From the NCBI GenBank assembly GCA_017502305.1, contig JAFVVG010000014.1:1-64000 (forward strand): DNA of 64,000 nt. The letters run 5' to 3'. The position numbers and the translations under genes were made by a program. Within the stretch, counting starts at the first letter, position 1; every line of letters starts with the position of its first letter. Below the pieces are notes generated by a model that ran no database searches, was not told where the DNA came from, and worked only from the letters and a program-made list of their open reading frames with translations. The stretch comes from Clostridia bacterium (lineage in GTDB: Bacteria > Bacillota > Clostridia > Christensenellales > Aristaeellaceae). Below, in pieces: positions 1 through 64,000 of this stretch.

Positions 1-254
1 CCTTTAGGCGTTACTTTATAGCCTGATAACATTTCCGTATTTGCCAACACAGCCTTCGCTTCAATATTAATATGGTCTTTGAAAGGAATAAGCCTTACAA
101 AAGATTCCCCAACATAATAGGTTGGGAGTTTAGCCCACATTGTTTCTTGTGGTTCAGATGAAACACTATCAAAAATTAGTTTTCTTAAAGTATTGTACAT
201 TTCGATAATGTTATTTGGATATTTATCTATATATTCTTTTACCTGCTCATTCAT
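1..254 (-). CDS. DUF1801 domain protein (3' part cut by window edge)
   Basis: Reading down the minus strand from an ATG at 252-254 gives 84 uninterrupted codons that run off the window. A ribosome binding site (GAGG) sits about 8 bases upstream. The N-terminus starts MNEQVKEYIDKYP; around residue 40 comes W-A-K-L-P-T-Y-Y, then V-R-L-I-P-F-K, and the visible part ends in G-Y-K-V-T-P-K. This matches the layout of the DUF1801/YdhG-like small domain, whose function is not settled (some members are described as iron-chaperone-like). The DNA is clearly AT-rich, unlike every other gene in the window, which suggests a different origin. It faces away from the rest of the window. The C-terminus cannot be judged. 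Confidence 0.7.
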   Translation of the reverse strand, partial: MNEQVKEYIDKYPNNIIEMYNTLRKLIFDSVSSEPQETMWAKLPTYYVGESFVRLIPFKDHINIEAKAVLANTEMLSGYKVTPK

Positions 255-382
255 TTGAATACCTCGTCAAATTCAAGTTTATCGCTTTCATTCTATCACA
301 CAGTACAAGAAACCGCAAGCCAACAAAGGCTAGCGGTTTCGTTATTTGCGCGATGTGAAGTGAAGGATAACTCCATCCTTGT

Positions 383-519
383 CACCACCCCTTCTGGCGG
401 GTGTTTTTATTTTGTAAAAGAGATGAGGGGAGTCGAACGGGCGCGGAAGTGAGACAGCCCGGTGGGCTGTCAGAGCCGCGCTGACCGAGCCAGCAGGCGA
501 GAGCGACTCCCCTCATCTC
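383..519. repeat. long imperfect palindrome with nested stems (possible repeat element or structured RNA)
   Basis: A 16-base arm at 420-435 is an exact reverse complement of 504-519. Inside it, GCGCGG (441-446) pairs with CCGCGC (476-481), and GACAGCCC (453-460) pairs with GGGCTGTC (464-471) across a GGT loop. GCTG (480-483) can also pair with CAGC (491-494). It is preceded by CACCC/GGGTG (386-390, 399-403) with a TTTTTATTTT tract. The nested pairing is seen directly. Whether it is a dispersed repeat, a processed RNA or a bidirectional termination element cannot be decided here. It is not a tRNA: the TTCGA-like stretch has no T-stem. Confidence 0.6.
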
Positions 520-549
520 CGCTTAAGTAAGGCGGCAGAAATGGCCGTC

Positions 550-578
550 TTGCTTTCGTTTGGGGGATGGTGTATGAT
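550..578 (+). promoter_or_regulatory. candidate sigma-A promoter for the HAD gene
   Basis: TTGCTT at 550-555 and TATGAT at 573-578 are separated by 17 bases. The start codon of the HAD fusion gene follows 20 bases downstream of the -10 box. Confidence 0.55.
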
Positions 579-597
579 GGAGAAGAGGTGAGGTAGG

Positions 598-1677
598 ATG
601 AAGCTTGAGGAGATCACAGCTTGCGGCGAGTGCTGCAGTGGCTGCGCCAAGCGCAAGGAAGGTTTGTGCCCGGGCTGCATTGAAGCGGACGGTTATGTGC
701 CGGAATGGGTACAGAGCGGGCGCTGCCGTGTGCATGCCTGCGCCAGGGAACACAACGCGCAATTCTGCGGCGTATGCCCGGCGTTTCCCTGCGGGAAGAT
801 GGTGGAGATGATTCACTGGAAGCAGGATGTTGCGGAGCATATGCGTGCTATGGCGCGGAAAGCTGTACCCACTCTTTACTTATCTGATCTGGACGGCACA
901 CTGCTCAGGAGCGACCAGCGCACCTCGGATTTTACCAACGAAACCATCAACTGTCTGGTTGATCAGGGCATGAAGTTCACCTATGCCACGGCCAGGTCAT
1001 ACCATACGTCCAGCAAGGTGACCGCCGGCATGAACGCGGCCATGCCGCTGATTGTGTACAACGGGGCATTCATTGTGGACAATGCCACAGGCAGGGTGAT
1101 GCATTCTGTGTTTTTCACGGAAGCGGAAGCCAGGGAGATTGTCGCCGCGCTTCTGACGAGTGGTGTGGAGCCTATTGTATATTCAGTGGTGCAGGACAAA
1201 GAACGCATGGCCTATGTGCGGGAGAAGATGCACCAGGCGGGTCAGGCGTTCATGGACACCCGCAAGGGGGATCTGCGGGATACGCCGGTGAAGACGGATG
1301 AGGAGCTGTTGGCGGGAGATGTATTCTACTTCACCTGCATTGACACGGTGGAGAAGCTGGAGCCGCTTCATGCGATGTTCAAAGAACGCTTCCGATGCGT
1401 CTATTCCAGGGACATCTATTCCGACGCTCAATGGCTGGAGATCATGCCCAAGGAGGCAACCAAGGCAAACGCGGCCCTGCGAATGAAGAAAATGCTTGGC
1501 TGTGAGCGTATCGTGGCCTTTGGCGACCATGTGAACGACCTGGATTTGTTTGCGATCGCTGATGAATGCTATGCCGTAGGCAATGCTGTGGAGGAGCTGA
1601 AAGCCGCAGCCACGTCGGTGATTGGCACGAATGATGAAGACGGCGTGGCAAGGTGGCTTGAGAAAAACGCGAAATGA
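598..1677 (+). CDS. DUF3795-HAD (Cof-type) phosphatase fusion
   Basis: A 359-residue protein in two parts. Residues about 1-75 form a cysteine-rich DUF3795-like module (ACGECCSGC near the start, then CPGC, CRVHAC and CGVCPAFPC), likely to bind a metal. Residues about 92-359 are a HAD-superfamily hydrolase of the Cof/YidA type. Motif I is DLDGTLL, with D97 and D99 as catalytic aspartates. The late motif GDHVNDLDLF (around 310) binds Mg2+. Cof-type enzymes dephosphorylate sugar phosphates or nucleotide cofactors; the substrate is unknown. The start is supported by an AGGTGAGGTAGG ribosome binding site directly before the ATG. The gene is monocistronic and ends at a hairpin. The fused N-terminal module is unusual, since HAD phosphatases of this type normally stand alone. 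Confidence 0.85.
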   Translation: MKLEEITACGECCSGCAKRKEGLCPGCIEADGYVPEWVQSGRCRVHACAREHNAQFCGVCPAFPCGKMVEMIHWKQDVAEHMRAMARKAVPTLYLSDLDGTLLRSDQRTSDFTNETINCLVDQGMKFTYATARSYHTSSKVTAGMNAAMPLIVYNGAFIVDNATGRVMHSVFFTEAEAREIVAALLTSGVEPIVYSVVQDKERMAYVREKMHQAGQAFMDTRKGDLRDTPVKTDEELLAGDVFYFTCIDTVEKLEPLHAMFKERFRCVYSRDIYSDAQWLEIMPKEATKANAALRMKKMLGCERIVAFGDHVNDLDLFAIADECYAVGNAVEELKAAATSVIGTNDEDGVARWLEKNAK

Positions 1678-1680
1678 AAG

Positions 1681-1706
1681 AAGGCTGTGCGTGGCGGCAC
1701 AGCCTT
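1681..1706. terminator. bidirectional hairpin between convergent genes
   Basis: AAGGCTGTGC at 1681-1690 pairs with GCACAGCCTT at 1697-1706. It lies between the HAD gene and the convergent TetM-like GTPase gene. The T-tract on the plus side is weak. Confidence 0.6.
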
Positions 1707-1710
1707 TGGT

Positions 1711-3648
1711 TTATTCCTCGTAGCTGGTATGAGCGTAGTTTTTGACCTGATCCCAGGGCACGGTAAAGCCGGCGCCTTTGGCACAGAAAACGGAATCGGG
1801 GGAATCGTCGGCACAGGGGTTGTAGCCGGCGGCATCCACAATCTCCTGCTGATTTTTGCAGGGAGCATAGCGGCTCATCCATACCTGCAGGGAGCCGCGG
1901 CCGCGGGTCAGGGCCATGAAGTCCTCCTGCCAGGCGGCAAACAGGGAGAAGACTGCCTCGCCCCGGAGGGTAATGCTGTCGCCATCGTATTCCGGGGATT
2001 CAACGCTGGCCTGCATGCGGGTCAGGGCGCCGGAGAGAGCGCCGTATTGCTCGCTGGGGGCGGTGATGGCAAAGCCGTAGATGGGTTCCAGCAGCACAGA
2101 TTCCGCGTGCATGAGCGCATTGCGAATACCACGGTACACAGCCTGGCGGAAATCGCCGCCTTCGGTGTGCTTCAGGTGAGCGCGACCGGCAAGAAGCTCC
2201 ACACAGACATCCGTCAGGGGGGCGCCGGTGAGCACGCCCTTGTGCTGCTTTTCCGATACATGGCCGGCAATGAGCCGCTGCCAGTTGAGGGACAGTTCAT
2301 CCACATGGGCAAGACTTCGGAAGGTAACGCCGGAGCCGGGAGCGGTGGGAACAATACGCAGCATGACCTCGGCATAATGGCGCAGGGGTTCGTAGTGTCC
2401 CCAGCCGATGGCGGGGGCAGCGATCGTTTCTTTATACAGCACACGGAAGGGGCCGAAGGTAATGGCATAGCCGTAACGCTCCTGCATGAGCTGGCGCAGC
2501 ACCTCCAGCTGGATCTTGCCCATGACGTGCACGGAGATGTGCCCACGGGCTTCTTCCACGGCCAGGGAGGGGTCCTCGTCCTCAAGGACGCGTAGAGCCT
2601 GCATCATGCGGAAGGCGGGAACAGTCTTTTCGTCCCAAAGCACGTCGGCGGCCATCATGGGTACGGTGCGGAACTGGTTCACGCCATCAAGGCCGATGCG
2701 GTCGCCAGGTTTGACACCTTCCAGTCCAGGGATGGCCACGATGTCACCGGCCTGGGCCAGGTCGGTGGCGGTGTACTTCTCGCCGTGATAGATGCGCAGT
2801 TCATTAACCTTCACCGGGCCGCCGGGGAGGGGCAGCTCGTCCTTCACACAGAGGGTACCTGTGAGCAGCTTCAGAAAGCACAGGCGCATGCCCTGCGCAT
2901 CGTGTCGGACACGGTAGCATTGGGCGGTAAGCAGGTCTTCATGGTGATAATTGGTGGGGGTCAGGACGGCGAAACGGGCGAGAAACTCGGCTACGCCCGT
3001 GCCTTCCAGCGCACAGCCGGCCATAACCGGGAAGCAGCGGCGCTGGGTGATCTGTTTGGTGAGCGAGGCATGCCAGAGACTTTCATCGTATCCGGTGGAG
3101 AAGAGGGTTTCCAGCAGCTCCTCGTCTTGGGCAGCCACGGCTTCCTGGGTGGCTTCGTCCATGGCGGCGGTGGACTGGTAGGCGCGCAGGTCAAGAATTT
3201 CGGGGGAGAGACGCTTGCGCATCTGGGCGATGACGGCGTCAGGGTCGGCGCCGGTACGGTCGATTTTATTGAGAAAGATAAAGACGGGCACACCGTAGCT
3301 TTCCAGCAGCCGCCACACGGTTTCTGTGTGAGACTGCACACCTTCGGCGCAGGAAATGACCAGGATGGCGTAATCCATGACGGACACAGCGCGCTCCATC
3401 TCGGTGGAGAAGTCCACGTGACCCGGGGTGTCGAGCCAATAGATGGTATCGCCATTCAGCTGAAAGCAGGCCTGTCCGGAAAAAATGGTGATACCCCGCT
3501 GCTTCTCCAGGGGATGGGCGTCCAGAAACGCATCCTGATGGTCCACCCGGCCCAGGCTTCGGATGGCCCGGGAAAGATAGAGCGCACGCTCGGAAAAGGT
3601 GGTTTTGCCCGCGTCAACATGGGCCAGGATGCCAACGGTCTTCTTCAT
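1711..3648 (-). CDS. TetM-like translational GTPase (ribosome-protection family, non-canonical)
   Basis: A 645-residue translation-factor GTPase. The G-domain shows G1 AHVDAGKTT, G2 near QRGIT, G3 DTPGHVDF and G4 NKID, followed by EF-G-like domains. N-terminus and length fit the Tet(M)/Tet(O)/Tet(W) family, which dislodges tetracycline from the ribosome, and EF-G relatives. The domain IV loop where Tet(M) has YSPVS instead reads GRAHLKHTEGG, so the drug-displacing tip is not conserved. I therefore read this as a housekeeping or orphan relative, not a demonstrated resistance gene. The start was set at the ATG after a GGAGGGAG ribosome binding site; an upstream in-frame ATG at 3669 lacks one. 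No mobile-element signs flank it. Confidence 0.8.
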   Translation of the reverse strand: MKKTVGILAHVDAGKTTFSERALYLSRAIRSLGRVDHQDAFLDAHPLEKQRGITIFSGQACFQLNGDTIYWLDTPGHVDFSTEMERAVSVMDYAILVISCAEGVQSHTETVWRLLESYGVPVFIFLNKIDRTGADPDAVIAQMRKRLSPEILDLRAYQSTAAMDEATQEAVAAQDEELLETLFSTGYDESLWHASLTKQITQRRCFPVMAGCALEGTGVAEFLARFAVLTPTNYHHEDLLTAQCYRVRHDAQGMRLCFLKLLTGTLCVKDELPLPGGPVKVNELRIYHGEKYTATDLAQAGDIVAIPGLEGVKPGDRIGLDGVNQFRTVPMMAADVLWDEKTVPAFRMMQALRVLEDEDPSLAVEEARGHISVHVMGKIQLEVLRQLMQERYGYAITFGPFRVLYKETIAAPAIGWGHYEPLRHYAEVMLRIVPTAPGSGVTFRSLAHVDELSLNWQRLIAGHVSEKQHKGVLTGAPLTDVCVELLAGRAHLKHTEGGDFRQAVYRGIRNALMHAESVLLEPIYGFAITAPSEQYGALSGALTRMQASVESPEYDGDSITLRGEAVFSLFAAWQEDFMALTRGRGSLQVWMSRYAPCKNQQEIVDAAGYNPCADDSPDSVFCAKGAGFTVPWDQVKNYAHTSYEE

Positions 3649-3670
3649 GGTTCTCCCTCCTGATGGCAAC

Positions 3671-3700
3671 AGTATAATGAGGGGAAGGCTTGCGTGTCAA
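3671..3700 (-). promoter_or_regulatory. promoter for the TetM-like GTPase gene
   Basis: On the minus strand TTGACA (3695-3700) and TATACT (3671-3676) are 18 bases apart. The -35 box overlaps that of the divergent glycosidase promoter, so the two promoters may compete for polymerase. Confidence 0.7.
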
Positions 3701-3719
3701 GCGGGAAACGTGGTATGAT
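3690..3719 (+). promoter_or_regulatory. promoter for the GH2 glycosidase gene
   Basis: TTGCGT (3690-3695) and TATGAT (3714-3719) are 18 bases apart, with a TG extended -10 (TGGTATGAT). It shares its -35 region with the divergent minus-strand promoter. Confidence 0.6.
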
Positions 3720-3739
3720 AGCGGAAAGGAAGTGATTGC

Positions 3740-5338
3740 GTGTCCTGGATGAATGAATATCCCCGTCCACAATTGCGGCGGGAAAGCTATTTATGCCTGA
3801 ACGGCGAGTGGACACTTGACGAGCAGACTGTGCAGGTGCCTTATCCGCCCCAGAGCATACTTTCTGGCTTCGAGGGTGAAGTGCGCGACATGCTGACCTA
3901 TGTGAAGCTGTTCCGTATGCCGGAGGGGTTCTTGCCGGAGGGATACCGGTTGATGCTGCACTTTGGCGCGGTGGACCAGATCGCGGATGTGTTTTTCAAC
4001 GGACGACCCGTCGCGCATCACGAGGGCGGTTATCTTCCGTTTTCGGCTGATGTGACCGCATATGTGAAGCCGGGAGAGAATGAACTGGTTGTATCCGTGC
4101 TGGACACGCTGGATCACGATTATCCCTATGGCAAGCAGCGAAAGAAAAGGGGCGGCATGTGGTATACGCCGGTGAGCGGTATCTGGCAGACGGTGTGGAT
4201 GGAAGCGGTGCCGGAGAAGCATGTGAAGCGCGTTCGCATCGAGCCTGATCTGACCGGCGTGACGCTGACGGTGGAGGCAAACGGTGATACCGTGGAAGTG
4301 GATATCCCTGGCGTTTTGAGCAGGAACATTCCTGCCAACAAGGCAGTACGCCTGGAAATTCCGCAGCCCCATCTGTGGACGGTGGAGGATCCGTACCTGT
4401 ACAGCATGACGATCACGGTCGGCGATGACCGGGTGGAAAGCTATTTTGCCCTGCGGACGGTGAGCATCGAAGAGAATCGCATTTTGCTGAATGGCGTGCC
4501 TGTATTTCTCAACGGCGTACTGGATCAGGGATATTTCCAGGACGGTATCTACCTGCCGGAAGAGCCGGAAGAGTATGAACGTGATGTGCTGCGCATGAAG
4601 GCGCTGGGGTTCAACCTGCTGCGCAAGCACATCAAGGTGGAGCCGGAGACCTTCTACTATGCCTGCGACAGGTTTGGCATGCTGGTGCTGCAGGACATGG
4701 TAAACAGCGGCCCGTACAGCTTTTTGCTGGATACGGCGCTGCCTACCATCGGCTGGCTGAACCGCCCGTTGTTGCCGGCGGGAGAAAAACGCAAAGCGGT
4801 GTTTGAAAAGCATTGCCTGGATACGCAGGAGCATCTGTTCAATCATCCCTGTGTGGTTGGCTATACCATCTTCAACGAGGGATGGGGCCAGCATGACACG
4901 GAGAGGTTGTATAACCTGCTGAAAGCGAATGATCCCTCGCGCTTCTATGACGCGGCTTCGGGGTGGTTTATCCCTAAAGAAACCGATGTGGACAGCGTGC
5001 ATGTGTATTTCCGCAACAAGGAGCTTAAACCGGGCATGCGGCCCATGCTGCTCAGCGAATGCGGGGGATATACCCGGGCGATCGAGGGACATCTGTATCA
5101 ACCGGACGCGAAATATGGCTATGGCAAAACGGATACAGCGCAAGCGCTGACAGAGAAGATCATTCAGATGTATGAAGAAATGGTGCTGCCCGCGATTCCC
5201 AAAGGACTGTGCGGCGTTGTGTATACGCAGCTCAGCGACGTGGAGGATGAGATCAACGGATTGTATACCTACGACAGACAGGTGTGCAAGGTGGAGGCTG
5301 AGAGGCTCGCCACATTCATGAAACAAGTGAAGATATGA
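3740..5338 (+). CDS. glycoside hydrolase family 2 protein (beta-galactosidase/glucuronidase-like)
   Basis: A 532-residue GH2 enzyme without signal peptide, so cytoplasmic. Domain order: jelly-roll sugar-binding domain (about 1-165, including FFNGRPVAHHEGGY and GGMWYTPVSGIWQ), a short immunoglobulin-like domain (about 165-240), and a TIM barrel (about 250-532). The expected catalytic acid/base is E380 in FNEGW and the nucleophile is E440 in LLSECGG. It is far shorter than LacZ (about 1,020) and somewhat shorter than GUS-type enzymes (about 600); the immunoglobulin-like domain is reduced. The exact substrate (galactoside, glucuronide or mannoside) cannot be read from sequence. The GTG start is preferred because GGAAAGGAAG lies at proper spacing; the ATG three codons on is too far away. 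Confidence 0.85.
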   Translation: MSWMNEYPRPQLRRESYLCLNGEWTLDEQTVQVPYPPQSILSGFEGEVRDMLTYVKLFRMPEGFLPEGYRLMLHFGAVDQIADVFFNGRPVAHHEGGYLPFSADVTAYVKPGENELVVSVLDTLDHDYPYGKQRKKRGGMWYTPVSGIWQTVWMEAVPEKHVKRVRIEPDLTGVTLTVEANGDTVEVDIPGVLSRNIPANKAVRLEIPQPHLWTVEDPYLYSMTITVGDDRVESYFALRTVSIEENRILLNGVPVFLNGVLDQGYFQDGIYLPEEPEEYERDVLRMKALGFNLLRKHIKVEPETFYYACDRFGMLVLQDMVNSGPYSFLLDTALPTIGWLNRPLLPAGEKRKAVFEKHCLDTQEHLFNHPCVVGYTIFNEGWGQHDTERLYNLLKANDPSRFYDAASGWFIPKETDVDSVHVYFRNKELKPGMRPMLLSECGGYTRAIEGHLYQPDAKYGYGKTDTAQALTEKIIQMYEEMVLPAIPKGLCGVVYTQLSDVEDEINGLYTYDRQVCKVEAERLATFMKQVKI

Positions 5339-5341
5339 GCA

Positions 5342-5372
5342 AACGCCCGGAACCGTTGTGGTTCCGGGCGTT
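5342..5372. terminator. hairpin between convergent genes
   Basis: AACGCCCGGAACC (5342-5354) pairs exactly with GGTTCCGGGCGTT (5360-5372). It separates the GH2 gene from the convergent ATP-grasp operon and can serve both strands, although neither side has a long T-run. Confidence 0.65.
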
Positions 5373-5379
5373 GCAATGC

Positions 5380-6573
5380 TTACCAGGTTTCGCAGGCATC
5401 CTTGTAGAAGGCATCGAGGGCTTCCTTGGTGGGGAAGTTAGCCACATACATCTGGTTGCCCATGGCGCCGGAGAGGGCATCGGGGATGCGGCTTACCATG
5501 CGCATCTGGCTGCGGTATTTGTCCATCAGCTCCTGGTGGGAAAGCTTGAAGTTCTTGCCGTCGCGGCGGCCGGCAAAGGCGCAGAAGTTCTTCTCTCCGC
5601 AGGGCTTGAGGGTGGAATCGAAGGCGATCATGTCAGCGTAGATCTTGTATACGTCGGTGGAGTTGGCAAAGTTCATCATATCCGGGGAGAAGCCGCCGCA
5701 GGGGCGCATGTTGACCTCCAGGGCAACCACGTCGCCCTTTTTGCCCATGTGGGGATGATCGGCGGTGAGACGGAAGAACTCGAAGTGCACAAAGCGGTTC
5801 TTTACGCCGAAGGACTTCACCGTGGCACGGCCGGCCTTGCGGGTGTCCTCGGGCAGCTCGTTCACAATGTAGTAGATGGAATTGTCGCCGGTGTTCACCA
5901 CATCCATGATGGAATTGGGGGTCACGTTGCCGGTTTCGAAAATGGGCTCGCCCTTGCTGTCGATGATGGCGTCGTAGCTGTTCACCTCGGCGGTGATGAA
6001 CTCCTCCATGATGTAACTGACATGACGGTCCATATCGGCCAGGAAGGCACGGAGGTCGTCGTCGTTCTTGAGCTTGAAAGTGCTGGAAGCGCCTACGCCG
6101 TTATCGGGCTTGACAATGACGGGCCAGTTCACTTCGTCAATGAACTTTTTGCAGCCTTCGAAATTGTCCACGATGTGATAACGGGCGGTGGGGATGCCCA
6201 CGGCCTGGTAGTAGGGCTTCATCTTGGACTTATACTTGATGCGCTCCATGTCCTCTACCTGGAAGCCGGAGGTGATATGGAAATCGGTGCGGAGCATGGC
6301 GTCACGCTCCAGCCAGTATTCGTTGTTGCTCTCCAGCCAGTCGATGCGGCCATACTTGCTGATGAAGAAAGCCACGGCGCGGTAAACCTCGTCGTAGTTT
6401 TCCATGGAGCCAACCTTATAGTATTCGTGGAGGTTCTCCTTCAGCTCGGGCAGAAGGGTATCGTAGGGCTGATCACCCACGCCCAGCACACGAAGGCCGT
6501 TGTCCTTCAGGTGCTTGCAGAACTGCCAGTAGTTGGTGGGAAAGTTGGGAGAAATGAAAACAAAATTCTTCAT
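5380..6573 (-). CDS. ATP-grasp ligase (carbamoyl-phosphate-synthase-like)
   Basis: A 397-residue ATP-grasp protein. Residues 1-110 form a Rossmann-like pre-ATP-grasp domain (FVFISPNFPTNYWQF). The ATP-grasp core contains WPVIVKPDNGVGASST (around 150-165), an EEFI segment, and the Mg2+-binding end VALEVNMRPCGGFSPD (around 290). ATP-grasp enzymes activate a carboxylate as acyl phosphate and join it to an amine or thiol. The substrate is unknown. It is the last gene of a three-gene operon behind two esterases, 15 bases after the middle gene, with an AAGGAAG ribosome binding site. The neighbourhood suggests a small biosynthetic or tailoring pathway in which one enzyme makes an amide or ester and two others cleave one. 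That pathway is inference. Confidence 0.8.
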   Translation of the reverse strand: MKNFVFISPNFPTNYWQFCKHLKDNGLRVLGVGDQPYDTLLPELKENLHEYYKVGSMENYDEVYRAVAFFISKYGRIDWLESNNEYWLERDAMLRTDFHITSGFQVEDMERIKYKSKMKPYYQAVGIPTARYHIVDNFEGCKKFIDEVNWPVIVKPDNGVGASSTFKLKNDDDLRAFLADMDRHVSYIMEEFITAEVNSYDAIIDSKGEPIFETGNVTPNSIMDVVNTGDNSIYYIVNELPEDTRKAGRATVKSFGVKNRFVHFEFFRLTADHPHMGKKGDVVALEVNMRPCGGFSPDMMNFANSTDVYKIYADMIAFDSTLKPCGEKNFCAFAGRRDGKNFKLSHQELMDKYRSQMRMVSRIPDALSGAMGNQMYVANFPTKEALDAFYKDACETW

Positions 6574-6588
6574 GATGATTCTTCCTTT

Positions 6589-7335
6589 TTACAGAATGTG
6601 GGGGATGTGGTAGGTGGCCTGCTTGTACCACCAGTCCCAGTCGTGCTTCACGTCGTGGCCCCAGATATCGAACCACACGCCGATTCCTTTGCTCTCGCAG
6701 ATGCTTTTGAGCTGGAAGGTGGTTTCAGGGATCTCCCAGGGGCCCTGGCCAACAACAATCACGGCCTTGTGGTCGTTGTACTGGCGGATGTAGGGGTGGT
6801 CGCCGGGCATGCCGGCCAGGTAGTGCACGGGGGAGTTGCGGTAGACTTCTTCATCCATGTAGCCGGGGAAGCCATATTCGGAGGAGAAAATGCCGGAAAG
6901 GGCCAGCAGGCCGTCGAACACATCGGGGTAGCGGAAGTACAGGTTGGCGGCGTGGGTGGCGCCCAGGCTGCAGCCGAAGGTGATGATGCCCGGTGTGCCG
7001 CTCCAGCCGTTGCGGTCGTTGGTCATGGCCTGGATGAAGGGCACAACCTCGTTGCGGATGTAGGTCATCCACTGCTCGTGGCGGCGGATGCGCCAGTAGG
7101 CGTCGTAGGTGGCGGAATAGGTCTCCAGGTCGAGGGTGTCGATGGCGAAAACCATGCACTGACCGCTCTCGATCCAGGGGGCCCAGACGTCGGTCATTTT
7201 GTAATTCTCAAAATCGAAGAAGCGGCCATCCTGGCAGGGGATGAACAGCACCGGTCGACCGGCGTGGCCCCAGACCTTGATCTCCATTTCCCTGTTCAGG
7301 GAAGGGGAATGCCACTTGGTGTAGTATGTCTGCAT
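6589..7335 (-). CDS. alpha/beta-hydrolase esterase (COG4947-like)
   Basis: A 248-residue cytoplasmic alpha/beta hydrolase. The nucleophile elbow is G-C-S-L-G with Ser123, and the C-terminal WGHDVKHDW segment (around 225) offers the catalytic His. The aromatic-rich N-terminus (YYTKWHSPSLNREMEIKVWG) is typical of the small COG4947 esterase family, which is distinct from the neighbouring esterase. The start follows GGAGGAATTTC. It lies 12 bases after the upstream esterase gene and 15 before the ATP-grasp gene, so the three are co-transcribed. Substrate unknown; no lid or membrane segment is seen. Confidence 0.8.
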   Translation of the reverse strand: MQTYYTKWHSPSLNREMEIKVWGHAGRPVLFIPCQDGRFFDFENYKMTDVWAPWIESGQCMVFAIDTLDLETYSATYDAYWRIRRHEQWMTYIRNEVVPFIQAMTNDRNGWSGTPGIITFGCSLGATHAANLYFRYPDVFDGLLALSGIFSSEYGFPGYMDEEVYRNSPVHYLAGMPGDHPYIRQYNDHKAVIVVGQGPWEIPETTFQLKSICESKGIGVWFDIWGHDVKHDWDWWYKQATYHIPHIL

Positions 7336-7347
7336 GAAATTCCTCCG

Positions 7348-8115
7348 TTAGTCCCGCTGATACAGCAGGGTGTTCATGAAAAAGGGAATCTGTTCTTCCC
7401 AGCAGGCTTCGCAGTGGTCGCCGTTGGGCACGATGCGGCTGGTCAGCAGCACACGCTTAAGCATCAGGGCTTCCACCACCTTGGTATACTTGATGCGCAT
7501 ACCGTCGTGGTTACCCATCTCACGGGAGCCGTAGTCCATGTAGATCACGGTGTCTTTGGCCATGTCGGCGTTTCGGATGAGATCCACCAGGCGCTTGTTG
7601 GCAAACCATACCGAGGGGGATAGACAGGCGGCTTTGGAGAAAACGTCGTTATAGGCAGCGGCGGCATAGAGGCTCATCAGTCCGCCCATGGAGCTGCCGG
7701 CGATGTAGGTGTTTTCCCTTTCGGGCATGGTGGGATATGTTTCGTCGATCACAGGCTTGAGCGTATTCACCAGCCAGTCCATATAGATTTTTCCCTTGCC
7801 GGTGATGCGGCCCAGGCGTTTGTCCACGAAGGAGAAGGGAGCGTACTCCTTCAGCCGGTCGTGATGCTTGCCGTGGTTGCATTCCACCGCCACGATGATC
7901 ATGGGAATGCCGGTTTTCTCCATGTATTCACGCATGCCCCAGGACTTGCCATAGGTGGCATCCTCATCGAAGAAAACGTTGTGCCCGTCGAACATATACA
8001 GCACAGGAAAGCGGACGTCGGGATTTTTGCCGGCAGCCTCCGGAAGATACACATAGACGCTGCGCTTCTTTTTGCCGGAGAGCTGGGGAATGGTAACCGG
8101 CCACTTTTCGATCAT
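7348..8115 (-). CDS. esterase of the Fes/IroE/esterase D-like group
   Basis: A 255-residue alpha/beta hydrolase with YVYLPEAAGK near the start, VLYMFDGHNVF (about 38-48), nucleophile elbow GSSMG (Ser132), a DYGSRE segment and a late NGDHCEACWEEQIPFF carrying the likely catalytic His. This pattern is that of the COG2819/Fes group, which includes siderophore and acyl-ester hydrolases. No signal peptide. It is the first gene of the esterase-esterase-ATP-grasp operon, 12 bases ahead of the second esterase. The ATG at 8115 is chosen because AAGAGGT is seven bases upstream; the ATG at 8121 would abut the ribosome binding site. A palindromic candidate operator lies in its 5' leader. Confidence 0.8.
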   Translation of the reverse strand: MIEKWPVTIPQLSGKKKRSVYVYLPEAAGKNPDVRFPVLYMFDGHNVFFDEDATYGKSWGMREYMEKTGIPMIIVAVECNHGKHHDRLKEYAPFSFVDKRLGRITGKGKIYMDWLVNTLKPVIDETYPTMPERENTYIAGSSMGGLMSLYAAAAYNDVFSKAACLSPSVWFANKRLVDLIRNADMAKDTVIYMDYGSREMGNHDGMRIKYTKVVEALMLKRVLLTSRIVPNGDHCEACWEEQIPFFMNTLLYQRD

Positions 8116-8137
8116 ATGCATGACCTCTTATGGTGTA

Positions 8138-8154
8138 TTGGACAAAAAGTCCAA
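8138..8154. promoter_or_regulatory. 17-bp perfect palindrome, candidate operator of the esterase operon
   Basis: TTGGAC-AAAAA-GTCCAA is a perfect inverted repeat just downstream of the operon's -10 box and 17-23 bases before the start codon. The placement fits a repressor site. The cognate regulator is not encoded next to it. Confidence 0.5.
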
Positions 8155-8159
8155 CGTTT

Positions 8160-8188
8160 ATTTTACCACAAAAAAGATGCAGGCACAA
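8160..8188 (-). promoter_or_regulatory. promoter of the esterase/ATP-grasp operon
   Basis: Minus strand TTGTGC (8183-8188) and TAAAAT (8160-8165) are 17 bases apart, with a TG extended -10. The -35 lies inside the terminator hairpin of the upstream trp import operon, so the two elements share sequence. Confidence 0.55.
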
Positions 8189-8204
8189 GGTTTTGTGCCT
8201 GCAT
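8168..8204 (-). terminator. Rho-independent terminator of trpXYZ
   Basis: ATGCAGGCACAA (complement of 8193-8204) pairs with TTGTGCCTGCAT (complement of 8177-8188) across a 4-base loop, followed on the minus strand by C then six T. A strong 12-bp stem. Confidence 0.85.
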
Positions 8205-8224
8205 TTATGCATTTTGGTATAAAA

Positions 8225-8998
8225 TCAGTTGCCGCACTCGATGGAAATGGAGTTGAAGATGGAGAGCAGGTCGTCGACCTTGGTCTGCTTCTTCTCTTCG
8301 CCGCCTTTGTCCAGCACGATCTGCCCCTGATGCATCATCAGCAGGCGATCGCCGTATTCCACCGCGTGGCGGAGGTTGTGGGTCACCATCAGGGTGGTGA
8401 GGTTCTTCTCGCGCACGATCTTGTTGGTCAGCTCCATGACGATCTCGGCGGTTTTGGGGTCCAGGGCGGCGGTGTGCTCGTCCAGGATGAGAAAGTCGAT
8501 GGGCGTCATGGTGGCCATGAGCAGCGCGAGGGTCTGCCGCTGGCCGCCGGAAAGATTGCCCACGGGAATGCCCAGCTTATCCTCCAGGCCCAGGCCCAGG
8601 GGAGCCAGCATATCTTTGTAATCCTGGATGCGGGCCTTGTTGGTGCCCCGGGTCAGGCCATAGGGCTTGCCCTTGTTGTCCGCCATGGAGAGGTTCTCCA
8701 GGATGGTCATGGTGGGACAGGTGCCCTTGGCGGGATCCTGATACACGCGGCCCATGCGGCGGTAGCGCTTGAACTCCTTCATTTTGGTGATGTCCTGGCC
8801 GCCGATGAGAATTTTACCGCTTTCCACAGGAATAGTGCCGCAGAGAATGTTCAGCATGCTGGTTTTGCCGGAGCCGTTGGAGCCTACCACGGTGACGAAG
8901 GAATGATCCTCGATGCTCAGGGAGAAATCCTGGAAGAGCAGCGTCTCATGCACGGTGCCGGGGTTATAGACCTTGCTGATGGACTGAAACTCAAGCAT
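8225..8998 (-). CDS. trpZ: tryptophan ABC importer, ATP-binding protein
   Basis: A 257-residue ABC ATPase: Walker A GSNGSGKTSM, Q-loop MGRVYQDPAKGT, signature LSGGQRQ, Walker B FLILDEH, and H-loop VTHN. It belongs to the COG1101 group that pairs with COG4120 permeases and COG2984 binding proteins. The ATG at 8998 overlaps the end of the permease gene by 8 bases; a longer frame to 9037 would run deep into the permease and lacks reason. Specificity for tryptophan is inferred from the Trp T-box in front of the operon. The gene ends in a strong terminator. Confidence 0.85.
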   Translation of the reverse strand: MLEFQSISKVYNPGTVHETLLFQDFSLSIEDHSFVTVVGSNGSGKTSMLNILCGTIPVESGKILIGGQDITKMKEFKRYRRMGRVYQDPAKGTCPTMTILENLSMADNKGKPYGLTRGTNKARIQDYKDMLAPLGLGLEDKLGIPVGNLSGGQRQTLALLMATMTPIDFLILDEHTAALDPKTAEIVMELTNKIVREKNLTTLMVTHNLRHAVEYGDRLLMMHQGQIVLDKGGEEKKQTKVDDLLSIFNSISIECGN

Positions 8999-9866
8999 GG
9001 ATGCGCACCTTCTTCCTCTTGGCCTGGCCTGCCACAAGAATCAGCAGGAACAACACAGCGGTGATGAGTTTCATGTCCGTGGCTTCAAGGCCCATCGAGA
9101 TGGCAAGAGACACGCAGGCCTTGTACAGGATGGAGCCGATCAGAGCCATGGTGGTGCTCTTCATGAAGGTCATGTTCTTGAACAGGTTGGTGCCGATGAT
9201 TACACTTGCAAGGCCGATGACCATGGTGCCGGTGCCCATGGAGATATCAAAGAACCGCTGCTGCTGGCACATGACCGCGCCGGCCAGGGCCACCAGGGCG
9301 TTGGCGATCATCAGGCCGATGATCTTCACGCTGCCCTGATCCTTGGCCAGGGTGGTGACAACGGAGGCGTTGTCGCCGGCGGCACGGAGGAGATAACCTG
9401 CCTTGGTCTTCAGGAACAGATCCAGGAGCAGTTTGGCGATCAGGGTGATCAGAAGGATCAGGATGAGGGTGGAATAATCCGCGATCCAGTCCGGAAGCGC
9501 CTTGGTGAAGCTGTTGCGGAAAAGGGTTTCGGTGCCAAAGATCGGTACATTGGCCTTGCCGGCGATGCGCAGGTTGACGGAATACAGCGCCGTCATGGTG
9601 ATGATGCCGGAAAGCAGATCGCGGACCTTGCACTTCACGTGGATAAAGCCGGTGACCAGGCCTGCCAGAGCGCCGGCAACCATGCCGCAGAAAAGCGTCA
9701 GCGCCGGAGGCATGCCCTTGAGCGTCAGCACAGCGGAAACGGCGGCGCCCAGGGGGAAGGAAGAATCCACCGTCAGGTCCGGAAAATCAAGAATACGATA
9801 AGTGATCAGAAGCCCCAGGGCCAGAATGCCGTAGATGAGACCCTGTTCAAGGATGCCGAGGATCAT
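8991..9866 (-). CDS. trpY: tryptophan ABC importer, permease
   Basis: A 291-residue hydrophobic protein with about eight membrane segments, starting ILGILEQGLIYGILALGLLITYRIL. The DLTVDSSFPLGAAV and GLANALVALAGA-like regions are typical of the COG4120 branched-chain-type permeases that act with TrpX-like binding proteins. Polar basic C-terminus (KRKKVRIHA). It lies 30 bases after trpX and overlaps trpZ, so the three form one transcription unit. It forms the membrane channel of the importer. Confidence 0.85.
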   Translation of the reverse strand: MILGILEQGLIYGILALGLLITYRILDFPDLTVDSSFPLGAAVSAVLTLKGMPPALTLFCGMVAGALAGLVTGFIHVKCKVRDLLSGIITMTALYSVNLRIAGKANVPIFGTETLFRNSFTKALPDWIADYSTLILILLITLIAKLLLDLFLKTKAGYLLRAAGDNASVVTTLAKDQGSVKIIGLMIANALVALAGAVMCQQQRFFDISMGTGTMVIGLASVIIGTNLFKNMTFMKSTTMALIGSILYKACVSLAISMGLEATDMKLITAVLFLLILVAGQAKRKKVRIHA

Positions 9867-9896
9867 GGGAATTACCTGCCTTTTGTTGATGTGGTT

Positions 9897-10871
9897 TTAC
9901 TGGGGCGTCACGTCATTGGCACGATCAGCCAGGTCGGCGGGCAGTTCAATGCCAAACTGCGCCATGGCTGTTTTGTTGACATACAGGTAGGAATTGGTGA
10001 TCAGCTCAAAGGGGATCTCGCTGGCCTTGGCTTCGCCCTTGAGCACCTTGGCGGCCATGCGGCCGGTCTGGCGGCCCAGCTCCAGGTATTCCAGGCCCTC
10101 GGCGGCCACGCAGCCCAGCTTCACCTGCTCGATCTCGCTGCCGAAAACAGGCTTGCCGGCTTCACCGGCCATTTCCAGCACCATGGCCAGATAGGAAACC
10201 ACGGTGTTGTCCGTCAGGTTAGAAAGGCAGTCCACCTGGGGAAGGAGGGAATCCAGGGCCAGGGGAATGTCAGCGCCGGCGGAGATGCCCTTGGCCACGA
10301 TTTCGAAACCGTAGACAGGAGCCAGCTCGTTGTACATATTCAGAGGCAGGGTGTTATTGGTTTCGCTGGTGACATACAGGATGCCGATTTTCTTGGCGTC
10401 GGGCATGAGTGCACGGATCATCTTCAGCTGGGCTTCCACGGCCAGCAGGTCGGAGGTGCCGGTAATCTGGCCGGGGTTGGTGCCGTCAGCGTTGGCGAGG
10501 GCAGCGCCTACGGGATCGGTAATGGCGGTGTAGATCACAGGCACTTCTTCGTCCTGGGCATAGTTGAAGGCGGCCTGAGCAGCAGGGGTAGCGATGGCGC
10601 AGATCATATCGCTCTTGGGAACAAGCACCGATGCGATCTGGGAGGCAATAGCCATATCGGTCTGAGCGTTCTGCAGGTTGAAGGTCACGTTCTGGCCCTC
10701 GATGAAGCCTTCCTCGGCGAGGCCTTCGATGAAGCCTTCGCGGCAGTTGTCCAGGGAGCCATGTTCGGCAAACTGAATGATGCCGATGTTGATCATATCA
10801 TCGGCCAGGGCAGGGGACGCCAGGGCGAGGAGCATCATCAGGGAGAGGATCATTGCGGTCAGTTTCTTCAT
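9897..10871 (-). CDS. trpX: tryptophan ABC importer, substrate-binding protein
   Basis: A 324-residue COG2984-family binding protein with an N-terminal signal peptide ending ASPALA before D24. There is no Cys in the cleavage region, so it does not look like a lipoprotein. The mature part shows the two-lobe periplasmic-binding fold (NIGIIQFAEHGSLD; VIYTAITDPVGA; KKIGILYVTSE). It is the first gene of trpXYZ and sits directly behind the T-box terminator. Ribosome binding site AGGATGG precedes the ATG. Trp as the ligand follows from the regulatory RNA, not from the protein alone. Confidence 0.85.
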   Translation of the reverse strand: MKKLTAMILSLMMLLALASPALADDMINIGIIQFAEHGSLDNCREGFIEGLAEEGFIEGQNVTFNLQNAQTDMAIASQIASVLVPKSDMICAIATPAAQAAFNYAQDEEVPVIYTAITDPVGAALANADGTNPGQITGTSDLLAVEAQLKMIRALMPDAKKIGILYVTSETNNTLPLNMYNELAPVYGFEIVAKGISAGADIPLALDSLLPQVDCLSNLTDNTVVSYLAMVLEMAGEAGKPVFGSEIEQVKLGCVAAEGLEYLELGRQTGRMAAKVLKGEAKASEIPFELITNSYLYVNKTAMAQFGIELPADLADRANDVTPQ

Positions 10872-10913
10872 GGGGATACCATCCTTTCTCGTCTCGTCTC
10901 ATCTCTTCTTGGA

Positions 10914-11165
10914 ATAAAAAAACGCCCCAGTCCATTGACTGAGGCGGTATTCCCGCGGTGCCACTCAGCTTCGCCCGAAGGCGCGCTTTTCATCGCATAC
11001 ACATGATATGCGCCGCGCTGGTAACGGGTGCGGTGCCCGTTTCTCCCTACTGAATCATTCGGAAGAACCCTCCGGAGTCCATTCGCTCCAACTGCACGCA
11101 CCGCCGTCCCACTATCGGCGACTCCCTTTGCCGTGCTGTGAAGGAGGTACTACTCTCCGTCGCAG
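10914..11165 (-). promoter_or_regulatory. tryptophan T-box riboswitch controlling trpXYZ
   Basis: On the minus strand the leader begins with a Stem I start containing GAGAGTAGTA (about 11151-11160). The specifier loop reads GAA-TGG-A, with TGG at 11079-11081 (complement), a Trp codon. The T-box sequence GAGTGGCACCGCGG lies at 10953-10966. An intrinsic terminator has CGCCTCAGTC pairing with GACTGGGGCG (10923-10946) plus seven T (10916-10922). Uncharged tRNA-Trp should pair with TGG and stabilise the antiterminator, turning on tryptophan uptake. Confidence 0.92.
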
Positions 11166-11186
11166 GTTTCATTTTGAGTTGCATAT

Positions 11187-11215
11187 AGAATACACCGAAG
11201 AAGTGTTGATGTCAA
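11187..11215 (-). promoter_or_regulatory. promoter of the T-box/trpXYZ transcript
   Basis: Minus strand TTGACA (11210-11215) and TATTCT (11187-11192) with a 17-base spacer. The T-box leader starts about 20 bases downstream. Confidence 0.8.
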
Positions 11216-11271
11216 GAAAGACATATGTTTTTTGTTTGTATTTCCACCGGAATGAACATCATGGAGGGCAC

Positions 11272-11297
11272 AAAAAAACCGAGCCACAAGGCTCGGT
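11272..11297 (-). terminator. terminator of tRNA-Leu
   Basis: On the minus strand CCGAGCC pairs with GGCTCGG across a TTGT loop (11279-11296), followed by a run of seven T. Confidence 0.85.
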
Positions 11298-11300
11298 AAG

Positions 11301-11382
11301 TGCGGTCGACGGGACTTGAACCCGTACCCATTGCTGGACACGCCCCTCAAACGTGCGCGTATGCCGATTCCGCCACGACCGC
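11301..11382 (-). tRNA. tRNA-Leu (anticodon GAG)
   Basis: An 82-base class II tRNA. The acceptor stem GCGGTCG pairs with CGACCGC, discriminator A. The anticodon stem CACGT/GCGTG closes the loop TTGAGGG with anticodon GAG. A short variable arm is present, and the T-loop is GGTTCAAGTCC. CCA is not encoded. It has its own consensus promoter and terminator. Confidence 0.95.
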
Positions 11383-11404
11383 ATGTCGTAAACGTGCGAA
11401 AATG

Positions 11405-11433
11405 ATTATAGCAAGCATCGGCTGTTTTGTCAA
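11405..11433 (-). promoter_or_regulatory. consensus promoter of tRNA-Leu
   Basis: Minus strand TTGACA (11428-11433), 17-base spacer, TATAAT (11405-11410): a perfect sigma-A consensus, as expected for a stable RNA gene. Confidence 0.9.
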
Positions 11434-11472
11434 GCGTTCCGGAAAAGAAAAATCCTGCCAATCAATTTCCTG

Positions 11473-11501
11473 TTGACGCATGGGAAAATGGAAGGTATCA
11501 T
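11473..11501 (+). promoter_or_regulatory. promoter of the DUF368 gene
   Basis: TTGACG (11473-11478) and TATCAT (11496-11501) with a 17-base spacer. The gene starts 43 bases after the -10. Confidence 0.75.
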
Positions 11502-11544
11502 AAAAGATGGTATTCCTTGAGCATGATCGCAGGAGGATTTCAAG

Positions 11545-12399
11545 ATGAATCTGGTTTTGAAGATGATCCAGGGCGCGCTGATTGGCGCCGGCGCTGTGCT
11601 GCCCGGCGTTTCCGGCGGCGTTCTGGCGGTGCTCTTTGGCGTGTATAAGCCTCTGATGCGTTTCCTGGCCCATCCCCTGAAGGAATGGAAGAAGTGCCTG
11701 ATGCAGCTCTGGCCCATTTTTGTTGGTGTGGTGATCGGCTATATCGGCATCGCGAAGCTCCTGGCGGAGGTGCTGGAACGCTATGAAACCCAGGCGCTGG
11801 CGCTGTTCGTCGGCATGACCATCGGCATTATGCCCTCCTTGTTCCGCGAAGCAGGCGAGAAGGGCCGCGATAAAAAGAGCTGGATGTCCATGGCCATCGT
11901 GTTTGCCGTGGCGCTTGCGCTTCTGATCGTGTGCCGCGTGATGCAGATCACCATTGTGCCCAACTTCTTCTGGAACATGTTTGGCGGCTTTGCCCTGGTG
12001 CTGAGCATCATCGCTCCCGGCATGAGCTCCTCTGTACTCCTGCTGCCCCTGCAGGCCACCAACGCCGCCGGGGACACCTTTACCTTCTATGAGCACATCA
12101 CCGGCGCCATTGGCAACCTTGATTTTGCGGTGCTGCTGCCCATCGGCGTGGGCGCTGTATTGACCCTGGTGCTGTTGACCAAGGCCATTGACTGGCTGCT
12201 GAATAACCACTATTCCGTGACTTTCCATGGCATTATCGGCATTGTGATTGCCGCCACCATCTTCACCGTACCTGCCGCCGCATTTACCGCCGGTGTGGGC
12301 AGCTGCCTGATCCATGTGCTGTTTGTGGTTGTGGGCGCCATCATTACCCTGGCGCTGGATAAGTTCAACCAGAGCGTGGAAAAGCCGGAGGTGGAGTAA
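11545..12399 (+). CDS. DUF368 family membrane protein (undecaprenyl-phosphate transporter candidate)
   Basis: A 284-residue polytopic membrane protein. The first segment contains the family hallmark GALIGAGAVLPGVSGG, and a related turn appears later as LSIIAPGMSSSVLLLPL, giving an internal inverted-repeat layout. Some DUF368 proteins have been identified as carriers that recycle undecaprenyl (C55) phosphate across the membrane, alongside DedA proteins. That role is known for family members and inferred here. AGGAGG precedes the ATG at good spacing. The next gene, an L,D-transpeptidase/CapA fusion, follows after 27 bases, so both are probably one envelope-related operon. Confidence 0.85.
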   Translation: MNLVLKMIQGALIGAGAVLPGVSGGVLAVLFGVYKPLMRFLAHPLKEWKKCLMQLWPIFVGVVIGYIGIAKLLAEVLERYETQALALFVGMTIGIMPSLFREAGEKGRDKKSWMSMAIVFAVALALLIVCRVMQITIVPNFFWNMFGGFALVLSIIAPGMSSSVLLLPLQATNAAGDTFTFYEHITGAIGNLDFAVLLPIGVGAVLTLVLLTKAIDWLLNNHYSVTFHGIIGIVIAATIFTVPAAAFTAGVGSCLIHVLFVVVGAIITLALDKFNQSVEKPEVE

Positions 12400-12426
12400 A
12401 TCCACATACGCAAGGAGGTCTCCCTC

Positions 12427-14829
12427 ATGAGGCGTTTGTTGCTTGTATTGCTGATCTGCATGCTGCCCTTGCTTGCATGGGCAGAGCAGGCGTTTATTGT
12501 CGAGCCTGGTATTACCAAGGGCTACGGCGATAACAGCATTACCGTGACGTCGCCTGCGGAGGGAGACCTTCTTTTGCGTGTTCAGGACAGGTACAACGTG
12601 TATCGCACCATGACCTTCCGGGTGAAGGAGGGCGAAAACATGATCACCTGGGATGGTCTGGGCGAGAATACGGAACGCATCATGGATGATACCTACACAT
12701 TGTTTGCTCAGCTCACCACAGATGATGGACAGGTGCTGGAAATAGAAACGGATATTCTGTTTTACCGCTGCCATCAGGCCATGCTGTTTGCCCTTGGCAA
12801 GGAAAAGGTGCTTTATCAGGCGGACGGCGACTGGTTTGTAGAAATGGAGCTGGCCCGTCCCGGGGCATACGTGATCGACGTGTATCACGCGGATGATATG
12901 GCCCGGCCCGTGGAGAGCATCCGCCGGAACACGGAGAGCTTTGAAGCGTTCAAGCATTTCTGGAAGGCGAAAGATATGTTGCCGGGGGAGTATATATTGC
13001 GCTGCTATGCTCAGCAGAATCCTGATTACGCTTACGACGTGCCTGTGACCGTGGTGGAAGGCAGCAGACCTGTGATTCCCCTTACTGAAACCGAAACTTT
13101 CATGCCTTCGCTTGAAGATACGGATGAGACGATCTGGCGGATGATGATGCAGCCTTCGGCGGTGGTGGACATGAAGGTGCCTACTGCCCATCAGGAGATC
13201 TATCTGCAGCCGGACGAAGCCAGCCGTGTGCTGGGCACGATCCACGCACAGTCCCAGGCAGTGAGGGTGATGGACATCCGAGAGGGTGGCTGGGTGCGTG
13301 TACAGGCCTGGAACCATGAAAGCGGAGCGCTTGTGGAAGGCTATGTGCAAAAGGAAAGGCTGGTGATGGTTCAGCCCAATGATCAATGCGGCCTGCTGCT
13401 GGACAAGGGCAGCCAGACGCTGACGATTTTCTATCAGGGGAAGCGGCTGACCACGCTGAAGGTATCCACCGGCAGAATGGAAAAGGATGCACTTTTCCAG
13501 GAGACGCCTGCCGGCTCTTACCTGACGCTGGAGCACATAAGCGACTTTGCCACCGGCGGTCTTCATTATGACTATCCCATCCGCTACGATGGCGGCAACC
13601 TGCTGCATCAACTGGGCTATAAGGAACGAAACGGCAGGAATGACTTTACCCAGCAGTCGCCCCAGCTTGGCAGCAAGGCCTCTCATGGCTGTGTACGACT
13701 GCCCTTCGAAGTAAATGAGGACGGCGTGAATGCCTATTGGCTGTGGACGCATCTGCCCTATCATACACGGGTGATGATTCTTGACGATCCCTTGCAGCGC
13801 ATGGAGCATGAAGCGCTGGCCAACGCAGGCATGGAAGAAATGCCGGACGAACTGGATGATACCTATATTCTGCGAAACCTGAAGGTGGGGCAGACAGAAA
13901 TTGTGGTCACTCTGGGCGGCGACGCCGTTCTGGGTACCCGTGAAGCATGGTGGAAGGAGCCAGAGTCTCTTCCGGCCTATCTTGAGAAGGAAGGCATGGC
14001 ATACCCCTTCAGCGGATTGAAGGAGATCTTCACGGATGACGACATGACGCTGGTGAACCTGGAGTGTGTGCTGAAGGCTGATTCCACCGGCGAGGACAAG
14101 GAAAAGCAGTATCGCTTCCGTGGGCTTCCGGAGTATACGGAAGCGCTGAAGGTTGCTTCTGTTGACCAGGTGAACATTGCCAACAATCATTATATTGATT
14201 ATGACGTCCTTGGTAAAAAGGCCACCAGGGAAGCTCTGGACGCTGCCGGTATTCCCTTCAGCGGGCAGGGATATACCTATGTTTGGGACTGCAAGGGGCG
14301 CCGCATCGGGTTCGCCGGATGCCGCGAGACCACCTATAAGCAGGATGAGAACACCATTGCCAATGATATTGCCGCGCTGAGGGAAGGCGGCTGTGAGGTG
14401 ATTATTTACAGCTGCCACTGGGGCACGGAATACAGCGCGCTGCACAACAGCCTGCAGGAGGAGATGGCCCGCGCGGCGGCCGAGGCGGGCGCTGACGTGG
14501 TGGTGGGCACCCATCCCCATGTGGTGCAGGGCGTGGAGGACATAAACGGTACCGTAGTGCTTTACAGCCTGGGAAACCTGATGTTCGGCGGTACCCATGA
14601 CATGACCACCTTCGACGGTACGCTGGCACAGCTGCGCCTGCGGTTTGATCACAACGGTTATTTGGGATGCGGTGTGGAGCTGATTCCCGTGCTCACCAGC
14701 AGCTCGGTGCCCTATAATGATTTCCGCCCTATGGTGGCGGAGGGAGACGACAAGCTGCGGATCATGACCAAGATGCAGATCGACAGCAATATTCAGCTGC
14801 GGGAGAAAATGTGGTTTCCGGTGGAGTGA
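12427..14829 (+). CDS. secreted L,D-transpeptidase (YkuD) - CapA-type phosphoesterase fusion
   Basis: An 800-residue exported protein. The signal peptide (residues 1-19, ending AWA) is followed by beta-rich repeats (about 20-250), an SH3-like segment (about 255-320, VLGTIHAQSQAVRVMDIREGGWVRV) and a YkuD L,D-transpeptidase domain (about 325-460) with the active-site motif SHGCVRLP (Cys422). The C-terminal part, about 475-750, is a CapA/PgsA metallophosphatase-like domain (TLGGDAVLG, VNLECVL, NIANNHYIDY, GTHPHVVQG, YSLGNLMFGG). YkuD enzymes cross-link peptidoglycan through 3-3 bonds; CapA proteins serve capsule or poly-gamma-glutamate export. Carrying both in one chain is unusual and suggests coupling of a surface polymer to the wall. 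Start supported by AAGGAGG. Confidence 0.85.
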   Translation: MRRLLLVLLICMLPLLAWAEQAFIVEPGITKGYGDNSITVTSPAEGDLLLRVQDRYNVYRTMTFRVKEGENMITWDGLGENTERIMDDTYTLFAQLTTDDGQVLEIETDILFYRCHQAMLFALGKEKVLYQADGDWFVEMELARPGAYVIDVYHADDMARPVESIRRNTESFEAFKHFWKAKDMLPGEYILRCYAQQNPDYAYDVPVTVVEGSRPVIPLTETETFMPSLEDTDETIWRMMMQPSAVVDMKVPTAHQEIYLQPDEASRVLGTIHAQSQAVRVMDIREGGWVRVQAWNHESGALVEGYVQKERLVMVQPNDQCGLLLDKGSQTLTIFYQGKRLTTLKVSTGRMEKDALFQETPAGSYLTLEHISDFATGGLHYDYPIRYDGGNLLHQLGYKERNGRNDFTQQSPQLGSKASHGCVRLPFEVNEDGVNAYWLWTHLPYHTRVMILDDPLQRMEHEALANAGMEEMPDELDDTYILRNLKVGQTEIVVTLGGDAVLGTREAWWKEPESLPAYLEKEGMAYPFSGLKEIFTDDDMTLVNLECVLKADSTGEDKEKQYRFRGLPEYTEALKVASVDQVNIANNHYIDYDVLGKKATREALDAAGIPFSGQGYTYVWDCKGRRIGFAGCRETTYKQDENTIANDIAALREGGCEVIIYSCHWGTEYSALHNSLQEEMARAAAEAGADVVVGTHPHVVQGVEDINGTVVLYSLGNLMFGGTHDMTTFDGTLAQLRLRFDHNGYLGCGVELIPVLTSSSVPYNDFRPMVAEGDDKLRIMTKMQIDSNIQLREKMWFPVE

Positions 14830-14839
14830 GGTGCGAAAG

Positions 14840-15337
14840 ATGGCCTTGATATGGAAATGGGCGGAGAAAGCAGACCTGGACGTTCTGGTGCGAACCAGGG
14901 TGGAAGTGCTTCGTGCCGCCAATGGGCTGAATGGCGACGATGATCTTTCCCGGGTGGAGGAGCAGTCCCGATTGTATTATCAGCAAGCCTGGAACGAACA
15001 CGCTGCTCTGCTGGTGTATGACGGCGAAAAGATTGTCGGCACCGGCGGGGTGAGTTTCTACCAGGTGATGCCCACATGCTGTAATCCCACCGGCAGGAAG
15101 GCGTATATCATGAACATGTATACAGCGCCTGAATACCGCCGGCAGGGGATTGCGCAAAAGACGCTGGATATGCTGGTGCAGGAATGCCTCCGCCGGGGTG
15201 TGAATTTCATCACCCTGGAGGCAACCGCTGCCGGGCGTCCGCTGTATGAAAAGTATGGGTTTGTGCCCATGGAGGACGAGATGATCCTGCCGGAGGTGTT
15301 AAATGGACATTCGGGTGATGACAATAGAGGATTATGA
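14840..15337 (+). CDS. GNAT N-acetyltransferase
   Basis: A 165-residue GNAT-fold protein. The acetyl-CoA loop is seen as MYTAPEYRRQGIAQKTLDMLV (motif A R/Q-x-x-G), with a C-terminal LEATAAGRPLYEKYGFVP typical of motif B. Substrate unknown. The ATG at 14840 has GAGGTG six bases upstream; a GTG nine bases earlier would touch the ribosome binding site. It follows the YkuD-CapA gene by ten bases and overlaps the next GNAT gene by 35 bases in another frame, so the two GNATs are translationally coupled. Confidence 0.8.
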   Translation: MALIWKWAEKADLDVLVRTRVEVLRAANGLNGDDDLSRVEEQSRLYYQQAWNEHAALLVYDGEKIVGTGGVSFYQVMPTCCNPTGRKAYIMNMYTAPEYRRQGIAQKTLDMLVQECLRRGVNFITLEATAAGRPLYEKYGFVPMEDEMILPEVLNGHSGDDNRGL

Positions 15338-15743
15338 CGGCCTGTTTGCCCTGTGGCTTTCCTGCAAAGGCATGGGTCTCAACGATGTGGATGACAGTAG
15401 GGATGGTATTGCCCGGTATCTTCGACGGAATCCCACTACGTGTTTTGTAGCGATGGAGGGTGTCAGGATCATTGGATGCATCATGGCCGGGCATGACGGA
15501 CGGCGTGGGTACATTTACCACACCGCTGTGCATCCGGATTGCCGCAAAACGGGCATTGGTGCAGCTCTCGTGAACGCTGCTTTGGAGGCGCTGAAGCGTG
15601 AACATATCAGCAAGGTGGCACTGGTGGTATTCAGCCGGAATGAAGCAGGAAATGCCTTCTGGGAACGGTTGGGTTTTACCTTGCGGGAGGATCTGAGCTA
15701 CCGCAACAGAAACCTGATGGAATTGATTCGCATGGATACGTAA
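15303..15743 (+). CDS. GNAT N-acetyltransferase
   Basis: A 146-residue GNAT protein with the acetyl-CoA loop HPDCRKTGIGAALVNAALEAL and the late VFSRNEAGNAFWERLGF motif. GGAGGTG lies just before the ATG inside the end of the preceding GNAT gene. The two are different proteins (no obvious recent duplication) and likely act on different small molecules or peptides. The unit ends at a strong terminator. Confidence 0.8.
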   Translation: MDIRVMTIEDYDGLFALWLSCKGMGLNDVDDSRDGIARYLRRNPTTCFVAMEGVRIIGCIMAGHDGRRGYIYHTAVHPDCRKTGIGAALVNAALEALKREHISKVALVVFSRNEAGNAFWERLGFTLREDLSYRNRNLMELIRMDT

Positions 15744-15776
15744 AAACGCCCCGGGATAACATCCCGGGACGTTTTT
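15743..15776. terminator. bidirectional terminator
   Basis: CCCGGGAT (15750-15757) pairs with ATCCCGGG (15761-15768), flanked by AAAA on the left and TTTTT on the right, so it works for the GNAT genes and the convergent methyltransferase. Confidence 0.85.
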
Positions 15777-15779
15777 GTG

Positions 15780-16901
15780 TTATTTATAGATCAGGAACTC
15801 GCATTCCAGGCGACCGTTGTAGAGCCGGCGTTTTTTGTCAGCGCGCTTGCCGTAGGCGCGCTCAAAGGCCGGGTCGGAGGAGATGGCGCACAGGCTCCAG
15901 CCGGGGTGCCGCTCCTTGAGCAGCCGCATTTCACGGTAGAGCTTCTCGCAGGTTTTGCGGTCGGAAAGGCGCTCTCCATAGGGCGGATTGCACAGGAACA
16001 CACCTTCCGCGTCCGGCAGCTGCAGGGTGCGCAGGTCCTGGTTCGCAAGCTGAATCTTGCCTTCCAGGCCGGCCTGGCGTACATGACGGGTGGCCAGTTC
16101 AAGGGCTTCCGGGTCGATATCGGAGCCGGAAATGCCGCTAAGCCTTTCAGGCTTGAAATCGTTCCATACTTCCTGGCGGATAGCGGCGGCTTCCTCGCGG
16201 GAGAAGAAGGAGAACTTCTCGCAGGCGAAGATGCGTTTCATACCGGGAGCGCGGTGGCTTTGACGGAAGGCTGCCTCGATGAGCAGGGTGCCGGTGCCGC
16301 AGCATGGGTCGTGGAGCCGCATGCCGGGCCGCCAGGGGGAAAGCTCCACCAGGGCGGCGGCAAGGGTTTCGCGCAGCGGGGCTTCGCCGTTCCAGGTGCG
16401 GTAGCCGCGGCGGTTCAGCGCATCGCCGGAGGTGTCCAGCGTAATGCGGGCCACATCGGCGTGCAGCGCCACCTCGATGGGATAGGGCGTGCCTGTCTCC
16501 GGGAATGTCTCCCGGCGGGTATGCTGGCGAAGCCGCTCTATAATGGCCTTTTTTGTGATGGACTGGCAGTCCCGGACGCTCATGAGCTGGCTGCGGGCGC
16601 ATTTGCCGGAGACGTTGATCTTCGCGTCCAGGGGCATGATTTCTTCCCATGGGATGGTTTTCACCAGCTGGAAGAGCTCTTCAAATGTGCGGCAATCCTT
16701 TTCGGCCAGGATGATGAGTACCCTGTCGGCGCAGCGCAGGCGGAGGTTGCACAGGAAGGCATCAGCCATGCCGCCGGTAAACCGGGCGCCGCCGATCTCG
16801 GCCTGCACGTCTTTCATGCCAAGGCGCTTGAGCTCTGCTGCCACGATACCCTCCAGACCAAAGGCGGCGGTGGCGAAAAAGGTCATATGTGAAAAATTCA
16901 A
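15780..16901 (-). CDS. THUMP-domain class I RNA methyltransferase (RlmL/YpsC-like)
   Basis: A 373-residue SAM-dependent RNA methyltransferase. The N-terminal THUMP domain (about 1-155) includes the stretch from ATAAFGLEGIVAAELK to RITLDTSGDALNRRGYR. The Rossmann methyltransferase domain follows, with the SAM motif DPCCGTGTLLIEA, the acidic SGSDIDPEAL and the catalytic NPPYGER, the N6/N2-type NPPY signature. Family members methylate guanine N2 in 23S rRNA or tRNA; the exact target is not decidable. I prefer a TTG start at 16901 because AAAGGAGTG is eight bases upstream; the ATG at 16886 is 23 bases from it. The gene stands alone, convergent to the GNATs. Confidence 0.85.
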   Translation of the reverse strand: MNFSHMTFFATAAFGLEGIVAAELKRLGMKDVQAEIGGARFTGGMADAFLCNLRLRCADRVLIILAEKDCRTFEELFQLVKTIPWEEIMPLDAKINVSGKCARSQLMSVRDCQSITKKAIIERLRQHTRRETFPETGTPYPIEVALHADVARITLDTSGDALNRRGYRTWNGEAPLRETLAAALVELSPWRPGMRLHDPCCGTGTLLIEAAFRQSHRAPGMKRIFACEKFSFFSREEAAAIRQEVWNDFKPERLSGISGSDIDPEALELATRHVRQAGLEGKIQLANQDLRTLQLPDAEGVFLCNPPYGERLSDRKTCEKLYREMRLLKERHPGWSLCAISSDPAFERAYGKRADKKRRLYNGRLECEFLIYK

Positions 16902-16971
16902 TGGTGTCACTCCTTTACCTGTCCATGATAAAGGATGCCAGGGGAAATGTAAAGCGCGATTTTGCGTTCTG

Positions 16972-16980
16972 TGGTATAAT
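16972..16980 (+). promoter_or_regulatory. extended -10 promoter candidate for the ECF sigma operon
   Basis: TGGTATAAT matches the extended -10 consensus. No good -35 hexamer is seen at 17 bases. A GTAACGTTAC palindrome (17031-17040) sits between it and the start codon and could be an operator. Confidence 0.45.
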
Positions 16981-17054
16981 ATATTTGATTTGATGATGTT
17001 AATTTTTTGCTGTCTGCTGCATCTAAAGGGTGTAACGTTACAAGAGGTGATGGT

Positions 17055-17510
17055 ATGGACAGGAATGAATTCGCAGCCAGGGTGATCGGCCAAACGGATA
17101 GGATGTACCGCATTTCGTGGTCGATTCTCCGCTGCGACGAGGATTGCCGTGACGCCATGCAGGAGGCTGCCCTGAAGGCCTGGGAAAAACGCTATACCCT
17201 GCGGAATGAAGCGTACTTTGAAACATGGCTGACACGCATTTTGCTCAACGAATGCTATGCCATCCAGCGCAGGCGCAAGCGTACTTGGCCCATAGAGGAT
17301 ACGGCGGAACTCTTTGTGCAGCCAAAGGATCTGACGCTTTCCCTGGCGTTGCAAAGCCTGCCGGAGAAGCTGCGGCTGCCCTTGGTGATGCACGCGCTGG
17401 AAGGGATGACCTATGAAGAAATCGGACGGGCGCTGCGGATTTCGAAGGCCACGGTTACCGGAAGAATCCAGCGGGCAAAACAACAATTGAGAAAGGAGCT
17501 GGAGGTGTGA
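17055..17510 (+). CDS. ECF-type RNA polymerase sigma factor
   Basis: A 151-residue sigma factor with region 2 (about 8-75: AARVIGQTDRMYRISWSILRCDEDCRDAMQEA) and region 4 (about 95-150: LPLVMHALEGMTYEEIGRALRISKATVTGRIQRAKQQL, a helix-turn-helix for the -35 element). No region 3, as in extracytoplasmic-function sigmas. AGAGGTGA lies five bases before the ATG. It is followed two bases later by a membrane protein with a DUF4179-like extracytoplasmic part, the usual arrangement of a sigma with its membrane-bound antagonist. The signal is unknown. Confidence 0.88.
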   Translation: MDRNEFAARVIGQTDRMYRISWSILRCDEDCRDAMQEAALKAWEKRYTLRNEAYFETWLTRILLNECYAIQRRRKRTWPIEDTAELFVQPKDLTLSLALQSLPEKLRLPLVMHALEGMTYEEIGRALRISKATVTGRIQRAKQQLRKELEV

Positions 17511-17512
17511 GC

Positions 17513-18661
17513 ATGGACGAAAGGAATATCGACCTGCGGGACGCTGTGCCCCCGACGCCGGATCTGTGCCGGAATGCTGTGCTGCACGCCGTCAGCACAT
17601 ACACGGAGGAACAGAAAATGCGTAGACCCTACAAGCTGATTCTTGTTGTGGCGGTTATCACGGCGCTGCTGTGCGGCACGGTGGCGCTGGCTGCCAGCGG
17701 GTGGAACGTGCTTCGCTTTTTGCAACTGAGTGATGATCACATGTCCAACGAACTGGTAGAAAACGTATCGGCACAGGCGGCGGTGGATCATTGCTCTATT
17801 CAGATTGACAGCGTGGTGACGGACGGAAAGTTCCTGGCCTTTGACTGGACGGTGCAGAACAGCGATGTGACCAAGCCTGTGTATATCCAGGTGGACAGCT
17901 TTACCGGCAATGGGGTGCCGCTGTTCACGGATGGTAATGATGATTTCAACTATCAGTGGTTTCCGGGAATGTTCAACGATGGCACCATGCAGGACGGAAA
18001 CCTGGCTATGCTTCCGGATGAGATTATCGGCGATAAGCTGGACGTGGAAATGGTCGTTGGTGTATATACGCCAAAACAACCTGTGTACCAGATGGAAGTG
18101 TTTGATGCAGATGCCATCAGACAAAAGCAAAATGAAGGATATTACGTGCTTGTGGCCGGGGAAGGCCTGGTGTTCGAAGACCCGAGGGAGGGCCTTGTCA
18201 TTGGTTATGGGCCTATGAACAATATGTGTGCGGATAGCTTTGACCGTACTGAAATGGTCGCGCGCTTCACGGTGGATCTTACTCAGGGAAGAGAAACGTT
18301 GAAGCAGTTGCTTTTGCCGGAACCGTTTGACAATAACGGCTTCAAGATGCAGTATACATACGCGGCTGTTTCATCGCTTCAGGTAAGCTGCACAATAGAG
18401 ATGTATACGGATGATATGAGCCGTGAAAAAGCGGATGCCTTGCTTTCAGAGGGTTATTTTGAACTGACTGACATGGACGGCAATATGCTGGATGCTGTGG
18501 TACTGAATGGCTTTGGTGGCATCCGTGAGAGGGACGATGGTTCCTGGTGCGTATACTTTGATTACAGCTTCGCCAATGATGCTATCCTGCCGGATGTTGT
18601 CAGTGTATCTTTTTTTATGGATGATGGCGGGGTGCTTTTTGCGCCAATCGAAATGCGATAG
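17513..18661 (+). CDS. DUF4179-like membrane protein, probable anti-sigma partner
   Basis: A 382-residue protein. A short cytoplasmic N-terminus (about 1-38, DLRDAVPPTPDLCRNAVLHAV) could bind the sigma factor. One membrane segment (about 40-62, LILVVAVITALLCGTVALAASG) is followed by an about 320-residue extracytoplasmic beta-rich region with the DUF4179 style (VDHCSIQIDSVVTDGKFLAFDWTV; later repeated two-lobe pattern). The N-terminus lacks the zinc-binding HxxxCxxC of ZAS anti-sigmas. The ATG was chosen because GGAGG is seven bases upstream; the GTG at 17507 is too close. The role as antagonist is inferred from position and topology. Confidence 0.75.
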   Translation: MDERNIDLRDAVPPTPDLCRNAVLHAVSTYTEEQKMRRPYKLILVVAVITALLCGTVALAASGWNVLRFLQLSDDHMSNELVENVSAQAAVDHCSIQIDSVVTDGKFLAFDWTVQNSDVTKPVYIQVDSFTGNGVPLFTDGNDDFNYQWFPGMFNDGTMQDGNLAMLPDEIIGDKLDVEMVVGVYTPKQPVYQMEVFDADAIRQKQNEGYYVLVAGEGLVFEDPREGLVIGYGPMNNMCADSFDRTEMVARFTVDLTQGRETLKQLLLPEPFDNNGFKMQYTYAAVSSLQVSCTIEMYTDDMSREKADALLSEGYFELTDMDGNMLDAVVLNGFGGIRERDDGSWCVYFDYSFANDAILPDVVSVSFFMDDGGVLFAPIEMR

Positions 18662-18667
18662 TCCTTT

Positions 18668-18693
18668 GCCTGCCGGATCATGTGCCGGCAGGC
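18668..18693 (+). terminator. hairpin after the sigma/anti-sigma operon
   Basis: GCCTGCCGG (18668-18676) pairs with CCGGCAGGC (18685-18693); only a short T-rich stretch follows. Confidence 0.6.
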
Positions 18694-18723
18694 TATTTCC
18701 ATCAAACGGTATGTTTGGCGCTC

Positions 18724-18752
18724 TTGCATTTTTGCGGAGGATGCTGTATACT
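18724..18752 (+). promoter_or_regulatory. promoter of darA-holB-ricT
   Basis: TTGCAT (18724-18729) and TATACT (18747-18752) with a 17-base spacer, 47 bases before the darA start. Confidence 0.65.
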
Positions 18753-18799
18753 GTTAAGCAGGAAAGGTGTAGCCTTTTCATATGTAAGGAGGAACTGAC

Positions 18800-19129
18800 A
18801 TGAAGCTGATTGTTGCCATCGTCCAGGATGAAGACGCATCCCGTCTGGTAAGCAAACTGATGAACGAGGGCTTCGGCGTGACCAAGCTGGCCACCACCGG
18901 CGGCTTCCTGCGTGCGGGCAATACCACCCTGCTGGTGGGCGTGGACGACGATAAGTTCGACGCGGCCATGGCCGTGATCGAGAAGGTCTGCAAGTCCCGC
19001 AAGCAGATCGCGACGGCTCCTACCTCCATGTCCGGTGTGAACGGCGTGTACTCGCCCTATCCCATTGAGGTGATGGTGGGCGGCGCCACGGTGTTTGTGC
19101 TGAGCGTGGATCAGTTTGTGAAGCTGTAA
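18800..19129 (+). CDS. darA: cyclic-di-AMP receptor DarA (PII-like, DUF970)
   Basis: A 109-residue PII-like protein covering the whole family length. Typical features are KLIVAIVQDEDASRLVSKL at the N-terminus, TKLATTGGFLRAGNTTLLVGV (the loop that contacts c-di-AMP), and the C-terminal VMVGGATVFVLSVDQF. DarA/PstA is a trimeric cytosolic c-di-AMP sensor of unknown downstream partner. The order darA-holB-ricT matches the Bacillus tmk-yaaQ-yaaR-holB-yaaT cluster without tmk and yaaR. Ribosome binding site AAGGAGG. Confidence 0.93.
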   Translation: MKLIVAIVQDEDASRLVSKLMNEGFGVTKLATTGGFLRAGNTTLLVGVDDDKFDAAMAVIEKVCKSRKQIATAPTSMSGVNGVYSPYPIEVMVGGATVFVLSVDQFVKL

Positions 19130-19151
19130 CAGCCAGTAAGGAGAGCATCCC

Positions 19152-20204
19152 TTGGCAGAGCCTGAAATGCAATTTGCCCACACAGCGCCCGGCGTGGCGG
19201 CTTTCGCACCGCAGGGCGCCGTTTATGATGGGCTGATGAAAACCCTTCGTGAAGGGACGTTCGTTCACGCTTATCTCATCAGCGGCGTGGAGGGCGTCGG
19301 CAAGCGCACACTGGCCCAGGCCATGGGCCAGTATTTGTTGTGCACGGGGGAAGGGGACAAGCCCTGCGGGGCATGCCCTGGCTGCGTTCAGGTGCGGGAA
19401 GGGAACCATCCTGACTATATCGCCGTGAAGCCAGGCGAGCCCATCAATCCGCAGGTGGATAAAGGGCTCAAGAGCATTCCGGTGGATGAGATCCGCATGG
19501 TGAACGAGATCGTCGGACAGCACACCTTTGTGGGCGGCAAGCGAGTGATCGTGATCCACCGGGCGGAGAAAATGACACCCCAGGCCCAGAATGCTCTGCT
19601 GAAAACCCTGGAGGAGCCGGTGGAAGGCACCGTGTTTCTCCTGGTGACTGATGCGCCGGAGCTTTTATTGTCCACCATTATCAGCCGGTGCCGGGCGCTG
19701 AAGCTGCATCCCTGGCCGGACAGCGTGGTGCTGGACATTCTGCTCAAGCATGGCGTGAATGAGACCAGGGCCCGGGAAGCACTGCACGTCAGCGGCGGCT
19801 CCATTGGCCGAGCGCTGAGTGTGGCCGCGGATGAAATGTACTGGCAGCGCCGGGACGAGGTGCTCAAGGACTTCTTTGGCCTGGAAGGGCGCAGCGAGAT
19901 CCTGCGGGTTTCCGGCGTTTGGAAGGACAGGCGTGACCAGAGCGACGCCCTGCTCAGCGACGTGGAGGACGTGATCCGCACGATGCTTCTGGTGCGGCTT
20001 GGACAGCGGGATAAAAGCGCCGTGGACGGGTATCCGCTTCCGTGGCGAAACATGGCTGAAAAAGGTGATTTAGCTGCTTTTTCGCAGCTGCTGGACGCTG
20101 TGCAGGACGCGCGGCGGCTCCGTGGTAATCAGGTAACTTGGCAGGCGGTGGTGGAAAAACTGCTGCTGCGCCTTATGGAGGAAAGAAACCGATGGTTAAC
20201 GTAA
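19152..20204 (+). CDS. holB: DNA polymerase III delta' subunit
   Basis: A 350-residue clamp-loader subunit. An AAA+ domain has the modified P-loop ISGVEGVGKRTLAQAM, a zinc module (C-TGEGDKP-CGACPGC), KMTPQAQNALLKTLEEP, and the SRC motif STIISRCRALKLHP. A DnaX-like collar domain follows. It loads the sliding clamp with DnaX and HolA. The TTG at 19152 is preferred, with AAGGAG nine bases upstream; an ATG lies five codons later. The 3' end overlaps ricT by 13 bases, so translation is probably coupled. Confidence 0.9.
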   Translation: MAEPEMQFAHTAPGVAAFAPQGAVYDGLMKTLREGTFVHAYLISGVEGVGKRTLAQAMGQYLLCTGEGDKPCGACPGCVQVREGNHPDYIAVKPGEPINPQVDKGLKSIPVDEIRMVNEIVGQHTFVGGKRVIVIHRAEKMTPQAQNALLKTLEEPVEGTVFLLVTDAPELLLSTIISRCRALKLHPWPDSVVLDILLKHGVNETRAREALHVSGGSIGRALSVAADEMYWQRRDEVLKDFFGLEGRSEILRVSGVWKDRRDQSDALLSDVEDVIRTMLLVRLGQRDKSAVDGYPLPWRNMAEKGDLAAFSQLLDAVQDARRLRGNQVTWQAVVEKLLLRLMEERNRWLT

Positions 20205-21373
20205 TTGGCGTTCGCTTTCAGAACGCTGGCAAGCTTTATTTTTTCGATCCCGGCGCCTTCTGGCCCACGCCCGGTGATTTTGTGATCGTAGAAACCGCCC
20301 GCGGCATTGAGTTCGGCGAGGTGGTGACCCCTGTGCGTGAGATGAACGACGAGCAGCTGGCCGCGCCTCTGAAGCAGGTGGTGCGCATTGCCAACGCCCA
20401 GGACGTGCAGCACGCCCAGGAAAACAAGCAGAACGAGAAAGAGGCCTATGCCATCTGCCAGAAGAAGATTAGCGAGCATAAGCTTGACATGAAACTGGTC
20501 AGCGTGGAATATACCTTTGACAACAGCAAGATCCTTTTCTACTTCACCGCCAACGGCCGCGTGGATTTCCGCAGCCTGGTGAAGGATCTGGCGGCTGTGT
20601 TCAAGACCCGCATTGAACTGCGGCAGATTGGCGTCCGCGATGAGGCCAAGATGCTTGGCGGCCTGGGCCCCTGCGGCCGGCCTGTGTGCTGCGGCGCGTT
20701 TCTGGGTGATTTCCAGCCTGTATCCATCAAGATGGCCAAGGAGCAGAACCTTTCCCTGAACCCCACCAAGATCAGCGGCGTGTGCGGCAGACTGATGTGC
20801 TGCCTCAAGTATGAGCAGGACAACTATGAGCAGACCCGTAAGCGCATGCCAAAGGTGGGCAAGGAGGTCATTACCCCCGAGGGTAACGGCGTGGTGTGGG
20901 ATCTGAACATCATCAAGGAAACGGTGCGTGTGCGCATCCAGAAGGGCGACAGCAGTGAGCTGAAGGACTTCCCCCTGGAAGAAGTGCAGCGCGTAGGCGG
21001 ACCTGCCCAACAAAGCCGTCGTGAAGCGCCCGCCGAAGAGCCCGAGGTGGATGCTGTGCAGACGAAGGGTGAGGACGAACTGACTGAGCCTGAGGACAAT
21101 GTGATCGAAAAGGTTGAACAGCCCCGCCGGGAGCAGCGTGAAAAGCAGCTGGGCAAACCTGTGATGCGCGAAAACCCCAACCGGAAGGAGCAAGGGGAAA
21201 AGACAGAGCGCAATGAACGCAAGCCCAAGCCGCAGCGTCAGAACGTTGAATGCAAGCCTGCCGAAGCGCCTTCGGAAAAACCTGCGCAGGAGCCTGCCGC
21301 AAAGCCGGCTGTCAGCCCCTGGAAGCAGGCGGTGGAAGCCGCGCTGAAGGCTGCTCAGGAAGAGAAGAAATGA
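20192..21373 (+). CDS. ricT: RicT/YaaT, PSP1-domain regulator of RNA maturation
   Basis: A 393-residue protein. Residues about 1-265 are the PSP1/YaaT core: FFDPGAFWPTPGDFVIVETARGIEFGEVV, then the cysteine motifs LGPCGRPVCC and VCGRLMCCLKYE that bind Fe-S in the Bacillus RicAFT complex. There RicT works with RicA and RicF to steer RNase Y maturation of mRNAs and to promote sporulation. Residues about 270-393 form a charged Pro/Glu/Lys-rich tail not needed in the core family (Bacillus YaaT is about 275 residues). GGAGG lies within the end of holB. A RicA/RicF-type partner occurs at 45.5 kb in this window. Confidence 0.9.
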   Translation: MVNVIGVRFQNAGKLYFFDPGAFWPTPGDFVIVETARGIEFGEVVTPVREMNDEQLAAPLKQVVRIANAQDVQHAQENKQNEKEAYAICQKKISEHKLDMKLVSVEYTFDNSKILFYFTANGRVDFRSLVKDLAAVFKTRIELRQIGVRDEAKMLGGLGPCGRPVCCGAFLGDFQPVSIKMAKEQNLSLNPTKISGVCGRLMCCLKYEQDNYEQTRKRMPKVGKEVITPEGNGVVWDLNIIKETVRVRIQKGDSSELKDFPLEEVQRVGGPAQQSRREAPAEEPEVDAVQTKGEDELTEPEDNVIEKVEQPRREQREKQLGKPVMRENPNRKEQGEKTERNERKPKPQRQNVECKPAEAPSEKPAQEPAAKPAVSPWKQAVEAALKAAQEEKK

Positions 21374-21425
21374 TATTAGTGTGTCGTTTTCCCACGCTTG
21401 GTGGCGGACTGTGCAACTTTTCCTC

Positions 21426-21454
21426 TTGCAATTCATGGCCGGGCGTGGTATGAT
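21426..21454 (+). promoter_or_regulatory. promoter of the ferredoxin gene
   Basis: TTGCAA (21426-21431) and TATGAT (21449-21454), 17-base spacer, with a TG extended -10. The leader then holds a partial ACACACCGTGTG palindrome. Confidence 0.75.
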
Positions 21455-21507
21455 ACAAATATCAACACACCGTGTGATGTGTTACTCTGCAAGGAGGTGA
21501 ATCCACC

Positions 21508-21678
21508 ATGGCATACAAGATTACTGCGGATTGCATCAGCTGCGGCGCTTGCGAGGCCGAGTGCCCCGTGAATGCTATCGCTGAGGGCGACGGCAAGTAC
21601 GAAATCAACGCCGATGCTTGCATCGAGTGCGGCGCTTGCGCCGACACCTGCCCCGTTGGTGCTCCTGTGCAGGAGTAA
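21508..21678 (+). CDS. 2[4Fe-4S] bacterial-type ferredoxin
   Basis: A 56-residue protein starting MAYKITADC. Two complete cluster motifs are seen: C9-x2-C12-x2-C15-x3-C19-P and C38-x2-C41-x2-C44-x3-C48-P. This is the classic clostridial ferredoxin that carries low-potential electrons in the cytoplasm (pyruvate:ferredoxin oxidoreductase, hydrogenase, Rnf). AAGGAGGTGA is a near-perfect ribosome binding site. It has its own strong promoter and terminator, which fits a highly expressed single gene. Its presence supports an anaerobic lifestyle. Confidence 0.96.
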   Translation: MAYKITADCISCGACEAECPVNAIAEGDGKYEINADACIECGACADTCPVGAPVQE

Positions 21679-21698
21679 TCCTTCAAGGCAAAAAGAGC

Positions 21699-21732
21699 TT
21701 CCCACGGCCCTGTGACTGTGGGAACTTTTTTA
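21699..21732 (+). terminator. terminator of the ferredoxin gene
   Basis: TTCCCAC (21699-21705) pairs with GTGGGAA (21718-21724), followed by C and seven T. Confidence 0.8.
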
Positions 21733-21762
21733 TCAAAAAAGAAAATTTTTTTGAAAAACCCC

Positions 21763-21790
21763 TTGACTTCCATCTGAAAAAGAGTATAAT
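21763..21790 (+). promoter_or_regulatory. promoter of tRNA-Lys
   Basis: TTGACT (21763-21768) and TATAAT (21785-21790) with a 16-base spacer, 28 bases before the tRNA. Confidence 0.85.
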
Positions 21791-21818
21791 ATCTATCGTT
21801 GACCGCGAGGCAACATGA

Positions 21819-21891
21819 GCACCATTAGCTCAGTTGGTAGAGCACCTGACTCTTAATCAGGGTGTCCAGGGTTCGAGTCCCTGATGGTGTA
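21819..21891 (+). tRNA. tRNA-Lys (anticodon CTT)
   Basis: A 73-base cloverleaf. The acceptor GCACCAT pairs with ATGGTGT (first pair G-T), D-loop AGCTCAGTTGGTAGAGC, anticodon loop CTCTTAA with anticodon CTT, T-arm CAGGGTTCGAGTCCCTG, discriminator A. CCA not encoded. Confidence 0.95.
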
Positions 21892-21896
21892 CGAAG

Positions 21897-21926
21897 AGCA
21901 CTGCTGAATGGCAGTGCTTTTTTTGT
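21897..21926 (+). terminator. terminator of tRNA-Lys
   Basis: AGCACTGC (21897-21904) pairs with GCAGTGCT (21911-21918), followed by a run of T. Confidence 0.88.
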
Positions 21927-21965
21927 TATCAGCAGGGGAAAGGGCTGTTCAAATCGCATTAAATA

Positions 21966-21974
21966 TGGTACAAT
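21966..21974 (+). promoter_or_regulatory. extended -10 promoter candidate for mrnC-thyX-rlmB-rae1
   Basis: TGGTACAAT matches an extended -10. The best -35 candidates (TTCAAA at 21948) are poorly spaced, so this rests on the -10. Confidence 0.45.
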
Positions 21975-22004
21975 CAATTCGTATGCGTAGAAGGAGGCGG
22001 TGGC

Positions 22005-22421
22005 GTGAGCTTGCGGGAATCCGCACCCATGACGGAGGAAGCGGCACGGCTGCTGAATCCTTTGCAGCTGGCGTATATGGGCGACACGGTGTGGGATCTT
22101 TTGGTTCGCACAAGGCTTTTGTATCGCGGGAAAAACCTGCGGCACATGCATCAGGAAGCTGTGGCCCATGTGAACGCCGCGGCCCAGGCAAAGGCGCTTG
22201 CCAAGCTGGAAGGATTGACCACGGAGGCGGAGGGGGATATCCTTCGCCGGGGCAGAAACGCTCACGCGCGGCACCCTGTGCCCAAGAACCAGGATCCAGC
22301 TGACTATTCCGCCGCCACAGCCCTGGAGGCGCTGATTGGCTATTTGTACGTGACAGGCCAGGAAGAGAGACTCCTGCACCTGTTTGACATTTCCCAGCAG
22401 GAGGACGACCCATGCAGGTAA
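22005..22421 (+). CDS. mrnC: Mini-ribonuclease III
   Basis: A 138-residue RNase III catalytic domain without a double-stranded RNA-binding domain, the hallmark of Mini-III, which trims 23S rRNA termini. Seen features are LAYMGDTVWDLLVRTRL (catalytic Asp), HVNAAAQAKAL, LRRGRNAHARHPVPKNQDPADYSAATALEALIGYLYV. GTG start behind AAGGAGG. The 3' end overlaps thyX by ten bases. The order mrnC-(thyX)-rlmB-rae1-sigH mirrors Bacillus cysS-mrnC-yacO-yacP-sigH, with thyX inserted. Confidence 0.92.
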   Translation: MSLRESAPMTEEAARLLNPLQLAYMGDTVWDLLVRTRLLYRGKNLRHMHQEAVAHVNAAAQAKALAKLEGLTTEAEGDILRRGRNAHARHPVPKNQDPADYSAATALEALIGYLYVTGQEERLLHLFDISQQEDDPCR

Positions 22422-23161
22422 AGCTGAAAGTGGCGCTGATCCGCCACACCCTTTCCCCGGAGGAAACCGTGGCCCTTGGCGCGCGGCTGTGCTACTCACG
22501 GGCAACCATCGACGATCTGACCCAGCGTGTTTCCGCAAAGGATCAGAGCGATTTTGTGCAGAAGATCATGGGCATGGGGCATGAATCCGTGCTGGAGCAT
22601 GCCTCCTTCACCTTTGGCGCGGAGGGTGTGAGCCGTGTTTTGCTTGCCCAGCTGACGAGGCACCGCCTGGCAAGTTTTTCGGTGCAGAGCCAACGGTATG
22701 TGTCCTATGAAAACGGCTTCGGGTACATCGTGCCGCCGAAGATCGAGGCCCTGGGTGATGAAGCCAAGGCTGAGTTTGAGCGCCAGATGCAGCAGATGCA
22801 CGAATGGTACTGCGCCTGGCAGGAAAAGCTTGGTACTGGCGAGGGGAGCAACGAGGATGCACGTTTTGTGCTGCCAGGCGCCTGCGAAACCCGGCTGATG
22901 ATGACCATGAACGTCCGTGAGCTGCGGCATTTCTTCAGCCTGCGGATGTGCAGCCGTGCCCAGTGGGAGATCCGTGCCATGGCTACGGAGATGCATCGAC
23001 TGTGCATGGAAGTGGCGCCGGCGCTCTTTGCCGATGCTGGCCCCGGATGCCTGCGCGGCGCATGCCCGGAAGGCGCCAAGTCCTGTGGCAAGGCGGGAGA
23101 GATCAAGCGTGAACGCCAGGCGATGATCGCCGGGCTGATGAAGAATGAAGGAGAAGAGTAA
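22412..23161 (+). CDS. thyX: FAD-dependent thymidylate synthase
   Basis: A 249-residue ThyX. The signature RHRLASFSVQSQRY corresponds to RHRxxSxxxxSxRY, and the flavin-binding HESVLEHASFTF lies upstream. The enzyme makes dTMP from dUMP using methylene-tetrahydrofolate and FADH2, replacing ThyA. A C-terminal Cys-containing extension (CLRGACPEGAKSCGK) follows the core. GGAGGACG precedes the ATG inside the mrnC end. The stop overlaps the rlmB start (TAATG). Confidence 0.93.
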   Translation: MQVKLKVALIRHTLSPEETVALGARLCYSRATIDDLTQRVSAKDQSDFVQKIMGMGHESVLEHASFTFGAEGVSRVLLAQLTRHRLASFSVQSQRYVSYENGFGYIVPPKIEALGDEAKAEFERQMQQMHEWYCAWQEKLGTGEGSNEDARFVLPGACETRLMMTMNVRELRHFFSLRMCSRAQWEIRAMATEMHRLCMEVAPALFADAGPGCLRGACPEGAKSCGKAGEIKRERQAMIAGLMKNEGEE

Positions 23162-24291
23162 TGGCTTTTTATCATGATGTTCCCGGCAAGAAGCCGGTGA
23201 AGAGGGATCACTCCCAGGATAAGTGGGAAGAAGAAGGCACCCGTTACCGCGGTGCGCGTCGCTTTGGCCCTGATGCGGATGACGATGGCGAACGCCGGAA
23301 CTTCCGTGGCGGCAACAACTACCGCGACAGCCGTTCCTATGACCAGAACCGGTGTAATGACAACCGCCGTGGTTATGATGACCGCCGGGATAATCGCCGG
23401 GATGATTTCCGCCCCCGCAGGGAGGATGACCGCCGGGATAACCGTTCCTTTGACAGGAAGCCCCGTAACGACCGCCGTTTCGAGGAGCCCCGTCAGGAGC
23501 GCTCCTACCGTGATTTCGAGCATAAGCCTGCTCCCGTGGCTGCCCCTGTGCAGGAAGAGATTGTTCACGAGAACCTGCTTTCCGGCCGCAACCCCATCCG
23601 CGAGGCCCTGAAGGCTGGCCGCGATATTGAGAAGCTGCTGGTGCAGCGCGGCGAGCTCTCCGGCTCTGCCCGCGAGATCGTGCAGATGGCCCGGGAACAG
23701 CACATCCTGGTGCAGGAAGTGGATAAGTCCCGCCTGGACGATATCACGCCCCATCACCAGGGCCTGCTGGCTTTTGCCTCAGCCTATCAGTATTCCACGG
23801 TGGACGCCATGCTGGCGGAAGCAGCCGAAAAGGGCGAGGATCCTTTCCTGATTCTGCTGGACGGCGTAACCGACCCCCACAACCTGGGCGCCATCATCCG
23901 CAGCGCCGAGTGCGTGGGCGCCCATGGCGTTATTGTGCCTGAGCGCCGCAGCGTGGGCCTGACCCCCGCCGCCGTGAAGGCTTCCGCCGGTGCTGTTGAG
24001 CACATGAAGGTGGCCCGTGTCACCAACCTGAACCGCACGCTGGAAGATCTGAAAAAGCAGAACGTGTGGGCCTATGCCCTGGACATGGACGGCGAGGACT
24101 ATGAGAAGGTCAACTTCAAGGGCGGTGTAGCCCTGGTGGTTGGCGCAGAGGGCGAGGGTGTGAGCCGTCTCACTCTGGAAACCTGCGATCAGAAGGTCTC
24201 CCTGCCCATGGCCGGCCATATCGACAGCCTGAATGCGTCTGTGGCCGCCGGCATTGTGATGTACCGTGTGCTGTCCTCCCGCAGAAAATGA
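23161..24291 (+). CDS. rlmB: 23S rRNA 2'-O-ribose methyltransferase RlmB-like (SPOUT) with long disordered N-terminus
   Basis: A 376-residue protein. Residues about 1-130 are a low-complexity tail rich in Arg, Asp and Asn (DDRRDNRR-type units), likely disordered and RNA-contacting. Residues about 138-210 form the ribosome-binding substrate domain (LLSGRNPIREALKAG). Residues about 220-376 are the SPOUT knot methyltransferase with NLGAIIRSAECVGAHGVI, VVGAEGEGVSR and SLNASVAAGI. RlmB methylates G2251 in the P-loop of 23S rRNA. A usual RlmB is about 245 residues, so the N-terminal extension is an addition. Overlaps the thyX stop and the rae1 start. Confidence 0.88.
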   Translation: MAFYHDVPGKKPVKRDHSQDKWEEEGTRYRGARRFGPDADDDGERRNFRGGNNYRDSRSYDQNRCNDNRRGYDDRRDNRRDDFRPRREDDRRDNRSFDRKPRNDRRFEEPRQERSYRDFEHKPAPVAAPVQEEIVHENLLSGRNPIREALKAGRDIEKLLVQRGELSGSAREIVQMAREQHILVQEVDKSRLDDITPHHQGLLAFASAYQYSTVDAMLAEAAEKGEDPFLILLDGVTDPHNLGAIIRSAECVGAHGVIVPERRSVGLTPAAVKASAGAVEHMKVARVTNLNRTLEDLKKQNVWAYALDMDGEDYEKVNFKGGVALVVGAEGEGVSRLTLETCDQKVSLPMAGHIDSLNASVAAGIVMYRVLSSRRK

Positions 24292-24794
24292 AACCGCTGC
24301 TGATTGTTGACGGGTATAACGTCATCGGAGCCTGGCGGGATGCTGAAAAATTTCAGTGGTCGTTGGACGAATGCCGTGACAGGCTGATGCATCAGCTGCA
24401 GGATTACAGCGGCTATGCTGGCGAGGAAGTCGTGCTTGTGTTCGACGGCTATCAGTCCGACAGGAAGGTCCGCACCGAGGAAAGCTACGGCAGCCTGACG
24501 CTGGTGTTTACCTGCCATGGCGAAACTGCCGACAGCTACATCGAACGGCTGGTAGCTCAGACGCCGAAGTACCGCAACGTGCGGGTGGCTACCTCCGATG
24601 GACTGGAGCAGTCCCAGGTGCTGGCTACAGGCGCCACAAGACTGACCTCGCGGGAGCTGCTTCGGGAGCTTCGGCAGCAGCGCAGTGCAGGGCTTGAAGC
24701 TCATCAGCATCAGAATCTTGGACGGAAGCAAAATCTGGCCGGGCGGCTCAGCGCCGATATGCTGAATGTGCTGGAGAAGCTGCGCAGGGGTTGA
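24288..24794 (+). CDS. rae1: NYN-domain endoribonuclease Rae1/YacP
   Basis: A 168-residue PIN-like NYN nuclease: LLIVDGYNVIGAW (first acidic motif), VVLVFDGYQSD, TADSYIERLV, and VRVATSDGLEQSQVLATGATRLTSREL. In Bacillus, Rae1 enters the ribosomal A-site and cuts mRNAs during translation. The ATG overlaps the rlmB stop (ATGA), so translation is coupled. The gene position directly before sigH is conserved in Firmicutes. Confidence 0.9.
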   Translation: MKPLLIVDGYNVIGAWRDAEKFQWSLDECRDRLMHQLQDYSGYAGEEVVLVFDGYQSDRKVRTEESYGSLTLVFTCHGETADSYIERLVAQTPKYRNVRVATSDGLEQSQVLATGATRLTSRELLRELRQQRSAGLEAHQHQNLGRKQNLAGRLSADMLNVLEKLRRG

Positions 24795-24827
24795 TCCCCA
24801 AAGAAAGTAACAAGGCAGGATACAACA

Positions 24828-25598
24828 ATGGATGACCGTGACATGGAATTCACAGAGGATGAGCTGGTCACGCTGAACGAGCTGCGCCGGGCGATGGAGT
24901 TCCAGGACGAAGAACAAAACGATGATATGCCGCTGCCAGAGACGGAAGAGGAGCGGGATGAGGAGCTGCCCATGATGTCCGATTACGCGGAACTCGCGGA
25001 TGAGGATGTTGTGGCTCTGTGCCGCCAGGGAGATACCATGGCGGAGGAATACCTGCTGAACAAGTATAAAAACTTTGTCCGCTCCAAGGCCCGCAGTTAT
25101 TTTCTCATCGGCGCAGACCATGAGGACATCGTGCAGGAAGGCATGATCGGCCTGTACAAAGCTATCCGTGACTTCCGCCCGGATAAGCTTTCGTCCTTCC
25201 GCGCGTTTGCGGAACTGTGCATCACACGGCAGATCATTACCGCCATCAAAACGGCTACCCGTCAGAAGCATATTCCGCTGAACAGCTATGTTTCCCTGAA
25301 TAAGCCCCTCTATGACGAGGAGTCCGACAGAACCCTGCTTGATGTGATCATTGAAGGCCGTGCCACCAACCCGGAAGAGCTGATCATCGGTCAGGAGGAC
25401 CTGAACAGCATCCACCACAAGATCGACGAGGTGCTCTCCGGCCTGGAGCAGGAAGTTCTTCGCGCCTATCTGGACGGCAAGAGCTATCAGGAGATCGCCG
25501 ATAACCTGGGCCGGCATGTGAAGTCCATCGATAACGCTTTGCAGCGTGTGAAGCGCAAGCTGGAGAAATACCTGGAGGAATCCGGCAAGGACGGGTGA
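24828..25598 (+). CDS. sigH: sporulation sigma factor SigH
   Basis: A 256-residue sigma factor. Region 2 includes LADEDVVALCRQGDTMAEEYLLNKYKNFVRSKARSYFLIGADHEDIVQEGMIGLYKAIRDF, and region 4 is LSGLEQEVLRAYLDGKSYQEIADNLGRHVKSIDNALQRVK. This is the SigH family that starts sporulation programmes. About 50 strongly acidic N-terminal residues precede region 2; Bacillus SigH (218 residues) lacks them, so they may modulate promoter choice or stability. Start supported by AAGGCAGG. Position after rae1 is conserved. Confidence 0.92.
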   Translation: MDDRDMEFTEDELVTLNELRRAMEFQDEEQNDDMPLPETEEERDEELPMMSDYAELADEDVVALCRQGDTMAEEYLLNKYKNFVRSKARSYFLIGADHEDIVQEGMIGLYKAIRDFRPDKLSSFRAFAELCITRQIITAIKTATRQKHIPLNSYVSLNKPLYDEESDRTLLDVIIEGRATNPEELIIGQEDLNSIHHKIDEVLSGLEQEVLRAYLDGKSYQEIADNLGRHVKSIDNALQRVKRKLEKYLEESGKDG

Positions 25599-25632
25599 TT
25601 GTTCTTGCGTTGTATTTCCTTGTGAAAAAAGG

Positions 25633-25661
25633 TTGTCAAACAAGGGAAAGAAGCGTATCAT
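25633..25661 (+). promoter_or_regulatory. promoter of the aroF leader transcript
   Basis: TTGTCA (25633-25638) and TATCAT (25656-25661), 17-base spacer, 29 bases before the leader peptide ATG. Confidence 0.75.
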
Positions 25662-25690
25662 AAGGATATTCAATGAAGGAGGATGCAACG

Positions 25691-25750
25691 ATGCTTCAGG
25701 CTCGCTACGCCAAGTATTATTACGTGCTGTACCAGACGTGCAGGGCGTGA
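25691..25750 (+). CDS. Tyr-rich leader peptide of the aroF attenuator
   Basis: A 19-codon frame encoding MLQARYAKYYYVLYQTCRA and ending TGA. Five of 19 residues are Tyr, including three in a row (TAT TAT TAC, 25715-25723). AAGGAGG (25676-25682) is a perfect ribosome binding site eight bases before the ATG. It lies between a promoter and a terminator that precede a DAHP synthase, the first enzyme of aromatic biosynthesis. The arrangement fits translation-coupled attenuation: scarce charged tRNA-Tyr stalls the ribosome on the Tyr codons and frees the antiterminator strand. The peptide is short and specific enough that chance is unlikely; function is inferred. Confidence 0.85.
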   Translation: MLQARYAKYYYVLYQTCRA

Positions 25751-25802
25751 TTTGGCGTGGATGCATCCATATCGCCCTGCAGCAAATGCTGTGGGGTTTT
25801 TT
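25738..25802 (+). promoter_or_regulatory. attenuator: alternative antiterminator and terminator of aroF
   Basis: TGCAGGGCG (25739-25747, end of the leader frame) is an exact reverse complement of CGCCCTGCA (25773-25781), forming an antiterminator. The same 3' strand, CCCTGCAGC (25775-25783), alternatively pairs with GCTGTGGGG (25788-25796) with two wobble pairs and an AAAT loop, followed by six T (25797-25802), a terminator. The two structures are mutually exclusive. Confidence 0.82.
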
Positions 25803-25836
25803 CATTTGAAGAAACGAAGCATGGAGGTATGGACAA

Positions 25837-26838
25837 ATGATCGTTATTCTCAAGCAGGAAGCACGGCAGGAACAGATTGACAAACTGACAGCTTTTTTCA
25901 ACGGCATGGGGCTGAAGATTCACCTCTCCCAGGGCGAGCATTCCACCATTATGGGTTTAGTTGGCGATACCAGCCGCATTGACGAGGATATGATCGTTAC
26001 CCTGGATGATGTGGAGGCGGTGCGCCGCATCCAGGAACCCTACAAGAAAGCCAACCGCAAGTTCCACCCGGCGGATTCCGTGATTGACTGCGGCGGTGTA
26101 AAGGTCGGCGGCGGCATGTTCCAGATTATCGCAGGCCCCTGCTCGGTGGAGAACGAGGAGCAGATTATCGGCATTGCCAGAGAGGTCAAAGCTGCTGGCG
26201 CAACGCTGCTGCGCGGCGGCGCCTTCAAGCCACGCACCTCGCCCTATGCTTTCCAGGGCCTGCATGGCGAGGGCATCCGGTTGCTGCTGGAAGCCAAGAA
26301 GGAAACCGGCCTGCCCATCGTGACGGAGATCATGGACATCAACCATCTGGATATGTTTGCCGATGTGGATGTCATTCAGGTGGGCGCCCGCAACATGCAG
26401 AACTTCGAGCTCCTCAAGGAACTGGGCAAGTGCGACAAACCCATCCTGCTCAAGCGTGGCTTGGCCAACACCCTGCAGGAGCTGCTGATGAGCGCTGAGT
26501 ATATCATGGCTGGAGGCAACGAGCGAGTGATCCTCTGCGAGCGTGGCATCCGCACCTTCGAGACAGCTACCCGCAACACGCTGGATCTAAGCTGTGTGCC
26601 GGTGCTTCATGGTTTGACTCATCTTCCGGTGATTATCGATCCCAGCCATGCCACAGGCGTCAGCCGCCTGGTGAAGCCCATGTCCCTGGCTGCTGCGGCC
26701 TGCGGGGCGGATGGGTTGATTATTGAGGTACACAACGATCCCAAGCATGCCCTGTGTGACGGCGCTCAGTCCCTGACACCGGAAGAGTTTGCGGATGTAG
26801 CCCAGCGGGTACAAGCGGTGCGGGCGTGCATTGCTTAA
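25837..26838 (+). CDS. aroF: 3-deoxy-7-phosphoheptulonate (DAHP) synthase, type I-beta with N-terminal ferredoxin-like domain
   Basis: A 333-residue DAHP synthase joining PEP and erythrose 4-phosphate, the entry step to chorismate. Residues about 1-68 form the ferredoxin-like regulatory domain ([17 protein letters not shown]) found in Thermotoga-type enzymes, where Tyr and Phe bind for feedback inhibition. The TIM barrel follows with [51 protein letters not shown] and [13 protein letters not shown] is ten bases before the ATG. The gene is preceded by a Tyr leader attenuator, so Tyr may act both on the enzyme and on transcription. Confidence 0.93.
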
Positions 26839-26850
26839 GGAGGATGCTCT

Positions 26851-27378
26851 GTGGATGAGATGATGCTCGTTGTGCCTGATATTCGCTACGCGAAGGAGAT
26901 CATGGCCTATCGACAGGAAATGCTGGACGCTGGCAGCGAGATGGATGGCTGCGGTAACCTGCGCAGGTGTCAAAACGCCCAGGAGTGGGTTGACTTCAAT
27001 GAACGGCTGAAGCATGAAGAGACAAAACCGGAGCGCTGGGTGGTGTCAACGCAGTTTGCCTATGTGCGCAGGCGGGACGGACGCATCATGGGGATGCTGC
27101 AGGTGCGGCACTATCTCAATGAATATCTGCGGGAGTACGCCGGGCATATCGGGTATTCGGTGCGGCCAGCGGAGCGTCGAAAGGGGGTGGCCACCGCCAT
27201 GCTGCGGGATGCGCTGCCCTTTTGCAGGAGCATTGGGCTGGAGAAGGTCATGATTGCCTGCGAACCCTGCAACCCGGGCAGCCGTGGGACGATCCTGAAC
27301 AACGGCGGTATCTATTGGCGCACGGTGCACATGGATGCGGAGAATGTCGACCTGGAACAATATTGGATTGAAACATAA
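26851..27378 (+). CDS. GNAT N-acetyltransferase
   Basis: A 175-residue GNAT protein. The acetyl-CoA loop reads VRPAERRKGVATAMLRDALPFCRSIGLEKVMIAC, then a late CNPGSRGTILNNGG motif. The longer N-terminus (MDEMMLVVPDIRYAKEIMAYRQEML) and length match the group often annotated as GNAT with an N-terminal helical lid. GTG start with AAGGAGG seven bases upstream. It follows aroF by 12 bases, so it is probably read through from the aroF attenuator. No link to aromatic metabolism can be shown. Confidence 0.82.
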   Translation: MDEMMLVVPDIRYAKEIMAYRQEMLDAGSEMDGCGNLRRCQNAQEWVDFNERLKHEETKPERWVVSTQFAYVRRRDGRIMGMLQVRHYLNEYLREYAGHIGYSVRPAERRKGVATAMLRDALPFCRSIGLEKVMIACEPCNPGSRGTILNNGGIYWRTVHMDAENVDLEQYWIET

Positions 27379-27384
27379 TAAAAC

Positions 27385-27419
27385 GGCGCTGACGAGGCTG
27401 TCAGCGCCATGTTTTTTAT
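27385..27419. terminator. bidirectional terminator between aroF-GNAT and icd
   Basis: GGCGCTGAC (27385-27393) pairs with GTCAGCGCC (27400-27408), followed by ATG and six T; AAAA on the other flank serves the minus strand. Confidence 0.85.
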
Positions 27420-27421
27420 TT

Positions 27422-28618
27422 TCAGTTCATTCTGTCGGCGATGGCCTGGAGGAACTGCTTGCTGTTCACACCGGTGGCTTCGCCTTCCCACAGGAGGGCC
27501 AAGTCCTTGGTCATGATGCCGGATTCAATGGTGTCCAGGGTAGCCTTTTCCAGCTTGTCGGCAAAGGCGCACAGGTCGGGGAGATTGTCCAGCTCGCCGC
27601 GCTTGCGCAGGGCGCCGCTCCAGGCGAAGATGGTGGCCACGGGGTTGGTGCTGGTTTCTTCGCCCTTCAGGTGGCGGTAGTAGTGGCGGGTCACGGTGCC
27701 GTGGGCGGCCTCGTACTCAAACTTGCCGTCGGGGGAGACCAGCACGCTGGTCATCATGGCCAAGGAACCAAAGGCGGTGGCCACCATGTCGCTCATAACG
27801 TCGCCATCATAATTCTTGCAGGCCCAGATGAAGCCGCCCTTGGAGCGCACGACGCGGGCCACAGCATCGTCGATGAGGGTGTAGAAATACTCGATGCCGG
27901 CGGCCTCGAAGGCAGACTTGTAATCTTTATCGTAGATATCCTGGAAGATGTCCTTGAAGTTGTGGTCATAGGTCTTGCTGATGGTATCCTTGGTGGAGAA
28001 CCACAGGTCCTGCTTCACGCTCAGGGCATACTGGAAGCAGGCGTGGGCAAAGGAGGCAATGGAAGCGTCCACATTGTGCACACCCTGGAGGATACCGGAA
28101 CCCTTGAAATTGAACACCGTCTGCCGGATTTCCCGGCCGTCCTCTCCAGTGAAGACCAGTTCAGCCTTGCCGGCTCCGGGGACCTTGATTTCCACATTGC
28201 GGTAGATATCGCCGTAGGCGTGACGGGCGATGGTGATGGGCTTTTCCCAGGTGCGGACGGTGGGATGCACGCCCTTGACCAGGATGGGGGCGCGGAAAAC
28301 AGTGCCGTCAAGCATGGCGCGGATGGTGCCGTTGGGGCTCTTCCACATCTCATGGAGGTTATATTCCGTCATGCGCTGGGCATTGGGAGTAATGGTGGCG
28401 CACTTTACCGCTACGCCATACTTCTTGGTGGCCTCGGCGCTGTCGATGGTCACCTGATCGTTGGTTTCATCGCGGTGGGGCAGGCCCAGGTCATAATACT
28501 CAGTTTTCAGGTCAACAAAGGGGAGAATCAGCATTTCCTTGATATCAGCCCAGAGGATCCGGGTCATCTCGTCGCCGTCCATTTCCACCAGGGGCGTGGT
28601 CATCTGAATTTTCTGCAT
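27422..28618 (-). CDS. icd: NADP-dependent isocitrate dehydrogenase (eukaryotic-type subfamily)
   Basis: A 398-residue enzyme that oxidatively decarboxylates isocitrate to 2-oxoglutarate. The N-terminus [47 protein letters not shown] (substrate Ser and Arg residues) and [24 protein letters not shown] with [10 protein letters not shown] (NADP-binding) are those of the homodimeric type II group, not the E. coli type. The ATG at 28618 has GGAGGA nine bases upstream; an ATG three codons earlier overlaps that site. Single gene. Confidence 0.93.
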
Positions 28619-28754
28619 AAGGCTCATTCCTCCACAGGATATTTTGTATACAATTCACGCTTTCATTTTACAGGAGCTTAAGAATCTCCGCAAGCCTTTG
28701 AACAGCAAAAGAACAGCAAGACCGAAAGATTAGAATTTGCTTAATATCCATGAG

Positions 28755-28775
28755 ATACCTTGACAGACGAGGTAT
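28755..28775. promoter_or_regulatory. inverted repeat over the padR promoter, candidate PadR operator
   Basis: ATACCT (28755-28760) and AGGTAT (28770-28775) form a 6-9-6 inverted repeat that covers the -35 box. This suits autorepression by the PadR regulator encoded just downstream. Confidence 0.55.
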
Positions 28776-28788
28776 ATAGACGTATAAT
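28760..28788 (+). promoter_or_regulatory. consensus promoter of padR-DUF4097
   Basis: TTGACA (28760-28765), 17-base spacer, TATAAT (28783-28788), a perfect sigma-A match 19 bases before the padR ATG. Confidence 0.9.
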
Positions 28789-28807
28789 GCAGCCAGGAGG
28801 TGAGGAA

Positions 28808-29137
28808 ATGGCATTGACGGCGGATATTCTCAGGGGATATACGGATACCATTATCCTGCGTCAGCTGGACAAAGCGGACAGCTACGGCTACCAGATCAAC
28901 AAAACGGTGGCGGACATCAGCGGCGGCAGCTTTGAATTAAAGGAAGCTACGCTGTACACTGCCTTCCGCCGGCTGGAGAACGGCGGATATATTCACTCCT
29001 ATTGGGGAGATGAAATGAGCGGCGCCAGAAGGAGATACTATTCGCTGACGGAGGCGGGCCGGGAAAAGCTTTCCCAGGACTGCCAGGCGTGGAAGGAAAC
29101 AAGATTGCTGATTGACCAGCTATTGGAGGAAGTATGA
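28808..29137 (+). CDS. PadR family transcriptional regulator
   Basis: A 109-residue winged-helix protein of the short PadR type. Features are RGYTDTIILRQLDKADSYGYQINKTV (helices 1-2), the recognition helix ELKEATLYTAFRRLENGGYI, the wing SGARRRYYSLTEAGREKL and a C-terminal dimer helix. PadR proteins repress small stress or transporter operons and often their own gene. GGAGGTGAGGAA precedes the ATG. The stop overlaps the start of the DUF4097 gene (ATGA), an arrangement seen repeatedly in Firmicutes. Confidence 0.92.
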   Translation: MALTADILRGYTDTIILRQLDKADSYGYQINKTVADISGGSFELKEATLYTAFRRLENGGYIHSYWGDEMSGARRRYYSLTEAGREKLSQDCQAWKETRLLIDQLLEEV

Positions 29138-30246
29138 TGAATACAACGGTTGCGCGCATTGTGGAGATCATGTTTCAGGATACGGTGATGAACGAGGAAG
29201 TTCAGGCCATCAAGGATGAAGTGATGAACAACTGCCAGGAACGATATCAGGATATGCTGGCCCGTGGCCTGGACGAGGATAGCGCCATTGCCGCTGTGGT
29301 GGACAGCCTCAAGGGTATGGAGGAGGTCATCGCTCAGTATCCCCGGAAGAACGCGGCCCACGTGGCTGAGGCGCAGAGCATGGTGTTTGATCCCTCTGTT
29401 GTCAGGATGGTAAGATGTTTTATGATTGCGGATGACGTGCGTATTGATCCTTCTGACGACGGAATGATCCACGTTCAGTACGACAGGGAGCTGATGCCGG
29501 AAACCACCGTTGAATTAAACGGTGATGTGCTGCGGATTGCCCGGCAGGGGATAATCAAGGAAAAGGTCGAGAAGGGTTTTCACATGAGCGGAAACTGGGA
29601 TACCTTCTCTGATCTGTTCAACGACCTGAAGAAGGCCATCAAGGGCATCAGCGTCAACATTGGCAACACCAGCGGCGAGATAAGGGTTGCGCTGCCTGCA
29701 TGCTGCGTCTTTGACATGGATATTCACACCACCAGCGGTGATGTTTCTGTGAGCGGTGTGAACGTGAATGACGTCATGGTGGAAACCACCAGCGGTGATG
29801 TGGAGATCCATCTGGACGAACATGTGGTTCCTGCCCAGATCAAGGTCAAGGGTGCCAGCGGCGACGCAAGCATTTTTGCCAATGCACGCAGCCTGCATGC
29901 CCATACGGTCAGCGGCGATGTGGAGTGCAACGGCAACTACGACAATGTGTTTGTCAACACCGTCAGCGGCGATGGGGAAGTCAACGGCAATATGCGAGAA
30001 GTGAAACTGAATTCTGTCAGCGGCGATATGGATCTGATTGTGCACGGAGATACGCTGCGGAAGGTTCATTGCAACACCACCAGCGGTGATCTGGAGATCC
30101 ATCTGCCCGCTGCCCTGCAGGGCCAGGTGAGCGTTCAGATGAACAGCATGAGCGGCGCCAAGCGCAACCGTTTCGGTGATCCAGTGGGCGCGCCCTTGGT
30201 TTATGTGCAGGCCAACAGCGTTTCCGGCGATGTGACACTGTGCTGA
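29134..30246 (+). CDS. DUF4097 beta-helix protein
   Basis: A 370-residue protein without signal peptide. Residues about 1-75 form a helical head resembling DUF1700-like domains (NTTVARIVEIMFQDTVMNEEV; LARGLDEDSAIAAVVDSL). The rest is a right-handed beta-helix-like DUF4097 region with about ten turns, each marked by SGD or SGE (NTSGE, TTSGD, GASGD, TVSGD, SVSGD). It is co-transcribed and translationally coupled with padR. Such pairs with a small membrane protein are common in Firmicutes but without an assigned function; envelope-stress sensing is a guess. Two adjacent ATGs exist; the first is used. Confidence 0.82.
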   Translation: MMNTTVARIVEIMFQDTVMNEEVQAIKDEVMNNCQERYQDMLARGLDEDSAIAAVVDSLKGMEEVIAQYPRKNAAHVAEAQSMVFDPSVVRMVRCFMIADDVRIDPSDDGMIHVQYDRELMPETTVELNGDVLRIARQGIIKEKVEKGFHMSGNWDTFSDLFNDLKKAIKGISVNIGNTSGEIRVALPACCVFDMDIHTTSGDVSVSGVNVNDVMVETTSGDVEIHLDEHVVPAQIKVKGASGDASIFANARSLHAHTVSGDVECNGNYDNVFVNTVSGDGEVNGNMREVKLNSVSGDMDLIVHGDTLRKVHCNTTSGDLEIHLPAALQGQVSVQMNSMSGAKRNRFGDPVGAPLVYVQANSVSGDVTLC

Positions 30247-30261
30247 CAAGGAGGAATGGCG

Positions 30262-30531
30262 ATGCAATATGTTATTGAGGCGGTCCGGCAAATTTTTCCG
30301 GGGCTGGGCTGCGGGTTTCTGATCTTTTCCATCGTGCAGGGATTTGCACAGCCCTGGTGGGGCATTGGGCTGCTTTGCTGCGTTCTGGGCGTGGTGCTGA
30401 ACTTCAACCTGATTCCAATTCCCAGCAATCTGCGTGCGCGGAACAAGGTGATGCATGTGCTGGAAAGGCTCTTGCCCTGGGTAACGCTGGTGCTGGTGAT
30501 CATCACGCTTGTGGTAAGCATCCTGGGATAA
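30262..30531 (+). CDS. small two- to three-segment membrane protein
   Basis: An 89-residue hydrophobic protein with segments at about 12-30 (GCGFLIFSIVQGF), 32-50 (GIGLLCCVLGVVLNFNLI) and 70-88 (WVTLVLVIITLVVSILG). AAGGAGG is eight bases before this ATG; an ATG two codons earlier is too close to it. It follows DUF4097 by 15 bases and is followed by a terminator, so it is the third member of the PadR module. I do not recognise a family. Confidence 0.7.
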   Translation: MQYVIEAVRQIFPGLGCGFLIFSIVQGFAQPWWGIGLLCCVLGVVLNFNLIPIPSNLRARNKVMHVLERLLPWVTLVLVIITLVVSILG

Positions 30532-30538
30532 ACAATTG

Positions 30539-30564
30539 AAGTGACCGTTCCCGGTCACTTTTTT
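30539..30564 (+). terminator. terminator of the padR module
   Basis: AAGTGACC (30539-30546) pairs with GGTCACTT (30553-30560) and runs into six T. Confidence 0.88.
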
Positions 30565-30622
30565 GTATACCTTGGAAAGTCGATGCGCACTCTATCAGCA
30601 TCAAGAATGTGCTGGAGGGCGT

Positions 30623-31243
30623 ATGTCGATTGGTATGCTGATCCTCACGGTGGTGGCCGTATTGGTTTTCTTTGGCGTTTTGCAGCGGGTTCTGGACAGG
30701 ATGTACCTGACGGACCGGATGGCCTTGCTGCTGATCGCAGCCATGTTTGCGGGTACGCTGCTGCCCAACATAACCATCGGAATGGTTTCTGTGAATGTAG
30801 GCGGTGCTTTGATCCCACTGGGCGTGTGCGCGTATTTGCTGATAAGGGCCAATGAAACGAAAGAGCGTATTCGAGCGCTTGCAGGCTCGCTGTTGACAGG
30901 AGCGGCGGTATTTGGTCTGTCCATCTTGCTTCCGGATGAACCGGAAACCATGTTCATGGATCCAAACCTGATCTACGGCATTGCCGGTGGCGTGATCGCC
31001 TGGTTACTGGGCCGAAGCCGGCGGGCTGCGTTTATCTGCGGCGTGGTGGGTGTGATCCTGGCTGACGTAGTCACGGCTTGTATCAACTGGAGCAAGGGCA
31101 TTGACCAGCAGCTGGTGCTGGGCGGCGCCGGCATGGGCGATACAGTGGTGATCAGCGGTGTGCTGGCTGTGCTTCTGACGGAACTCATAGGTGAGATAAC
31201 GGAACGAATCGTCCGCAAAAGGAAGGAGCGTGATGAAAAGTGA
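30623..31243 (+). CDS. DUF1614 membrane protein
   Basis: A 206-residue polytopic protein with about six membrane segments. The family-like stretch is LLIAAMFAGTLLPNITIGMVSVNVGGALIPLGVCAYLL, then IYGIAGGVIAWLLGRSRRAAFICGVVGVILADV and GGAGMGDTVVISGVLAVLL. DUF1614 is uncharacterised. GGAGGGCG is five bases before the ATG. The end overlaps the spoIIP start, so the pair is one operon. That coupling suggests a role in the sporulating cell, by inference only. Confidence 0.8.
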   Translation: MSIGMLILTVVAVLVFFGVLQRVLDRMYLTDRMALLLIAAMFAGTLLPNITIGMVSVNVGGALIPLGVCAYLLIRANETKERIRALAGSLLTGAAVFGLSILLPDEPETMFMDPNLIYGIAGGVIAWLLGRSRRAAFICGVVGVILADVVTACINWSKGIDQQLVLGGAGMGDTVVISGVLAVLLTELIGEITERIVRKRKERDEK

Positions 31244-32373
31244 AATTGCTGATTTGTCTGATTTGCCTTCTGCTTCCTTTGCGCGGTATGGCTGAAGATG
31301 AAGTTTGGACCATTGTGACCGAAGATGGCAGAACGCTGACACAGGTCTGCTATCCGCCTGAACCGGGGGATCAGTACATTGCGGGAGACAATATGCTTTA
31401 TGAGATCGTCCGGATGCAGGATGGGGTTGCTGTTGCGAAGGAACAAGGCGGCATCAACCTGCCTGATGTAAGCTGGCTTGATGCTGACTCCGCTTTGCCT
31501 GTGGCTGCGCTCCGGGAAAAGAGAATGGCACTATACTGCACCCACAGCGACGAAAGCTATGAACCATCCGATGGAACGTACAGCGATGAGGAAAGGGGAA
31601 GCATTTACCAAGTGGCCAATGCTCTTGCGGACGCACTTGAGGAGAAAGGGGTGGAAGCGGAGGTCTCTGAGGCGCTGCATTATCCCCATGACGCAGGGGC
31701 GTACCGGCGCTCACGTCAGACGGCGGTGCAGCTTTTGAAAGCCATGCCGGACGCGCTGATTGACGTGCATCGGGACGGCATCCCGGACCCTGATCAATAC
31801 GCGGTAACCATCGGCGATAAGAAGTGCTCCAAAGTACGGTTGCTGGTGGGCAGAGGGAACCAGAACATGGAGGTCAACAAAGAGTTCGCACTGAAAATCA
31901 AGGCGGTGGCGGATAAGGTATATCCTGGGCTGATCAAGGATATCTACATGGGCAAAGGCACCTACAACCAGGACCTGGCGCCCCACAGCGTTCTGCTGGA
32001 GTGCGGTACTTATACCCTTAGCAAAGAGCGGGTGATGACCAGCATGCCCATGATGGCGGATGTGCTGAACCGGGCCATGTACGGCGGTGTAACGGGCTCA
32101 GCGGGTGTAAGCGACGCAAAGGGAAATAACGCTTCAAAAGGTGGGATTACCCAGGGGCAGGAAGACGCCCCTGCCATGGAAAGCGGCAAGGGCGTGAGCA
32201 GCGGAATTCTGTGGGTGGTGGGCATTGCCTTGGCGGCGGTGATAATCTATGGTTTGGTGTCTACCGGGTCGGTCAAGGGCGGCATGCGGAAGGCGGGGAG
32301 AAATATCAGCGAGATGACCGGCGGTCTTGTGGGCAAGAAACCCAGGGACGGCGAAGAACATGACCATAGCTGA
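31240..32373 (+). CDS. spoIIP: stage II sporulation protein P (peptidoglycan hydrolase)
   Basis: A 377-residue SpoIIP. The N-terminal signal-like segment (about 1-18) is followed by the amidase/endopeptidase domain with THSDESYEPSDGTYSDEERGS, DVHRDGIPDPDQYAV, RLLVGRGNQNME and LLECGTYTLSKERV. SpoIIP cuts glycan-linked peptides so that the mother-cell membrane can engulf the forespore, together with SpoIID and SpoIIM. Here a membrane segment sits near the C-terminus (about 322-345), unlike Bacillus SpoIIP, which is anchored at the N-terminus. GTG start with AAGGAGCG upstream. Confidence 0.9.
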   Translation: MKLLICLICLLLPLRGMAEDEVWTIVTEDGRTLTQVCYPPEPGDQYIAGDNMLYEIVRMQDGVAVAKEQGGINLPDVSWLDADSALPVAALREKRMALYCTHSDESYEPSDGTYSDEERGSIYQVANALADALEEKGVEAEVSEALHYPHDAGAYRRSRQTAVQLLKAMPDALIDVHRDGIPDPDQYAVTIGDKKCSKVRLLVGRGNQNMEVNKEFALKIKAVADKVYPGLIKDIYMGKGTYNQDLAPHSVLLECGTYTLSKERVMTSMPMMADVLNRAMYGGVTGSAGVSDAKGNNASKGGITQGQEDAPAMESGKGVSSGILWVVGIALAAVIIYGLVSTGSVKGGMRKAGRNISEMTGGLVGKKPRDGEEHDHS

Positions 32374-32377
32374 AACA

Positions 32378-32407
32378 AAGCCGGACAGATGCGTATCTGT
32401 CCGGCTT
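32378..32407. terminator. bidirectional hairpin
   Basis: AAGCCGGACAGAT (32378-32390) pairs exactly with ATCTGTCCGGCTT (32395-32407), a 13-bp stem between spoIIP and the convergent ABC operon. Confidence 0.75.
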
Positions 32408-32412
32408 GAATG

Positions 32413-33339
32413 TTATTGCGCAAGCTTCTTCTTGCGGCGTTCGGTGCGCCACACCACCAGTACCATCATCAGCACAGTGCCGATGTAGGGGAAGATGGAG
32501 GTCAGCGCCGAAGAAATGCCCACGGACTGCAGTCGCATGCCCAGAGCATCGATGAAGCCAAAGAGAAGAGCTGCCAGGAATACCTTGGGCGGATTGGCCC
32601 GGCCAAAGATCACGCATGCAAAGGCGATGTAGCCACGTGAGTTGGACATGTTCTCGCTGAAGGTGGAGAGGTAGCCCAGAGCCAGGTGAGCGCCGGCCAG
32701 GGCAGAGAGCATGCCGCACAGAAGGGAGGCCAGATACTGCATCTTTTCGGGGCTGCGGCCGGCAGATCGAAGGGATTCGGGATGCTCGCCGGAGGCGCGG
32801 AGCCAGAAACCAACGGGCATGCGGTAGATCATCAGCCAGCACAGGAACACAAAGATCCAGGAGACATACACCAGCAAGGTGTTGTTGTTGAGCAATTCGC
32901 CCAGCACAGGGATCTTGTTCAGCCAGTCCGCTGACAAGCGTGGCAAGGTGGAGAGGTTGCCCTCAGGGGCGTGGAAGGTGCCGCTTTGGCCCGTCAATGT
33001 GCGTAGCAGGAAGGTTGTGGCGCCGGCGGCGAAGGTGTTCAGCGCTACGCCGATGATGAATTCGTCACTCTTGAACTTGATGACGAACACGCCGTAGAAA
33101 AGACCCAGCAATAGGCCGATGGCAAGCGCGAACACCAGGCCCATGACCCAGCTGCCGCAGACCCAGCTTCCCATAACAGCGGAAAACGCGCCGATGAGCA
33201 TCATGCCCTCCACGCCGATGTTGGTCATGCCCACGTGGTCGGTCATCAGGCAGCCCAGGGCGGCCAGCACCACAGGGGTGGCGGTGCGCAGGGTGTTCTG
33301 CAGGAGGCCGATATTAAAGATGGTGGAAAGATCACTCAT
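32413..33339 (-). CDS. BMP-type nucleoside ABC importer, permease 2
   Basis: A 308-residue permease with about eight membrane segments (TATPVVLAALGCLMTDHVGMTNIGVEGMMLIGAFSAV; later VIFGRANPPKVFLAALLFGFIDALGMRLQ). It matches the NupQ/YufQ-type second permease of guanosine/purine-nucleoside importers. The start overlaps the end of permease 1 by four bases. Last gene of the operon. Substrate is inferred from the family, which also contains sugar and riboflavin-like transporters. Confidence 0.85.
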   Translation of the reverse strand: MSDLSTIFNIGLLQNTLRTATPVVLAALGCLMTDHVGMTNIGVEGMMLIGAFSAVMGSWVCGSWVMGLVFALAIGLLLGLFYGVFVIKFKSDEFIIGVALNTFAAGATTFLLRTLTGQSGTFHAPEGNLSTLPRLSADWLNKIPVLGELLNNNTLLVYVSWIFVFLCWLMIYRMPVGFWLRASGEHPESLRSAGRSPEKMQYLASLLCGMLSALAGAHLALGYLSTFSENMSNSRGYIAFACVIFGRANPPKVFLAALLFGFIDALGMRLQSVGISSALTSIFPYIGTVLMMVLVVWRTERRKKKLAQ

Positions 33340-34415
33340 GCGGCGTCTCCTTTCTGCAGTTCACGGGCTGCTTTTCGGTTGGCGCGCCGTGCCTTGATGG
33401 CGGCGGTGATACCTTGCTCGGCGGCCATGAAGAAGATGATGATGGACTGAATGATGACGATCAGCGAGGAGGGGATGTTGGCGTTGAGCTCCATGGCTGC
33501 GCCGCCGATCTCCATAGCGCCGAAGAACAGGCTCATGAGGATGATGCCCACAGGGTTGTAGCGCATGATCATGGCCACAAGCATTCCATCGAAATAGAAT
33601 TCGCTGGAAACAGACTCAATGAATCGTCCGTGGAGACCGAAGATCTCGAACATGCCCACAAGGCCGCAGATAGCGCCGGAGGCCACCATGCTCCACAGGG
33701 CAAGCCGCCCGGCCTTGATGCCGGAATACTTGGCGAAGCGTTCGTTCTGTCCGGTGAGCTTCATCTGGAAGCCGGTAGAGGATTTCTTCATCAGGTACCA
33801 AACGAAAAGTGCGAAAACTGCCGCCAGGAAGATGCTTTCCGTGAGGCTTGAACGGCGAACAATGCGGTCAAACATGAAAGCGGGGTCGATGGAATCTGTA
33901 CCGGCGGAAACGCCCTTCTCGGCAGTTTTCAGGGGCCCGTTTGCCAGGAAGGAACAGAAATAGATGGCGGCGGAGTTCAGCATGATGGTGGTGATGACCT
34001 CATTGACCTTCATCTTCACCTTCAGCATACCAGGGATCCATGCATATAGGCCACCGGCCAGCATGGCAGCCAGCAGGCACAGGGGAACGGCGATCCAGGG
34101 GGAAACGCCCGTGAGCCGCGCGCCTACGATGGCAGAGGCCATGGCTCCAAGATACAGCTGTCCTTCTCCGCCTACGTTGAAGATGCCGGCATGGGCCGCA
34201 ATGGCGGTAGCAAGGCCGGTGAGACAAAGGGTAGCGGCCTTCGCAAGGGTGTTGGCAGAGGCACGCTGGGTGCCCAGTGCGCCCTGGAACATCAAAGTGT
34301 AACCCTCGATGGGATCGTGCCCGGAAACAGCCATGATGACGCCGCCCAGAATGAACGCGGCGCTTACGGCGATGAACAGCGAAAGCAGATAGCTCAGATT
34401 ATTCTTATTTTTCAT
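33336..34415 (-). CDS. BMP-type nucleoside ABC importer, permease 1
   Basis: A 359-residue permease with an N-terminal membrane segment (YLLSLFIAVSAAFILGGVIMAVSGHDP), then LVGTLAKAATL-type and NVGGEGQLYLGAMASAIV motifs. These correspond to the EAA-like cytoplasmic loop region of NupP/YufP permeases. A charged C-terminus (KARRANRKAARELQKGDAA) follows. Overlaps both neighbours by four bases, so the operon is tightly coupled. Confidence 0.85.
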   Translation of the reverse strand: MKNKNNLSYLLSLFIAVSAAFILGGVIMAVSGHDPIEGYTLMFQGALGTQRASANTLAKAATLCLTGLATAIAAHAGIFNVGGEGQLYLGAMASAIVGARLTGVSPWIAVPLCLLAAMLAGGLYAWIPGMLKVKMKVNEVITTIMLNSAAIYFCSFLANGPLKTAEKGVSAGTDSIDPAFMFDRIVRRSSLTESIFLAAVFALFVWYLMKKSSTGFQMKLTGQNERFAKYSGIKAGRLALWSMVASGAICGLVGMFEIFGLHGRFIESVSSEFYFDGMLVAMIMRYNPVGIILMSLFFGAMEIGGAAMELNANIPSSLIVIIQSIIIFFMAAEQGITAAIKARRANRKAARELQKGDAA

Positions 34416-35953
34416 GCTTCCGCCTCCTTCTGACCGCCGGTCATGTAATAACTGATCTCTGTTTTAGCGATGGTTTCCGGGGTGAATTCGCCGGTAATAC
34501 GGCCTTCGTAAATGGTGAGGAGGCGATCGGACAGCCGGTAGAGCTCGTCAAGGTCTGCACTGACAAGAAGAATGGCGCAGCCTGCGTTGCGCTTGTCCAT
34601 AATCAGCTGATGGATAGCCTCCATGGCGCCGATGTCTACGCCGCGGGTGGGCTGGGAGATCACCAGCACAGGCGTTTCGAAGGAAAACTCGCGGGCCACC
34701 ACAACCTTCTGCATGTTACCGCCGGAAAGGCTGCCCACGGTGGTGTCGATGCCGGCACCGCGGATATCGAACTTTTCAGATATCTCACGGGCGTACTGCC
34801 GGATGGCACGCTTTTTCAGATGGGTTTTGAACAGAGAGAAGCGGGGGAGCTTTTCCTTGCCCACGATGAGGTTGTCCGTCACGTCTGCGGCGGGGGAGAC
34901 GCCGGTAGCAAGGCGATCCTCCGGCACGTGGGCCACGCCAAGAGCACGGACCTGGCCTGCGTTCATGCCAGCAATGGACTTGCCATTGATGGTTACGCTG
35001 CCCTTGGTGTAGCCACGCATGCCGGTGATGGCCTCAATCAGCTCGCTCTGGCCGTTGCCTTCAATGCCGGCGATGCCGAGAATCTCACCCCGGTGCAGCG
35101 TCAGATTCAGGCCGCGGACGGCGGGCAGACCACGGGTATCGGCTACATGAAGATCATCAATGACGATGGCGGGTTCGTTGTCCGTTACATCGGGGTCATT
35201 GCGGTCCAGCTGGCCCAGCAGCACATCACGGCCAACCATCATGGAAGCCAGGATGCGCTCGTTCACATCGGCGGTGTTCTCCACGGCCACCAGCTTGCCG
35301 CCGCGCATCACGCCCACACGATCGGAAATAGCCATGACCTCGTAGAGCTTGTGGGTAATGATGATGATGGTCATCTGTTTTTCCTGCACAATGCGGCGGA
35401 TCACGGAGAAGAGTTCCTCGGTTTCCTGGGGCGTGAGGACGGCGGTAGGCTCGTCCAGGATGAGGATATCCGCACCCCGGTGCAGGGTTTTGAGGATTTC
35501 CACACGCTGCTGGAGACCCACGCTGATGTCAGCTACCTTGTCCATGGCGTTGACCTGCAGCCCGTATTCCTCCACCAGATTCTCCGTGATGGCCTTAGCC
35601 TTGCGGAAATCATAGAGAGCGGATTTCTTCGGCTCCCGGCCCAAGACGATGTTCTGGGCCACGGTAAAGGAAGGAACCAGCATGAAGTGCTGATGCACCA
35701 TGCCCACGCCACGGCTGATGGCCTCGCTGGGGGAAAAGGATTTCATCTCCTGGTCCTTGATGAACACCTTGCCGCTGGTGGGTGTGTTCATGCCGTAGAG
35801 GATATTCATCAGCGTAGATTTGCCGGCACCGTTTTCGCCTACCAGGGCAAAGACCTCGCCCTTGCGGATATCCAGGGACACATCATGATTGGCCAGCACG
35901 CCGGGAAACTGCATGGATACATGCTGGAAGGAGACAATGGTTTCGCTTGCCAT
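34412..35953 (-). CDS. BMP-type nucleoside ABC importer, tandem ATPase
   Basis: A 513-residue protein with two ABC ATPase domains. The first (about 1-240) has Walker A GENGAGKSTLMN, signature ISVGLQQRVEI and Walker B LILDEPTAVL. The second (about 255-513) has the degenerate Walker A GIEGNGQSEL and signature LSGGNMQKVVVAREF. This is the RbsA/NupO architecture, one ATP site being degenerate. It energises uptake through the two permeases. A hairpin (35992-36016) separates it from the binding protein and may lower expression relative to it. Confidence 0.9.
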   Translation of the reverse strand: MASETIVSFQHVSMQFPGVLANHDVSLDIRKGEVFALVGENGAGKSTLMNILYGMNTPTSGKVFIKDQEMKSFSPSEAISRGVGMVHQHFMLVPSFTVAQNIVLGREPKKSALYDFRKAKAITENLVEEYGLQVNAMDKVADISVGLQQRVEILKTLHRGADILILDEPTAVLTPQETEELFSVIRRIVQEKQMTIIIITHKLYEVMAISDRVGVMRGGKLVAVENTADVNERILASMMVGRDVLLGQLDRNDPDVTDNEPAIVIDDLHVADTRGLPAVRGLNLTLHRGEILGIAGIEGNGQSELIEAITGMRGYTKGSVTINGKSIAGMNAGQVRALGVAHVPEDRLATGVSPAADVTDNLIVGKEKLPRFSLFKTHLKKRAIRQYAREISEKFDIRGAGIDTTVGSLSGGNMQKVVVAREFSFETPVLVISQPTRGVDIGAMEAIHQLIMDKRNAGCAILLVSADLDELYRLSDRLLTIYEGRITGEFTPETIAKTEISYYMTGGQKEAEA

Positions 35954-35991
35954 GGAATCGCCTCGCAGTTGATGATTGTGGATAAAGGAAA

Positions 35992-36016
35992 AGGGCAGGG
36001 AATACTCCGCTGCCCT
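35992..36016 (-). terminator. intercistronic hairpin between binding protein and ATPase
   Basis: AGGGCAG pairs with CTGCCCT (35992-35998 with 36010-36016). On the minus strand it is followed by TTTTCCTTT. Likely a partial terminator or 3' stabiliser giving excess binding protein. Confidence 0.55.
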
Positions 36017-36031
36017 GTAGGGTGCTATGGA

Positions 36032-37033
36032 TTACTGCAGCGTGGAGGGAACCACGATCTCGCCGGAAACGATCTTCTGGGCCAGGGCTTCCACCTCGGC
36101 CTTCAGCTCAGCGGAAACCTGCTGGGGCATATCCTCGGTGCCGTAGGCCACGCCGATGTAACCGGTAGCCATGTCAGCGCACCAGATCTCGCCGCCCTTG
36201 AAGTTGTTTTCCAGGTCGGAAACGGTGTTGAACAGGGACAGGCCAACATCCTTCACCATGGAGCAGATGATGACATCGGGGTTGATGTACTTCTGGTCAC
36301 TGTCAACGCCGATGGCATACTTGCCCTTTTCAGCGGCGGCTTCGAACACGCCTTCACCGGTCTTGCCGGCCACGGCGAACACGATATCGCAGCCGGCATC
36401 ATACATGGCGATGGCGGCTTCCTTGCCCAGAGCGGGATCTTCGAAGTTTTCGGTGTAGCGCTTCTCAACCACGATATCAGCATTGGCATACTTGGCACCG
36501 GCCTCGTAGCCCACGATGAAATCGTTGATGGTATCGCTGTTCTGGCCGCCCACAACGCCGATCTTGCCGGTGGTGGTCATCTTGCCGGCGATATAGCCGG
36601 TGAGGTAGGAACCCTGGTTCTGGGCATAGATGATGGACATCAGGTTGTCGCCCACGCCATCCAGACCGTTGTCGATGAACATGAACTTGGTCTCGGGGAA
36701 GTCAACGGGCACACCGGGGGTGGCGGCGTTGCCAGCCAGGGCATCCCAGAACTGCCAGCCAACAGCCACCACAATGTCGTAGTTTTCGGCGGCGGTGACC
36801 AGGGCGTTCTCAAACTTTGAGGCGTCTTCGGCGCACTCGATGATGGTGGTGGTCAGGCCCAGCTCGGTTTCCATACGGAGACGACCGGCATCGGCAGAAT
36901 CGTAGAAGGAACGGTCACCCAAGGTGCCGGCGACCACGATGGCCACAGAGGGAGCGGCCTGGTCGGCCAGGGCAGGCGCCATGATAGAAAGGCACATCAC
37001 CAGAGAGAGAATGAGAGCAATCAGCTTTTTCAT
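36032..37033 (-). CDS. BMP family nucleoside/basic membrane binding protein
   Basis: A 333-residue substrate-binding protein. The signal peptide ends APALA; there is no convincing lipobox cysteine. The mature part shows VAIVVAGTLGDRSFYDSADAG, VGWQFWDALAGNA, IGVVGGQNSDTINDFIVGYEAGAKYANAD and FAVAGKTGEGVFEAA, typical of PnrA/Bmp (Med-like) proteins that bind purine nucleosides. It starts behind CCGGAGG. It feeds the downstream ATPase and permeases. No purine riboswitch was found in its leader. Confidence 0.88.
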   Translation of the reverse strand: MKKLIALILSLVMCLSIMAPALADQAAPSVAIVVAGTLGDRSFYDSADAGRLRMETELGLTTTIIECAEDASKFENALVTAAENYDIVVAVGWQFWDALAGNAATPGVPVDFPETKFMFIDNGLDGVGDNLMSIIYAQNQGSYLTGYIAGKMTTTGKIGVVGGQNSDTINDFIVGYEAGAKYANADIVVEKRYTENFEDPALGKEAAIAMYDAGCDIVFAVAGKTGEGVFEAAAEKGKYAIGVDSDQKYINPDVIICSMVKDVGLSLFNTVSDLENNFKGGEIWCADMATGYIGVAYGTEDMPQQVSAELKAEVEALAQKIVSGEIVVPSTLQ

Positions 37034-37104
37034 ACTGCATAACCTCCGGACAGATTAGATCGATGCACATACATCGTCATTTTTTATATTCGTGTTTTAC
37101 GTGC

Positions 37105-37146
37105 GGTTCTCCTGCCAAAACATAAAAAGTGCAGGATTTCTCCTGC
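37105..37146. other. intergenic hairpin region between divergent genes
   Basis: GCAGGA-TTTC-TCCTGC (37131-37146) is a short hairpin. On the minus strand it is followed by ACTTTTTATGTTTT and a second GGCAGGAGAACC copy (complement of 37105-37116). No clear promoter for the binding-protein gene could be assigned. Confidence 0.4.
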
Positions 37147-37178
37147 GGGAGTAGAAAAAACAATAGGAGGTGGTTTTC

Positions 37179-37802
37179 TTGAAAAAGATATTGTTTGTGA
37201 ATGCCTGCGTCAGGGGTGAATCCTCCCGCACGCTGCGATTGGCGAAGGTATTTCTGAATGAACTGGCGGATGCCTTGCCTGAATGTGAGATCCTTGAGCA
37301 GGATCTCACCTGGATGGGCCTTCGATCTGTTGACATGCAGGCTCTTGTGCGGAAAGAGGCGCTTTGCGACCAGCATGCCTGGGACGATCCGCTGTTCGCG
37401 CCAACGCTTCAGTTCCAACAGGCGGATCTGGTGATCATTGCAGCGCCTTACTGGGATATGTCCTTTCCATCCATTCTCAAGGTGTGGGTGGAAAATATGT
37501 ATGTGCGTAACCTGACCTTCAAGTATTTTAATGACCAGTCCGTTGGCCTGTGCAAGGGAAGGGAAGCGGTGTACATCACCACAGCTGGCAGCCCCATCGG
37601 TGAATATGACTGGGGAACCGGATATATCCGTGACGTGATGAAGGTGCTGGGCATTCCCGGTTTCACGGCGATCAAGGCGGAAGCGCTGGATCTTGCCGGG
37701 AGGGATGTGAATGAGATTATGGCTGAGGCGGAGAAGCAGGCGAGGATTCAGGCCAAAGAAGTTGCTCAGCGGCTGGAGCAATGTTCCTCCGCTACGAGAT
37801 AA
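37179..37802 (+). CDS. flavodoxin-fold NAD(P)H-dependent oxidoreductase
   Basis: A 207-residue protein of the azoreductase/NAD(P)H:quinone reductase fold. KILFVNACVRGESSRTLRLA is the FMN phosphate loop, IIAAPYWDMSFPSILKVWVENM the second flavin loop, and YITTAGSPIGEYDWGTGYIRDVMKVLGI the third. FMN-dependent reduction of quinones, azo compounds or nitroaromatics is the family reaction; the substrate is unknown. The TTG start is chosen because AGGAGG is eight bases upstream; the GTG at 37170 overlaps it. The 3' end overlaps a convergent gene by 37 bases. Confidence 0.82.
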   Translation: MKKILFVNACVRGESSRTLRLAKVFLNELADALPECEILEQDLTWMGLRSVDMQALVRKEALCDQHAWDDPLFAPTLQFQQADLVIIAAPYWDMSFPSILKVWVENMYVRNLTFKYFNDQSVGLCKGREAVYITTAGSPIGEYDWGTGYIRDVMKVLGIPGFTAIKAEALDLAGRDVNEIMAEAEKQARIQAKEVAQRLEQCSSATR

Positions 37803-38110
37803 GCCGCCGACAAGCCGCACCAGACCAGCGTAAAGGGCAGGCAGACCTGACCGCGCCAGTTCAGGGGCATGCGGCGGTAATCCCACGCCTGATGATGGCG
37901 GTTCCAGATGAGGCCGCAGCATGCTTCCACAGCGGTGATGCCAAGACCGCACAGAATTGCCTTCCAGAGGAGTGGAGCGCAAGTTTTCCCGATGCGGTGG
38001 ATCAGCATGGTGCTCAGGCCGCCGGCCAGGGCCATGCTGGGATGGGTGCGGCCGCGCCAGGCAAGCTCAAGCAACGGATATCCCAGCGCGCCAATGAAAA
38101 AGCTGTGCAA
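37766..38110 (-). CDS. short PF06541-type (CmpB-like) membrane protein
   Basis: A 114-residue protein with about three to four hydrophobic segments. YPLLELAWRGRTHPSMALAGGLSTMLI and AVEACCGLIWNRHHQAWDYRRMPLNWRGQVCL match the core of the putative ABC-transporter type IV family (PF06541, COG4905), whose members are usually longer. The TTG start has GGAGGTG nine bases upstream, inside a hairpin. Overlaps the convergent oxidoreductase gene by 37 bases. Function unknown. Confidence 0.65.
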   Translation of the reverse strand: MHSFFIGALGYPLLELAWRGRTHPSMALAGGLSTMLIHRIGKTCAPLLWKAILCGLGITAVEACCGLIWNRHHQAWDYRRMPLNWRGQVCLPFTLVWCGLSAAYLVAEEHCSSR

Positions 38111-38118
38111 AAAGAATC

Positions 38119-38146
38119 ACCTCCGGAACATTTTGTCCGGAGGTGA
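38119..38146 (-). terminator. hairpin that combines hflKC terminator and the next gene's ribosome binding site
   Basis: CACCTCCGGA (38119-38128) pairs exactly with TCCGGAGGTG (38137-38146). On the minus strand it is followed by ATTCTTTTT. The GGAGGTG arm is also the ribosome binding site of the CmpB-like gene, so folding would hide it. Confidence 0.6.
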
Positions 38147-38161
38147 ATTTGTTATGCCTGT

Positions 38162-39199
38162 TTACTTCACAAACTGCATCAGGTCCGCAAAGAGGGGATT
38201 GGTCTGATCCAGCACCAGGGTGGCATTCTTGCCAAGAGCAGCCTCAAGGGCCTGAAGGCTGCGCCAGTAGGCGTAGAAGTCAGCGTCGGTGCTGTAGGCG
38301 TTGGCGTAGATTTCTGCGGCCATGGCTTCAGCTTCGCCGCGGATGGCGCCCGCATCGCTGACAGCGGCCGCCTCAATCTGACGGGCTTCACGGTCGGCGG
38401 CGGAAACAACCTTGTTGTACTCTTCATCGCCTTCGCTGCGCAGCTGCTGGGCTTCCTTGGCACGGTCAGCCTGCATGCGGGCATAGGTGGTTTCGATGTT
38501 GCCGGCAGGCAGGATGGTGCGGTGAATCTGGATGTCCTTCACCTCGATGCCACGGACGCACATATCCTGGTTGATGGTGTTCAGACCTTCCTGCAGGGCT
38601 GTGTTCAGGGCATCCTTGTTGGAGATGAAGTTATCCGCCAGCATGCGGTTGATCAGCTGCACGATCACGGGATGGATGATGTTGTCCAGCTGGTTCTCTG
38701 CGGCGTTCATGCTGCCCAGCTTCAGGCTGAACAGGGCCGGGTCGGTGATGCTCCACTGGGCGTAGGTGGTGATGTAGTACTGCTTCTTTTCCAGGGTATT
38801 GACCTTCTCGCTGTCGGAGATGTAGGTATACAGACGGGAGGAGTACTTTTCCACCTTGTCGATAAAGGGAACCTTCAGGTGCAGACCGCTGCCCACCTGC
38901 AGCTTCACATCGCCGGAGGAGGTGATTTCATCCTTGAGCTGATCGGCGTAGCGCTGGTGGAAGTCATTGTCGCTGTTGGTGATCAGGCGTTTGATAACGC
39001 CGAAGCGGCTGACCATAGCCTGCTCGGCTTCGCCCACGATGAAGATACTTTCGCTGAGAAGAATCAGGGCAAGAATAGCGATTATGGCGATGACCACCGT
39101 GCGGGCGCCGTGCTTTTTGATGAACTGCTGGGTTTTGATTTCGTTGATATTGATGGGCTGCTGATTGTTCATATTCTGCTGAAACTGATTGAACTGCAT
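38162..39199 (-). CDS. hflC: HflC-like SPFH-domain membrane protease modulator
   Basis: A 345-residue SPFH protein. A Gln/Asn-rich N-terminus (about 1-20) precedes one membrane segment (about 35-55, TVVIAIIAILALILLSESIFIV), the SPFH band-7 domain (GEAEQAMVSRFGVI; HLKVPFIDKVEKYSSRLYTY), then an Ala/Glu-rich coiled coil (EGDEEYNKVVSAADREARQIEAA, GEAEAMAAEIYANAYSTDADFYAYWRSL). HflC with HflK forms a cage around FtsH and modulates proteolysis. Start ATG has GGAGG eight bases upstream inside the hflK end. Confidence 0.88.
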   Translation of the reverse strand: MQFNQFQQNMNNQQPININEIKTQQFIKKHGARTVVIAIIAILALILLSESIFIVGEAEQAMVSRFGVIKRLITNSDNDFHQRYADQLKDEITSSGDVKLQVGSGLHLKVPFIDKVEKYSSRLYTYISDSEKVNTLEKKQYYITTYAQWSITDPALFSLKLGSMNAAENQLDNIIHPVIVQLINRMLADNFISNKDALNTALQEGLNTINQDMCVRGIEVKDIQIHRTILPAGNIETTYARMQADRAKEAQQLRSEGDEEYNKVVSAADREARQIEAAAVSDAGAIRGEAEAMAAEIYANAYSTDADFYAYWRSLQALEAALGKNATLVLDQTNPLFADLMQFVK

Positions 39200-39200
39200 A

Positions 39201-40169
39201 TTATTCACCTCCGGCGATGGCAGCCGCGCCCACGGAAGATACGGTGCCGTTCAGGTCCAGGAGCTTGGTAGTGCCGGTATCGCTGTCCACAAGGTAGAGC
39301 TTGTTGGCGTTGGAAAGAACGTTCTCCAGGGTTTCGATGAGCAGGCGGGTGCGGGTGATTTCCGGCGCCGCTTTGTATTTCTCATACACGGCCTTGAACA
39401 CAGCCACATCCGCCTCGGCGGCGGCAATGGTCTCAGCCTTGAAGCCTTCGGCCTCCTGGAGCACAGCGTAGGCCTTGGAACGGGCGGTGGGCAGCACATT
39501 GTTTTTGTAGCGCTCGGCCTCGTCCAGACGCTTGGTCTTTTCGTTCTTGGCGTTGTTCACATCCTCGTAGGCGGAAGCTACCTCAGCGGGAACGGTGATG
39601 TTCTGGATGCGCACGTCGTTGATCTTCACGCCCATCTCATAGCTGTCGATGAGGGCCTGGAAATCCGGCAGCACCTCACGCTCGATCTCCTCTTTGTTCA
39701 GGAGGGCGTCGTCCAGGCTGCGGTTCTGGATATTGCGGCGGATAACGGCTTCAAAGGCCAGCTGAAGGGTGCCTTCGGGATCGTGCACGTCGAAGGTGTA
39801 TTCCTTGACATCACGGATGGTGTACTGGTAGATGGCCTCCAGGGACACAATGCTGTTGTCGTTGGTGAGCATCACGCCTTCGTCGGTTTCGTCGGCATAC
39901 TTGGCGGCGGTGCCGTAGCTGCCCTGGCGGGTGGTACGGAAGCCGTATTCCTTGGTATGGATGGTGGTGACGGATTCACTGATGATGTCCTGCACCAGGG
40001 GGAAGTGCCAGTAAAGGCCGGGGCCGTGGGTGGTGGTGACCTTGCCGAAGGTCAGCACCAGGGCTTCCTCGCCCTGGCCGACGCGGTAGAAGCCGCCCCA
40101 GCCGAAGATAACCACCACGGCCAGCACACAGATCAGCGCGATGGCGCTCACTTTGAGTTTGGGTTTCAT
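39201..40169 (-). CDS. hflK: HflK-like SPFH-domain membrane protease modulator
   Basis: A 322-residue SPFH protein with one N-terminal membrane segment (about 5-25, VSAIALICVLAVVVIFGWGGFYRV), GQGEEALVLTFGKV, HFPLVQDIISESVTTIHTKEYGFRT and a later coiled coil (DEAERYKNNVLPTARSKAYAVLQEAEGFKAETIAAAEADV). Together with the downstream HflC it is expected to cap FtsH in the membrane. The start was set at the ATG behind AAGGAGAC; the open frame to 40259 has no further start support. Transcribed from a good promoter divergent to the radical SAM gene. Confidence 0.88.
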   Translation of the reverse strand: MKPKLKVSAIALICVLAVVVIFGWGGFYRVGQGEEALVLTFGKVTTTHGPGLYWHFPLVQDIISESVTTIHTKEYGFRTTRQGSYGTAAKYADETDEGVMLTNDNSIVSLEAIYQYTIRDVKEYTFDVHDPEGTLQLAFEAVIRRNIQNRSLDDALLNKEEIEREVLPDFQALIDSYEMGVKINDVRIQNITVPAEVASAYEDVNNAKNEKTKRLDEAERYKNNVLPTARSKAYAVLQEAEGFKAETIAAAEADVAVFKAVYEKYKAAPEITRTRLLIETLENVLSNANKLYLVDSDTGTTKLLDLNGTVSSVGAAAIAGGE

Positions 40170-40212
40170 GTTTGTCTCCTTTCGGTCGATGGGAGTCCTT
40201 GGGAATGTGTAT

Positions 40213-40241
40213 ATCATACCATAACTGACTGAAAATGTGAA
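40213..40241 (-). promoter_or_regulatory. promoter of hflK-hflC
   Basis: Minus strand TTCACA (40236-40241) and TATGAT (40213-40218), 17-base spacer, with a TG extended -10. Confidence 0.7.
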
Positions 40242-40329
40242 CAAATTCGCATGAAGCATACAAGGGTATGACTGAAAAATACACAGGAAGTACCGAAAGC
40301 AAAAATTTTATCCATTCATGCCGGAATGG

Positions 40330-40358
40330 TTGAAAATGTGCCGCCAAAATGGTACATT
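40330..40358 (+). promoter_or_regulatory. possible promoter of the radical SAM operon
   Basis: TTGAAA (40330-40335) and TACATT (40353-40358), 17-base spacer. A better -10 (TATAAT, 40358-40363) overlaps it but has no well-spaced -35. Confidence 0.4.
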
Positions 40359-40392
40359 ATAATGTGTGTTTTTTGTAAAGGAGGCACGAGAT

Positions 40393-42240
40393 TTGTATTC
40401 TGAGAAGATCGAAGCCATGCTTGAAAAGGTGCAGAAGGCTCCCCGGTATACCGGCGGCGAAATGAATACCGCCATTAAAAGCTGGGAGGAGACTGACCTG
40501 CATTTCGCATTTTGTTTCCCCGATACCTATGAGGTGGCTATGTCCCACCTGGGCATGAAGATTCTCTATGCCATCATCAACCAGCAGGACTGGAGCCTGT
40601 GTGAACGTGTCTGCATGCCCTGGATTGACATGATGGCCCTGATGAAAGAGGAAAATGTTCCCCTGTTCTCCCTGGAGAACCGACGGGCGCTGAATGAGTT
40701 TGATGTGGTTGGCTTCACCCTGCAGTATGAGATGAGCTATTCCAACATCCTGGCCATGCTGAAGATGGGCAACATTCCGCTGAAGGGCTGTGAGCGCGGC
40801 CAGGATGACCCCATCGTGGTGGCCGGCGGCCCCTGCGCCTTCAATCCGGAACCCCTGGCGGACTTTATCGACGCCTTTATGGTGGGTGACGGCGAAGAGC
40901 AGATTGTGGAACTGAACCAGGTCATCCGGGAGTGGAAGAAGTCCGGTGAACCCCGTGAAGTGTGCCTGAAGAAGCTGGCTTCCGTGCGTGGTGTGTATGT
41001 GCCTTCCCTCTACGATGTGACCTACAACCAGGATGGCACCATCGCTTCCTTTGGTCCCAATTGCGACGAAGCACCTGAACGTGTCGTGAAGGCGATCATC
41101 ACCGACCTGGACACCGCTTTCTTCCCGGAGAAGATCCCCGTGCCCTACACGGAGATTATTCACGACCGCATCATGCTGGAAATCATGCGCGGCTGCACCC
41201 GCGGCTGCCGCTTCTGCGAAGTTGGCATGCTGTATCGCCCTGTGCGGGAGCGCAGCCTGGAGCACCTGGTGGAGCTGGCTGAAAAACTGGAAGCCTCCAC
41301 CGGCTATGAAGAGATGAGCCTCTCCAGCCTTTCCAGCGGCGATTATACCTGCCTGCCGGAACTCATCCGCGAACTGATGAAACGCCTGAATGACAAGCGT
41401 GTATCCATCAGCCTGCCCTCGCTGCGCATCGACAGCGTGCTGAAGGAATCCCTGGAGGAGACCCAGAAGACCCGCAAGACCTCCCTGACATTTGCCCCGG
41501 AGGCCGGCACCCAGCGCCTGCGTGACGTGATCAACAAGGGTGTGACGGAGGAGAATCTCATCGAGAAGGTGAACGACGCCTTCCAGGGCGGCTGGAGCAG
41601 TGTGAAGCTGTATTTCATGATGGGTCTGCCCACGGAAACCTACGAGGATCTGGACGGCATTGCCGACCTGGCCCGCAAGGTGGTGAACGCTTACTTCGCC
41701 GTGCCCAAAGACAAGCGCGCCAAGGGCCTGCGGGTGACCTGCTCCGCCTCGGTGTTTGTACCCAAGCCCTTTACCCCCTTCCAGTGGGAGCCCCAGGATT
41801 CCCTGGCCGTGGTGCAGGACAAGCAGCTTCACCTGCGTAACGCTCTTCGCCAGGTCAAAGGTGTGAACTTCAACTACCACGAGTCCGGCCTGAGCTACCT
41901 GGAAGCCTGCTTCGCCCGCGGCGACCGCCGCATGGGCGAGGTGCTGCTCAAGGCCTTTGAAAAGGGCTGCATGCTTGATGGCTGGACAGAGCATTTCAAG
42001 TACGACGCCTGGATGGAAGCCTTTGACGAGTGCGGCATTGATCCGGCGTTCTATGCCTACCGCCGCCGCGAGAAGGACGAGATTCTGCCCTGGGATTTCA
42101 TCGACAGCGGCATCACCAAGGAATTCCTGTGGCGTGAGAAGGAAAAGGCTGACCGGGCCCAGGTGACCCGCGACTGCCGCCAGGGCTGCAATGGCTGCGG
42201 CCTTCAGCGATTCAAGGGGGTGTGCTCGTTTTGCGGATGA
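40393..42240 (+). CDS. radical SAM protein, TIGR03960 family
   Basis: A 615-residue B12-binding-like/radical SAM enzyme. N-terminal part (about 1-235) has CFPDTYEVAMSHLGMKILYAIIN and GGPCAFNPEPLADFIDAFMVGDGE. The radical SAM core (about 255-500) has the cluster motif RGCTRGCRFCEVG (C-x3-C-x2-C) and LTFAPEAGTQRLRDVINKG. A Cys-rich C-terminus (CRQGCNGCGLQRFKGVCSFCG) suggests an extra cluster. Family members are almost always followed by a DUF2344 gene and RNase G, as here, pointing to rRNA or tRNA modification or maturation; the reaction is unknown. TTG start has AAGGAGG eight bases upstream. Confidence 0.88.
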   Translation: MYSEKIEAMLEKVQKAPRYTGGEMNTAIKSWEETDLHFAFCFPDTYEVAMSHLGMKILYAIINQQDWSLCERVCMPWIDMMALMKEENVPLFSLENRRALNEFDVVGFTLQYEMSYSNILAMLKMGNIPLKGCERGQDDPIVVAGGPCAFNPEPLADFIDAFMVGDGEEQIVELNQVIREWKKSGEPREVCLKKLASVRGVYVPSLYDVTYNQDGTIASFGPNCDEAPERVVKAIITDLDTAFFPEKIPVPYTEIIHDRIMLEIMRGCTRGCRFCEVGMLYRPVRERSLEHLVELAEKLEASTGYEEMSLSSLSSGDYTCLPELIRELMKRLNDKRVSISLPSLRIDSVLKESLEETQKTRKTSLTFAPEAGTQRLRDVINKGVTEENLIEKVNDAFQGGWSSVKLYFMMGLPTETYEDLDGIADLARKVVNAYFAVPKDKRAKGLRVTCSASVFVPKPFTPFQWEPQDSLAVVQDKQLHLRNALRQVKGVNFNYHESGLSYLEACFARGDRRMGEVLLKAFEKGCMLDGWTEHFKYDAWMEAFDECGIDPAFYAYRRREKDEILPWDFIDSGITKEFLWREKEKADRAQVTRDCRQGCNGCGLQRFKGVCSFCG

Positions 42241-42902
42241 TGGGTGTTTTTGAAAAGAGTGAGCGTCTGCGCCACATCGGCCATCTTGATATCATGCGCT
42301 CCACCCAGCGTGCCCTGCGCCGCAGCGGCCTGCCGGTGAGCTACTCCAAGGGGTTCAATCCCCATATTCTGATTACCTTCGCCTCTGCCTTGTCCACCGG
42401 CGCTGTGGGCAGGAACGAGATGATGGACGTAACCCTGGACAGGGATGTAACGGCGGAGGAATTCCTGGCGGCCATGAACGCCGCCATGCCCCCGGACATG
42501 CAGCTGAAGTCCGCCAAGGTGCTGGATGACAAGCATCCCGCCCTGATGGCCATGGTGCAGGCTGCGGAGTATGACCTGAAGCTGCTGGATGAGGATGCTG
42601 CCGCCAGGTGTGTGGCTGCTATTCCGGCTTTCCTGCAGCAGGAGAGTATCATGGCCATGCGCAAGACCAAGAGCGGCATCAAGGAGTGCGACATCCGTCC
42701 CTTGCTTTTCAAGGTTGAAGGTGAAGGGCAGCACATCTATGCCACCATGACGCTGACGGAGCGTATGTCCTGCAAGCCTGACATGCTGGTAAAGGCGCTG
42801 TGTGACTTCGCCGGCTGCGAAGTACCCCGGGTGCTGGTGACCCGCAACCGCCTCTACGGCATGAACGAGGCAGGGGAGCTGACGCCCCTGGAACTTCTGT
42901 GA
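42231..42902 (+). CDS. DUF2344 (TIGR03936) radical-SAM-linked protein
   Basis: A 223-residue protein covering the whole DUF2344 domain: SERLRHIGHLDIMRSTQRALRRSGLPVSYSKGFNPHILITFASALSTGAVGRNEMMDV, then a variable middle and IYATMTLTERMSCKPDMLVKALC. In other genomes this domain is fused to or follows the TIGR03960 radical SAM protein, so the two likely form a complex. The start is uncertain: TTG at 42231 fits the spacing from GGGGG and the family start; GTG at 42222 and ATG at 42237 or 42240 are alternatives. It overlaps the radical SAM gene by ten bases. Confidence 0.82.
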   Translation: MRMMGVFEKSERLRHIGHLDIMRSTQRALRRSGLPVSYSKGFNPHILITFASALSTGAVGRNEMMDVTLDRDVTAEEFLAAMNAAMPPDMQLKSAKVLDDKHPALMAMVQAAEYDLKLLDEDAAARCVAAIPAFLQQESIMAMRKTKSGIKECDIRPLLFKVEGEGQHIYATMTLTERMSCKPDMLVKALCDFAGCEVPRVLVTRNRLYGMNEAGELTPLELL

Positions 42903-44083
42903 TGCGGGAGATCTATATCAAGGCTGGGCAGCCGAGGGAGATTGCCCTGGTTGAGGATGGCAAGCTGTGCGAGTATATCCGGGATGAAGCGGATGCCTCC
43001 ACCGAGGCCATCTATGCCGGAAGGGTGGAGCGCATCGTGCCCGGTATGAAAGCCGCCTTTGTGGACATCGGCCAGGAGAAAAACGGCTTCCTGCCCCTGG
43101 AGGAGCGCAGCCAGACGGCTTCTCTGCCCAAGCTGCAAACCGGCGACACCGTGCTGGTGCAGGTGAAGAAAGAAGCCCAGGGCAGCAAGGGAGCGTTTCT
43201 CACAAGGGATCTAACCCTGTGCGGTGAAACGGTGATCCTCATGCCTATGAACAAGTATATTGGCGTATCTTCCCGTGTGGAGGATGAAGAAACGCGCAAG
43301 CCGCTTATCACCATGGGCAAAACCATTGCAGATGGTCGCTTCGGGCTGATCATGCGCAACGGCGCGGTGGATGCAAAGCTGGAGGACATCTGCACGGAAG
43401 TGAATGAACTGATTTCCGTATGGCACAATGTGCAAAAGAAAGTCCCTACGGCCCATGTACCCTCTATGGTACACACGCCCCGCAGCCAATTGGACAGTTT
43501 GCTGGACGATTACCGCCCCCGAGGCATTGACCGTATTGTGACCAATGACGCCTCCCTGGCCAGGGCGCTGGAGAACATCGCCCCCGTGCACCTGGCCGGC
43601 GATGAGATGATGACCATCGCCAGGCTCCACCATCAGCGGGAGAAGACCCTGCAGCGCCATGTTTGGCTTGACAGCGGCGCCTCGCTGGTGATCGACCCCT
43701 GCGAGGCCATGACGGTGATCGACGTGAATACCGCCAAGTTCACCGGCAAGCGAGATTTGGAAGAAACCATCCTCAAGACCAACCTGGAGGTTTGCGAAGA
43801 GATTGCCCGGCAGGTGCGGCTCAGAAACGTGAGCGGCATCATCCTGATCGATATGATCGACATGGAAAAACCGGAACACCACGAAAAGGTGTTGGAGAAG
43901 CTGAAGGAAGCTTTCGCCAATGATCGGGTGAAGACGGTGATTCATGGCTTCACCTCTCTGGGGCTCATCGAAATGACCCGCAAGAAGAGACGTAAGCCCC
44001 TCAGGGACGAATGGTCCGCGCCCTGCCGTGCATGCAAGGGCACGGGACGTGAAATGCAGAACAAGGAGGATTCGCATGGCTGA
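42902..44083 (+). CDS. rng: ribonuclease E/G family endoribonuclease (RNase G)
   Basis: A 393-residue RNase E/G. The S1-type RNA-binding domain is MREIYIKAGQPREIALVEDGKLCEY to GFLPLEER. The catalytic part includes HVWLDSGASLVIDPCEAMTVIDVNTAKFTGKRD and RNVSGIILIDMIDM (Mg2+ aspartates). The C-terminal CRACKGTG is the zinc-link Cys motif used for dimer pairing. It is shorter than E. coli RNase G (489) because the small C-terminal domain is missing. It processes rRNA and decays mRNA. The start codon overlaps the end of DUF2344. The 3' end overlaps miaB by eight bases. Confidence 0.9.
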   Translation: MREIYIKAGQPREIALVEDGKLCEYIRDEADASTEAIYAGRVERIVPGMKAAFVDIGQEKNGFLPLEERSQTASLPKLQTGDTVLVQVKKEAQGSKGAFLTRDLTLCGETVILMPMNKYIGVSSRVEDEETRKPLITMGKTIADGRFGLIMRNGAVDAKLEDICTEVNELISVWHNVQKKVPTAHVPSMVHTPRSQLDSLLDDYRPRGIDRIVTNDASLARALENIAPVHLAGDEMMTIARLHHQREKTLQRHVWLDSGASLVIDPCEAMTVIDVNTAKFTGKRDLEETILKTNLEVCEEIARQVRLRNVSGIILIDMIDMEKPEHHEKVLEKLKEAFANDRVKTVIHGFTSLGLIEMTRKKRRKPLRDEWSAPCRACKGTGREMQNKEDSHG

Positions 44084-45488
44084 AAGAAAGCCTGTGATCA
44101 TAACCGCTGAACAGCTTGCTGAGCAGCGGCGATACATTGAAGAGATCCGCAGTTTGCCTCAGCGGCCCAGGAGCTACTTTGTGGTGACCTACGGCTGCCA
44201 GATGAACGCCCACGACAGTGAAACCATCGCCGGTATGCTGCAGGAGATGGGCATGGCAGAAGCACCTGACCGGGAGCACGCGGATTTTGTGATCTTCAAC
44301 ACCTGCTGCGTCCGTGACAACGCCGAGCGCCGTGCCCTGGGCAATGTGACCTGGCTGAAGGAAGTGCGCAAGCAGAACCCTAATCTGATCATCGCTGTGT
44401 GCGGATGCATGATCCAGCAGCCCGGTATGGCGGAGAAGATCCTGAAGCAATATAAGTTCATCGACCTGGCCTTTGGCACCACCAACCTGTACAAGCTGCC
44501 GGAATTGCTTTGCCGAAAGCTCAACGAAGATCGTGCCGTCGTGGTTGTGGAGGACAAGGATACCATTGCCGAAAACCTGCCCATGAAGCGTCTGCGCAAG
44601 GATTTTGCCTACATCACCATCATGTACGGCTGTGACAACTTCTGCTCCTACTGCATTGTGCCCTATGTGCGGGGCCGGGAACGCAGCCGTGAGATGGACG
44701 CCATCCTGGCAGAGGCAAGGCAGCTGAAGGAAAGCGGCGTGAAGGAAATCATGCTGCTGGGCCAGAATGTGAACTCCTACGGCAAAGGGCTGGAGGGAGA
44801 TGTGACCTTCGCCGGCCTGCTGCGCAAGCTGGAGGAGATCGGCATTCCGAGAATCCGGTTCATGACCAGCCATCCCAAGGATCTTTCCGATGAGCTGATC
44901 GAAGTCATGCGCACCAGCAAGTGCATCCTGCCCCAGTTCCACCTGCCGGTGCAGGCGGGCAACGATGATATCCTCCAGCAGATGAACCGCCATTACAGCC
45001 GGGAGAAGTACCTGAACCGGGTTCGTGCCCTGCGGGAGGCGGTGCCGGGCATCGGCCTGACCACAGATATCATTGTTGGTTTCCCTGGGGAGACGGAAGA
45101 GCAGTTCCAGGATACCATGTCCCTGGTGAAGGAAGTGGGGTACGATTCCGCCTTTACCTTCATCTATTCTCCCCGAACCGGCACGAAGGCCGCGGCCATG
45201 CTGGATCAGATTCCCGATGACGTGGCCACCGACCGCATCCAGCGGCTGATCGCCCTGCAGGACCAGTGCCAGAAAGAGGCCATGAGCCGCTTTGTGGGCA
45301 TGGAGGAGGAAGTGCTGGTGGAGGGTCTTTCCCGCCGCAGCAAGACGGCTGTTTCCGGCAAGGGGCGCCACGGCGTTTCCATTACGCTGCCGGGCAGCGA
45401 AAAGGACATTGGCGAGATCGTCCGTGTCCGGGTAACTGAAATCAAAAACAACACGCTCATGGCAGAGCGCATTGAAGAAAGGAAGTAA
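44076..45488 (+). CDS. miaB: tRNA-i6A37 methylthiotransferase MiaB
   Basis: A 470-residue methylthiotransferase. The N-terminal UPF0004 domain holds the auxiliary cluster cysteines (VTYGCQMNAHDSE, FNTCCVRDNAE, AVCGCMIQ). The radical SAM domain has the motif CDNFCSYCIVPYVRGRERSR. A C-terminal TRAM domain (about 400-470) binds tRNA. It adds the 2-methylthio group to i6A37 in tRNAs reading U-starting codons; MiaA, which makes i6A, is encoded five genes downstream. AAGGAGG precedes the ATG. The order miaB-ricA-mutS-mutL-miaA resembles Bacillus ymcB-ymcA-(cotE)-mutS-mutL-miaA. Confidence 0.94.
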   Translation: MAERKPVIITAEQLAEQRRYIEEIRSLPQRPRSYFVVTYGCQMNAHDSETIAGMLQEMGMAEAPDREHADFVIFNTCCVRDNAERRALGNVTWLKEVRKQNPNLIIAVCGCMIQQPGMAEKILKQYKFIDLAFGTTNLYKLPELLCRKLNEDRAVVVVEDKDTIAENLPMKRLRKDFAYITIMYGCDNFCSYCIVPYVRGRERSREMDAILAEARQLKESGVKEIMLLGQNVNSYGKGLEGDVTFAGLLRKLEEIGIPRIRFMTSHPKDLSDELIEVMRTSKCILPQFHLPVQAGNDDILQQMNRHYSREKYLNRVRALREAVPGIGLTTDIIVGFPGETEEQFQDTMSLVKEVGYDSAFTFIYSPRTGTKAAAMLDQIPDDVATDRIQRLIALQDQCQKEAMSRFVGMEEEVLVEGLSRRSKTAVSGKGRHGVSITLPGSEKDIGEIVRVRVTEIKNNTLMAERIEERK

Positions 45489-45494
45489 AGGATC

Positions 45495-45911
45495 ATGAAT
45501 AACGTTATGCACAAGGCTCAGGAACTGGCGGAGGCCATTCTGGAGAGCAGCATCTACCAGCGGATGCACACCGCTGAACTGCAGGTGAACAAGGACGAGG
45601 AAGCTGTGAAGGCCGTCAGTGATTTTGTGGAGAAGCGTCAGGCTGTGGAAAGCATTCTGGCCTCCAACAACATGGATCACACCGCCCTGGCCGAGGCTGG
45701 CAAGGCCATGGAAGAAGCTGAGAAGAAGCTGAACGAGGTGGCCCTCATCAAGGAGATGCAGGAATCCCGCCAGGAATTCACCCAGATGATGGAGAACGTG
45801 AACCGCATCCTGCGCCTAGTAATCACCGGCGAAACTGAAGAGGAGTGCGACTGCGGCGGCGATTGCGGCGGATGCTCCGGCTCCTGCTCCAGCTGCGGCG
45901 GCTGCCACTAA
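45495..45911 (+). CDS. ricA: RicA/RicF (YmcA/YlbF) family protein with Cys-rich tail
   Basis: A 138-residue helical protein. Residues about 5-112 match the YlbF/YmcA fold (AQELAEAILESSIYQRMHTAELQVNKDEEA; MEEAEKKLNEVALIKEMQESRQEF). Residues 118-138 form a Gly/Ser tail with seven cysteines in C-x-C and C-x2-C spacing. In Bacillus the RicA-RicF-RicT complex carries two [4Fe-4S] clusters and controls RNase Y and sporulation. Position between miaB and mutS equals that of Bacillus ymcA, so I use ricA, though YlbF-type annotation is equally possible. RicT is also in this window. Confidence 0.75.
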   Translation: MNNVMHKAQELAEAILESSIYQRMHTAELQVNKDEEAVKAVSDFVEKRQAVESILASNNMDHTALAEAGKAMEEAEKKLNEVALIKEMQESRQEFTQMMENVNRILRLVITGETEEECDCGGDCGGCSGSCSSCGGCH

Positions 45912-45945
45912 GATCCCCTGCTGATACAAGAAGAGGAGGCCATTC

Positions 45946-48552
45946 ATGGCTGGACTTACTTCCATGATGCAGCAGTACCTGAACATCAAGGCTGAGCATC
46001 AGGACTGCATTGTGTTTTTCCGACTGGGTGATTTCTACGAAATGTTCTTTGACGACGCCAAGCTGGCGTCCAGGGAGCTGGAGCTCACCCTCACCGGCCG
46101 AGACTGCGGCCTGGAGGAACGTGCGCCCATGTGCGGCGTTCCTTTTCATGCCTGCAATACCTATGTGGAGCGGCTCATCGCCAAGGGCTACAAGGTGGCC
46201 ATCTGCGAACAGATGGAGGATCCCGCCACCGCCAAGGGCCTGGTAAAGCGTGATGTGGTGCGCATCATTACCGCCGGTACGGTGATCGAGCCCACCATGC
46301 TGGATGAGCACACCAACAACTTCCTGCTTTCCGTGTGCTTCAACGGCGATAAGGCCGGCCTGGCTATGTGCGACGTATCCACCGGTGAATTCACCGTGCA
46401 CGAGATCGACAAGGCGGAGAACACCCTGGCGGACGAGATTGCCCGCATTCAGCCCATTGAGATCATCTGCAACGATCTTGTTCGCCTGCGCTCCTGCCTG
46501 AACAGGGAGGATTCTACCGCCTCTGAGCAGCCCGGCACCTGGTTTCAGTTTCAGAATGCTTCCGATACGCTGTGCCGGCATTTCCAGCTGAATGATCTTT
46601 CGCCCCTGGGCCTCAGTGACGAGTACCGGGTAGCGGCCTGTGCTGCCGGTGCGCTGATGCGCTATCTCAGTGAGACCCAGAAGACCTCCATGGAGCATAT
46701 CACGGAGTTGCGAATCTATCAGGGCAGCGAAACCATGATGCTGGACCGCAATACCCGCCGGAACCTGGAGCTGACCGAATCGCTGCGCAGCCGCAACCGC
46801 AAGGGTTCGCTGCTGTGGCTGCTGGACAAGACCTCCACCGCCATGGGCAGCCGTCTTTTGCGCTCCTGGATTGAGCAGCCCCTGATCAACCGGGAAAAAA
46901 TCCTGCGCCGCCTGGATGCTGTGGAAGAATTCACCCACCAGCACGTGCTGACCATGACCCTGGCGGAGGAACTCCAGAACGTTTATGACGTGGAACGCCT
47001 CCTGAGCCGTGTGGCCTACAAGAGCCTCAACGCACGCGACTGCCTTGCACTGTGCGCTTCCCTGGGCCGTGTTCCTGCTGTGAAGAACCTGCTGGCCGGC
47101 GCTGAAAGCCAGGCTGTCCGGAGCATCTATGAGCAGCTGGATCCCCTGGAGGAGCTGACAGAGCTGCTGGAGAGGTGCATCAACCCCGAAGCGCCTCTGA
47201 CCATCTCCGAGGGCAATATCATCCGCAAGGGCTATTCCGCACTGCTGGATGAGTACCGTGAGGCATCTGCCAACGGCAAGCAATGGATCCTGGAAATGGA
47301 ACAGAAGGAACGCGAGGAGACGGGTATCAAGAACCTGCGCATTCCTTACAACAAGGTTTTCGGCTACTGCATTGAGGTGACCAAATCTTATTACGACCTG
47401 GTGCCTATGCGCTACCAGCGGCGGCAGACCCTGGCCAACTGCGAGCGCTATGTGACACCGGAACTCAAGGAAATCGAACGGAAGATCGTGGGTGCCCAGG
47501 AGCAGTCTGTGCGTCTGGAGCTGGAGATTTTCAGCGAAATCCGCGAAAAGATTTCCGCACAGATCAGCCGCATCCAGCGCACCGCTAACGCCCTGAAGGA
47601 ACTGGATGCGCTGCTTTCCCTGGCCCGCGTGGCGGTAAGCAACCACTATGTTCGCCCGGAAATCACCGAGGATGGTACCCTCGACATTGTGGAGGGCCGG
47701 CATCCTGTGGTGGAACAGACCATGCAGGACGGCGGCTTTGTGCCCAACGATACCCACATGAACGGCGAAGGCCAGCGGATGCTGATCATCACCGGCCCCA
47801 ACATGGCAGGTAAGAGCACCTATATGCGACAGGTGGCTCTCATCAGCCTGATGGCCCACGTGGGCTGCTTTGTACCGGCCCAGGAGGCCAGGATTCCGAT
47901 TATCGACCGCATTTTTACCCGTGTGGGCGCTTCTGATGATCTGGCCAGCGGCCAATCCACCTTTATGGTGGAGATGTCCGAAACAGCCTACATCCTGCGG
48001 AACGCTACGGCTAAATCCCTGGTAATTCTGGACGAGATCGGCCGCGGCACCAGTACCTTTGACGGCCTTTCCATTGCCTGGGCGGTGGTGGAATACCTGT
48101 GCGACAAGAGCAAATCCGGCGCCAAGACACTCTTTGCCACTCACTATCACGAGCTCTCTGAGCTGGAAGGCCATGTTGAGGGCGTGGAGAACTATTGCAT
48201 TTCCGTCCGTGAGCACGGCGAGGATGTGATTTTCCTGCGCAAAATCATCCGTGGCGGCGCAGACAAGAGCTTCGGTATTCATGTGGCTCGTCTTGCCGGC
48301 GTACCACATCCGGTGCTGGTACGCGCTCACGAGATCCAGGCCCGCCTGGAAGTGAGCAACATCAACCAGAACACCATCGGCCAGAACATTCTGGAAAATG
48401 GCCCGGCCCGTGAAAGCGAGCAGGTGGATATGTTCGACTATGCCAAGACGGAAATCATCAATGAACTGCAGACCATCGACGTCATGGCCTTGACGCCCAT
48501 GGACGCCATCAACAAGCTGTTCCTGCTGCGTGAAAAATCACGCAAGCTGTAA
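45946..48552 (+). CDS. mutS: DNA mismatch repair protein MutS
   Basis: An 868-residue MutS of standard length. The mismatch-reading motif is FFRLGDFYEMFFDDA with the Phe-x-Glu wedge. The connector and lever domains follow, then the ATPase: Walker A GPNMAGKSTYMRQ, Walker B LVILDEIGRGTSTFDG, and helix-turn-helix dimer region. The C-terminus lacks an obvious beta-clamp motif beyond QVDMFDYAK. AAGAGGAGG precedes the ATG. It recognises mismatches and recruits MutL, encoded 15 bases on. Confidence 0.95.
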   Translation: MAGLTSMMQQYLNIKAEHQDCIVFFRLGDFYEMFFDDAKLASRELELTLTGRDCGLEERAPMCGVPFHACNTYVERLIAKGYKVAICEQMEDPATAKGLVKRDVVRIITAGTVIEPTMLDEHTNNFLLSVCFNGDKAGLAMCDVSTGEFTVHEIDKAENTLADEIARIQPIEIICNDLVRLRSCLNREDSTASEQPGTWFQFQNASDTLCRHFQLNDLSPLGLSDEYRVAACAAGALMRYLSETQKTSMEHITELRIYQGSETMMLDRNTRRNLELTESLRSRNRKGSLLWLLDKTSTAMGSRLLRSWIEQPLINREKILRRLDAVEEFTHQHVLTMTLAEELQNVYDVERLLSRVAYKSLNARDCLALCASLGRVPAVKNLLAGAESQAVRSIYEQLDPLEELTELLERCINPEAPLTISEGNIIRKGYSALLDEYREASANGKQWILEMEQKEREETGIKNLRIPYNKVFGYCIEVTKSYYDLVPMRYQRRQTLANCERYVTPELKEIERKIVGAQEQSVRLELEIFSEIREKISAQISRIQRTANALKELDALLSLARVAVSNHYVRPEITEDGTLDIVEGRHPVVEQTMQDGGFVPNDTHMNGEGQRMLIITGPNMAGKSTYMRQVALISLMAHVGCFVPAQEARIPIIDRIFTRVGASDDLASGQSTFMVEMSETAYILRNATAKSLVILDEIGRGTSTFDGLSIAWAVVEYLCDKSKSGAKTLFATHYHELSELEGHVEGVENYCISVREHGEDVIFLRKIIRGGADKSFGIHVARLAGVPHPVLVRAHEIQARLEVSNINQNTIGQNILENGPARESEQVDMFDYAKTEIINELQTIDVMALTPMDAINKLFLLREKSRKL

Positions 48553-48567
48553 AGAAAGGAGGCCGCT

Positions 48568-50514
48568 ATGGCAAGAATTCAGATGCTTGCCGATGAAGTC
48601 ATCGGCAAAATTGCCGCCGGTGAGGTGGTGGAGCGCCCCGCTGCTGCCATCAAGGAGCTGGTGGAAAACAGCCTGGATGCCGGCGCCAGCGCGGTGACGG
48701 TGGAAATCCGCGACGGGGGCATCAGCTATTTCCGGGTAACTGACAATGGCAGCGGCATTCCTTCCAGCGATATCCGCATGGCCTTTGAGCGCCACGCCAC
48801 CAGCAAGATCACCAAATCGCAGGATCTTCATGCTATCGCTACGCTGGGCTTCCGTGGTGAGGCGCTGGCCTCCATCGCTGCGGTGAGCCATGTGACCTGT
48901 ACCACCCGAACCAAGGCGGACGTCAGCGGCATTAAAGTAAAGAACGATGGGGGACAGATCACCTCCATTGAAGAGGCTGCCTGCCCGGAGGGAACCACCT
49001 TTGTGGTGCGTGATCTTTTCTACAATACGCCGGTGCGCCTGAAATTCCTCAAGAAGCCTGCTACTGAAGCTGGTTTTGTTTCTGATTTGATGATGCGGCT
49101 GATCCTTTCCCGGCCTGATGTGTCCTTCCGGTATATCAACCAGGGAAAGACGCTGTATCATTCCGCCGGCGACGGGAAGATGGAATCTGCAGTTTTCAGC
49201 ATCTATGGCAGTGAAATGCTCCGCAGCATGCGCAAGGTGGAAGGAAACCAGAGCGGCGTACTGCTCCGGGGCTATGTGGGCATCGGCGAAAGCGCCAGGG
49301 GCAACCGCGGGCATCAGTCCTTCTTTATCAATGGGCGATACATGAAGAGCAACATTCTTTCTGCGGCGGTGGAAAGTGCCTGCCGTGAACGGGTGATGAT
49401 CGGTAAATTCCCCAGCTGTGTGCTGCATCTGACCATGCCCTATGAAACCGTGGATGTGAATGTGCATCCCAATAAGCTGGAGGTTCGTTTCCAGAATGAA
49501 GGCGCGCTGTTTGCCGCTGTTGAAGCCATTGTAAAGGATGCTCTGGTGGAAAAGAATCCGCTGGTTCAGCCGGTGGAAGTGAAGCTCACGCCGGAAAAGC
49601 CTGCGCCTGCTCCTGTACAGGTTGCTCGCAAAGTAGAACCTGTACAGCCTGCTGCTGAAAAGCAAGAGACTGCTGTGAGAACTTCGCCGTCTGCACCTGA
49701 GAGGCCCCAGATCATGCCCAAAGCGCCTATTCCTACGATGCAGCCTCCAGCCAAGGTTGCCATGGCCACGGCTGTGCAGCCTATTAAACCAGTTGCGCAT
49801 ATACTGCATGAACCTGTGCGACCGATTATTGAGGATGCACCGCAAATCAAACCTGCGTCTGTACCGACGGAGGAAAAACCGACGGTCGGTCGGATTGAGG
49901 AAATAGCAGAGCAGGTACCTTCCTTCTTGCCGGACGCCCCCAAACCCATGAAACTGCTTGGCGTGGCGTTCAATACCTTTATCCTGGTGGAATATGATGA
50001 TCATCTGCTGATGATTGACCAGCATGCTGTGCATGAACGACTGCTGTTTGACCGGCTGATGAAAGCTTATGACCAGCACGAGGCCGGACAGGAGCTGCTG
50101 ATCCCCATGCTGGTAACGGTCACCCGACGCGAACAGGAACTGCTGCTGGAGCATCACGAGCTGCTGGAGCGCATTGGCCTGACGGTGGAGCCTTACGGGG
50201 ATCAGGAGATGGCCATCCGCTCCATACCGATGATCCTGGGCAATCCCCAGGCAAAAGATTTCCTGCACGATATCCTCAATCAGCTGGAAAGTGAACGGAG
50301 AACCATTACCATGGAAAAACGCCGCGCCTCCATCCTACAATTGGCCTGCAAGAAGGCCGTAAAGGGCGGGGACGCGCTGTCGGAAGATGAAATCCGCCAT
50401 CTCGTCACGCAGATGATTGATCAGCAGGTAACGCCTACCTGTCCGCACGGACGTCCGCTGGTGATCTCCCTGAGCCATCAGGAGCTGGACAAGCGGTTCC
50501 GGCGCATTCAGTAG
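48568..50514 (+). CDS. mutL: DNA mismatch repair protein MutL
   Basis: A 648-residue MutL. The GHKL ATPase domain is AAGEVVERPAAAIKELVENSLDAGA, DNGSGI and GFRGEALASI. A Pro/Ala/Glu linker (about 345-460) leads to a C-terminal endonuclease domain with DQHAVHERLLFD (a D in place of the last E of the DQHAx2Ex4E motif), LACKKAVKGGDALSEDE and TCPHGRPL, consistent with zinc-dependent nicking MutL. AAAGGAGG precedes the ATG. Confidence 0.95.
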   Translation: MARIQMLADEVIGKIAAGEVVERPAAAIKELVENSLDAGASAVTVEIRDGGISYFRVTDNGSGIPSSDIRMAFERHATSKITKSQDLHAIATLGFRGEALASIAAVSHVTCTTRTKADVSGIKVKNDGGQITSIEEAACPEGTTFVVRDLFYNTPVRLKFLKKPATEAGFVSDLMMRLILSRPDVSFRYINQGKTLYHSAGDGKMESAVFSIYGSEMLRSMRKVEGNQSGVLLRGYVGIGESARGNRGHQSFFINGRYMKSNILSAAVESACRERVMIGKFPSCVLHLTMPYETVDVNVHPNKLEVRFQNEGALFAAVEAIVKDALVEKNPLVQPVEVKLTPEKPAPAPVQVARKVEPVQPAAEKQETAVRTSPSAPERPQIMPKAPIPTMQPPAKVAMATAVQPIKPVAHILHEPVRPIIEDAPQIKPASVPTEEKPTVGRIEEIAEQVPSFLPDAPKPMKLLGVAFNTFILVEYDDHLLMIDQHAVHERLLFDRLMKAYDQHEAGQELLIPMLVTVTRREQELLLEHHELLERIGLTVEPYGDQEMAIRSIPMILGNPQAKDFLHDILNQLESERRTITMEKRRASILQLACKKAVKGGDALSEDEIRHLVTQMIDQQVTPTCPHGRPLVISLSHQELDKRFRRIQ

Positions 50515-50523
50515 GGAGGGCGT

Positions 50524-51456
50524 ATGGAACAAAAACCAATCTGCTGGGTGCTGGCGGGGCCTACCGCCAGCGGAAAAACAGCGCTTTCCATCCGGCTGGC
50601 CAAAGAGCATAACTGTGAAATCATCTGCATGGATTCCATGCAGATCTATCGTGGCATGACCATCGGCACCGCAAAGCCGACGCCTTCGGAAATGGAAGGT
50701 ATTCCACATCATATGTTGGATGTTGCCGACCCTGGTGAGCCCTTCAGCGTGGCCATGTATCAGCAGATGGCTGAAGCCGCCGTAGCCGATATTGTCGCTA
50801 GAGGCAATCAGCCGCTTTTTGTCGGCGGTACCGGATTGTATCTGCGGGCGCTGCGGCACCCCATGGCCATGGGCATGGTCACGGGGGACGAGAAAATCCG
50901 TGAAGTCCTGGAACATGAAGCGGAACAGACCGACGGTCGGTTTAAGCTGCACCAGCGTCTGTTTGAAGTAGACCCGGATACAGCCAATCGCCTTCATGTA
51001 AACGACGTTCGTCGGGTGGTTCGTGCCCTGGAGGTCTATCAGCTCACAGGCGTGCCTTTTTCCAAGCAGCCACAATTAGAAGCTGAGTCGCCTTATCAAT
51101 ACCGTGTAGCCTCCCTGACCATGGATCGCGCGCTCCTGTATCAGCGCATTGAGAAGCGTGTGGACATGATGCTGGAGGACGGCCTTGTTGACGAGGTTCG
51201 TGCACTGCTGGAAGATGGCGTACCGGCTGACGCTCAGGCAATGAAGGGCCTTGGATATAAAGAGCTTATCCCGTATCTCCGAGGGGAATGCACCTTGGAA
51301 GAAGCGGTGTATGAGCTGAAGCTTGGAACCCGCCACTATGCCAAGCGTCAGCTGACATGGATGCGTCGGGAAGAAGATGTACTTTGGGTGGACAGCCTGC
51401 AGACAGATGCTTATCAGAAGCTGGAAGCATGGTTTACAAAAGGAGAAGAAGTATGA
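50524..51456 (+). CDS. miaA: tRNA dimethylallyltransferase MiaA
   Basis: A 310-residue enzyme that puts an isoprenyl group on A37 of tRNAs reading UNN codons. The P-loop is LAGPTASGKTALSIRLA; DSMQIYRGMTIGTAKPT is the DMAPP/tRNA region; VGGTGLYLRAL and ATMKGLGYKELIPYLRG-like C-terminal motif follow. Ribosome binding site GGAGGGCG. The stop overlaps the ynbB start (ATGA). It supplies the substrate for MiaB in the same cluster. Confidence 0.94.
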   Translation: MEQKPICWVLAGPTASGKTALSIRLAKEHNCEIICMDSMQIYRGMTIGTAKPTPSEMEGIPHHMLDVADPGEPFSVAMYQQMAEAAVADIVARGNQPLFVGGTGLYLRALRHPMAMGMVTGDEKIREVLEHEAEQTDGRFKLHQRLFEVDPDTANRLHVNDVRRVVRALEVYQLTGVPFSKQPQLEAESPYQYRVASLTMDRALLYQRIEKRVDMMLEDGLVDEVRALLEDGVPADAQAMKGLGYKELIPYLRGECTLEEAVYELKLGTRHYAKRQLTWMRREEDVLWVDSLQTDAYQKLEAWFTKGEEV

Positions 51457-52712
51457 CCATTGAGCAAAGAATTGCGAATGCAGAAGCGGCGCTGAAGGAA
51501 CAGTTCGACCGCATCGACGCCATGGAGGAAAAGGGGACCCGCCGGGTGCTGTCTTCCTTCCAGAAGCACCAGATTGCCTATCGTCATTTCGCGCCTACTA
51601 CCGGTTACGGTTATGATGACGTGGGCCGCGATACTCTGGAGAAGGTTTTTGCGGACCTTTTCGGTACTGAGGCAGCCATTGTCCGCCCGCAGATTGCCAG
51701 CGGCACCCACGCCATCTCCCTGTGCCTGTTTGGTCTGACGCTGCCCGGAGACCATATTCTTTCTGCCACAGGTATGCCCTATGATACGCTGGAGGACATT
51801 ATCGGCTGGAATGAAAATTCCACGCCTGTGGGTTCCTTGAAGGAAATGGGCGTTTCCTACAGTCAGGTAGAGCTGACGGAGAGCGGCACCATTGACGTGG
51901 ATGCTGTGGACCGTGCCATCCGCCCGGAAACGAAGCTGGTCATTGCCCAGCGGAGCCGTGGCTATGCCTGGCGGCCTTCTCTCATGCCCGAGGAGTTCGC
52001 GCCTTTGGCTGAAATGCTGCACCGCAAGCATCCCGGCGTGCGGCTGATGGTGGATAACTGCTATGGTGAGTTTGTCTGCGAGAAGGAACCCAGCCACTAT
52101 GGCGCGGATGTTTGCGTGGGCAGCCTCATCAAAAATCCTGGCGGTGGCCTGGCCCCTACAGGTGGCTACATTGTGGGCACCGAGGAGGCCGTTACCCGCA
52201 TCGCTTACCGGCTGACGGCTCCCAGCATCGGCCTTGAGGTTGGCTCCTATGCGGCCAGCTACCAGCCCTTCTATCAGGGATTGTTCATGGCTCCTCACAC
52301 GGTGGCGCAGGCCATCAAAACAGCGTGCCTGGCCGCCCGTGTGTTTGAGGATCTGGGCATGGTGACCACGCCACCCTCTGACGCTGTGCGTGCCGATATT
52401 ATTCAGGCCATTCAGATGCGCACCCCGGAGCGGCTGGTGGCCTTCTGCCAGGGCATTCAGATGGCTTCACCCATCGACAGCATGGCGCTTCCGGAGCCCT
52501 GGGCTATGCCTGGCTATCAGGATCCAGTGGTGATGGCTGCCGGCACGTTTGTTTCCGGCGCTTCTGTGGAACTCAGCGCTGACGCGCCTATGCGCGAGCC
52601 TTTTACGGTGTATATGCAGGGTGGATTGACCTATACCCATGGGCGCATTGCCATGGCGCAGGTGCTTGAGCGTATGGTTGATGTCGGCGCGCTGGAATTG
52701 AATGAACAGTGA
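51453..52712 (+). CDS. ynbB: YnbB-like PLP enzyme (methionine gamma-lyase/aluminium-resistance family)
   Basis: A 419-residue PLP-dependent protein of the PF06838 family. Features: RVLSSFQKHQIAYRHFAPTTGYGYDD, GTEAAIVRPQIASGTHAISLCLFGL (PLP phosphate loop), MVDNCYGEFVCEKEPSHYGADVCVGSLIKNPGGGLAPTGGYIVG (Asp and lysine of PLP binding). Reported as a carbon-sulfur lyase-like family; the physiological substrate is unknown. Position after miaA is also seen in Bacillus (miaA-hfq-ynbB), with hfq missing here. AAGGAGAAG precedes the ATG. Confidence 0.88.
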   Translation: MTIEQRIANAEAALKEQFDRIDAMEEKGTRRVLSSFQKHQIAYRHFAPTTGYGYDDVGRDTLEKVFADLFGTEAAIVRPQIASGTHAISLCLFGLTLPGDHILSATGMPYDTLEDIIGWNENSTPVGSLKEMGVSYSQVELTESGTIDVDAVDRAIRPETKLVIAQRSRGYAWRPSLMPEEFAPLAEMLHRKHPGVRLMVDNCYGEFVCEKEPSHYGADVCVGSLIKNPGGGLAPTGGYIVGTEEAVTRIAYRLTAPSIGLEVGSYAASYQPFYQGLFMAPHTVAQAIKTACLAARVFEDLGMVTTPPSDAVRADIIQAIQMRTPERLVAFCQGIQMASPIDSMALPEPWAMPGYQDPVVMAAGTFVSGASVELSADAPMREPFTVYMQGGLTYTHGRIAMAQVLERMVDVGALELNEQ

Positions 52713-52714
52713 TG

Positions 52715-52759
52715 AACCCGCCTTTCTGTGCATACCTTTGTGCAGAAAGGTGGGTTTTT
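52715..52759 (+). terminator. terminator after ynbB overlapping the spoIVFA ribosome binding site
   Basis: CCTTTCTG (52721-52728) pairs with CAGAAAGG (52743-52750), extended by AACCC (52715-52719) with GGGTT, followed by five T ending two bases before the spoIVFA start codon. AAAGGTGG in the 3' arm doubles as that gene's ribosome binding site. Confidence 0.7.
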
Positions 52760-52761
52760 GC

Positions 52762-53406
52762 ATGGAGAAAAAAACCTTCACGGGTGAACTGACGCCGAAA
52801 GAAAACCATGTCATTTGGTATAAGCCGGAGAAGAAACGCTTTGGCGAAAATCTCATGAAAAACATGGGCGTTGCCGCGGCGCTTGTGCTGTGCGCAGTAA
52901 CGCTGAGAAGCGGCGCTATACCTGGAGCGACCGATGCTGCTGATGCGGTGCTTGCCGCTGTGACGGATGATACGCTGCTGGATGATAAGCTTGGCAAGCT
53001 TTCCTTTGTCAGCAAAATGTTTCCGGAGGCCACGCTTGTTTTCGGTCAGTCGGGAAACAGCGGTCTTTCCATGCCTGTTAACGGCGGTGCGGTGATCCAT
53101 GCATGGAGCAGGAAGGAGCCCTATATGTCTTGGCGAACTGATTCGGAACAGGTGTATTCCGCCGGAGCGGGGATTGTGATGGGGGTATATCATGGCCCTG
53201 AGGAAGAACGGATTGTGGAAGTCATGGGCAAAGATGGGCTGAGGTGTCTATACGGTAATCTGAAAAGTGCTTCAGTTCAGCCCGGTGATACAGTTTCCGC
53301 AGGTACAAAGCTTGGCTTGCTGCTGAAGGATAGGGATTGCGTGTTTGAGATCCGAAAAGAAGGTGTCAGCGTGGATCCTGCGGTCTACCTGGCCAACGTG
53401 CAGTGA
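52762..53406 (+). CDS. spoIVFA: SpoIVFA-like regulator of pro-sigma-K processing
   Basis: A 214-residue protein with one membrane segment (about 36-50, MGVAAALVLCAVTL) and an extracytoplasmic M23/LytM-like beta domain (about 100-214: GGAVIHAWSRKE, VYSAGAGIVMGVYH, GLRCLYGNLKSASVQPGDTVSAGTKLGLL, CVFEIRKEGVSVDPAVYL). The catalytic HxH of M23 peptidases is replaced (DCVFEI), so the domain is a pseudo-enzyme, as in SpoIVFA. In Bacillus SpoIVFA tethers and restrains the protease SpoIVFB in the outer forespore membrane. The next gene is a SpoIVFB-type protease, overlapping by one base. The name rests on this pairing. Confidence 0.78.
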   Translation: MEKKTFTGELTPKENHVIWYKPEKKRFGENLMKNMGVAAALVLCAVTLRSGAIPGATDAADAVLAAVTDDTLLDDKLGKLSFVSKMFPEATLVFGQSGNSGLSMPVNGGAVIHAWSRKEPYMSWRTDSEQVYSAGAGIVMGVYHGPEEERIVEVMGKDGLRCLYGNLKSASVQPGDTVSAGTKLGLLLKDRDCVFEIRKEGVSVDPAVYLANVQ

Positions 53407-54281
53407 TGCGGCACAAGGTATTGTCCGTTGGCCAGACGACGGTCTATGTTCATGCGGCTTGTTGGCTATGCGCGGGTTATTTTCTCCTGCTTGGGTATGG
53501 AACATTGTTCGCCGTTTCACTTGTTTCGGTACTGCTGCATGAATGCAGCCATGCGATGATAGCAACCGTCTTTGGAAGACCACCGGCGGAACTGGAGCTT
53601 ACTCCGCTTGGAGCGGTGATGCGGCTGGATGATGAGTGGACGCTGCCGGCGTGGAAACAGGGCTGCGTTCTCGCGGCGGGGCCGGCCGCATCGCTGCTGC
53701 TCTGCGGTTTGTGCATGCTTCTAACGCGGCAGGGGATCATTGGTCAGGAGATTGGCAGAACGGGGTTCGTCTGCAACCTGATGCTGGCATGGGGAAATCT
53801 TCTTCCGGCGCTGCCTCTTGACGGCGGCAGACTGATGGCCCTCATGCTGCGCTGTCTGTTCAAGGAACATGTGGTCAGGCACGTGATGCGGTGCTTCAGC
53901 ATCTCGGTGGGAATGATATGCGTTGCATTGAATGTGTATCTTTCCTTACGATACGGGGGATGGAACTTCTCCTGCGGTATGGCTGGATGTTTCATCATAT
54001 ATGCGGCCTGCAAAGCCACCACCACAACGGCCATGGCTGAAATGCGGATGTTTGTGGAACGTAAGCATCTGCTGTATCGGAAAGGCGCCATCAACTGCCG
54101 GTGGGTCGCCGTATCGGAAGGCATGTCTCTTCGCTGTGCCGTAACGCATTTGCGTCCACGGGCTTATACAATGTATGCCGTTGTACAGCCTGGAAGCGGG
54201 CGGATCCTGAAGTGGCTGGGGGAGGATGACGTCATCGCAGCTTATCTTCATGAGCCTGGCGGAACCGTGCGTTCTGATTGA
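53406..54281 (+). CDS. spoIVFB: SpoIVFB-like intramembrane metalloprotease (M50)
   Basis: A 291-residue site-2-type protease. The zinc motif is HECSH (H45, E46, H49) in a membrane helix; the third ligand is D139 in NLLPALPLDGGRL. About six membrane segments are followed by a cytoplasmic CBS-like C-terminal domain (about 205-291), as in SpoIVFB, which senses ATP and binds pro-sigma-K. It cleaves pro-sigma-K in the mother cell late in sporulation. The ATG overlaps the TGA of spoIVFA by one base (TGATG). Its stop codon overlaps the promoter of the next gene. Confidence 0.88.
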   Translation: MRHKVLSVGQTTVYVHAACWLCAGYFLLLGYGTLFAVSLVSVLLHECSHAMIATVFGRPPAELELTPLGAVMRLDDEWTLPAWKQGCVLAAGPAASLLLCGLCMLLTRQGIIGQEIGRTGFVCNLMLAWGNLLPALPLDGGRLMALMLRCLFKEHVVRHVMRCFSISVGMICVALNVYLSLRYGGWNFSCGMAGCFIIYAACKATTTTAMAEMRMFVERKHLLYRKGAINCRWVAVSEGMSLRCAVTHLRPRAYTMYAVVQPGSGRILKWLGEDDVIAAYLHEPGGTVRSD

Positions 54282-54306
54282 CTTTTTGGGCCTGCTGTGC
54301 TATTCT
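54278..54306 (+). promoter_or_regulatory. promoter of the PIG-L/NAGPA gene
   Basis: TTGACT (54278-54283) and TATTCT (54301-54306), 17-base spacer. The -35 overlaps the spoIVFB stop codon, so the next gene has its own vegetative-type promoter. Confidence 0.7.
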
Positions 54307-54345
54307 TCAAGGGCGAATGAACCACGAAAGGATGCGTCCTTACCG

Positions 54346-56490
54346 ATGAAGAAAATTCTCTCCGCGTGCCTGCTGGCATTGCTTATGATGTTTGCCATGG
54401 GTACCGCCTGCGCTGCCGACGCCATGGATATCACCGACGAGTGTACCTTCAAGGCTTCCTACAGCGAGCGCAACATGAAGCTGATCAAGGATGGCAAGTA
54501 TACCTCCTACTGGCAGAGCGGCAAGGCCAAGGCCCCCTGGCTGGCGGTGACCGCTCCCGCGGGTATGCCGATCCACGGTGTATACATTTGTTTCGGCCAT
54601 ATGCCGGAAACCTGGGAAGTGCAGGTCTATGACGGACACGACTGGATGTTCTATCAGCAGGGCGATACCCGCTATCTGCATGCCTATGTGAACATTCCCG
54701 AGGGCGCTGAGCGTGTGCGAATCATTGCTTCTTCTGAAAAGAAGATTGCGATGACCATCAACGAGATTCATATTCTTTCCGATGGCGACGTGCCTGCCTG
54801 GGTGCAGCGGTGGGAACCCACCCACGAGAAAGCCGATATTCTCTTTATTTCCACGCACCCTGACGATGAGCTGATTTTCTTTGGCGGCGCCATCCCCACC
54901 TACGCAGTTGAGCAGCAGCGCAAGGTCGTTGTGGCTTACTTCTCCTATTCCAACATCGCCCGTTCCTCCGAACTGCTCAACGGCCTGTGGCACATGGGTG
55001 TAAGGAATTACCCGGTTATCGGTGAATTCAAAGATGAGTATTCAAAATCGCTGAAGGCTGCCTATAAGGCTGCAGGCGGCCGGGAAAAAGTGATGGAATG
55101 GATGACTGATCTGTATCGCACCTATCGTCCTGAGGTTGTTGTCACCCAGGACAAGGACGGCGAATACGGTCACAATATGCATAAAATGGTGGCGGAAGCG
55201 GCGCAGCTTTGTGTGGAGTACGCTGCCGCGGAAGGCCAGTACATGGATTCCTTTATGGAGAAGGGTACCTGGCAGGTGAAAAAGCTCTATCTGCACCTGT
55301 GGCCGGAAAATCAGATTACCTTTGATTGGAACGTGCCTCTTGTCTCCATGAACGGTTCCACCGGCCTGGAACTGGCAGAAGAAGCCTATGCCCTGCACAA
55401 AACCCAGGCAACCTCCGGTATGTCCGTTGCCAAGACGGGCAAACAGTATGACAACCGTGTCTTCGGTCTTGCTTACACCACGGTGGGCGAGGACGTCCGC
55501 AAGGATGACTTCCTGGAGAATATCTACGATTCCGTGGGATCCTTTACTGAGGTGGAACCCACGCCCGTGCCTACCCCTGTTCCCACGCCTGTACCCGCGT
55601 ATGTTTCCATTCTGCCGGAATTGAACGAAAAGGGCTTCATTGATGAAGGCGAGTTTATCTACTCCAGCGAGGATGAGGGTCTGTGGGTGTTCATCGATGA
55701 AACCTGTAAGGTGATCATCCAGCGCAAGTATGACGCCACGCAGCCGCTTACCTGGTTTGAGTGCGAGCTCTGGGGCGACGTGGAAAAGGGCGAAGTTCTC
55801 AAAACCACACAGAACGATCCGGAAAAGATGGGGAAGGTTCGTGTGGACGCAACGGAAACAGCAAAAAAGCATGGCGTGGTGTTCGCGATGAATACGGACT
55901 ATTACACCTACCGCGTGGCTGTGAATAATTCGCGTAAAACAGGCGTTGTGATCCGTGACGGAAAGATTCTCTACGATGACCGGTATGAGGCAGGGGAGAT
56001 CAGTGATACGCTGTTCCCGAACCTGGATACTCTCGCCTTCTATCCCGACGGATCGCTGAGCGTTCACCACAGCTATGAGCTGACGGCGCAGGATTATCTT
56101 GACCGCGGCGCTTATGACGTATTCTCCTTTGGTCCTTATCTGATCAAGGATGGCAAGCTTTCAGAAAAGGCCTACGACATCTCTGACGTGCGCAATCCCC
56201 GCGCGGCCATCGGCATGGTGGAGCCCGGACACTATGTGGCGATCATGTGCGAGGGCCGGCTGAAGCGATCCACTGGTGTGACCATGAGCTACCTGGCCAA
56301 GCTGATGCGCGCCAAGAACTGTCAGGTTGCTTTCAATATCGATGGCGGCCAGACGGCGGTTGTGGTGTTCATGGGCAAGCAACTGAACAAGATCGGCGCT
56401 TACGACGGCGGCAAGACCAATTCCCGCCCCACCAGCGAAGTGGTTGGCATTGGCTATTCCGATCAGGTAGGCGTCTATGAAGTAAAGTGA
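54346..56490 (+). CDS. secreted PIG-L deacetylase - phosphodiester glycosidase (NAGPA-like) fusion
   Basis: A 714-residue exported protein. Signal peptide about 1-23. Residues about 25-155 form a beta-sandwich-like domain (discoidin-like pattern: YTSYWQSGKAKAPWLAVTAPAGMPIHGVYI; ERVRIIASS). A PIG-L/LmbE deacetylase domain follows (about 160-390) with the zinc motif STHPDDELIFFGG (H171, D173, D174) and YGHNMHKMV. A proline linker of PTPVP units (about 404-418) leads to a NAGPA/DUF2233 phosphodiester glycosidase domain (about 440-714; RAAIGMVEPGHYVAIMCEG, FNIDGGQTAVVVFMG). PIG-L removes N-acetyl groups from amino sugars; NAGPA-type enzymes uncover phosphodiester-linked sugars. Likely trims an envelope or mucin glycan. 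This fusion is unusual. Confidence 0.85.
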   Translation: MKKILSACLLALLMMFAMGTACAADAMDITDECTFKASYSERNMKLIKDGKYTSYWQSGKAKAPWLAVTAPAGMPIHGVYICFGHMPETWEVQVYDGHDWMFYQQGDTRYLHAYVNIPEGAERVRIIASSEKKIAMTINEIHILSDGDVPAWVQRWEPTHEKADILFISTHPDDELIFFGGAIPTYAVEQQRKVVVAYFSYSNIARSSELLNGLWHMGVRNYPVIGEFKDEYSKSLKAAYKAAGGREKVMEWMTDLYRTYRPEVVVTQDKDGEYGHNMHKMVAEAAQLCVEYAAAEGQYMDSFMEKGTWQVKKLYLHLWPENQITFDWNVPLVSMNGSTGLELAEEAYALHKTQATSGMSVAKTGKQYDNRVFGLAYTTVGEDVRKDDFLENIYDSVGSFTEVEPTPVPTPVPTPVPAYVSILPELNEKGFIDEGEFIYSSEDEGLWVFIDETCKVIIQRKYDATQPLTWFECELWGDVEKGEVLKTTQNDPEKMGKVRVDATETAKKHGVVFAMNTDYYTYRVAVNNSRKTGVVIRDGKILYDDRYEAGEISDTLFPNLDTLAFYPDGSLSVHHSYELTAQDYLDRGAYDVFSFGPYLIKDGKLSEKAYDISDVRNPRAAIGMVEPGHYVAIMCEGRLKRSTGVTMSYLAKLMRAKNCQVAFNIDGGQTAVVVFMGKQLNKIGAYDGGKTNSRPTSEVVGIGYSDQVGVYEVK

Positions 56491-56497
56491 TGAAGCT

Positions 56498-56531
56498 CCG
56501 GCTGTGTTTCCTGCACAGCCGGACGTTTTTT
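56498..56531 (+). terminator. terminator of the PIG-L/NAGPA gene
   Basis: CCGGCTGTG (56498-56506) pairs with CACAGCCGG (56514-56522), followed by ACG and six T. Confidence 0.85.
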
Positions 56532-56573
56532 GTGCAAAAGCTGCTGAATTATATCTCAAACGTTGCCTTGTGC

Positions 56574-56602
56574 TTGACATTCTCTGTGGTTGCCTCTATA
56601 AT
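56574..56602 (+). promoter_or_regulatory. consensus promoter of the split transketolase operon
   Basis: TTGACA (56574-56579), 17-base spacer, TATAAT (56597-56602). A full consensus match, suggesting high expression. Confidence 0.9.
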
Positions 56603-56671
56603 TTTCTTTGTACGGACAAAATTGTTTTTCGTCTGAAAAACAGGCGATAAGGCATAAGAGGAGGTACTTTG

Positions 56672-57487
56672 ATGGACATTCAGGCTCTCCAGTCCACGTG
56701 CCGTCAGGTGCGGCGGAACATCATCACCATGACCAACAAGGCAGGCGCTGGCCATCCCGGCGGATCCCTGTCCTGCACCGAGGCTCTGGTCGCCCTCTAC
56801 TTCGACGTGATGAAGGGCATCGATCCTCAGGACGACAAGAACCCCAACCGTGACCGCTTCGTGCTGTCCAAGGGCCATGCCGCCCCTGCGCTGTATGGCA
56901 CTCTGTGCGAGCGTGGCTACTTCGGCCGCGAGGAGTTCGATACCTTCCGTCAGCTCCACGGCATCCTGCAGGGCCATCCTGATGTGAAGAAGTGCCCCGG
57001 CGTTGACGCCTCCACCGGCTCTCTGGGCCAGGGCATCTCCATTGCTGTGGGCATGGCGCTGGGCGCAAAGCACACCGGCAATCCTTGCCACGTATACACC
57101 GTTGTGGGCGACGGCGAGAGCCAGGAAGGCCTGGTTTGGGAAGCTTCCATGGCCGCAGCTCACTATGGCCTGGATAACCTGACCGTCATCTTCGACCACA
57201 ACGGCATGCAGATCGACGGCACCAACGATGAAGTGATGTCCCTGGGCGACATCGGCGCCAAGTGGCGTGCCTTCGGCTATGACGTGATCGAAGTGGCCGA
57301 CGGCAACGATATGCAGCAGGTGCTGGACGCCCTGCACACCCCCGCTTGCCCCGGTAAGCCCCGCCTGGTGCACCTGCACACCACCAAGGGTAAGGGCATT
57401 TCCTTCATGGAAGGCCAGGTTGGCTGGCACGGCAAGGCTCCCAACGCTGAGCAGACCGCTAAGGCTCTTGCGGAACTGGAGGATTAA
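56672..57487 (+). CDS. transketolase, N-terminal (TPP-binding) subunit
   Basis: A 271-residue half-transketolase. Features are NKAGAGHPGGSLSCTEALVALYF, FVLSKGHAAPALYGTLCERG, the TPP motif GDGESQEGLVWEASMAAAHYGLDNLTVIFDHN (GDG-x-N) and TTKGKGISFMEGQVGWHGKAP. Split transketolases pair with a C-terminal partner, encoded three bases downstream; together they move two-carbon units in the pentose phosphate pathway. GGAGG is seven to eight bases before the ATG. Codons are strongly biased towards C-ending forms, as in highly expressed genes. Confidence 0.93.
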   Translation: MDIQALQSTCRQVRRNIITMTNKAGAGHPGGSLSCTEALVALYFDVMKGIDPQDDKNPNRDRFVLSKGHAAPALYGTLCERGYFGREEFDTFRQLHGILQGHPDVKKCPGVDASTGSLGQGISIAVGMALGAKHTGNPCHVYTVVGDGESQEGLVWEASMAAAHYGLDNLTVIFDHNGMQIDGTNDEVMSLGDIGAKWRAFGYDVIEVADGNDMQQVLDALHTPACPGKPRLVHLHTTKGKGISFMEGQVGWHGKAPNAEQTAKALAELED

Positions 57488-57490
57488 GCA

Positions 57491-58405
57491 ATGGAAAAGA
57501 AAGCTATTCGAGTCGCTTATGGCGAGGCCCTTGTCAAGCTGGGCGAGAAGAACAACAAGGTTGTGGTGCTGGACGCCGACCTGGCTGCCGCTACCATGAC
57601 CAACGGCTTCAAGGCCGCTTATCCTGACCGCTTCTACGATTGTGGCATTGCCGAGGCCAACATGGTCGATATGGCTGCCGGTATGTCCACCATGGACCTG
57701 GTGCCCTTCTGCTCCACCTTTGCCGTGTTCGCTGGCCGCAACTACGACCAGATCCGTAACGGCGTGTGCTATCCCAAGTTCAACGTGAAGTTCGGCTTCT
57801 CCCACGCCGGTATCACCCTGGGCGAGGACGGCGGTTCCCATCAGGCTATCGAGGATATCGCCCTGATGCGCGTGCTGCCCAACATGACCGTGTTTGTCCC
57901 CTCTGACGCCAACGAGTGCTACAAGTGCGTGGAAGCCGCCGCCGAGATCAATGGCCCTGTGTTCATCCGCACCGCTCGTCTGCCTTCTCCTGTGTATGAA
58001 GAGCGTCCCTTCCAGGTTGGCAAGGGCAACGTGATCAAGGACGGCAAGGATCTGGTCATCTTCACCTGCGGCATCATGCTGGAGCACTGCCTGGAGGCCG
58101 CCGAGATCCTGGCTGCCAACGGCATCGACGCTGCCATCGTGAACCACCACACCCTGAAGCCCTTCGACGAGGAGCTCACCCGTGAATATGCTGGCAAGTG
58201 CGGCAAGGTGTTCACCGTGGAAGAGCACTCTGTCATCGGCGGTCTGGGCGATGCCGTGGCTTCTGCCCTGTGCGGCATGGGCCTGGAGAAGTTCCAGAAG
58301 ATCGGCATCAACGACGAGTTCGGCCAGAGCGGCAAGCCTGCTGACCTGCTGGTTGAGTATGGTCTCACCGGCGCTCAGATCGCTGAGAAGATCATGAAGG
58401 CCTGA
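57491..58405 (+). CDS. transketolase, C-terminal (pyrimidine-binding) subunit
   Basis: A 304-residue half. KKAIRVAYGEALVKLGEKNNKVVVLDADLAAATMTNGFKAAYPDRFYDCGIAEANMVDMAAGMS contains the conserved Glu for TPP, followed by GVCYPKFNVKFGFSHAGITLGEDGGSHQAIEDIALMR and a transketolase C-terminal domain (KDLVIFTCGIMLEHCLEAAEILAANGIDAAIVNHHTLKPFD). It completes the active site with the preceding subunit. GGAGGATTAAGCA supplies the ribosome binding site. Confidence 0.93.
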   Translation: MEKKAIRVAYGEALVKLGEKNNKVVVLDADLAAATMTNGFKAAYPDRFYDCGIAEANMVDMAAGMSTMDLVPFCSTFAVFAGRNYDQIRNGVCYPKFNVKFGFSHAGITLGEDGGSHQAIEDIALMRVLPNMTVFVPSDANECYKCVEAAAEINGPVFIRTARLPSPVYEERPFQVGKGNVIKDGKDLVIFTCGIMLEHCLEAAEILAANGIDAAIVNHHTLKPFDEELTREYAGKCGKVFTVEEHSVIGGLGDAVASALCGMGLEKFQKIGINDEFGQSGKPADLLVEYGLTGAQIAEKIMKA

Positions 58406-58420
58406 TCAACGCAACAATAA

Positions 58421-58449
58421 AGCGGCGCTCCTGAAAATGGAGCGCCGCT
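58421..58449. terminator. bidirectional terminator
   Basis: AGCGGCGCTCC (58421-58431) pairs exactly with GGAGCGCCGCT (58439-58449), followed by ATTTTG; it separates the transketolase genes from the convergent membrane-protein gene. Confidence 0.8.
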
Positions 58450-58463
58450 ATTTTGTATATTGC

Positions 58464-58859
58464 TTATTCGTTGGCATTCCACCAGGCGACCGCGCAGAGG
58501 ATCATCTGGGGAATCAGCAAATAGCAGTAGTTGATGAAAAGCAGCATGGCAATAAGATAAAGACCGGCAGCAAGGAGCATCATGGTCTGCTTGCGGGAAA
58601 AGAGGGCGTATGCATTCATGGCCACGGCACTCCAGGCAATAACCAGGTGGAGAATAATCTTTGTGAGCCACCAGAACGAGATGGTGGCATACAGCGCATA
58701 TGCGAGTCCGAGCACAGCGGCGACAAGCAGCGCAACGGCATAGGGATCAATCACCTGCCAGATGCTGTTTTTCGGCGCCTGAGGCTGGTAGGGGAGCGTA
58801 TTCATCCGGCCGGTGTTCTGGGGCACATAGCCGCGCGTGTTCATTTGATTATTCTGCAT
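58464..58859 (-). CDS. small membrane protein with polar N-terminus
   Basis: A 131-residue protein. Residues 1-35 are polar and rich in Asn, Gln and Pro. Then three to four hydrophobic segments follow (AVALLVAAVLGLAYALYATISFWWL, IILHLVIAWSAVAMNAYALF, TMMLLAAGLYLIAMLLFINYCYLLI, MILCAVAWW). No family recognised. The ATG at 58859 has GGAGG seven bases upstream; the ATG two codons earlier is too close. Own promoter overlaps the neighbouring terminator. Confidence 0.75.
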   Translation of the reverse strand: MQNNQMNTRGYVPQNTGRMNTLPYQPQAPKNSIWQVIDPYAVALLVAAVLGLAYALYATISFWWLTKIILHLVIAWSAVAMNAYALFSRKQTMMLLAAGLYLIAMLLFINYCYLLIPQMILCAVAWWNANE

Positions 58860-58952
58860 ATGCATGCCTCCCGCATTTGGTGTTCATCCATACAACGAAT
58901 GAAGATGCGTTTTTCTTCACACTTGTAAAGAAAAATGTTGAATCCTGTATTT

Positions 58953-58981
58953 ATCATAGCACAAGCCCCGGCGCAAGACAA
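58953..58981 (-). promoter_or_regulatory. promoter of the small membrane-protein gene
   Basis: Minus strand TTGTCT (58976-58981) and TATGAT (58953-58958), 17-base spacer. It runs through the 3' arm of the terminator of the amino-acid ABC operon. Confidence 0.55.
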
Positions 58982-59001
58982 GTCTTTCCGTGCCGGGGCT
59001 T
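58963..59001. terminator. terminator of the amino-acid ABC/DUF1653 operon
   Basis: AAGCCCCGGC (58963-58972) pairs exactly with GCCGGGGCTT (58992-59001). The loop is long (19 bases) and contains the -35 box of the next gene's promoter. Confidence 0.7.
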
Positions 59002-59007
59002 GCATTT

Positions 59008-59229
59008 TTATTCTTCTGATTCAAAGGTGAAACGCTGGAAAACCTGACCGTCTCGTTCGACAGTCTCGTTCCACATGGAAGCCGGACGCACCCATGTACC
59101 GCCTTCGCCATACAGTGCACGGTAGACCACCATGGGCTCCAGGGTTTCGGAATGCTTTGCCATGCAGAGTACCTGATAGCGGTTGCCCTTAAAATGCCGG
59201 TAGATGCCCGGCTTGATGATCTCGTCCAT
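59008..59229 (-). CDS. DUF1653 domain protein
   Basis: A 73-residue protein equal to one DUF1653 domain: IKPGIYRHFKGNRYQVLCMAKHSETLEPMVVYRALYGEGGTWVRPASMWNETV, with a Tyr-rich SH3-like barrel pattern. Function unknown. The ATG lies one base after the stop of the ABC ATPase gene, with AAGGTG inside that gene's end, so the two are co-translated. A longer frame upstream is only the antisense-free continuation within the ABC gene and is not used. Confidence 0.88.
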   Translation of the reverse strand: MDEIIKPGIYRHFKGNRYQVLCMAKHSETLEPMVVYRALYGEGGTWVRPASMWNETVERDGQVFQRFTFESEE

Positions 59230-59230
59230 A

Positions 59231-59974
59231 TTACAGCACCTTGCGCAGGAAGTCCTGGGTACGGGGCTGCTGGGGATGATCGAAGATCTCATCGGGCGTG
59301 CCTTCCTCAATGATGTGACCTTCATCCATGAAAATCACACGGTCGGCTACTTCACGGGCAAAACCCATCTCATGGGTGACAACCACCATGGTCATGCCTT
59401 CCATGGCCAGTTGCTTCATAACATCCAGCACCTCGCCGACCATTTCAGGGTCAAGGGCGGAGGTGGGCTCGTCAAAGAGCATGACCTGGGGTTCCATGCA
59501 CAGGGCACGCACGATAGCGATACGCTGCTTCTGTCCGCCGGAAAGCTGGCTGGGATAGGCGTTGGCGCGATCGGCAAGGCCAACACGCTTCAGAAGAGCC
59601 ATGGCCTTTTCCTCGGCATCAGCCTTTTTCTTCTTCAAGAGCTTCATGGGGGCCAGGGTCATGTTGCGGAGGATCGTCATGTGGGGGAAGAGGTTAAAGT
59701 GTTGGAACACCATGCCCATCTTCTCGCGGTGCTTGTTGATATTTACCTTTGGATCGGTGATGTTGACACCCTCAACAGTAACGGTGCCCTTGGTGGGGGT
59801 TTCAAGCAGGTTCAGACAACGCAGGAAGGTGGACTTGCCGGAGCCGGAGGGACCGATAACAACAACAACCTCGCCGCGCTTGATGTCAGCGGTAACGCCG
59901 CGCAGGGCCTTCAGCTTGCCTTCATCAAAATGCTTTTCCAGATCGCGTACGGAAATGATGATATCAGTGGTCAC
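59231..59974 (-). CDS. polar amino-acid ABC importer, ATP-binding protein
   Basis: A 247-residue ABC ATPase of the GlnQ/HisP group: Walker [17 protein letters not shown]-loop [14 protein letters not shown], signature [15 protein letters not shown], Walker [21 protein letters not shown]-loop [12 protein letters not shown]. It overlaps the permease gene by 11 bases. Powers uptake of a polar amino acid. Confidence 0.92.
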
Positions 59975-60797
59975 TGTTACGCAGCCTCCTTTCCAGCTTG
60001 CCGATGAGCCAGGTCAGCGTCAGGACGACGATCAGATAAAGCAGACCGGACACAATATAGGGAGTGAATGCCGAGTAGGTGCGGGAACGGATGTAGTCGC
60101 CGGCCTTGGTCAGCTCCGTCAGGGCGATGTAGGAGAGGATGGAAGTTTCCTTGATCAGGGAGATGAATTCGTTGCACATGGCAGGGAGGGCGGATTTCGC
60201 AGCCTGAGGCAGGATAATATAGATCATTGTACGAATGCCGGAGAGGCCCAGGGAGCGCCCGGCTTCTGTCTGTCCCTTTTCAACGGACATGATGCCGCCG
60301 CGGACGATCTCAGCCACATAGGCGGCGGAGTTCAGGCCGCAGGCGATGACGCCAATGATGACCTTATCCATACGGACGGTGCCAAAGATACCAAAGTTGA
60401 TGATCAACACCTGCAGCAGAAGGGGCGTGCCGCGCATGATGTTGATATAGAAGCCGGCGAACTTGGACAGGCCGCGGACGATCACAGCGCCCAGGGTGGG
60501 CAGAAAACCACGGCCCTTGCCGCTGATGTTCTGCACCTGGGGCAGGCGAAGAATCGCCAGGATGGTGCCAAGAAGCAAACCTACCAGAATGGAAAAGAAG
60601 GAGACTTCAAGCGTAACACCCAGGCCCCTAAGGTATTGGAGCCAGCGATCGCCCTGGATGACGTTCATGTAAATCTCTTTGTAGAGATTCTCCCAGAAAT
60701 TGAGCGTATTTGCCTGAATACCCGGCTGGATATTCTGCCACCACTGCTCAAAAATGGAGATGCTTTCGACTGCTGCGTTCAACAGATTTCCCTCCAC
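59964..60797 (-). CDS. polar amino-acid ABC importer, permease
   Basis: A 277-residue permease. An about 55-residue N-terminal extension ([28 protein letters not shown]) precedes the usual core: [53 protein letters not shown] and the EAA loop [42 protein letters not shown]. Typical HisM-type permeases are about 215-235 residues, so the extension is an addition. Confidence 0.9.
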
Positions 60798-60820
60798 ACG
60801 TTTTCATTAACTGTACAAAG

Positions 60821-60848
60821 GCCGTAGAGAGGGAAAACTCTCTACGGC
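60821..60848 (-). terminator. intercistronic hairpin between binding protein and permease
   Basis: GCCGTAGAGAG (60821-60831) pairs exactly with CTCTCTACGGC (60838-60848). No good T-run follows, so it probably stabilises the binding-protein message or partly terminates. Confidence 0.6.
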
Positions 60849-60872
60849 AATTGAAATGCTTAGCGGTACTGA

Positions 60873-61628
60873 TTACTCAGCGTCAGCCTCACCGCCACCG
60901 AAGTACTTCACGGCCAACTCCTCGAAGAAGCCTTCGTTCTGCAGCTCGGTGATGGCGGCGTCGATCTTCTGCTGGAGCTCAACATCGTTCTTGTTGATGG
61001 CGATGCCGTACCAGTCAGCAACGATTTCCAGATCCAGCATGACCAGGGAAGGATCGTTCAGCTGGGCCAGGATAGCCTCGCCAACGGGCTTGTCAACGAA
61101 AACGGCGTCGATCTTGTTGCCCTGCAGTTCATTCACAGCGAACTGGAAGGTGCTGTAACGGGCCACATTGTCGATGCCGGTGATCTTCTCGGCCTCGAAG
61201 TCGCTGGTGGTGCCGGTCTGCACACCAATGATCTTGCCCTGCAGGTCTTCCAGGGTAGCGATGGTGCTGTCGGCCTTCACGATCACAGCAACGCCGGCGT
61301 TGATGTAGGGCAGGGAGAAGTTAACGCTCAGCTTGCGCTCTTCGGTGATGGAGATGCCGGACAGGCCAACGGTGTTGGGCTTGGTGGCAACGGCGTTCAC
61401 CACAGCGGCAAACTCCATGGGCTCGAACTCATATTCAAAACCAGCCTTCTTGGCAATGGCATCGAACAGATCCACGTCATAACCAACAATGGTCATGCCG
61501 TCGTCAGCAACGGACTCGAAGGGGGGATACTCGGGGTTGGTGGCCACGTAGACGATTTCACCGGCCAGAGCGGCGGTGCAGGACAGAACCATAATCAGGG
61601 CAGTAAGCAGCGCAACGAGCTTCTTCAT
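60873..61628 (-). CDS. polar amino-acid ABC importer, substrate-binding protein
   Basis: A 251-residue family 3 binding protein. Signal peptide ends AALAG; a Cys occurs earlier (MVLSCTAALAG) but its context is not a standard lipobox. Mature part: YVATNPEYPPFESVADDGMTIVGYDVDLFDAIAKKAGFEYEFEPMEFAAVVNAVATKPNTVGLSGISITEERK. The acidic C-terminus reads FGGGEADAE. It captures a polar amino acid, type unknown. GAGGAGG precedes the ATG. First gene of the operon. Confidence 0.9.
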   Translation of the reverse strand: MKKLVALLTALIMVLSCTAALAGEIVYVATNPEYPPFESVADDGMTIVGYDVDLFDAIAKKAGFEYEFEPMEFAAVVNAVATKPNTVGLSGISITEERKLSVNFSLPYINAGVAVIVKADSTIATLEDLQGKIIGVQTGTTSDFEAEKITGIDNVARYSTFQFAVNELQGNKIDAVFVDKPVGEAILAQLNDPSLVMLDLEIVADWYGIAINKNDVELQQKIDAAITELQNEGFFEELAVKYFGGGEADAE

Positions 61629-61661
61629 GATGGTAACCTCCTCAAAATTAGGAATGAGGTG

Positions 61662-61690
61662 ATTATACGCCAGAGGGTATGCATTGTCAA
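61662..61690 (-). promoter_or_regulatory. consensus promoter of the amino-acid ABC operon
   Basis: Minus strand TTGACA (61685-61690), 17-base spacer, TATAAT (61662-61667). Confidence 0.9.
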
Positions 61691-61796
61691 TACTTTTTTG
61701 CAAAAAATCTGCATAAAAATTCAGTATGGTGTATATGGCCTGAGGTTGACCAGAAAAGATATGCTATAGAATCAGGAAGAGATTTCCTGAAATACT

Positions 61797-61825
61797 TTGA
61801 CAAATCGTTCATCATGTTGTAGCAT
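61797..61825 (+). promoter_or_regulatory. promoter of the lipid kinase gene
   Basis: TTGACA (61797-61802) and TAGCAT (61820-61825), 17-base spacer, 36 bases before the start codon. Confidence 0.7.
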
Positions 61826-61861
61826 AGAAAAGACATATACTTATGAGAAAGCTGGTGTGAA

Positions 61862-62728
61862 ATGTACACCTTCATTGTCAATCCTACGGCAGGGAACGGC
61901 TATGCCCTGAAGATCGAGGCGATGGTCCGTTCTTACTTGGACGAACGGCATATTCCATACGAAATTATGCATACAGAGCATCCTGAGCATGCCACTGAAC
62001 TGGCTCTATGCGCAGCAAAAAGGGAAAACGTGAAATGTGTTGCCGCTGTGGGCGGCGACGGTACGGCCTATGAGGTGGCCTGCGGCCTGATGGGGACAGG
62101 CGTAGCCATGGGCATTGTGCCAGCCGGAACGGGGAATGATTTCATCAAAACGGTGGGTATACCCAAGAAACCCATGCAGGCACTGGAGTGTATTCTGAAG
62201 GGTTCCCCCAGGCCGGTTGACGTTGGCCGGCTGAACCGGCGTATGTTCCTGAACGTCTGCGGCACAGGCTTTGATGTGCAGACGCTGGAATATACCCTGG
62301 CGGCAAAGAAGTATGTTCGCGGCATTTTGCCCTATCTGATCGGATTGATCCGTGCTATTTTCAGCTATCAACCGGTGCATGTGGCGTTTACGGTGGATGG
62401 AGAAACACAGGAAAGAGACGTGCTGCTGTGTTCCATTGCCAACGGACAGTATTTCGGCGGAGGTATACCCGTCTGTCCTGACGCCAGCGCGAATGACGGC
62501 CTGCTGGACATGGTGATCGTGGAAACCAAGCCGAGATGGAAGATTCCTTTCTATCTGCCAGGGCTTATGCTGGGCAAGATCGACAGGTTCAGGATCACAA
62601 CCCACAAGCGATGCTCCACCATGACGATCGAATCCAAAGGAATGAAGCTGAATGTGGATGGAGAAATCCTGACGATGGACAAAGCTGAATTCGAGATTCT
62701 TCCTGGAAAACTGCTTCTGTATTGGTAA
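61862..62728 (+). CDS. diacylglycerol kinase family lipid kinase (DagK/YegS-type)
   Basis: A 288-residue lipid kinase. The N-terminus is YTFIVNPTAGNGYALKIEAMV, the ATP motif VAAVGGDGTAYEVACGLMG, then GIVPAGTGNDFIKTVGIPKKP and ANGQYFGGGIPVCPDASANDGLLDMVIVE. Phosphorylates diacylglycerol or a related lipid at the inner membrane face, returning it to phospholipid synthesis. The ribosome binding site (GAAAGCTGG) is weak, so the start is slightly uncertain. Single gene, divergent from the amino-acid ABC operon. Confidence 0.9.
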   Translation: MYTFIVNPTAGNGYALKIEAMVRSYLDERHIPYEIMHTEHPEHATELALCAAKRENVKCVAAVGGDGTAYEVACGLMGTGVAMGIVPAGTGNDFIKTVGIPKKPMQALECILKGSPRPVDVGRLNRRMFLNVCGTGFDVQTLEYTLAAKKYVRGILPYLIGLIRAIFSYQPVHVAFTVDGETQERDVLLCSIANGQYFGGGIPVCPDASANDGLLDMVIVETKPRWKIPFYLPGLMLGKIDRFRITTHKRCSTMTIESKGMKLNVDGEILTMDKAEFEILPGKLLLYW

Positions 62729-62807
62729 TTTTCGACGCATTGCAGGAGAATTTGTGAATAAGGACGAATTATTTAGCGTAGCATGGAATGAAAAGGAGTG
62801 TTGATTT

Positions 62808-63491
62808 ATGGCCGAGATCAAGAAGAGCTTGAAGGGTATCTGGCTGAAGAGCATGGAAGCCATCAGCAATACGGCGTCCAATATCGCAAGCAACACCAAG
62901 TATAAGGTGGACGAGATGAACATCGTCAACCGCCGCCGCGAAATCCTTTCCGACTTTGGCGCCCAGTCCTACGAGCTGTGGCAGAAGGGTGAGAAGTTCC
63001 CCGCCCAGCTGGATGAACTGCTCAAGGAGCTCAGCGAACTGGACGAAGCGCTGAATGCTATCCGCACCGAAAAGCTGGCTGGTGTGAAAACCGACGATCA
63101 GCCCAAGGAGACCGATACTGATGACGTTTCCGTAGCGGAAGCCACTGAAGAGATGATCGATCACGTGGAAGACGCGGTGGAAGATACCGCAGAAGCCGTG
63201 AAGAGCTCCGTTGCCGTGAAAATCGACAATGCCGTGGACGTCATGGGCGCTACCTTCAAGAAGCTGGGTTCTAAGCTGGAGGGCGGCATCGAGGCGCTGA
63301 CCAAGGCCATGAAGCCCAAGATGGAAGAGAAGACGGAAACAGTTGAAGTGAAGGAAGAAGAAGTTCCTGTGATCCAGGTTGAGGAACCTGAGGTTGAAGA
63401 AGAAGCTGTTTCTATCAAGGCCGATCTTCCCGCTGAACCTGTGGCTCCTGTGATCCAGGTTGAGGAGCCTGCCGAAGAAAACAAGGAATAA
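62808..63491 (+). CDS. acidic, partly coiled-coil hypothetical protein
   Basis: A 227-residue soluble protein without signal peptide. Residues about 1-95 are helical, with NIVNRRREILSDFGAQSYELWQKGEKFPAQLDELLKELSELDEAL probably a coiled coil. The rest is rich in Glu and Val. Near the C-terminus a PVIQVEEP unit occurs twice, encoded by an exact 20-base direct repeat (63366-63385 and 63447-63466). I recognise no family. AAAAGGAG precedes the ATG and a terminator follows, so it is a genuine single gene. A scaffold or stress-type role is only a guess. Confidence 0.75.
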   Translation: MAEIKKSLKGIWLKSMEAISNTASNIASNTKYKVDEMNIVNRRREILSDFGAQSYELWQKGEKFPAQLDELLKELSELDEALNAIRTEKLAGVKTDDQPKETDTDDVSVAEATEEMIDHVEDAVEDTAEAVKSSVAVKIDNAVDVMGATFKKLGSKLEGGIEALTKAMKPKMEEKTETVEVKEEEVPVIQVEEPEVEEEAVSIKADLPAEPVAPVIQVEEPAEENKE

Positions 63492-63505
63492 AGCTTAATA
63501 TGATA

Positions 63506-63539
63506 AAACCCTGCCGAATGATGAACGGCAGGGTTTTTT
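63506..63539. terminator. bidirectional terminator
   Basis: CCCTGCCG (63509-63516) pairs with CGGCAGGG (63526-63533), flanked by AAAA on the left and seven T on the right. Confidence 0.88.
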
Positions 63540-63546
63540 ATGTGTG

Positions 63547-64000
63547 TCAGATGCGATGCAGCAGGTTGAAATCCCGTGGCAGCTTGGCATCGACCCAGAA
63601 GGCGGCGTAAGCCGTACTTTCACCGACCACAAGGCCATTTTCATTCTTGACGGCGTAGGTTACCTCGCTGCCGGGGAGAACCTCGAGCACATGGTTACGG
63701 ACCTTCTCAGCGGCGCTTTCGCTATAGCTGTCGATAGCGAGAACCTGCTTCACGCCATCCTTTTCACGGGCTGCTACAAGAGCAACGATATGACCAACAC
63801 GAAGGTTGCACATGGATACACCATCGCCGTTCAGTAAGAAATCATAGAGTATATCCACATCATTGCGAAGGCCGTCATCCTCATAGCGGAAACCGAGCAG
63901 GCTGTTCATGCCTGTGGTCATCAGTGCGTGAAGAAGCGCCGGACGATCGGTGCCGTCATCACCTCGACCGCCGTTTGCGCAGGAAAAATCAGCCCATTTT
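63547..64000 (-). CDS. unrecognised protein, N-terminus cut by window edge (transglutaminase-like pattern possible)
   Basis: The minus frame is open from a stop at 63547 to the window end, about 150 codons. An internal ATG at 63921 is not taken as the start, because reading upstream continues W-A-D-F-S-C-A-N-G-G-R-G-D-D with no stop. The visible part has a C-then-H-then-D order (C in SCANGG, HIVALVAARE, AIDSYSE) loosely like transglutaminase-type cysteine peptidases. This is weak and I assign no function. It converges on the acidic protein gene across a shared terminator. Confidence 0.6.
   Translation of the reverse strand, partial: KWADFSCANGGRGDDGTDRPALLHALMTTGMNSLLGFRYEDDGLRNDVDILYDFLLNGDGVSMCNLRVGHIVALVAAREKDGVKQVLAIDSYSESAAEKVRNHVLEVLPGSEVTYAVKNENGLVVGESTAYAAFWVDAKLPRDFNLLHRI

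Follow-up and report, generated by a model that had tools for sequence, protein, structure and literature searches.

The window analyzed here is a stretch of 64,000 nucleotides from a Clostridia bacterium of the family Aristaeellaceae, within which three closely packed genes encode two esterases (herein EstA and EstB) and an ATP-grasp ligase. The features of the locus, listed in the direction of the genes, are as follows.

8177–8204, minus strand: hairpin terminator between the trio and the ABC-transporter genes 5' of it
8160–8170, minus strand: extended −10 element TGTGGTAAAAT upstream of EstA, read from the sequence and with its pattern conserved in relatives
8138–8154, minus strand: TTGGAC-TTTTT-GTCCAA palindrome, close to where the transcript is expected to start (fold of −10.7 kcal/mol for 39 nt)
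7348–8115, minus strand: EstA gene, first of the trio, intact ORF (alternative start at 8121)
6589–7335, minus strand: EstB gene, second of the trio, intact ORF
5380–6573, minus strand: ATP-grasp ligase gene, third of the trio, intact ORF of 397 aa
5342–5372, minus strand: strong GC-rich hairpin 3' of the ATP-grasp gene, with a 13-bp stem and a short T tail (fold of −29.0 kcal/mol)

The genes run in the order EstA, EstB, and ATP-grasp, separated by spacers of 12 and 15 bases, with a purine-rich Shine-Dalgarno-like stretch 5' of all three starts. As judged by eye, none of the three N-termini carries an apparent signal peptide, in agreement with an earlier note on this DNA. The hairpin beyond the ATP-grasp gene is probably a terminator common to the trio and a convergent GH2 gene. 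Upstream, on the same strand as the trio (8225–10871), lies an ABC transporter (ATPase, permease, and PF04392 binding protein) resembling a TrpXYZ importer, with the binding protein scoring 234 bits against TrpX (cutoff 390). An uptake operon that includes this transporter was considered and rejected, as a terminator separates the two and their same-orientation adjacency is limited to the closest relatives; a link between the trio and the GH2 gene was dropped on the same grounds. With spacers of 12 and 15 bases and a leader of approximately 40 bases, there is no room in the operon for a RiPP (graspetide) precursor gene, and the PADLOC models of anti-phage defense match none of the three proteins.

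A standard scan detected no sigma-70 match over the operon start. Of 66 relatives, 42 nonetheless have the pattern TGTGnTAnAnT in the 100 bp preceding EstA (shuffles predict 0.14), as opposed to 4 of 75 upstream of EstB and 0 of 79 upstream of the ATP-grasp gene. This distribution, frequent 5' of EstA and rare or absent 5' of the other two, supports a single promoter for the three genes. The earlier note had described three close-packed genes behind one promoter, as against independent promoters for each; what is found is a terminator-bounded unit with a single conserved promoter-like element 5' of EstA. The palindrome near the expected transcript start probably represents either an operator or a hairpin in the 5' mRNA. 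At four loci of relatives (L002, L004, L005, and L018), the arms upstream of EstA co-vary (TTGGAC..GTCCAA, TTGGCA..TGCCAA, GGCGG..CCGCC), a pattern more suggestive of a conserved hairpin in the 5' mRNA than of an operator sequence. A role for the TTGGAC palindrome as the operator of a regulon was rejected, given its single copy genome-wide.

To follow the trio in relatives, 80 loci were taken in which the ATP-grasp proteins are 71 to 95% identical; nearly all are from gut Clostridia, most of the host organisms are herbivore-gut bacteria, and the carriers include the cultured gut bacteria Flintibacter muris and Oscillibacter valericigenes. Upstream sequence of 2.6 kb or more is available for 70 of these loci, and 66 of them hold the full trio in unchanged order, EstA directly 5' of EstB (a count that takes in the EstA genes of L052, L057, and L068); the exceptions are L022, L051, and L062, each without EstA, and L078, without EstA and EstB. 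The flanks are reshuffled between loci while the trio stays, and purifying selection acts on all three genes (dN far below dS). No other gene family adjoins the trio beyond a few loci, and it has no transporter, regulator, carrier protein, glycosidase, or secreted esterase as a conserved companion. The lack of a conserved transporter argues against an uptake operon; together with the lack of a conserved regulator or carrier, it makes an intracellular origin or use of both substrate and product probable. The trio is thus a real, conserved, self-contained functional unit and, on the question of whether it might be confined to this strain, the neighborhood check proposed in the earlier note reveals conservation across many genera.

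Some loci contain genes inserted within the operon (GH-like, histidine kinase, GNAT, and ankyrin; named by eye), as in three related loci (L058:6687-7487, L070:871-1674, and L079:7166-7969), where an ankyrin-repeat-like gene separates the EstB and ATP-grasp genes. Being mutually unrelated, these genes were taken as insertions and set aside as functional clues. Carriage by phage was also rejected, as no relative was found in viral contigs and neither EstB nor the ATP-grasp protein has a PHROG match.

The wider distribution was surveyed in 398 genomes from Bacillota and 60 from relatives, with other phyla reached via plasmids. Across the 398 Bacillota genomes, the ATP-grasp profile has matches in 13 and the EstB profile in 10, every one of which is among the 13 (Fisher p = 1e-17, uncorrected for relatedness); among the 60 relatives, the ATP-grasp gene is present in 28 and EstB in 26, with all 26 nested (Fisher p = 5e-15, likewise uncorrected). 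EstB was never seen without the ligase gene in these approximately 450 genomes (phylum sample plus relatives) and, as such, most likely acts in the pathway of the ligase. The distance matrices of EstB and the ligase also correspond across 18 loci (Mantel r = 0.92, p = 0.0002). The two genes also remain neighbors in distant members, where their arrangement varies (EstB first, ligase first, or divergent) and EstA is frequently missing; nothing in the flanks of these distant loci recurs in more than 3 of the 61 neighbor proteins scanned. The pair is further found on plasmids or replicons of Peptoclostridium and of the rhizobia Pararhizobium and Sinorhizobium. The ATP-grasp gene occurs alone in some genomes (L104, L106, and L115); EstB is thus dispensable in certain contexts. 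The core of the unit is the pair of EstB and the ATP-grasp enzyme.

Three individual loci deserve description. On an 809-kb replicon of Peptoclostridium acidaminophilum (L130:5566-10833), two DAHP-synthase genes bracket the pair, which is also adjoined by a gene annotated as a tryptophan-rich sensory protein; a link to aromatic biosynthesis via the DAHP-synthase genes was rejected, as it is unrepeated among the 61 scanned neighbor proteins. On a plasmid of Massilia litorea (L135:6875-10176), a 31% identical ATP-grasp gene, without EstB, follows an aminotransferase and a methyltransferase gene with gaps of approximately 1 to 10 bases, in what looks like a small biosynthetic cluster. Finally, a genome from the family of the source organism (G420) carries three ATP-grasp copies (C40, C59, and C79), two of which have an EstB partner.

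The AlphaFold model of the ATP-grasp protein (pLDDT 90) displays a three-domain ATP-grasp fold that matches RizA (Z = 29.8 over 360 residues, rmsd 4.2, 17% identity) and BL00235 (Z = 29.5), with the other folds listed (PurK and biotin-carboxylase types) at Z scores of approximately 26 or less. The ATP/Mg residues K155, E190, E265, E286, N288, and R290, assigned by motif, show at least 92% conservation across 31 far homologues. The protein falls just under every Pfam cutoff (PF13535, 24.3 bits versus a cutoff of 27) and reaches no NCBIfam family cutoff. ATP-grasp ligases convert a carboxylate to an acyl phosphate, which is then attacked by an amine. With L-amino-acid ligases as the nearest fold and the ATP/Mg residues intact, amide formation would be the most likely chemistry of the enzyme; given the weak family match and the low identity to RizA, the protein may instead carry out carboxylase-like or other ATP-grasp chemistry.

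EstB is a member of PF00756 (39.5 bits; Pfam cutoff 22) for which the NCBIfam search returned no match. Its GCSLG motif agrees with the nucleophile proposed previously (Ser123), and S123 and H231 are kept in far homologues. The protein carries a conserved C-terminal signature, WGxDVxHDWxWW; homologues of approximately 33% identity on Rhizobium and Thiodictyon plasmids are without this signature, without GQGxWE, and without the ligase. Among the matches listed for the EstB model (pLDDT 95), the nearest are the feruloyl esterases BT_4077 (Z = 21.9) and Bacint_04212 (Z = 21.8) of gut Bacteroides, with S-formylglutathione hydrolases (FrmB, esterase D) in the same band (Z of 20 to 21.5); the fold of EstB thus does not give its substrate.

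The feruloyl esterases could point to the detoxification or salvage of plant esters, whereby dietary conjugates would be hydrolyzed intracellularly by the two esterases to release a carboxylic acid, phenolic or otherwise, which the ATP-grasp enzyme would then couple to an amino acid so that it can be disposed of. Such a role would suit the mostly herbivore-gut hosts, the CE1/IroE esterases among the matches of EstA, and the two aromatic-pathway DAHP-synthase genes flanking the Peptoclostridium pair. However, S-formylglutathione hydrolases score alike, the trio lacks a conserved glycosidase, transporter, or secreted esterase, the pair is also found in soil rhizobia, and DAHP synthase recurs at no other scanned locus; we thus consider this role unlikely. 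The same structural comparison could instead suggest thiol or thioester repair, with the ligase making a peptide-like thiol or carrier from which esterase-D-type hydrolases would cut S-acyl adducts, akin to glutathione synthetase and S-formylglutathione hydrolase. Glutathione is made by ATP-grasp enzymes, and the fold of EstB lies near FrmB and esterase D (Z of approximately 21); with no dehydrogenase or thiol-pathway gene conserved nearby, and no NCBIfam match for EstB, this explanation is nonetheless quite improbable.

EstA scores higher against PF00756 (80 bits, 3e-22; Pfam cutoff 22) and contains the motif GSSMG, the nucleophile of which is Ser142 when numbered from the Met at 8115, correcting the earlier assignment to Ser132; S142 and H234 (the serine in GxSxG and a C-terminal histidine) are kept in far homologues. 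The two esterases had been called unrelated. They indeed lack pairwise BLAST similarity, but both lie above the PF00756 cutoff, making the term an overstatement. EstA is gone from many distant EstB/ATP-grasp pairs, and further copies are found elsewhere in some genomes; it is a frequent yet dispensable third member. Its matches to the enterochelin esterase PRK10439 (1.7e-9) and to IroE-like chains would be expected of a siderophore-type metabolism, in which a Fes-like EstA opens an ester siderophore, but 37.1 bits against an NCBIfam cutoff of 222, the dispensability of EstA, and the lack of any siderophore transporter or synthetase conserved with the trio render this highly improbable. Equally hard to sustain is co-location by descent alone, i.e., genes with different jobs inherited or moved together, for which the relatedness of the sampled genomes and the insertions between genes at some loci could speak, but against which the trio persists while its flanks reshuffle, the pair persists across phyla despite differing gene order, and no EstB without the ligase was seen in the approximately 450 genomes.

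We therefore favor the reading, with a probability of roughly 0.45, that the trio constitutes a self-contained cytosolic small-molecule pathway composed of an amide-forming ligase, a dedicated EstB hydrolase, and, where present, EstA. The ATP-grasp enzyme would use ATP to form the acyl phosphate of a carboxylic acid and join the acid, thus activated, to an amine, most likely that of an amino acid, a step modeled on the L-amino-acid ligases RizA, BL00235, and BacD. EstB would serve as a dedicated serine hydrolase, or an acyl-transferring relative thereof, that acts on the ligase's substrate or product by cleaving or transferring an ester. Where a Fes/IroE-type EstA is also encoded, this additional esterase would broaden or complete the EstB step. 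The genes form a unit in which EstB is present only with the ligase gene, the two co-evolve, and the catalytic motifs and folds are intact; the amide chemistry, the ester step, and the action of all three proteins on one metabolite are what we infer. The earlier proposal that a single ligase and its hydrolases share a pathway accordingly has strong support for EstB, given its co-occurrence and matching distances, and weaker support for EstA, which is often absent and also found elsewhere. As modes of action, the earlier note had raised synthesis with editing or uptake with remodeling; either may hold, with the lack of a conserved transporter arguing against an uptake operon. More tentatively, a minimal pathway of two or three enzymes, common among gut Clostridia and extending to Alphaproteobacteria, might produce an undescribed amide-linked metabolite via the cooperation of an α/β-hydrolase with an ATP-grasp ligase, e.g., through ester transfer or trimming on the ligase product.

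The interest of this orphan unit lies in its tight conservation, its self-contained makeup, and its occurrence in gut bacteria that have been cultured. Its small size could allow the product to be found by heterologous expression of two or three genes in the laboratory, and this product could extend the metabolites known from gut Clostridia. The component enzyme families are familiar, while the ligase–hydrolase module itself is apparently undescribed: a search of open-licence papers found no published description of the trio or its pathway, in line with the earlier remark that no described pathway has this exact set.

Among known systems, one published link between an esterase and an amino-acid-type ATP-grasp ligase is a secreted animal protein with a GDSL/SGNH-type esterase and a TTL-type ligase, which is not homologous to the trio as a system. 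Fes/IroE-like esterases are among the PDB sequence matches of EstA (BES, 2qm0, the best, and IroE-like 3gff), but with E-values of 3e-8 and weaker, and with EstA far under the enterochelin-esterase cutoff. The L-amino-acid ligases RizA (4wd3), BL00235 (3vot), and BacD/YwfE (3vmm) match the fold of the ATP-grasp protein over its whole length (Z of 24 to 30) and are the closest solved structures among the matches listed, at 14 to 17% identity; these are dipeptide synthases without a described partner hydrolase of the EstB type. The feruloyl esterases BT_4077/Bacint_04212, S-formylglutathione hydrolase/esterase D, and FphF/FrmB share the full-length α/β-hydrolase fold and GxSxG serine with EstB at 13 to 19% identity; the EstB subfamily differs from these PF00756 esterases in possessing its own WGxDVxHDWxWW signature and in being tied to an ATP-grasp gene.
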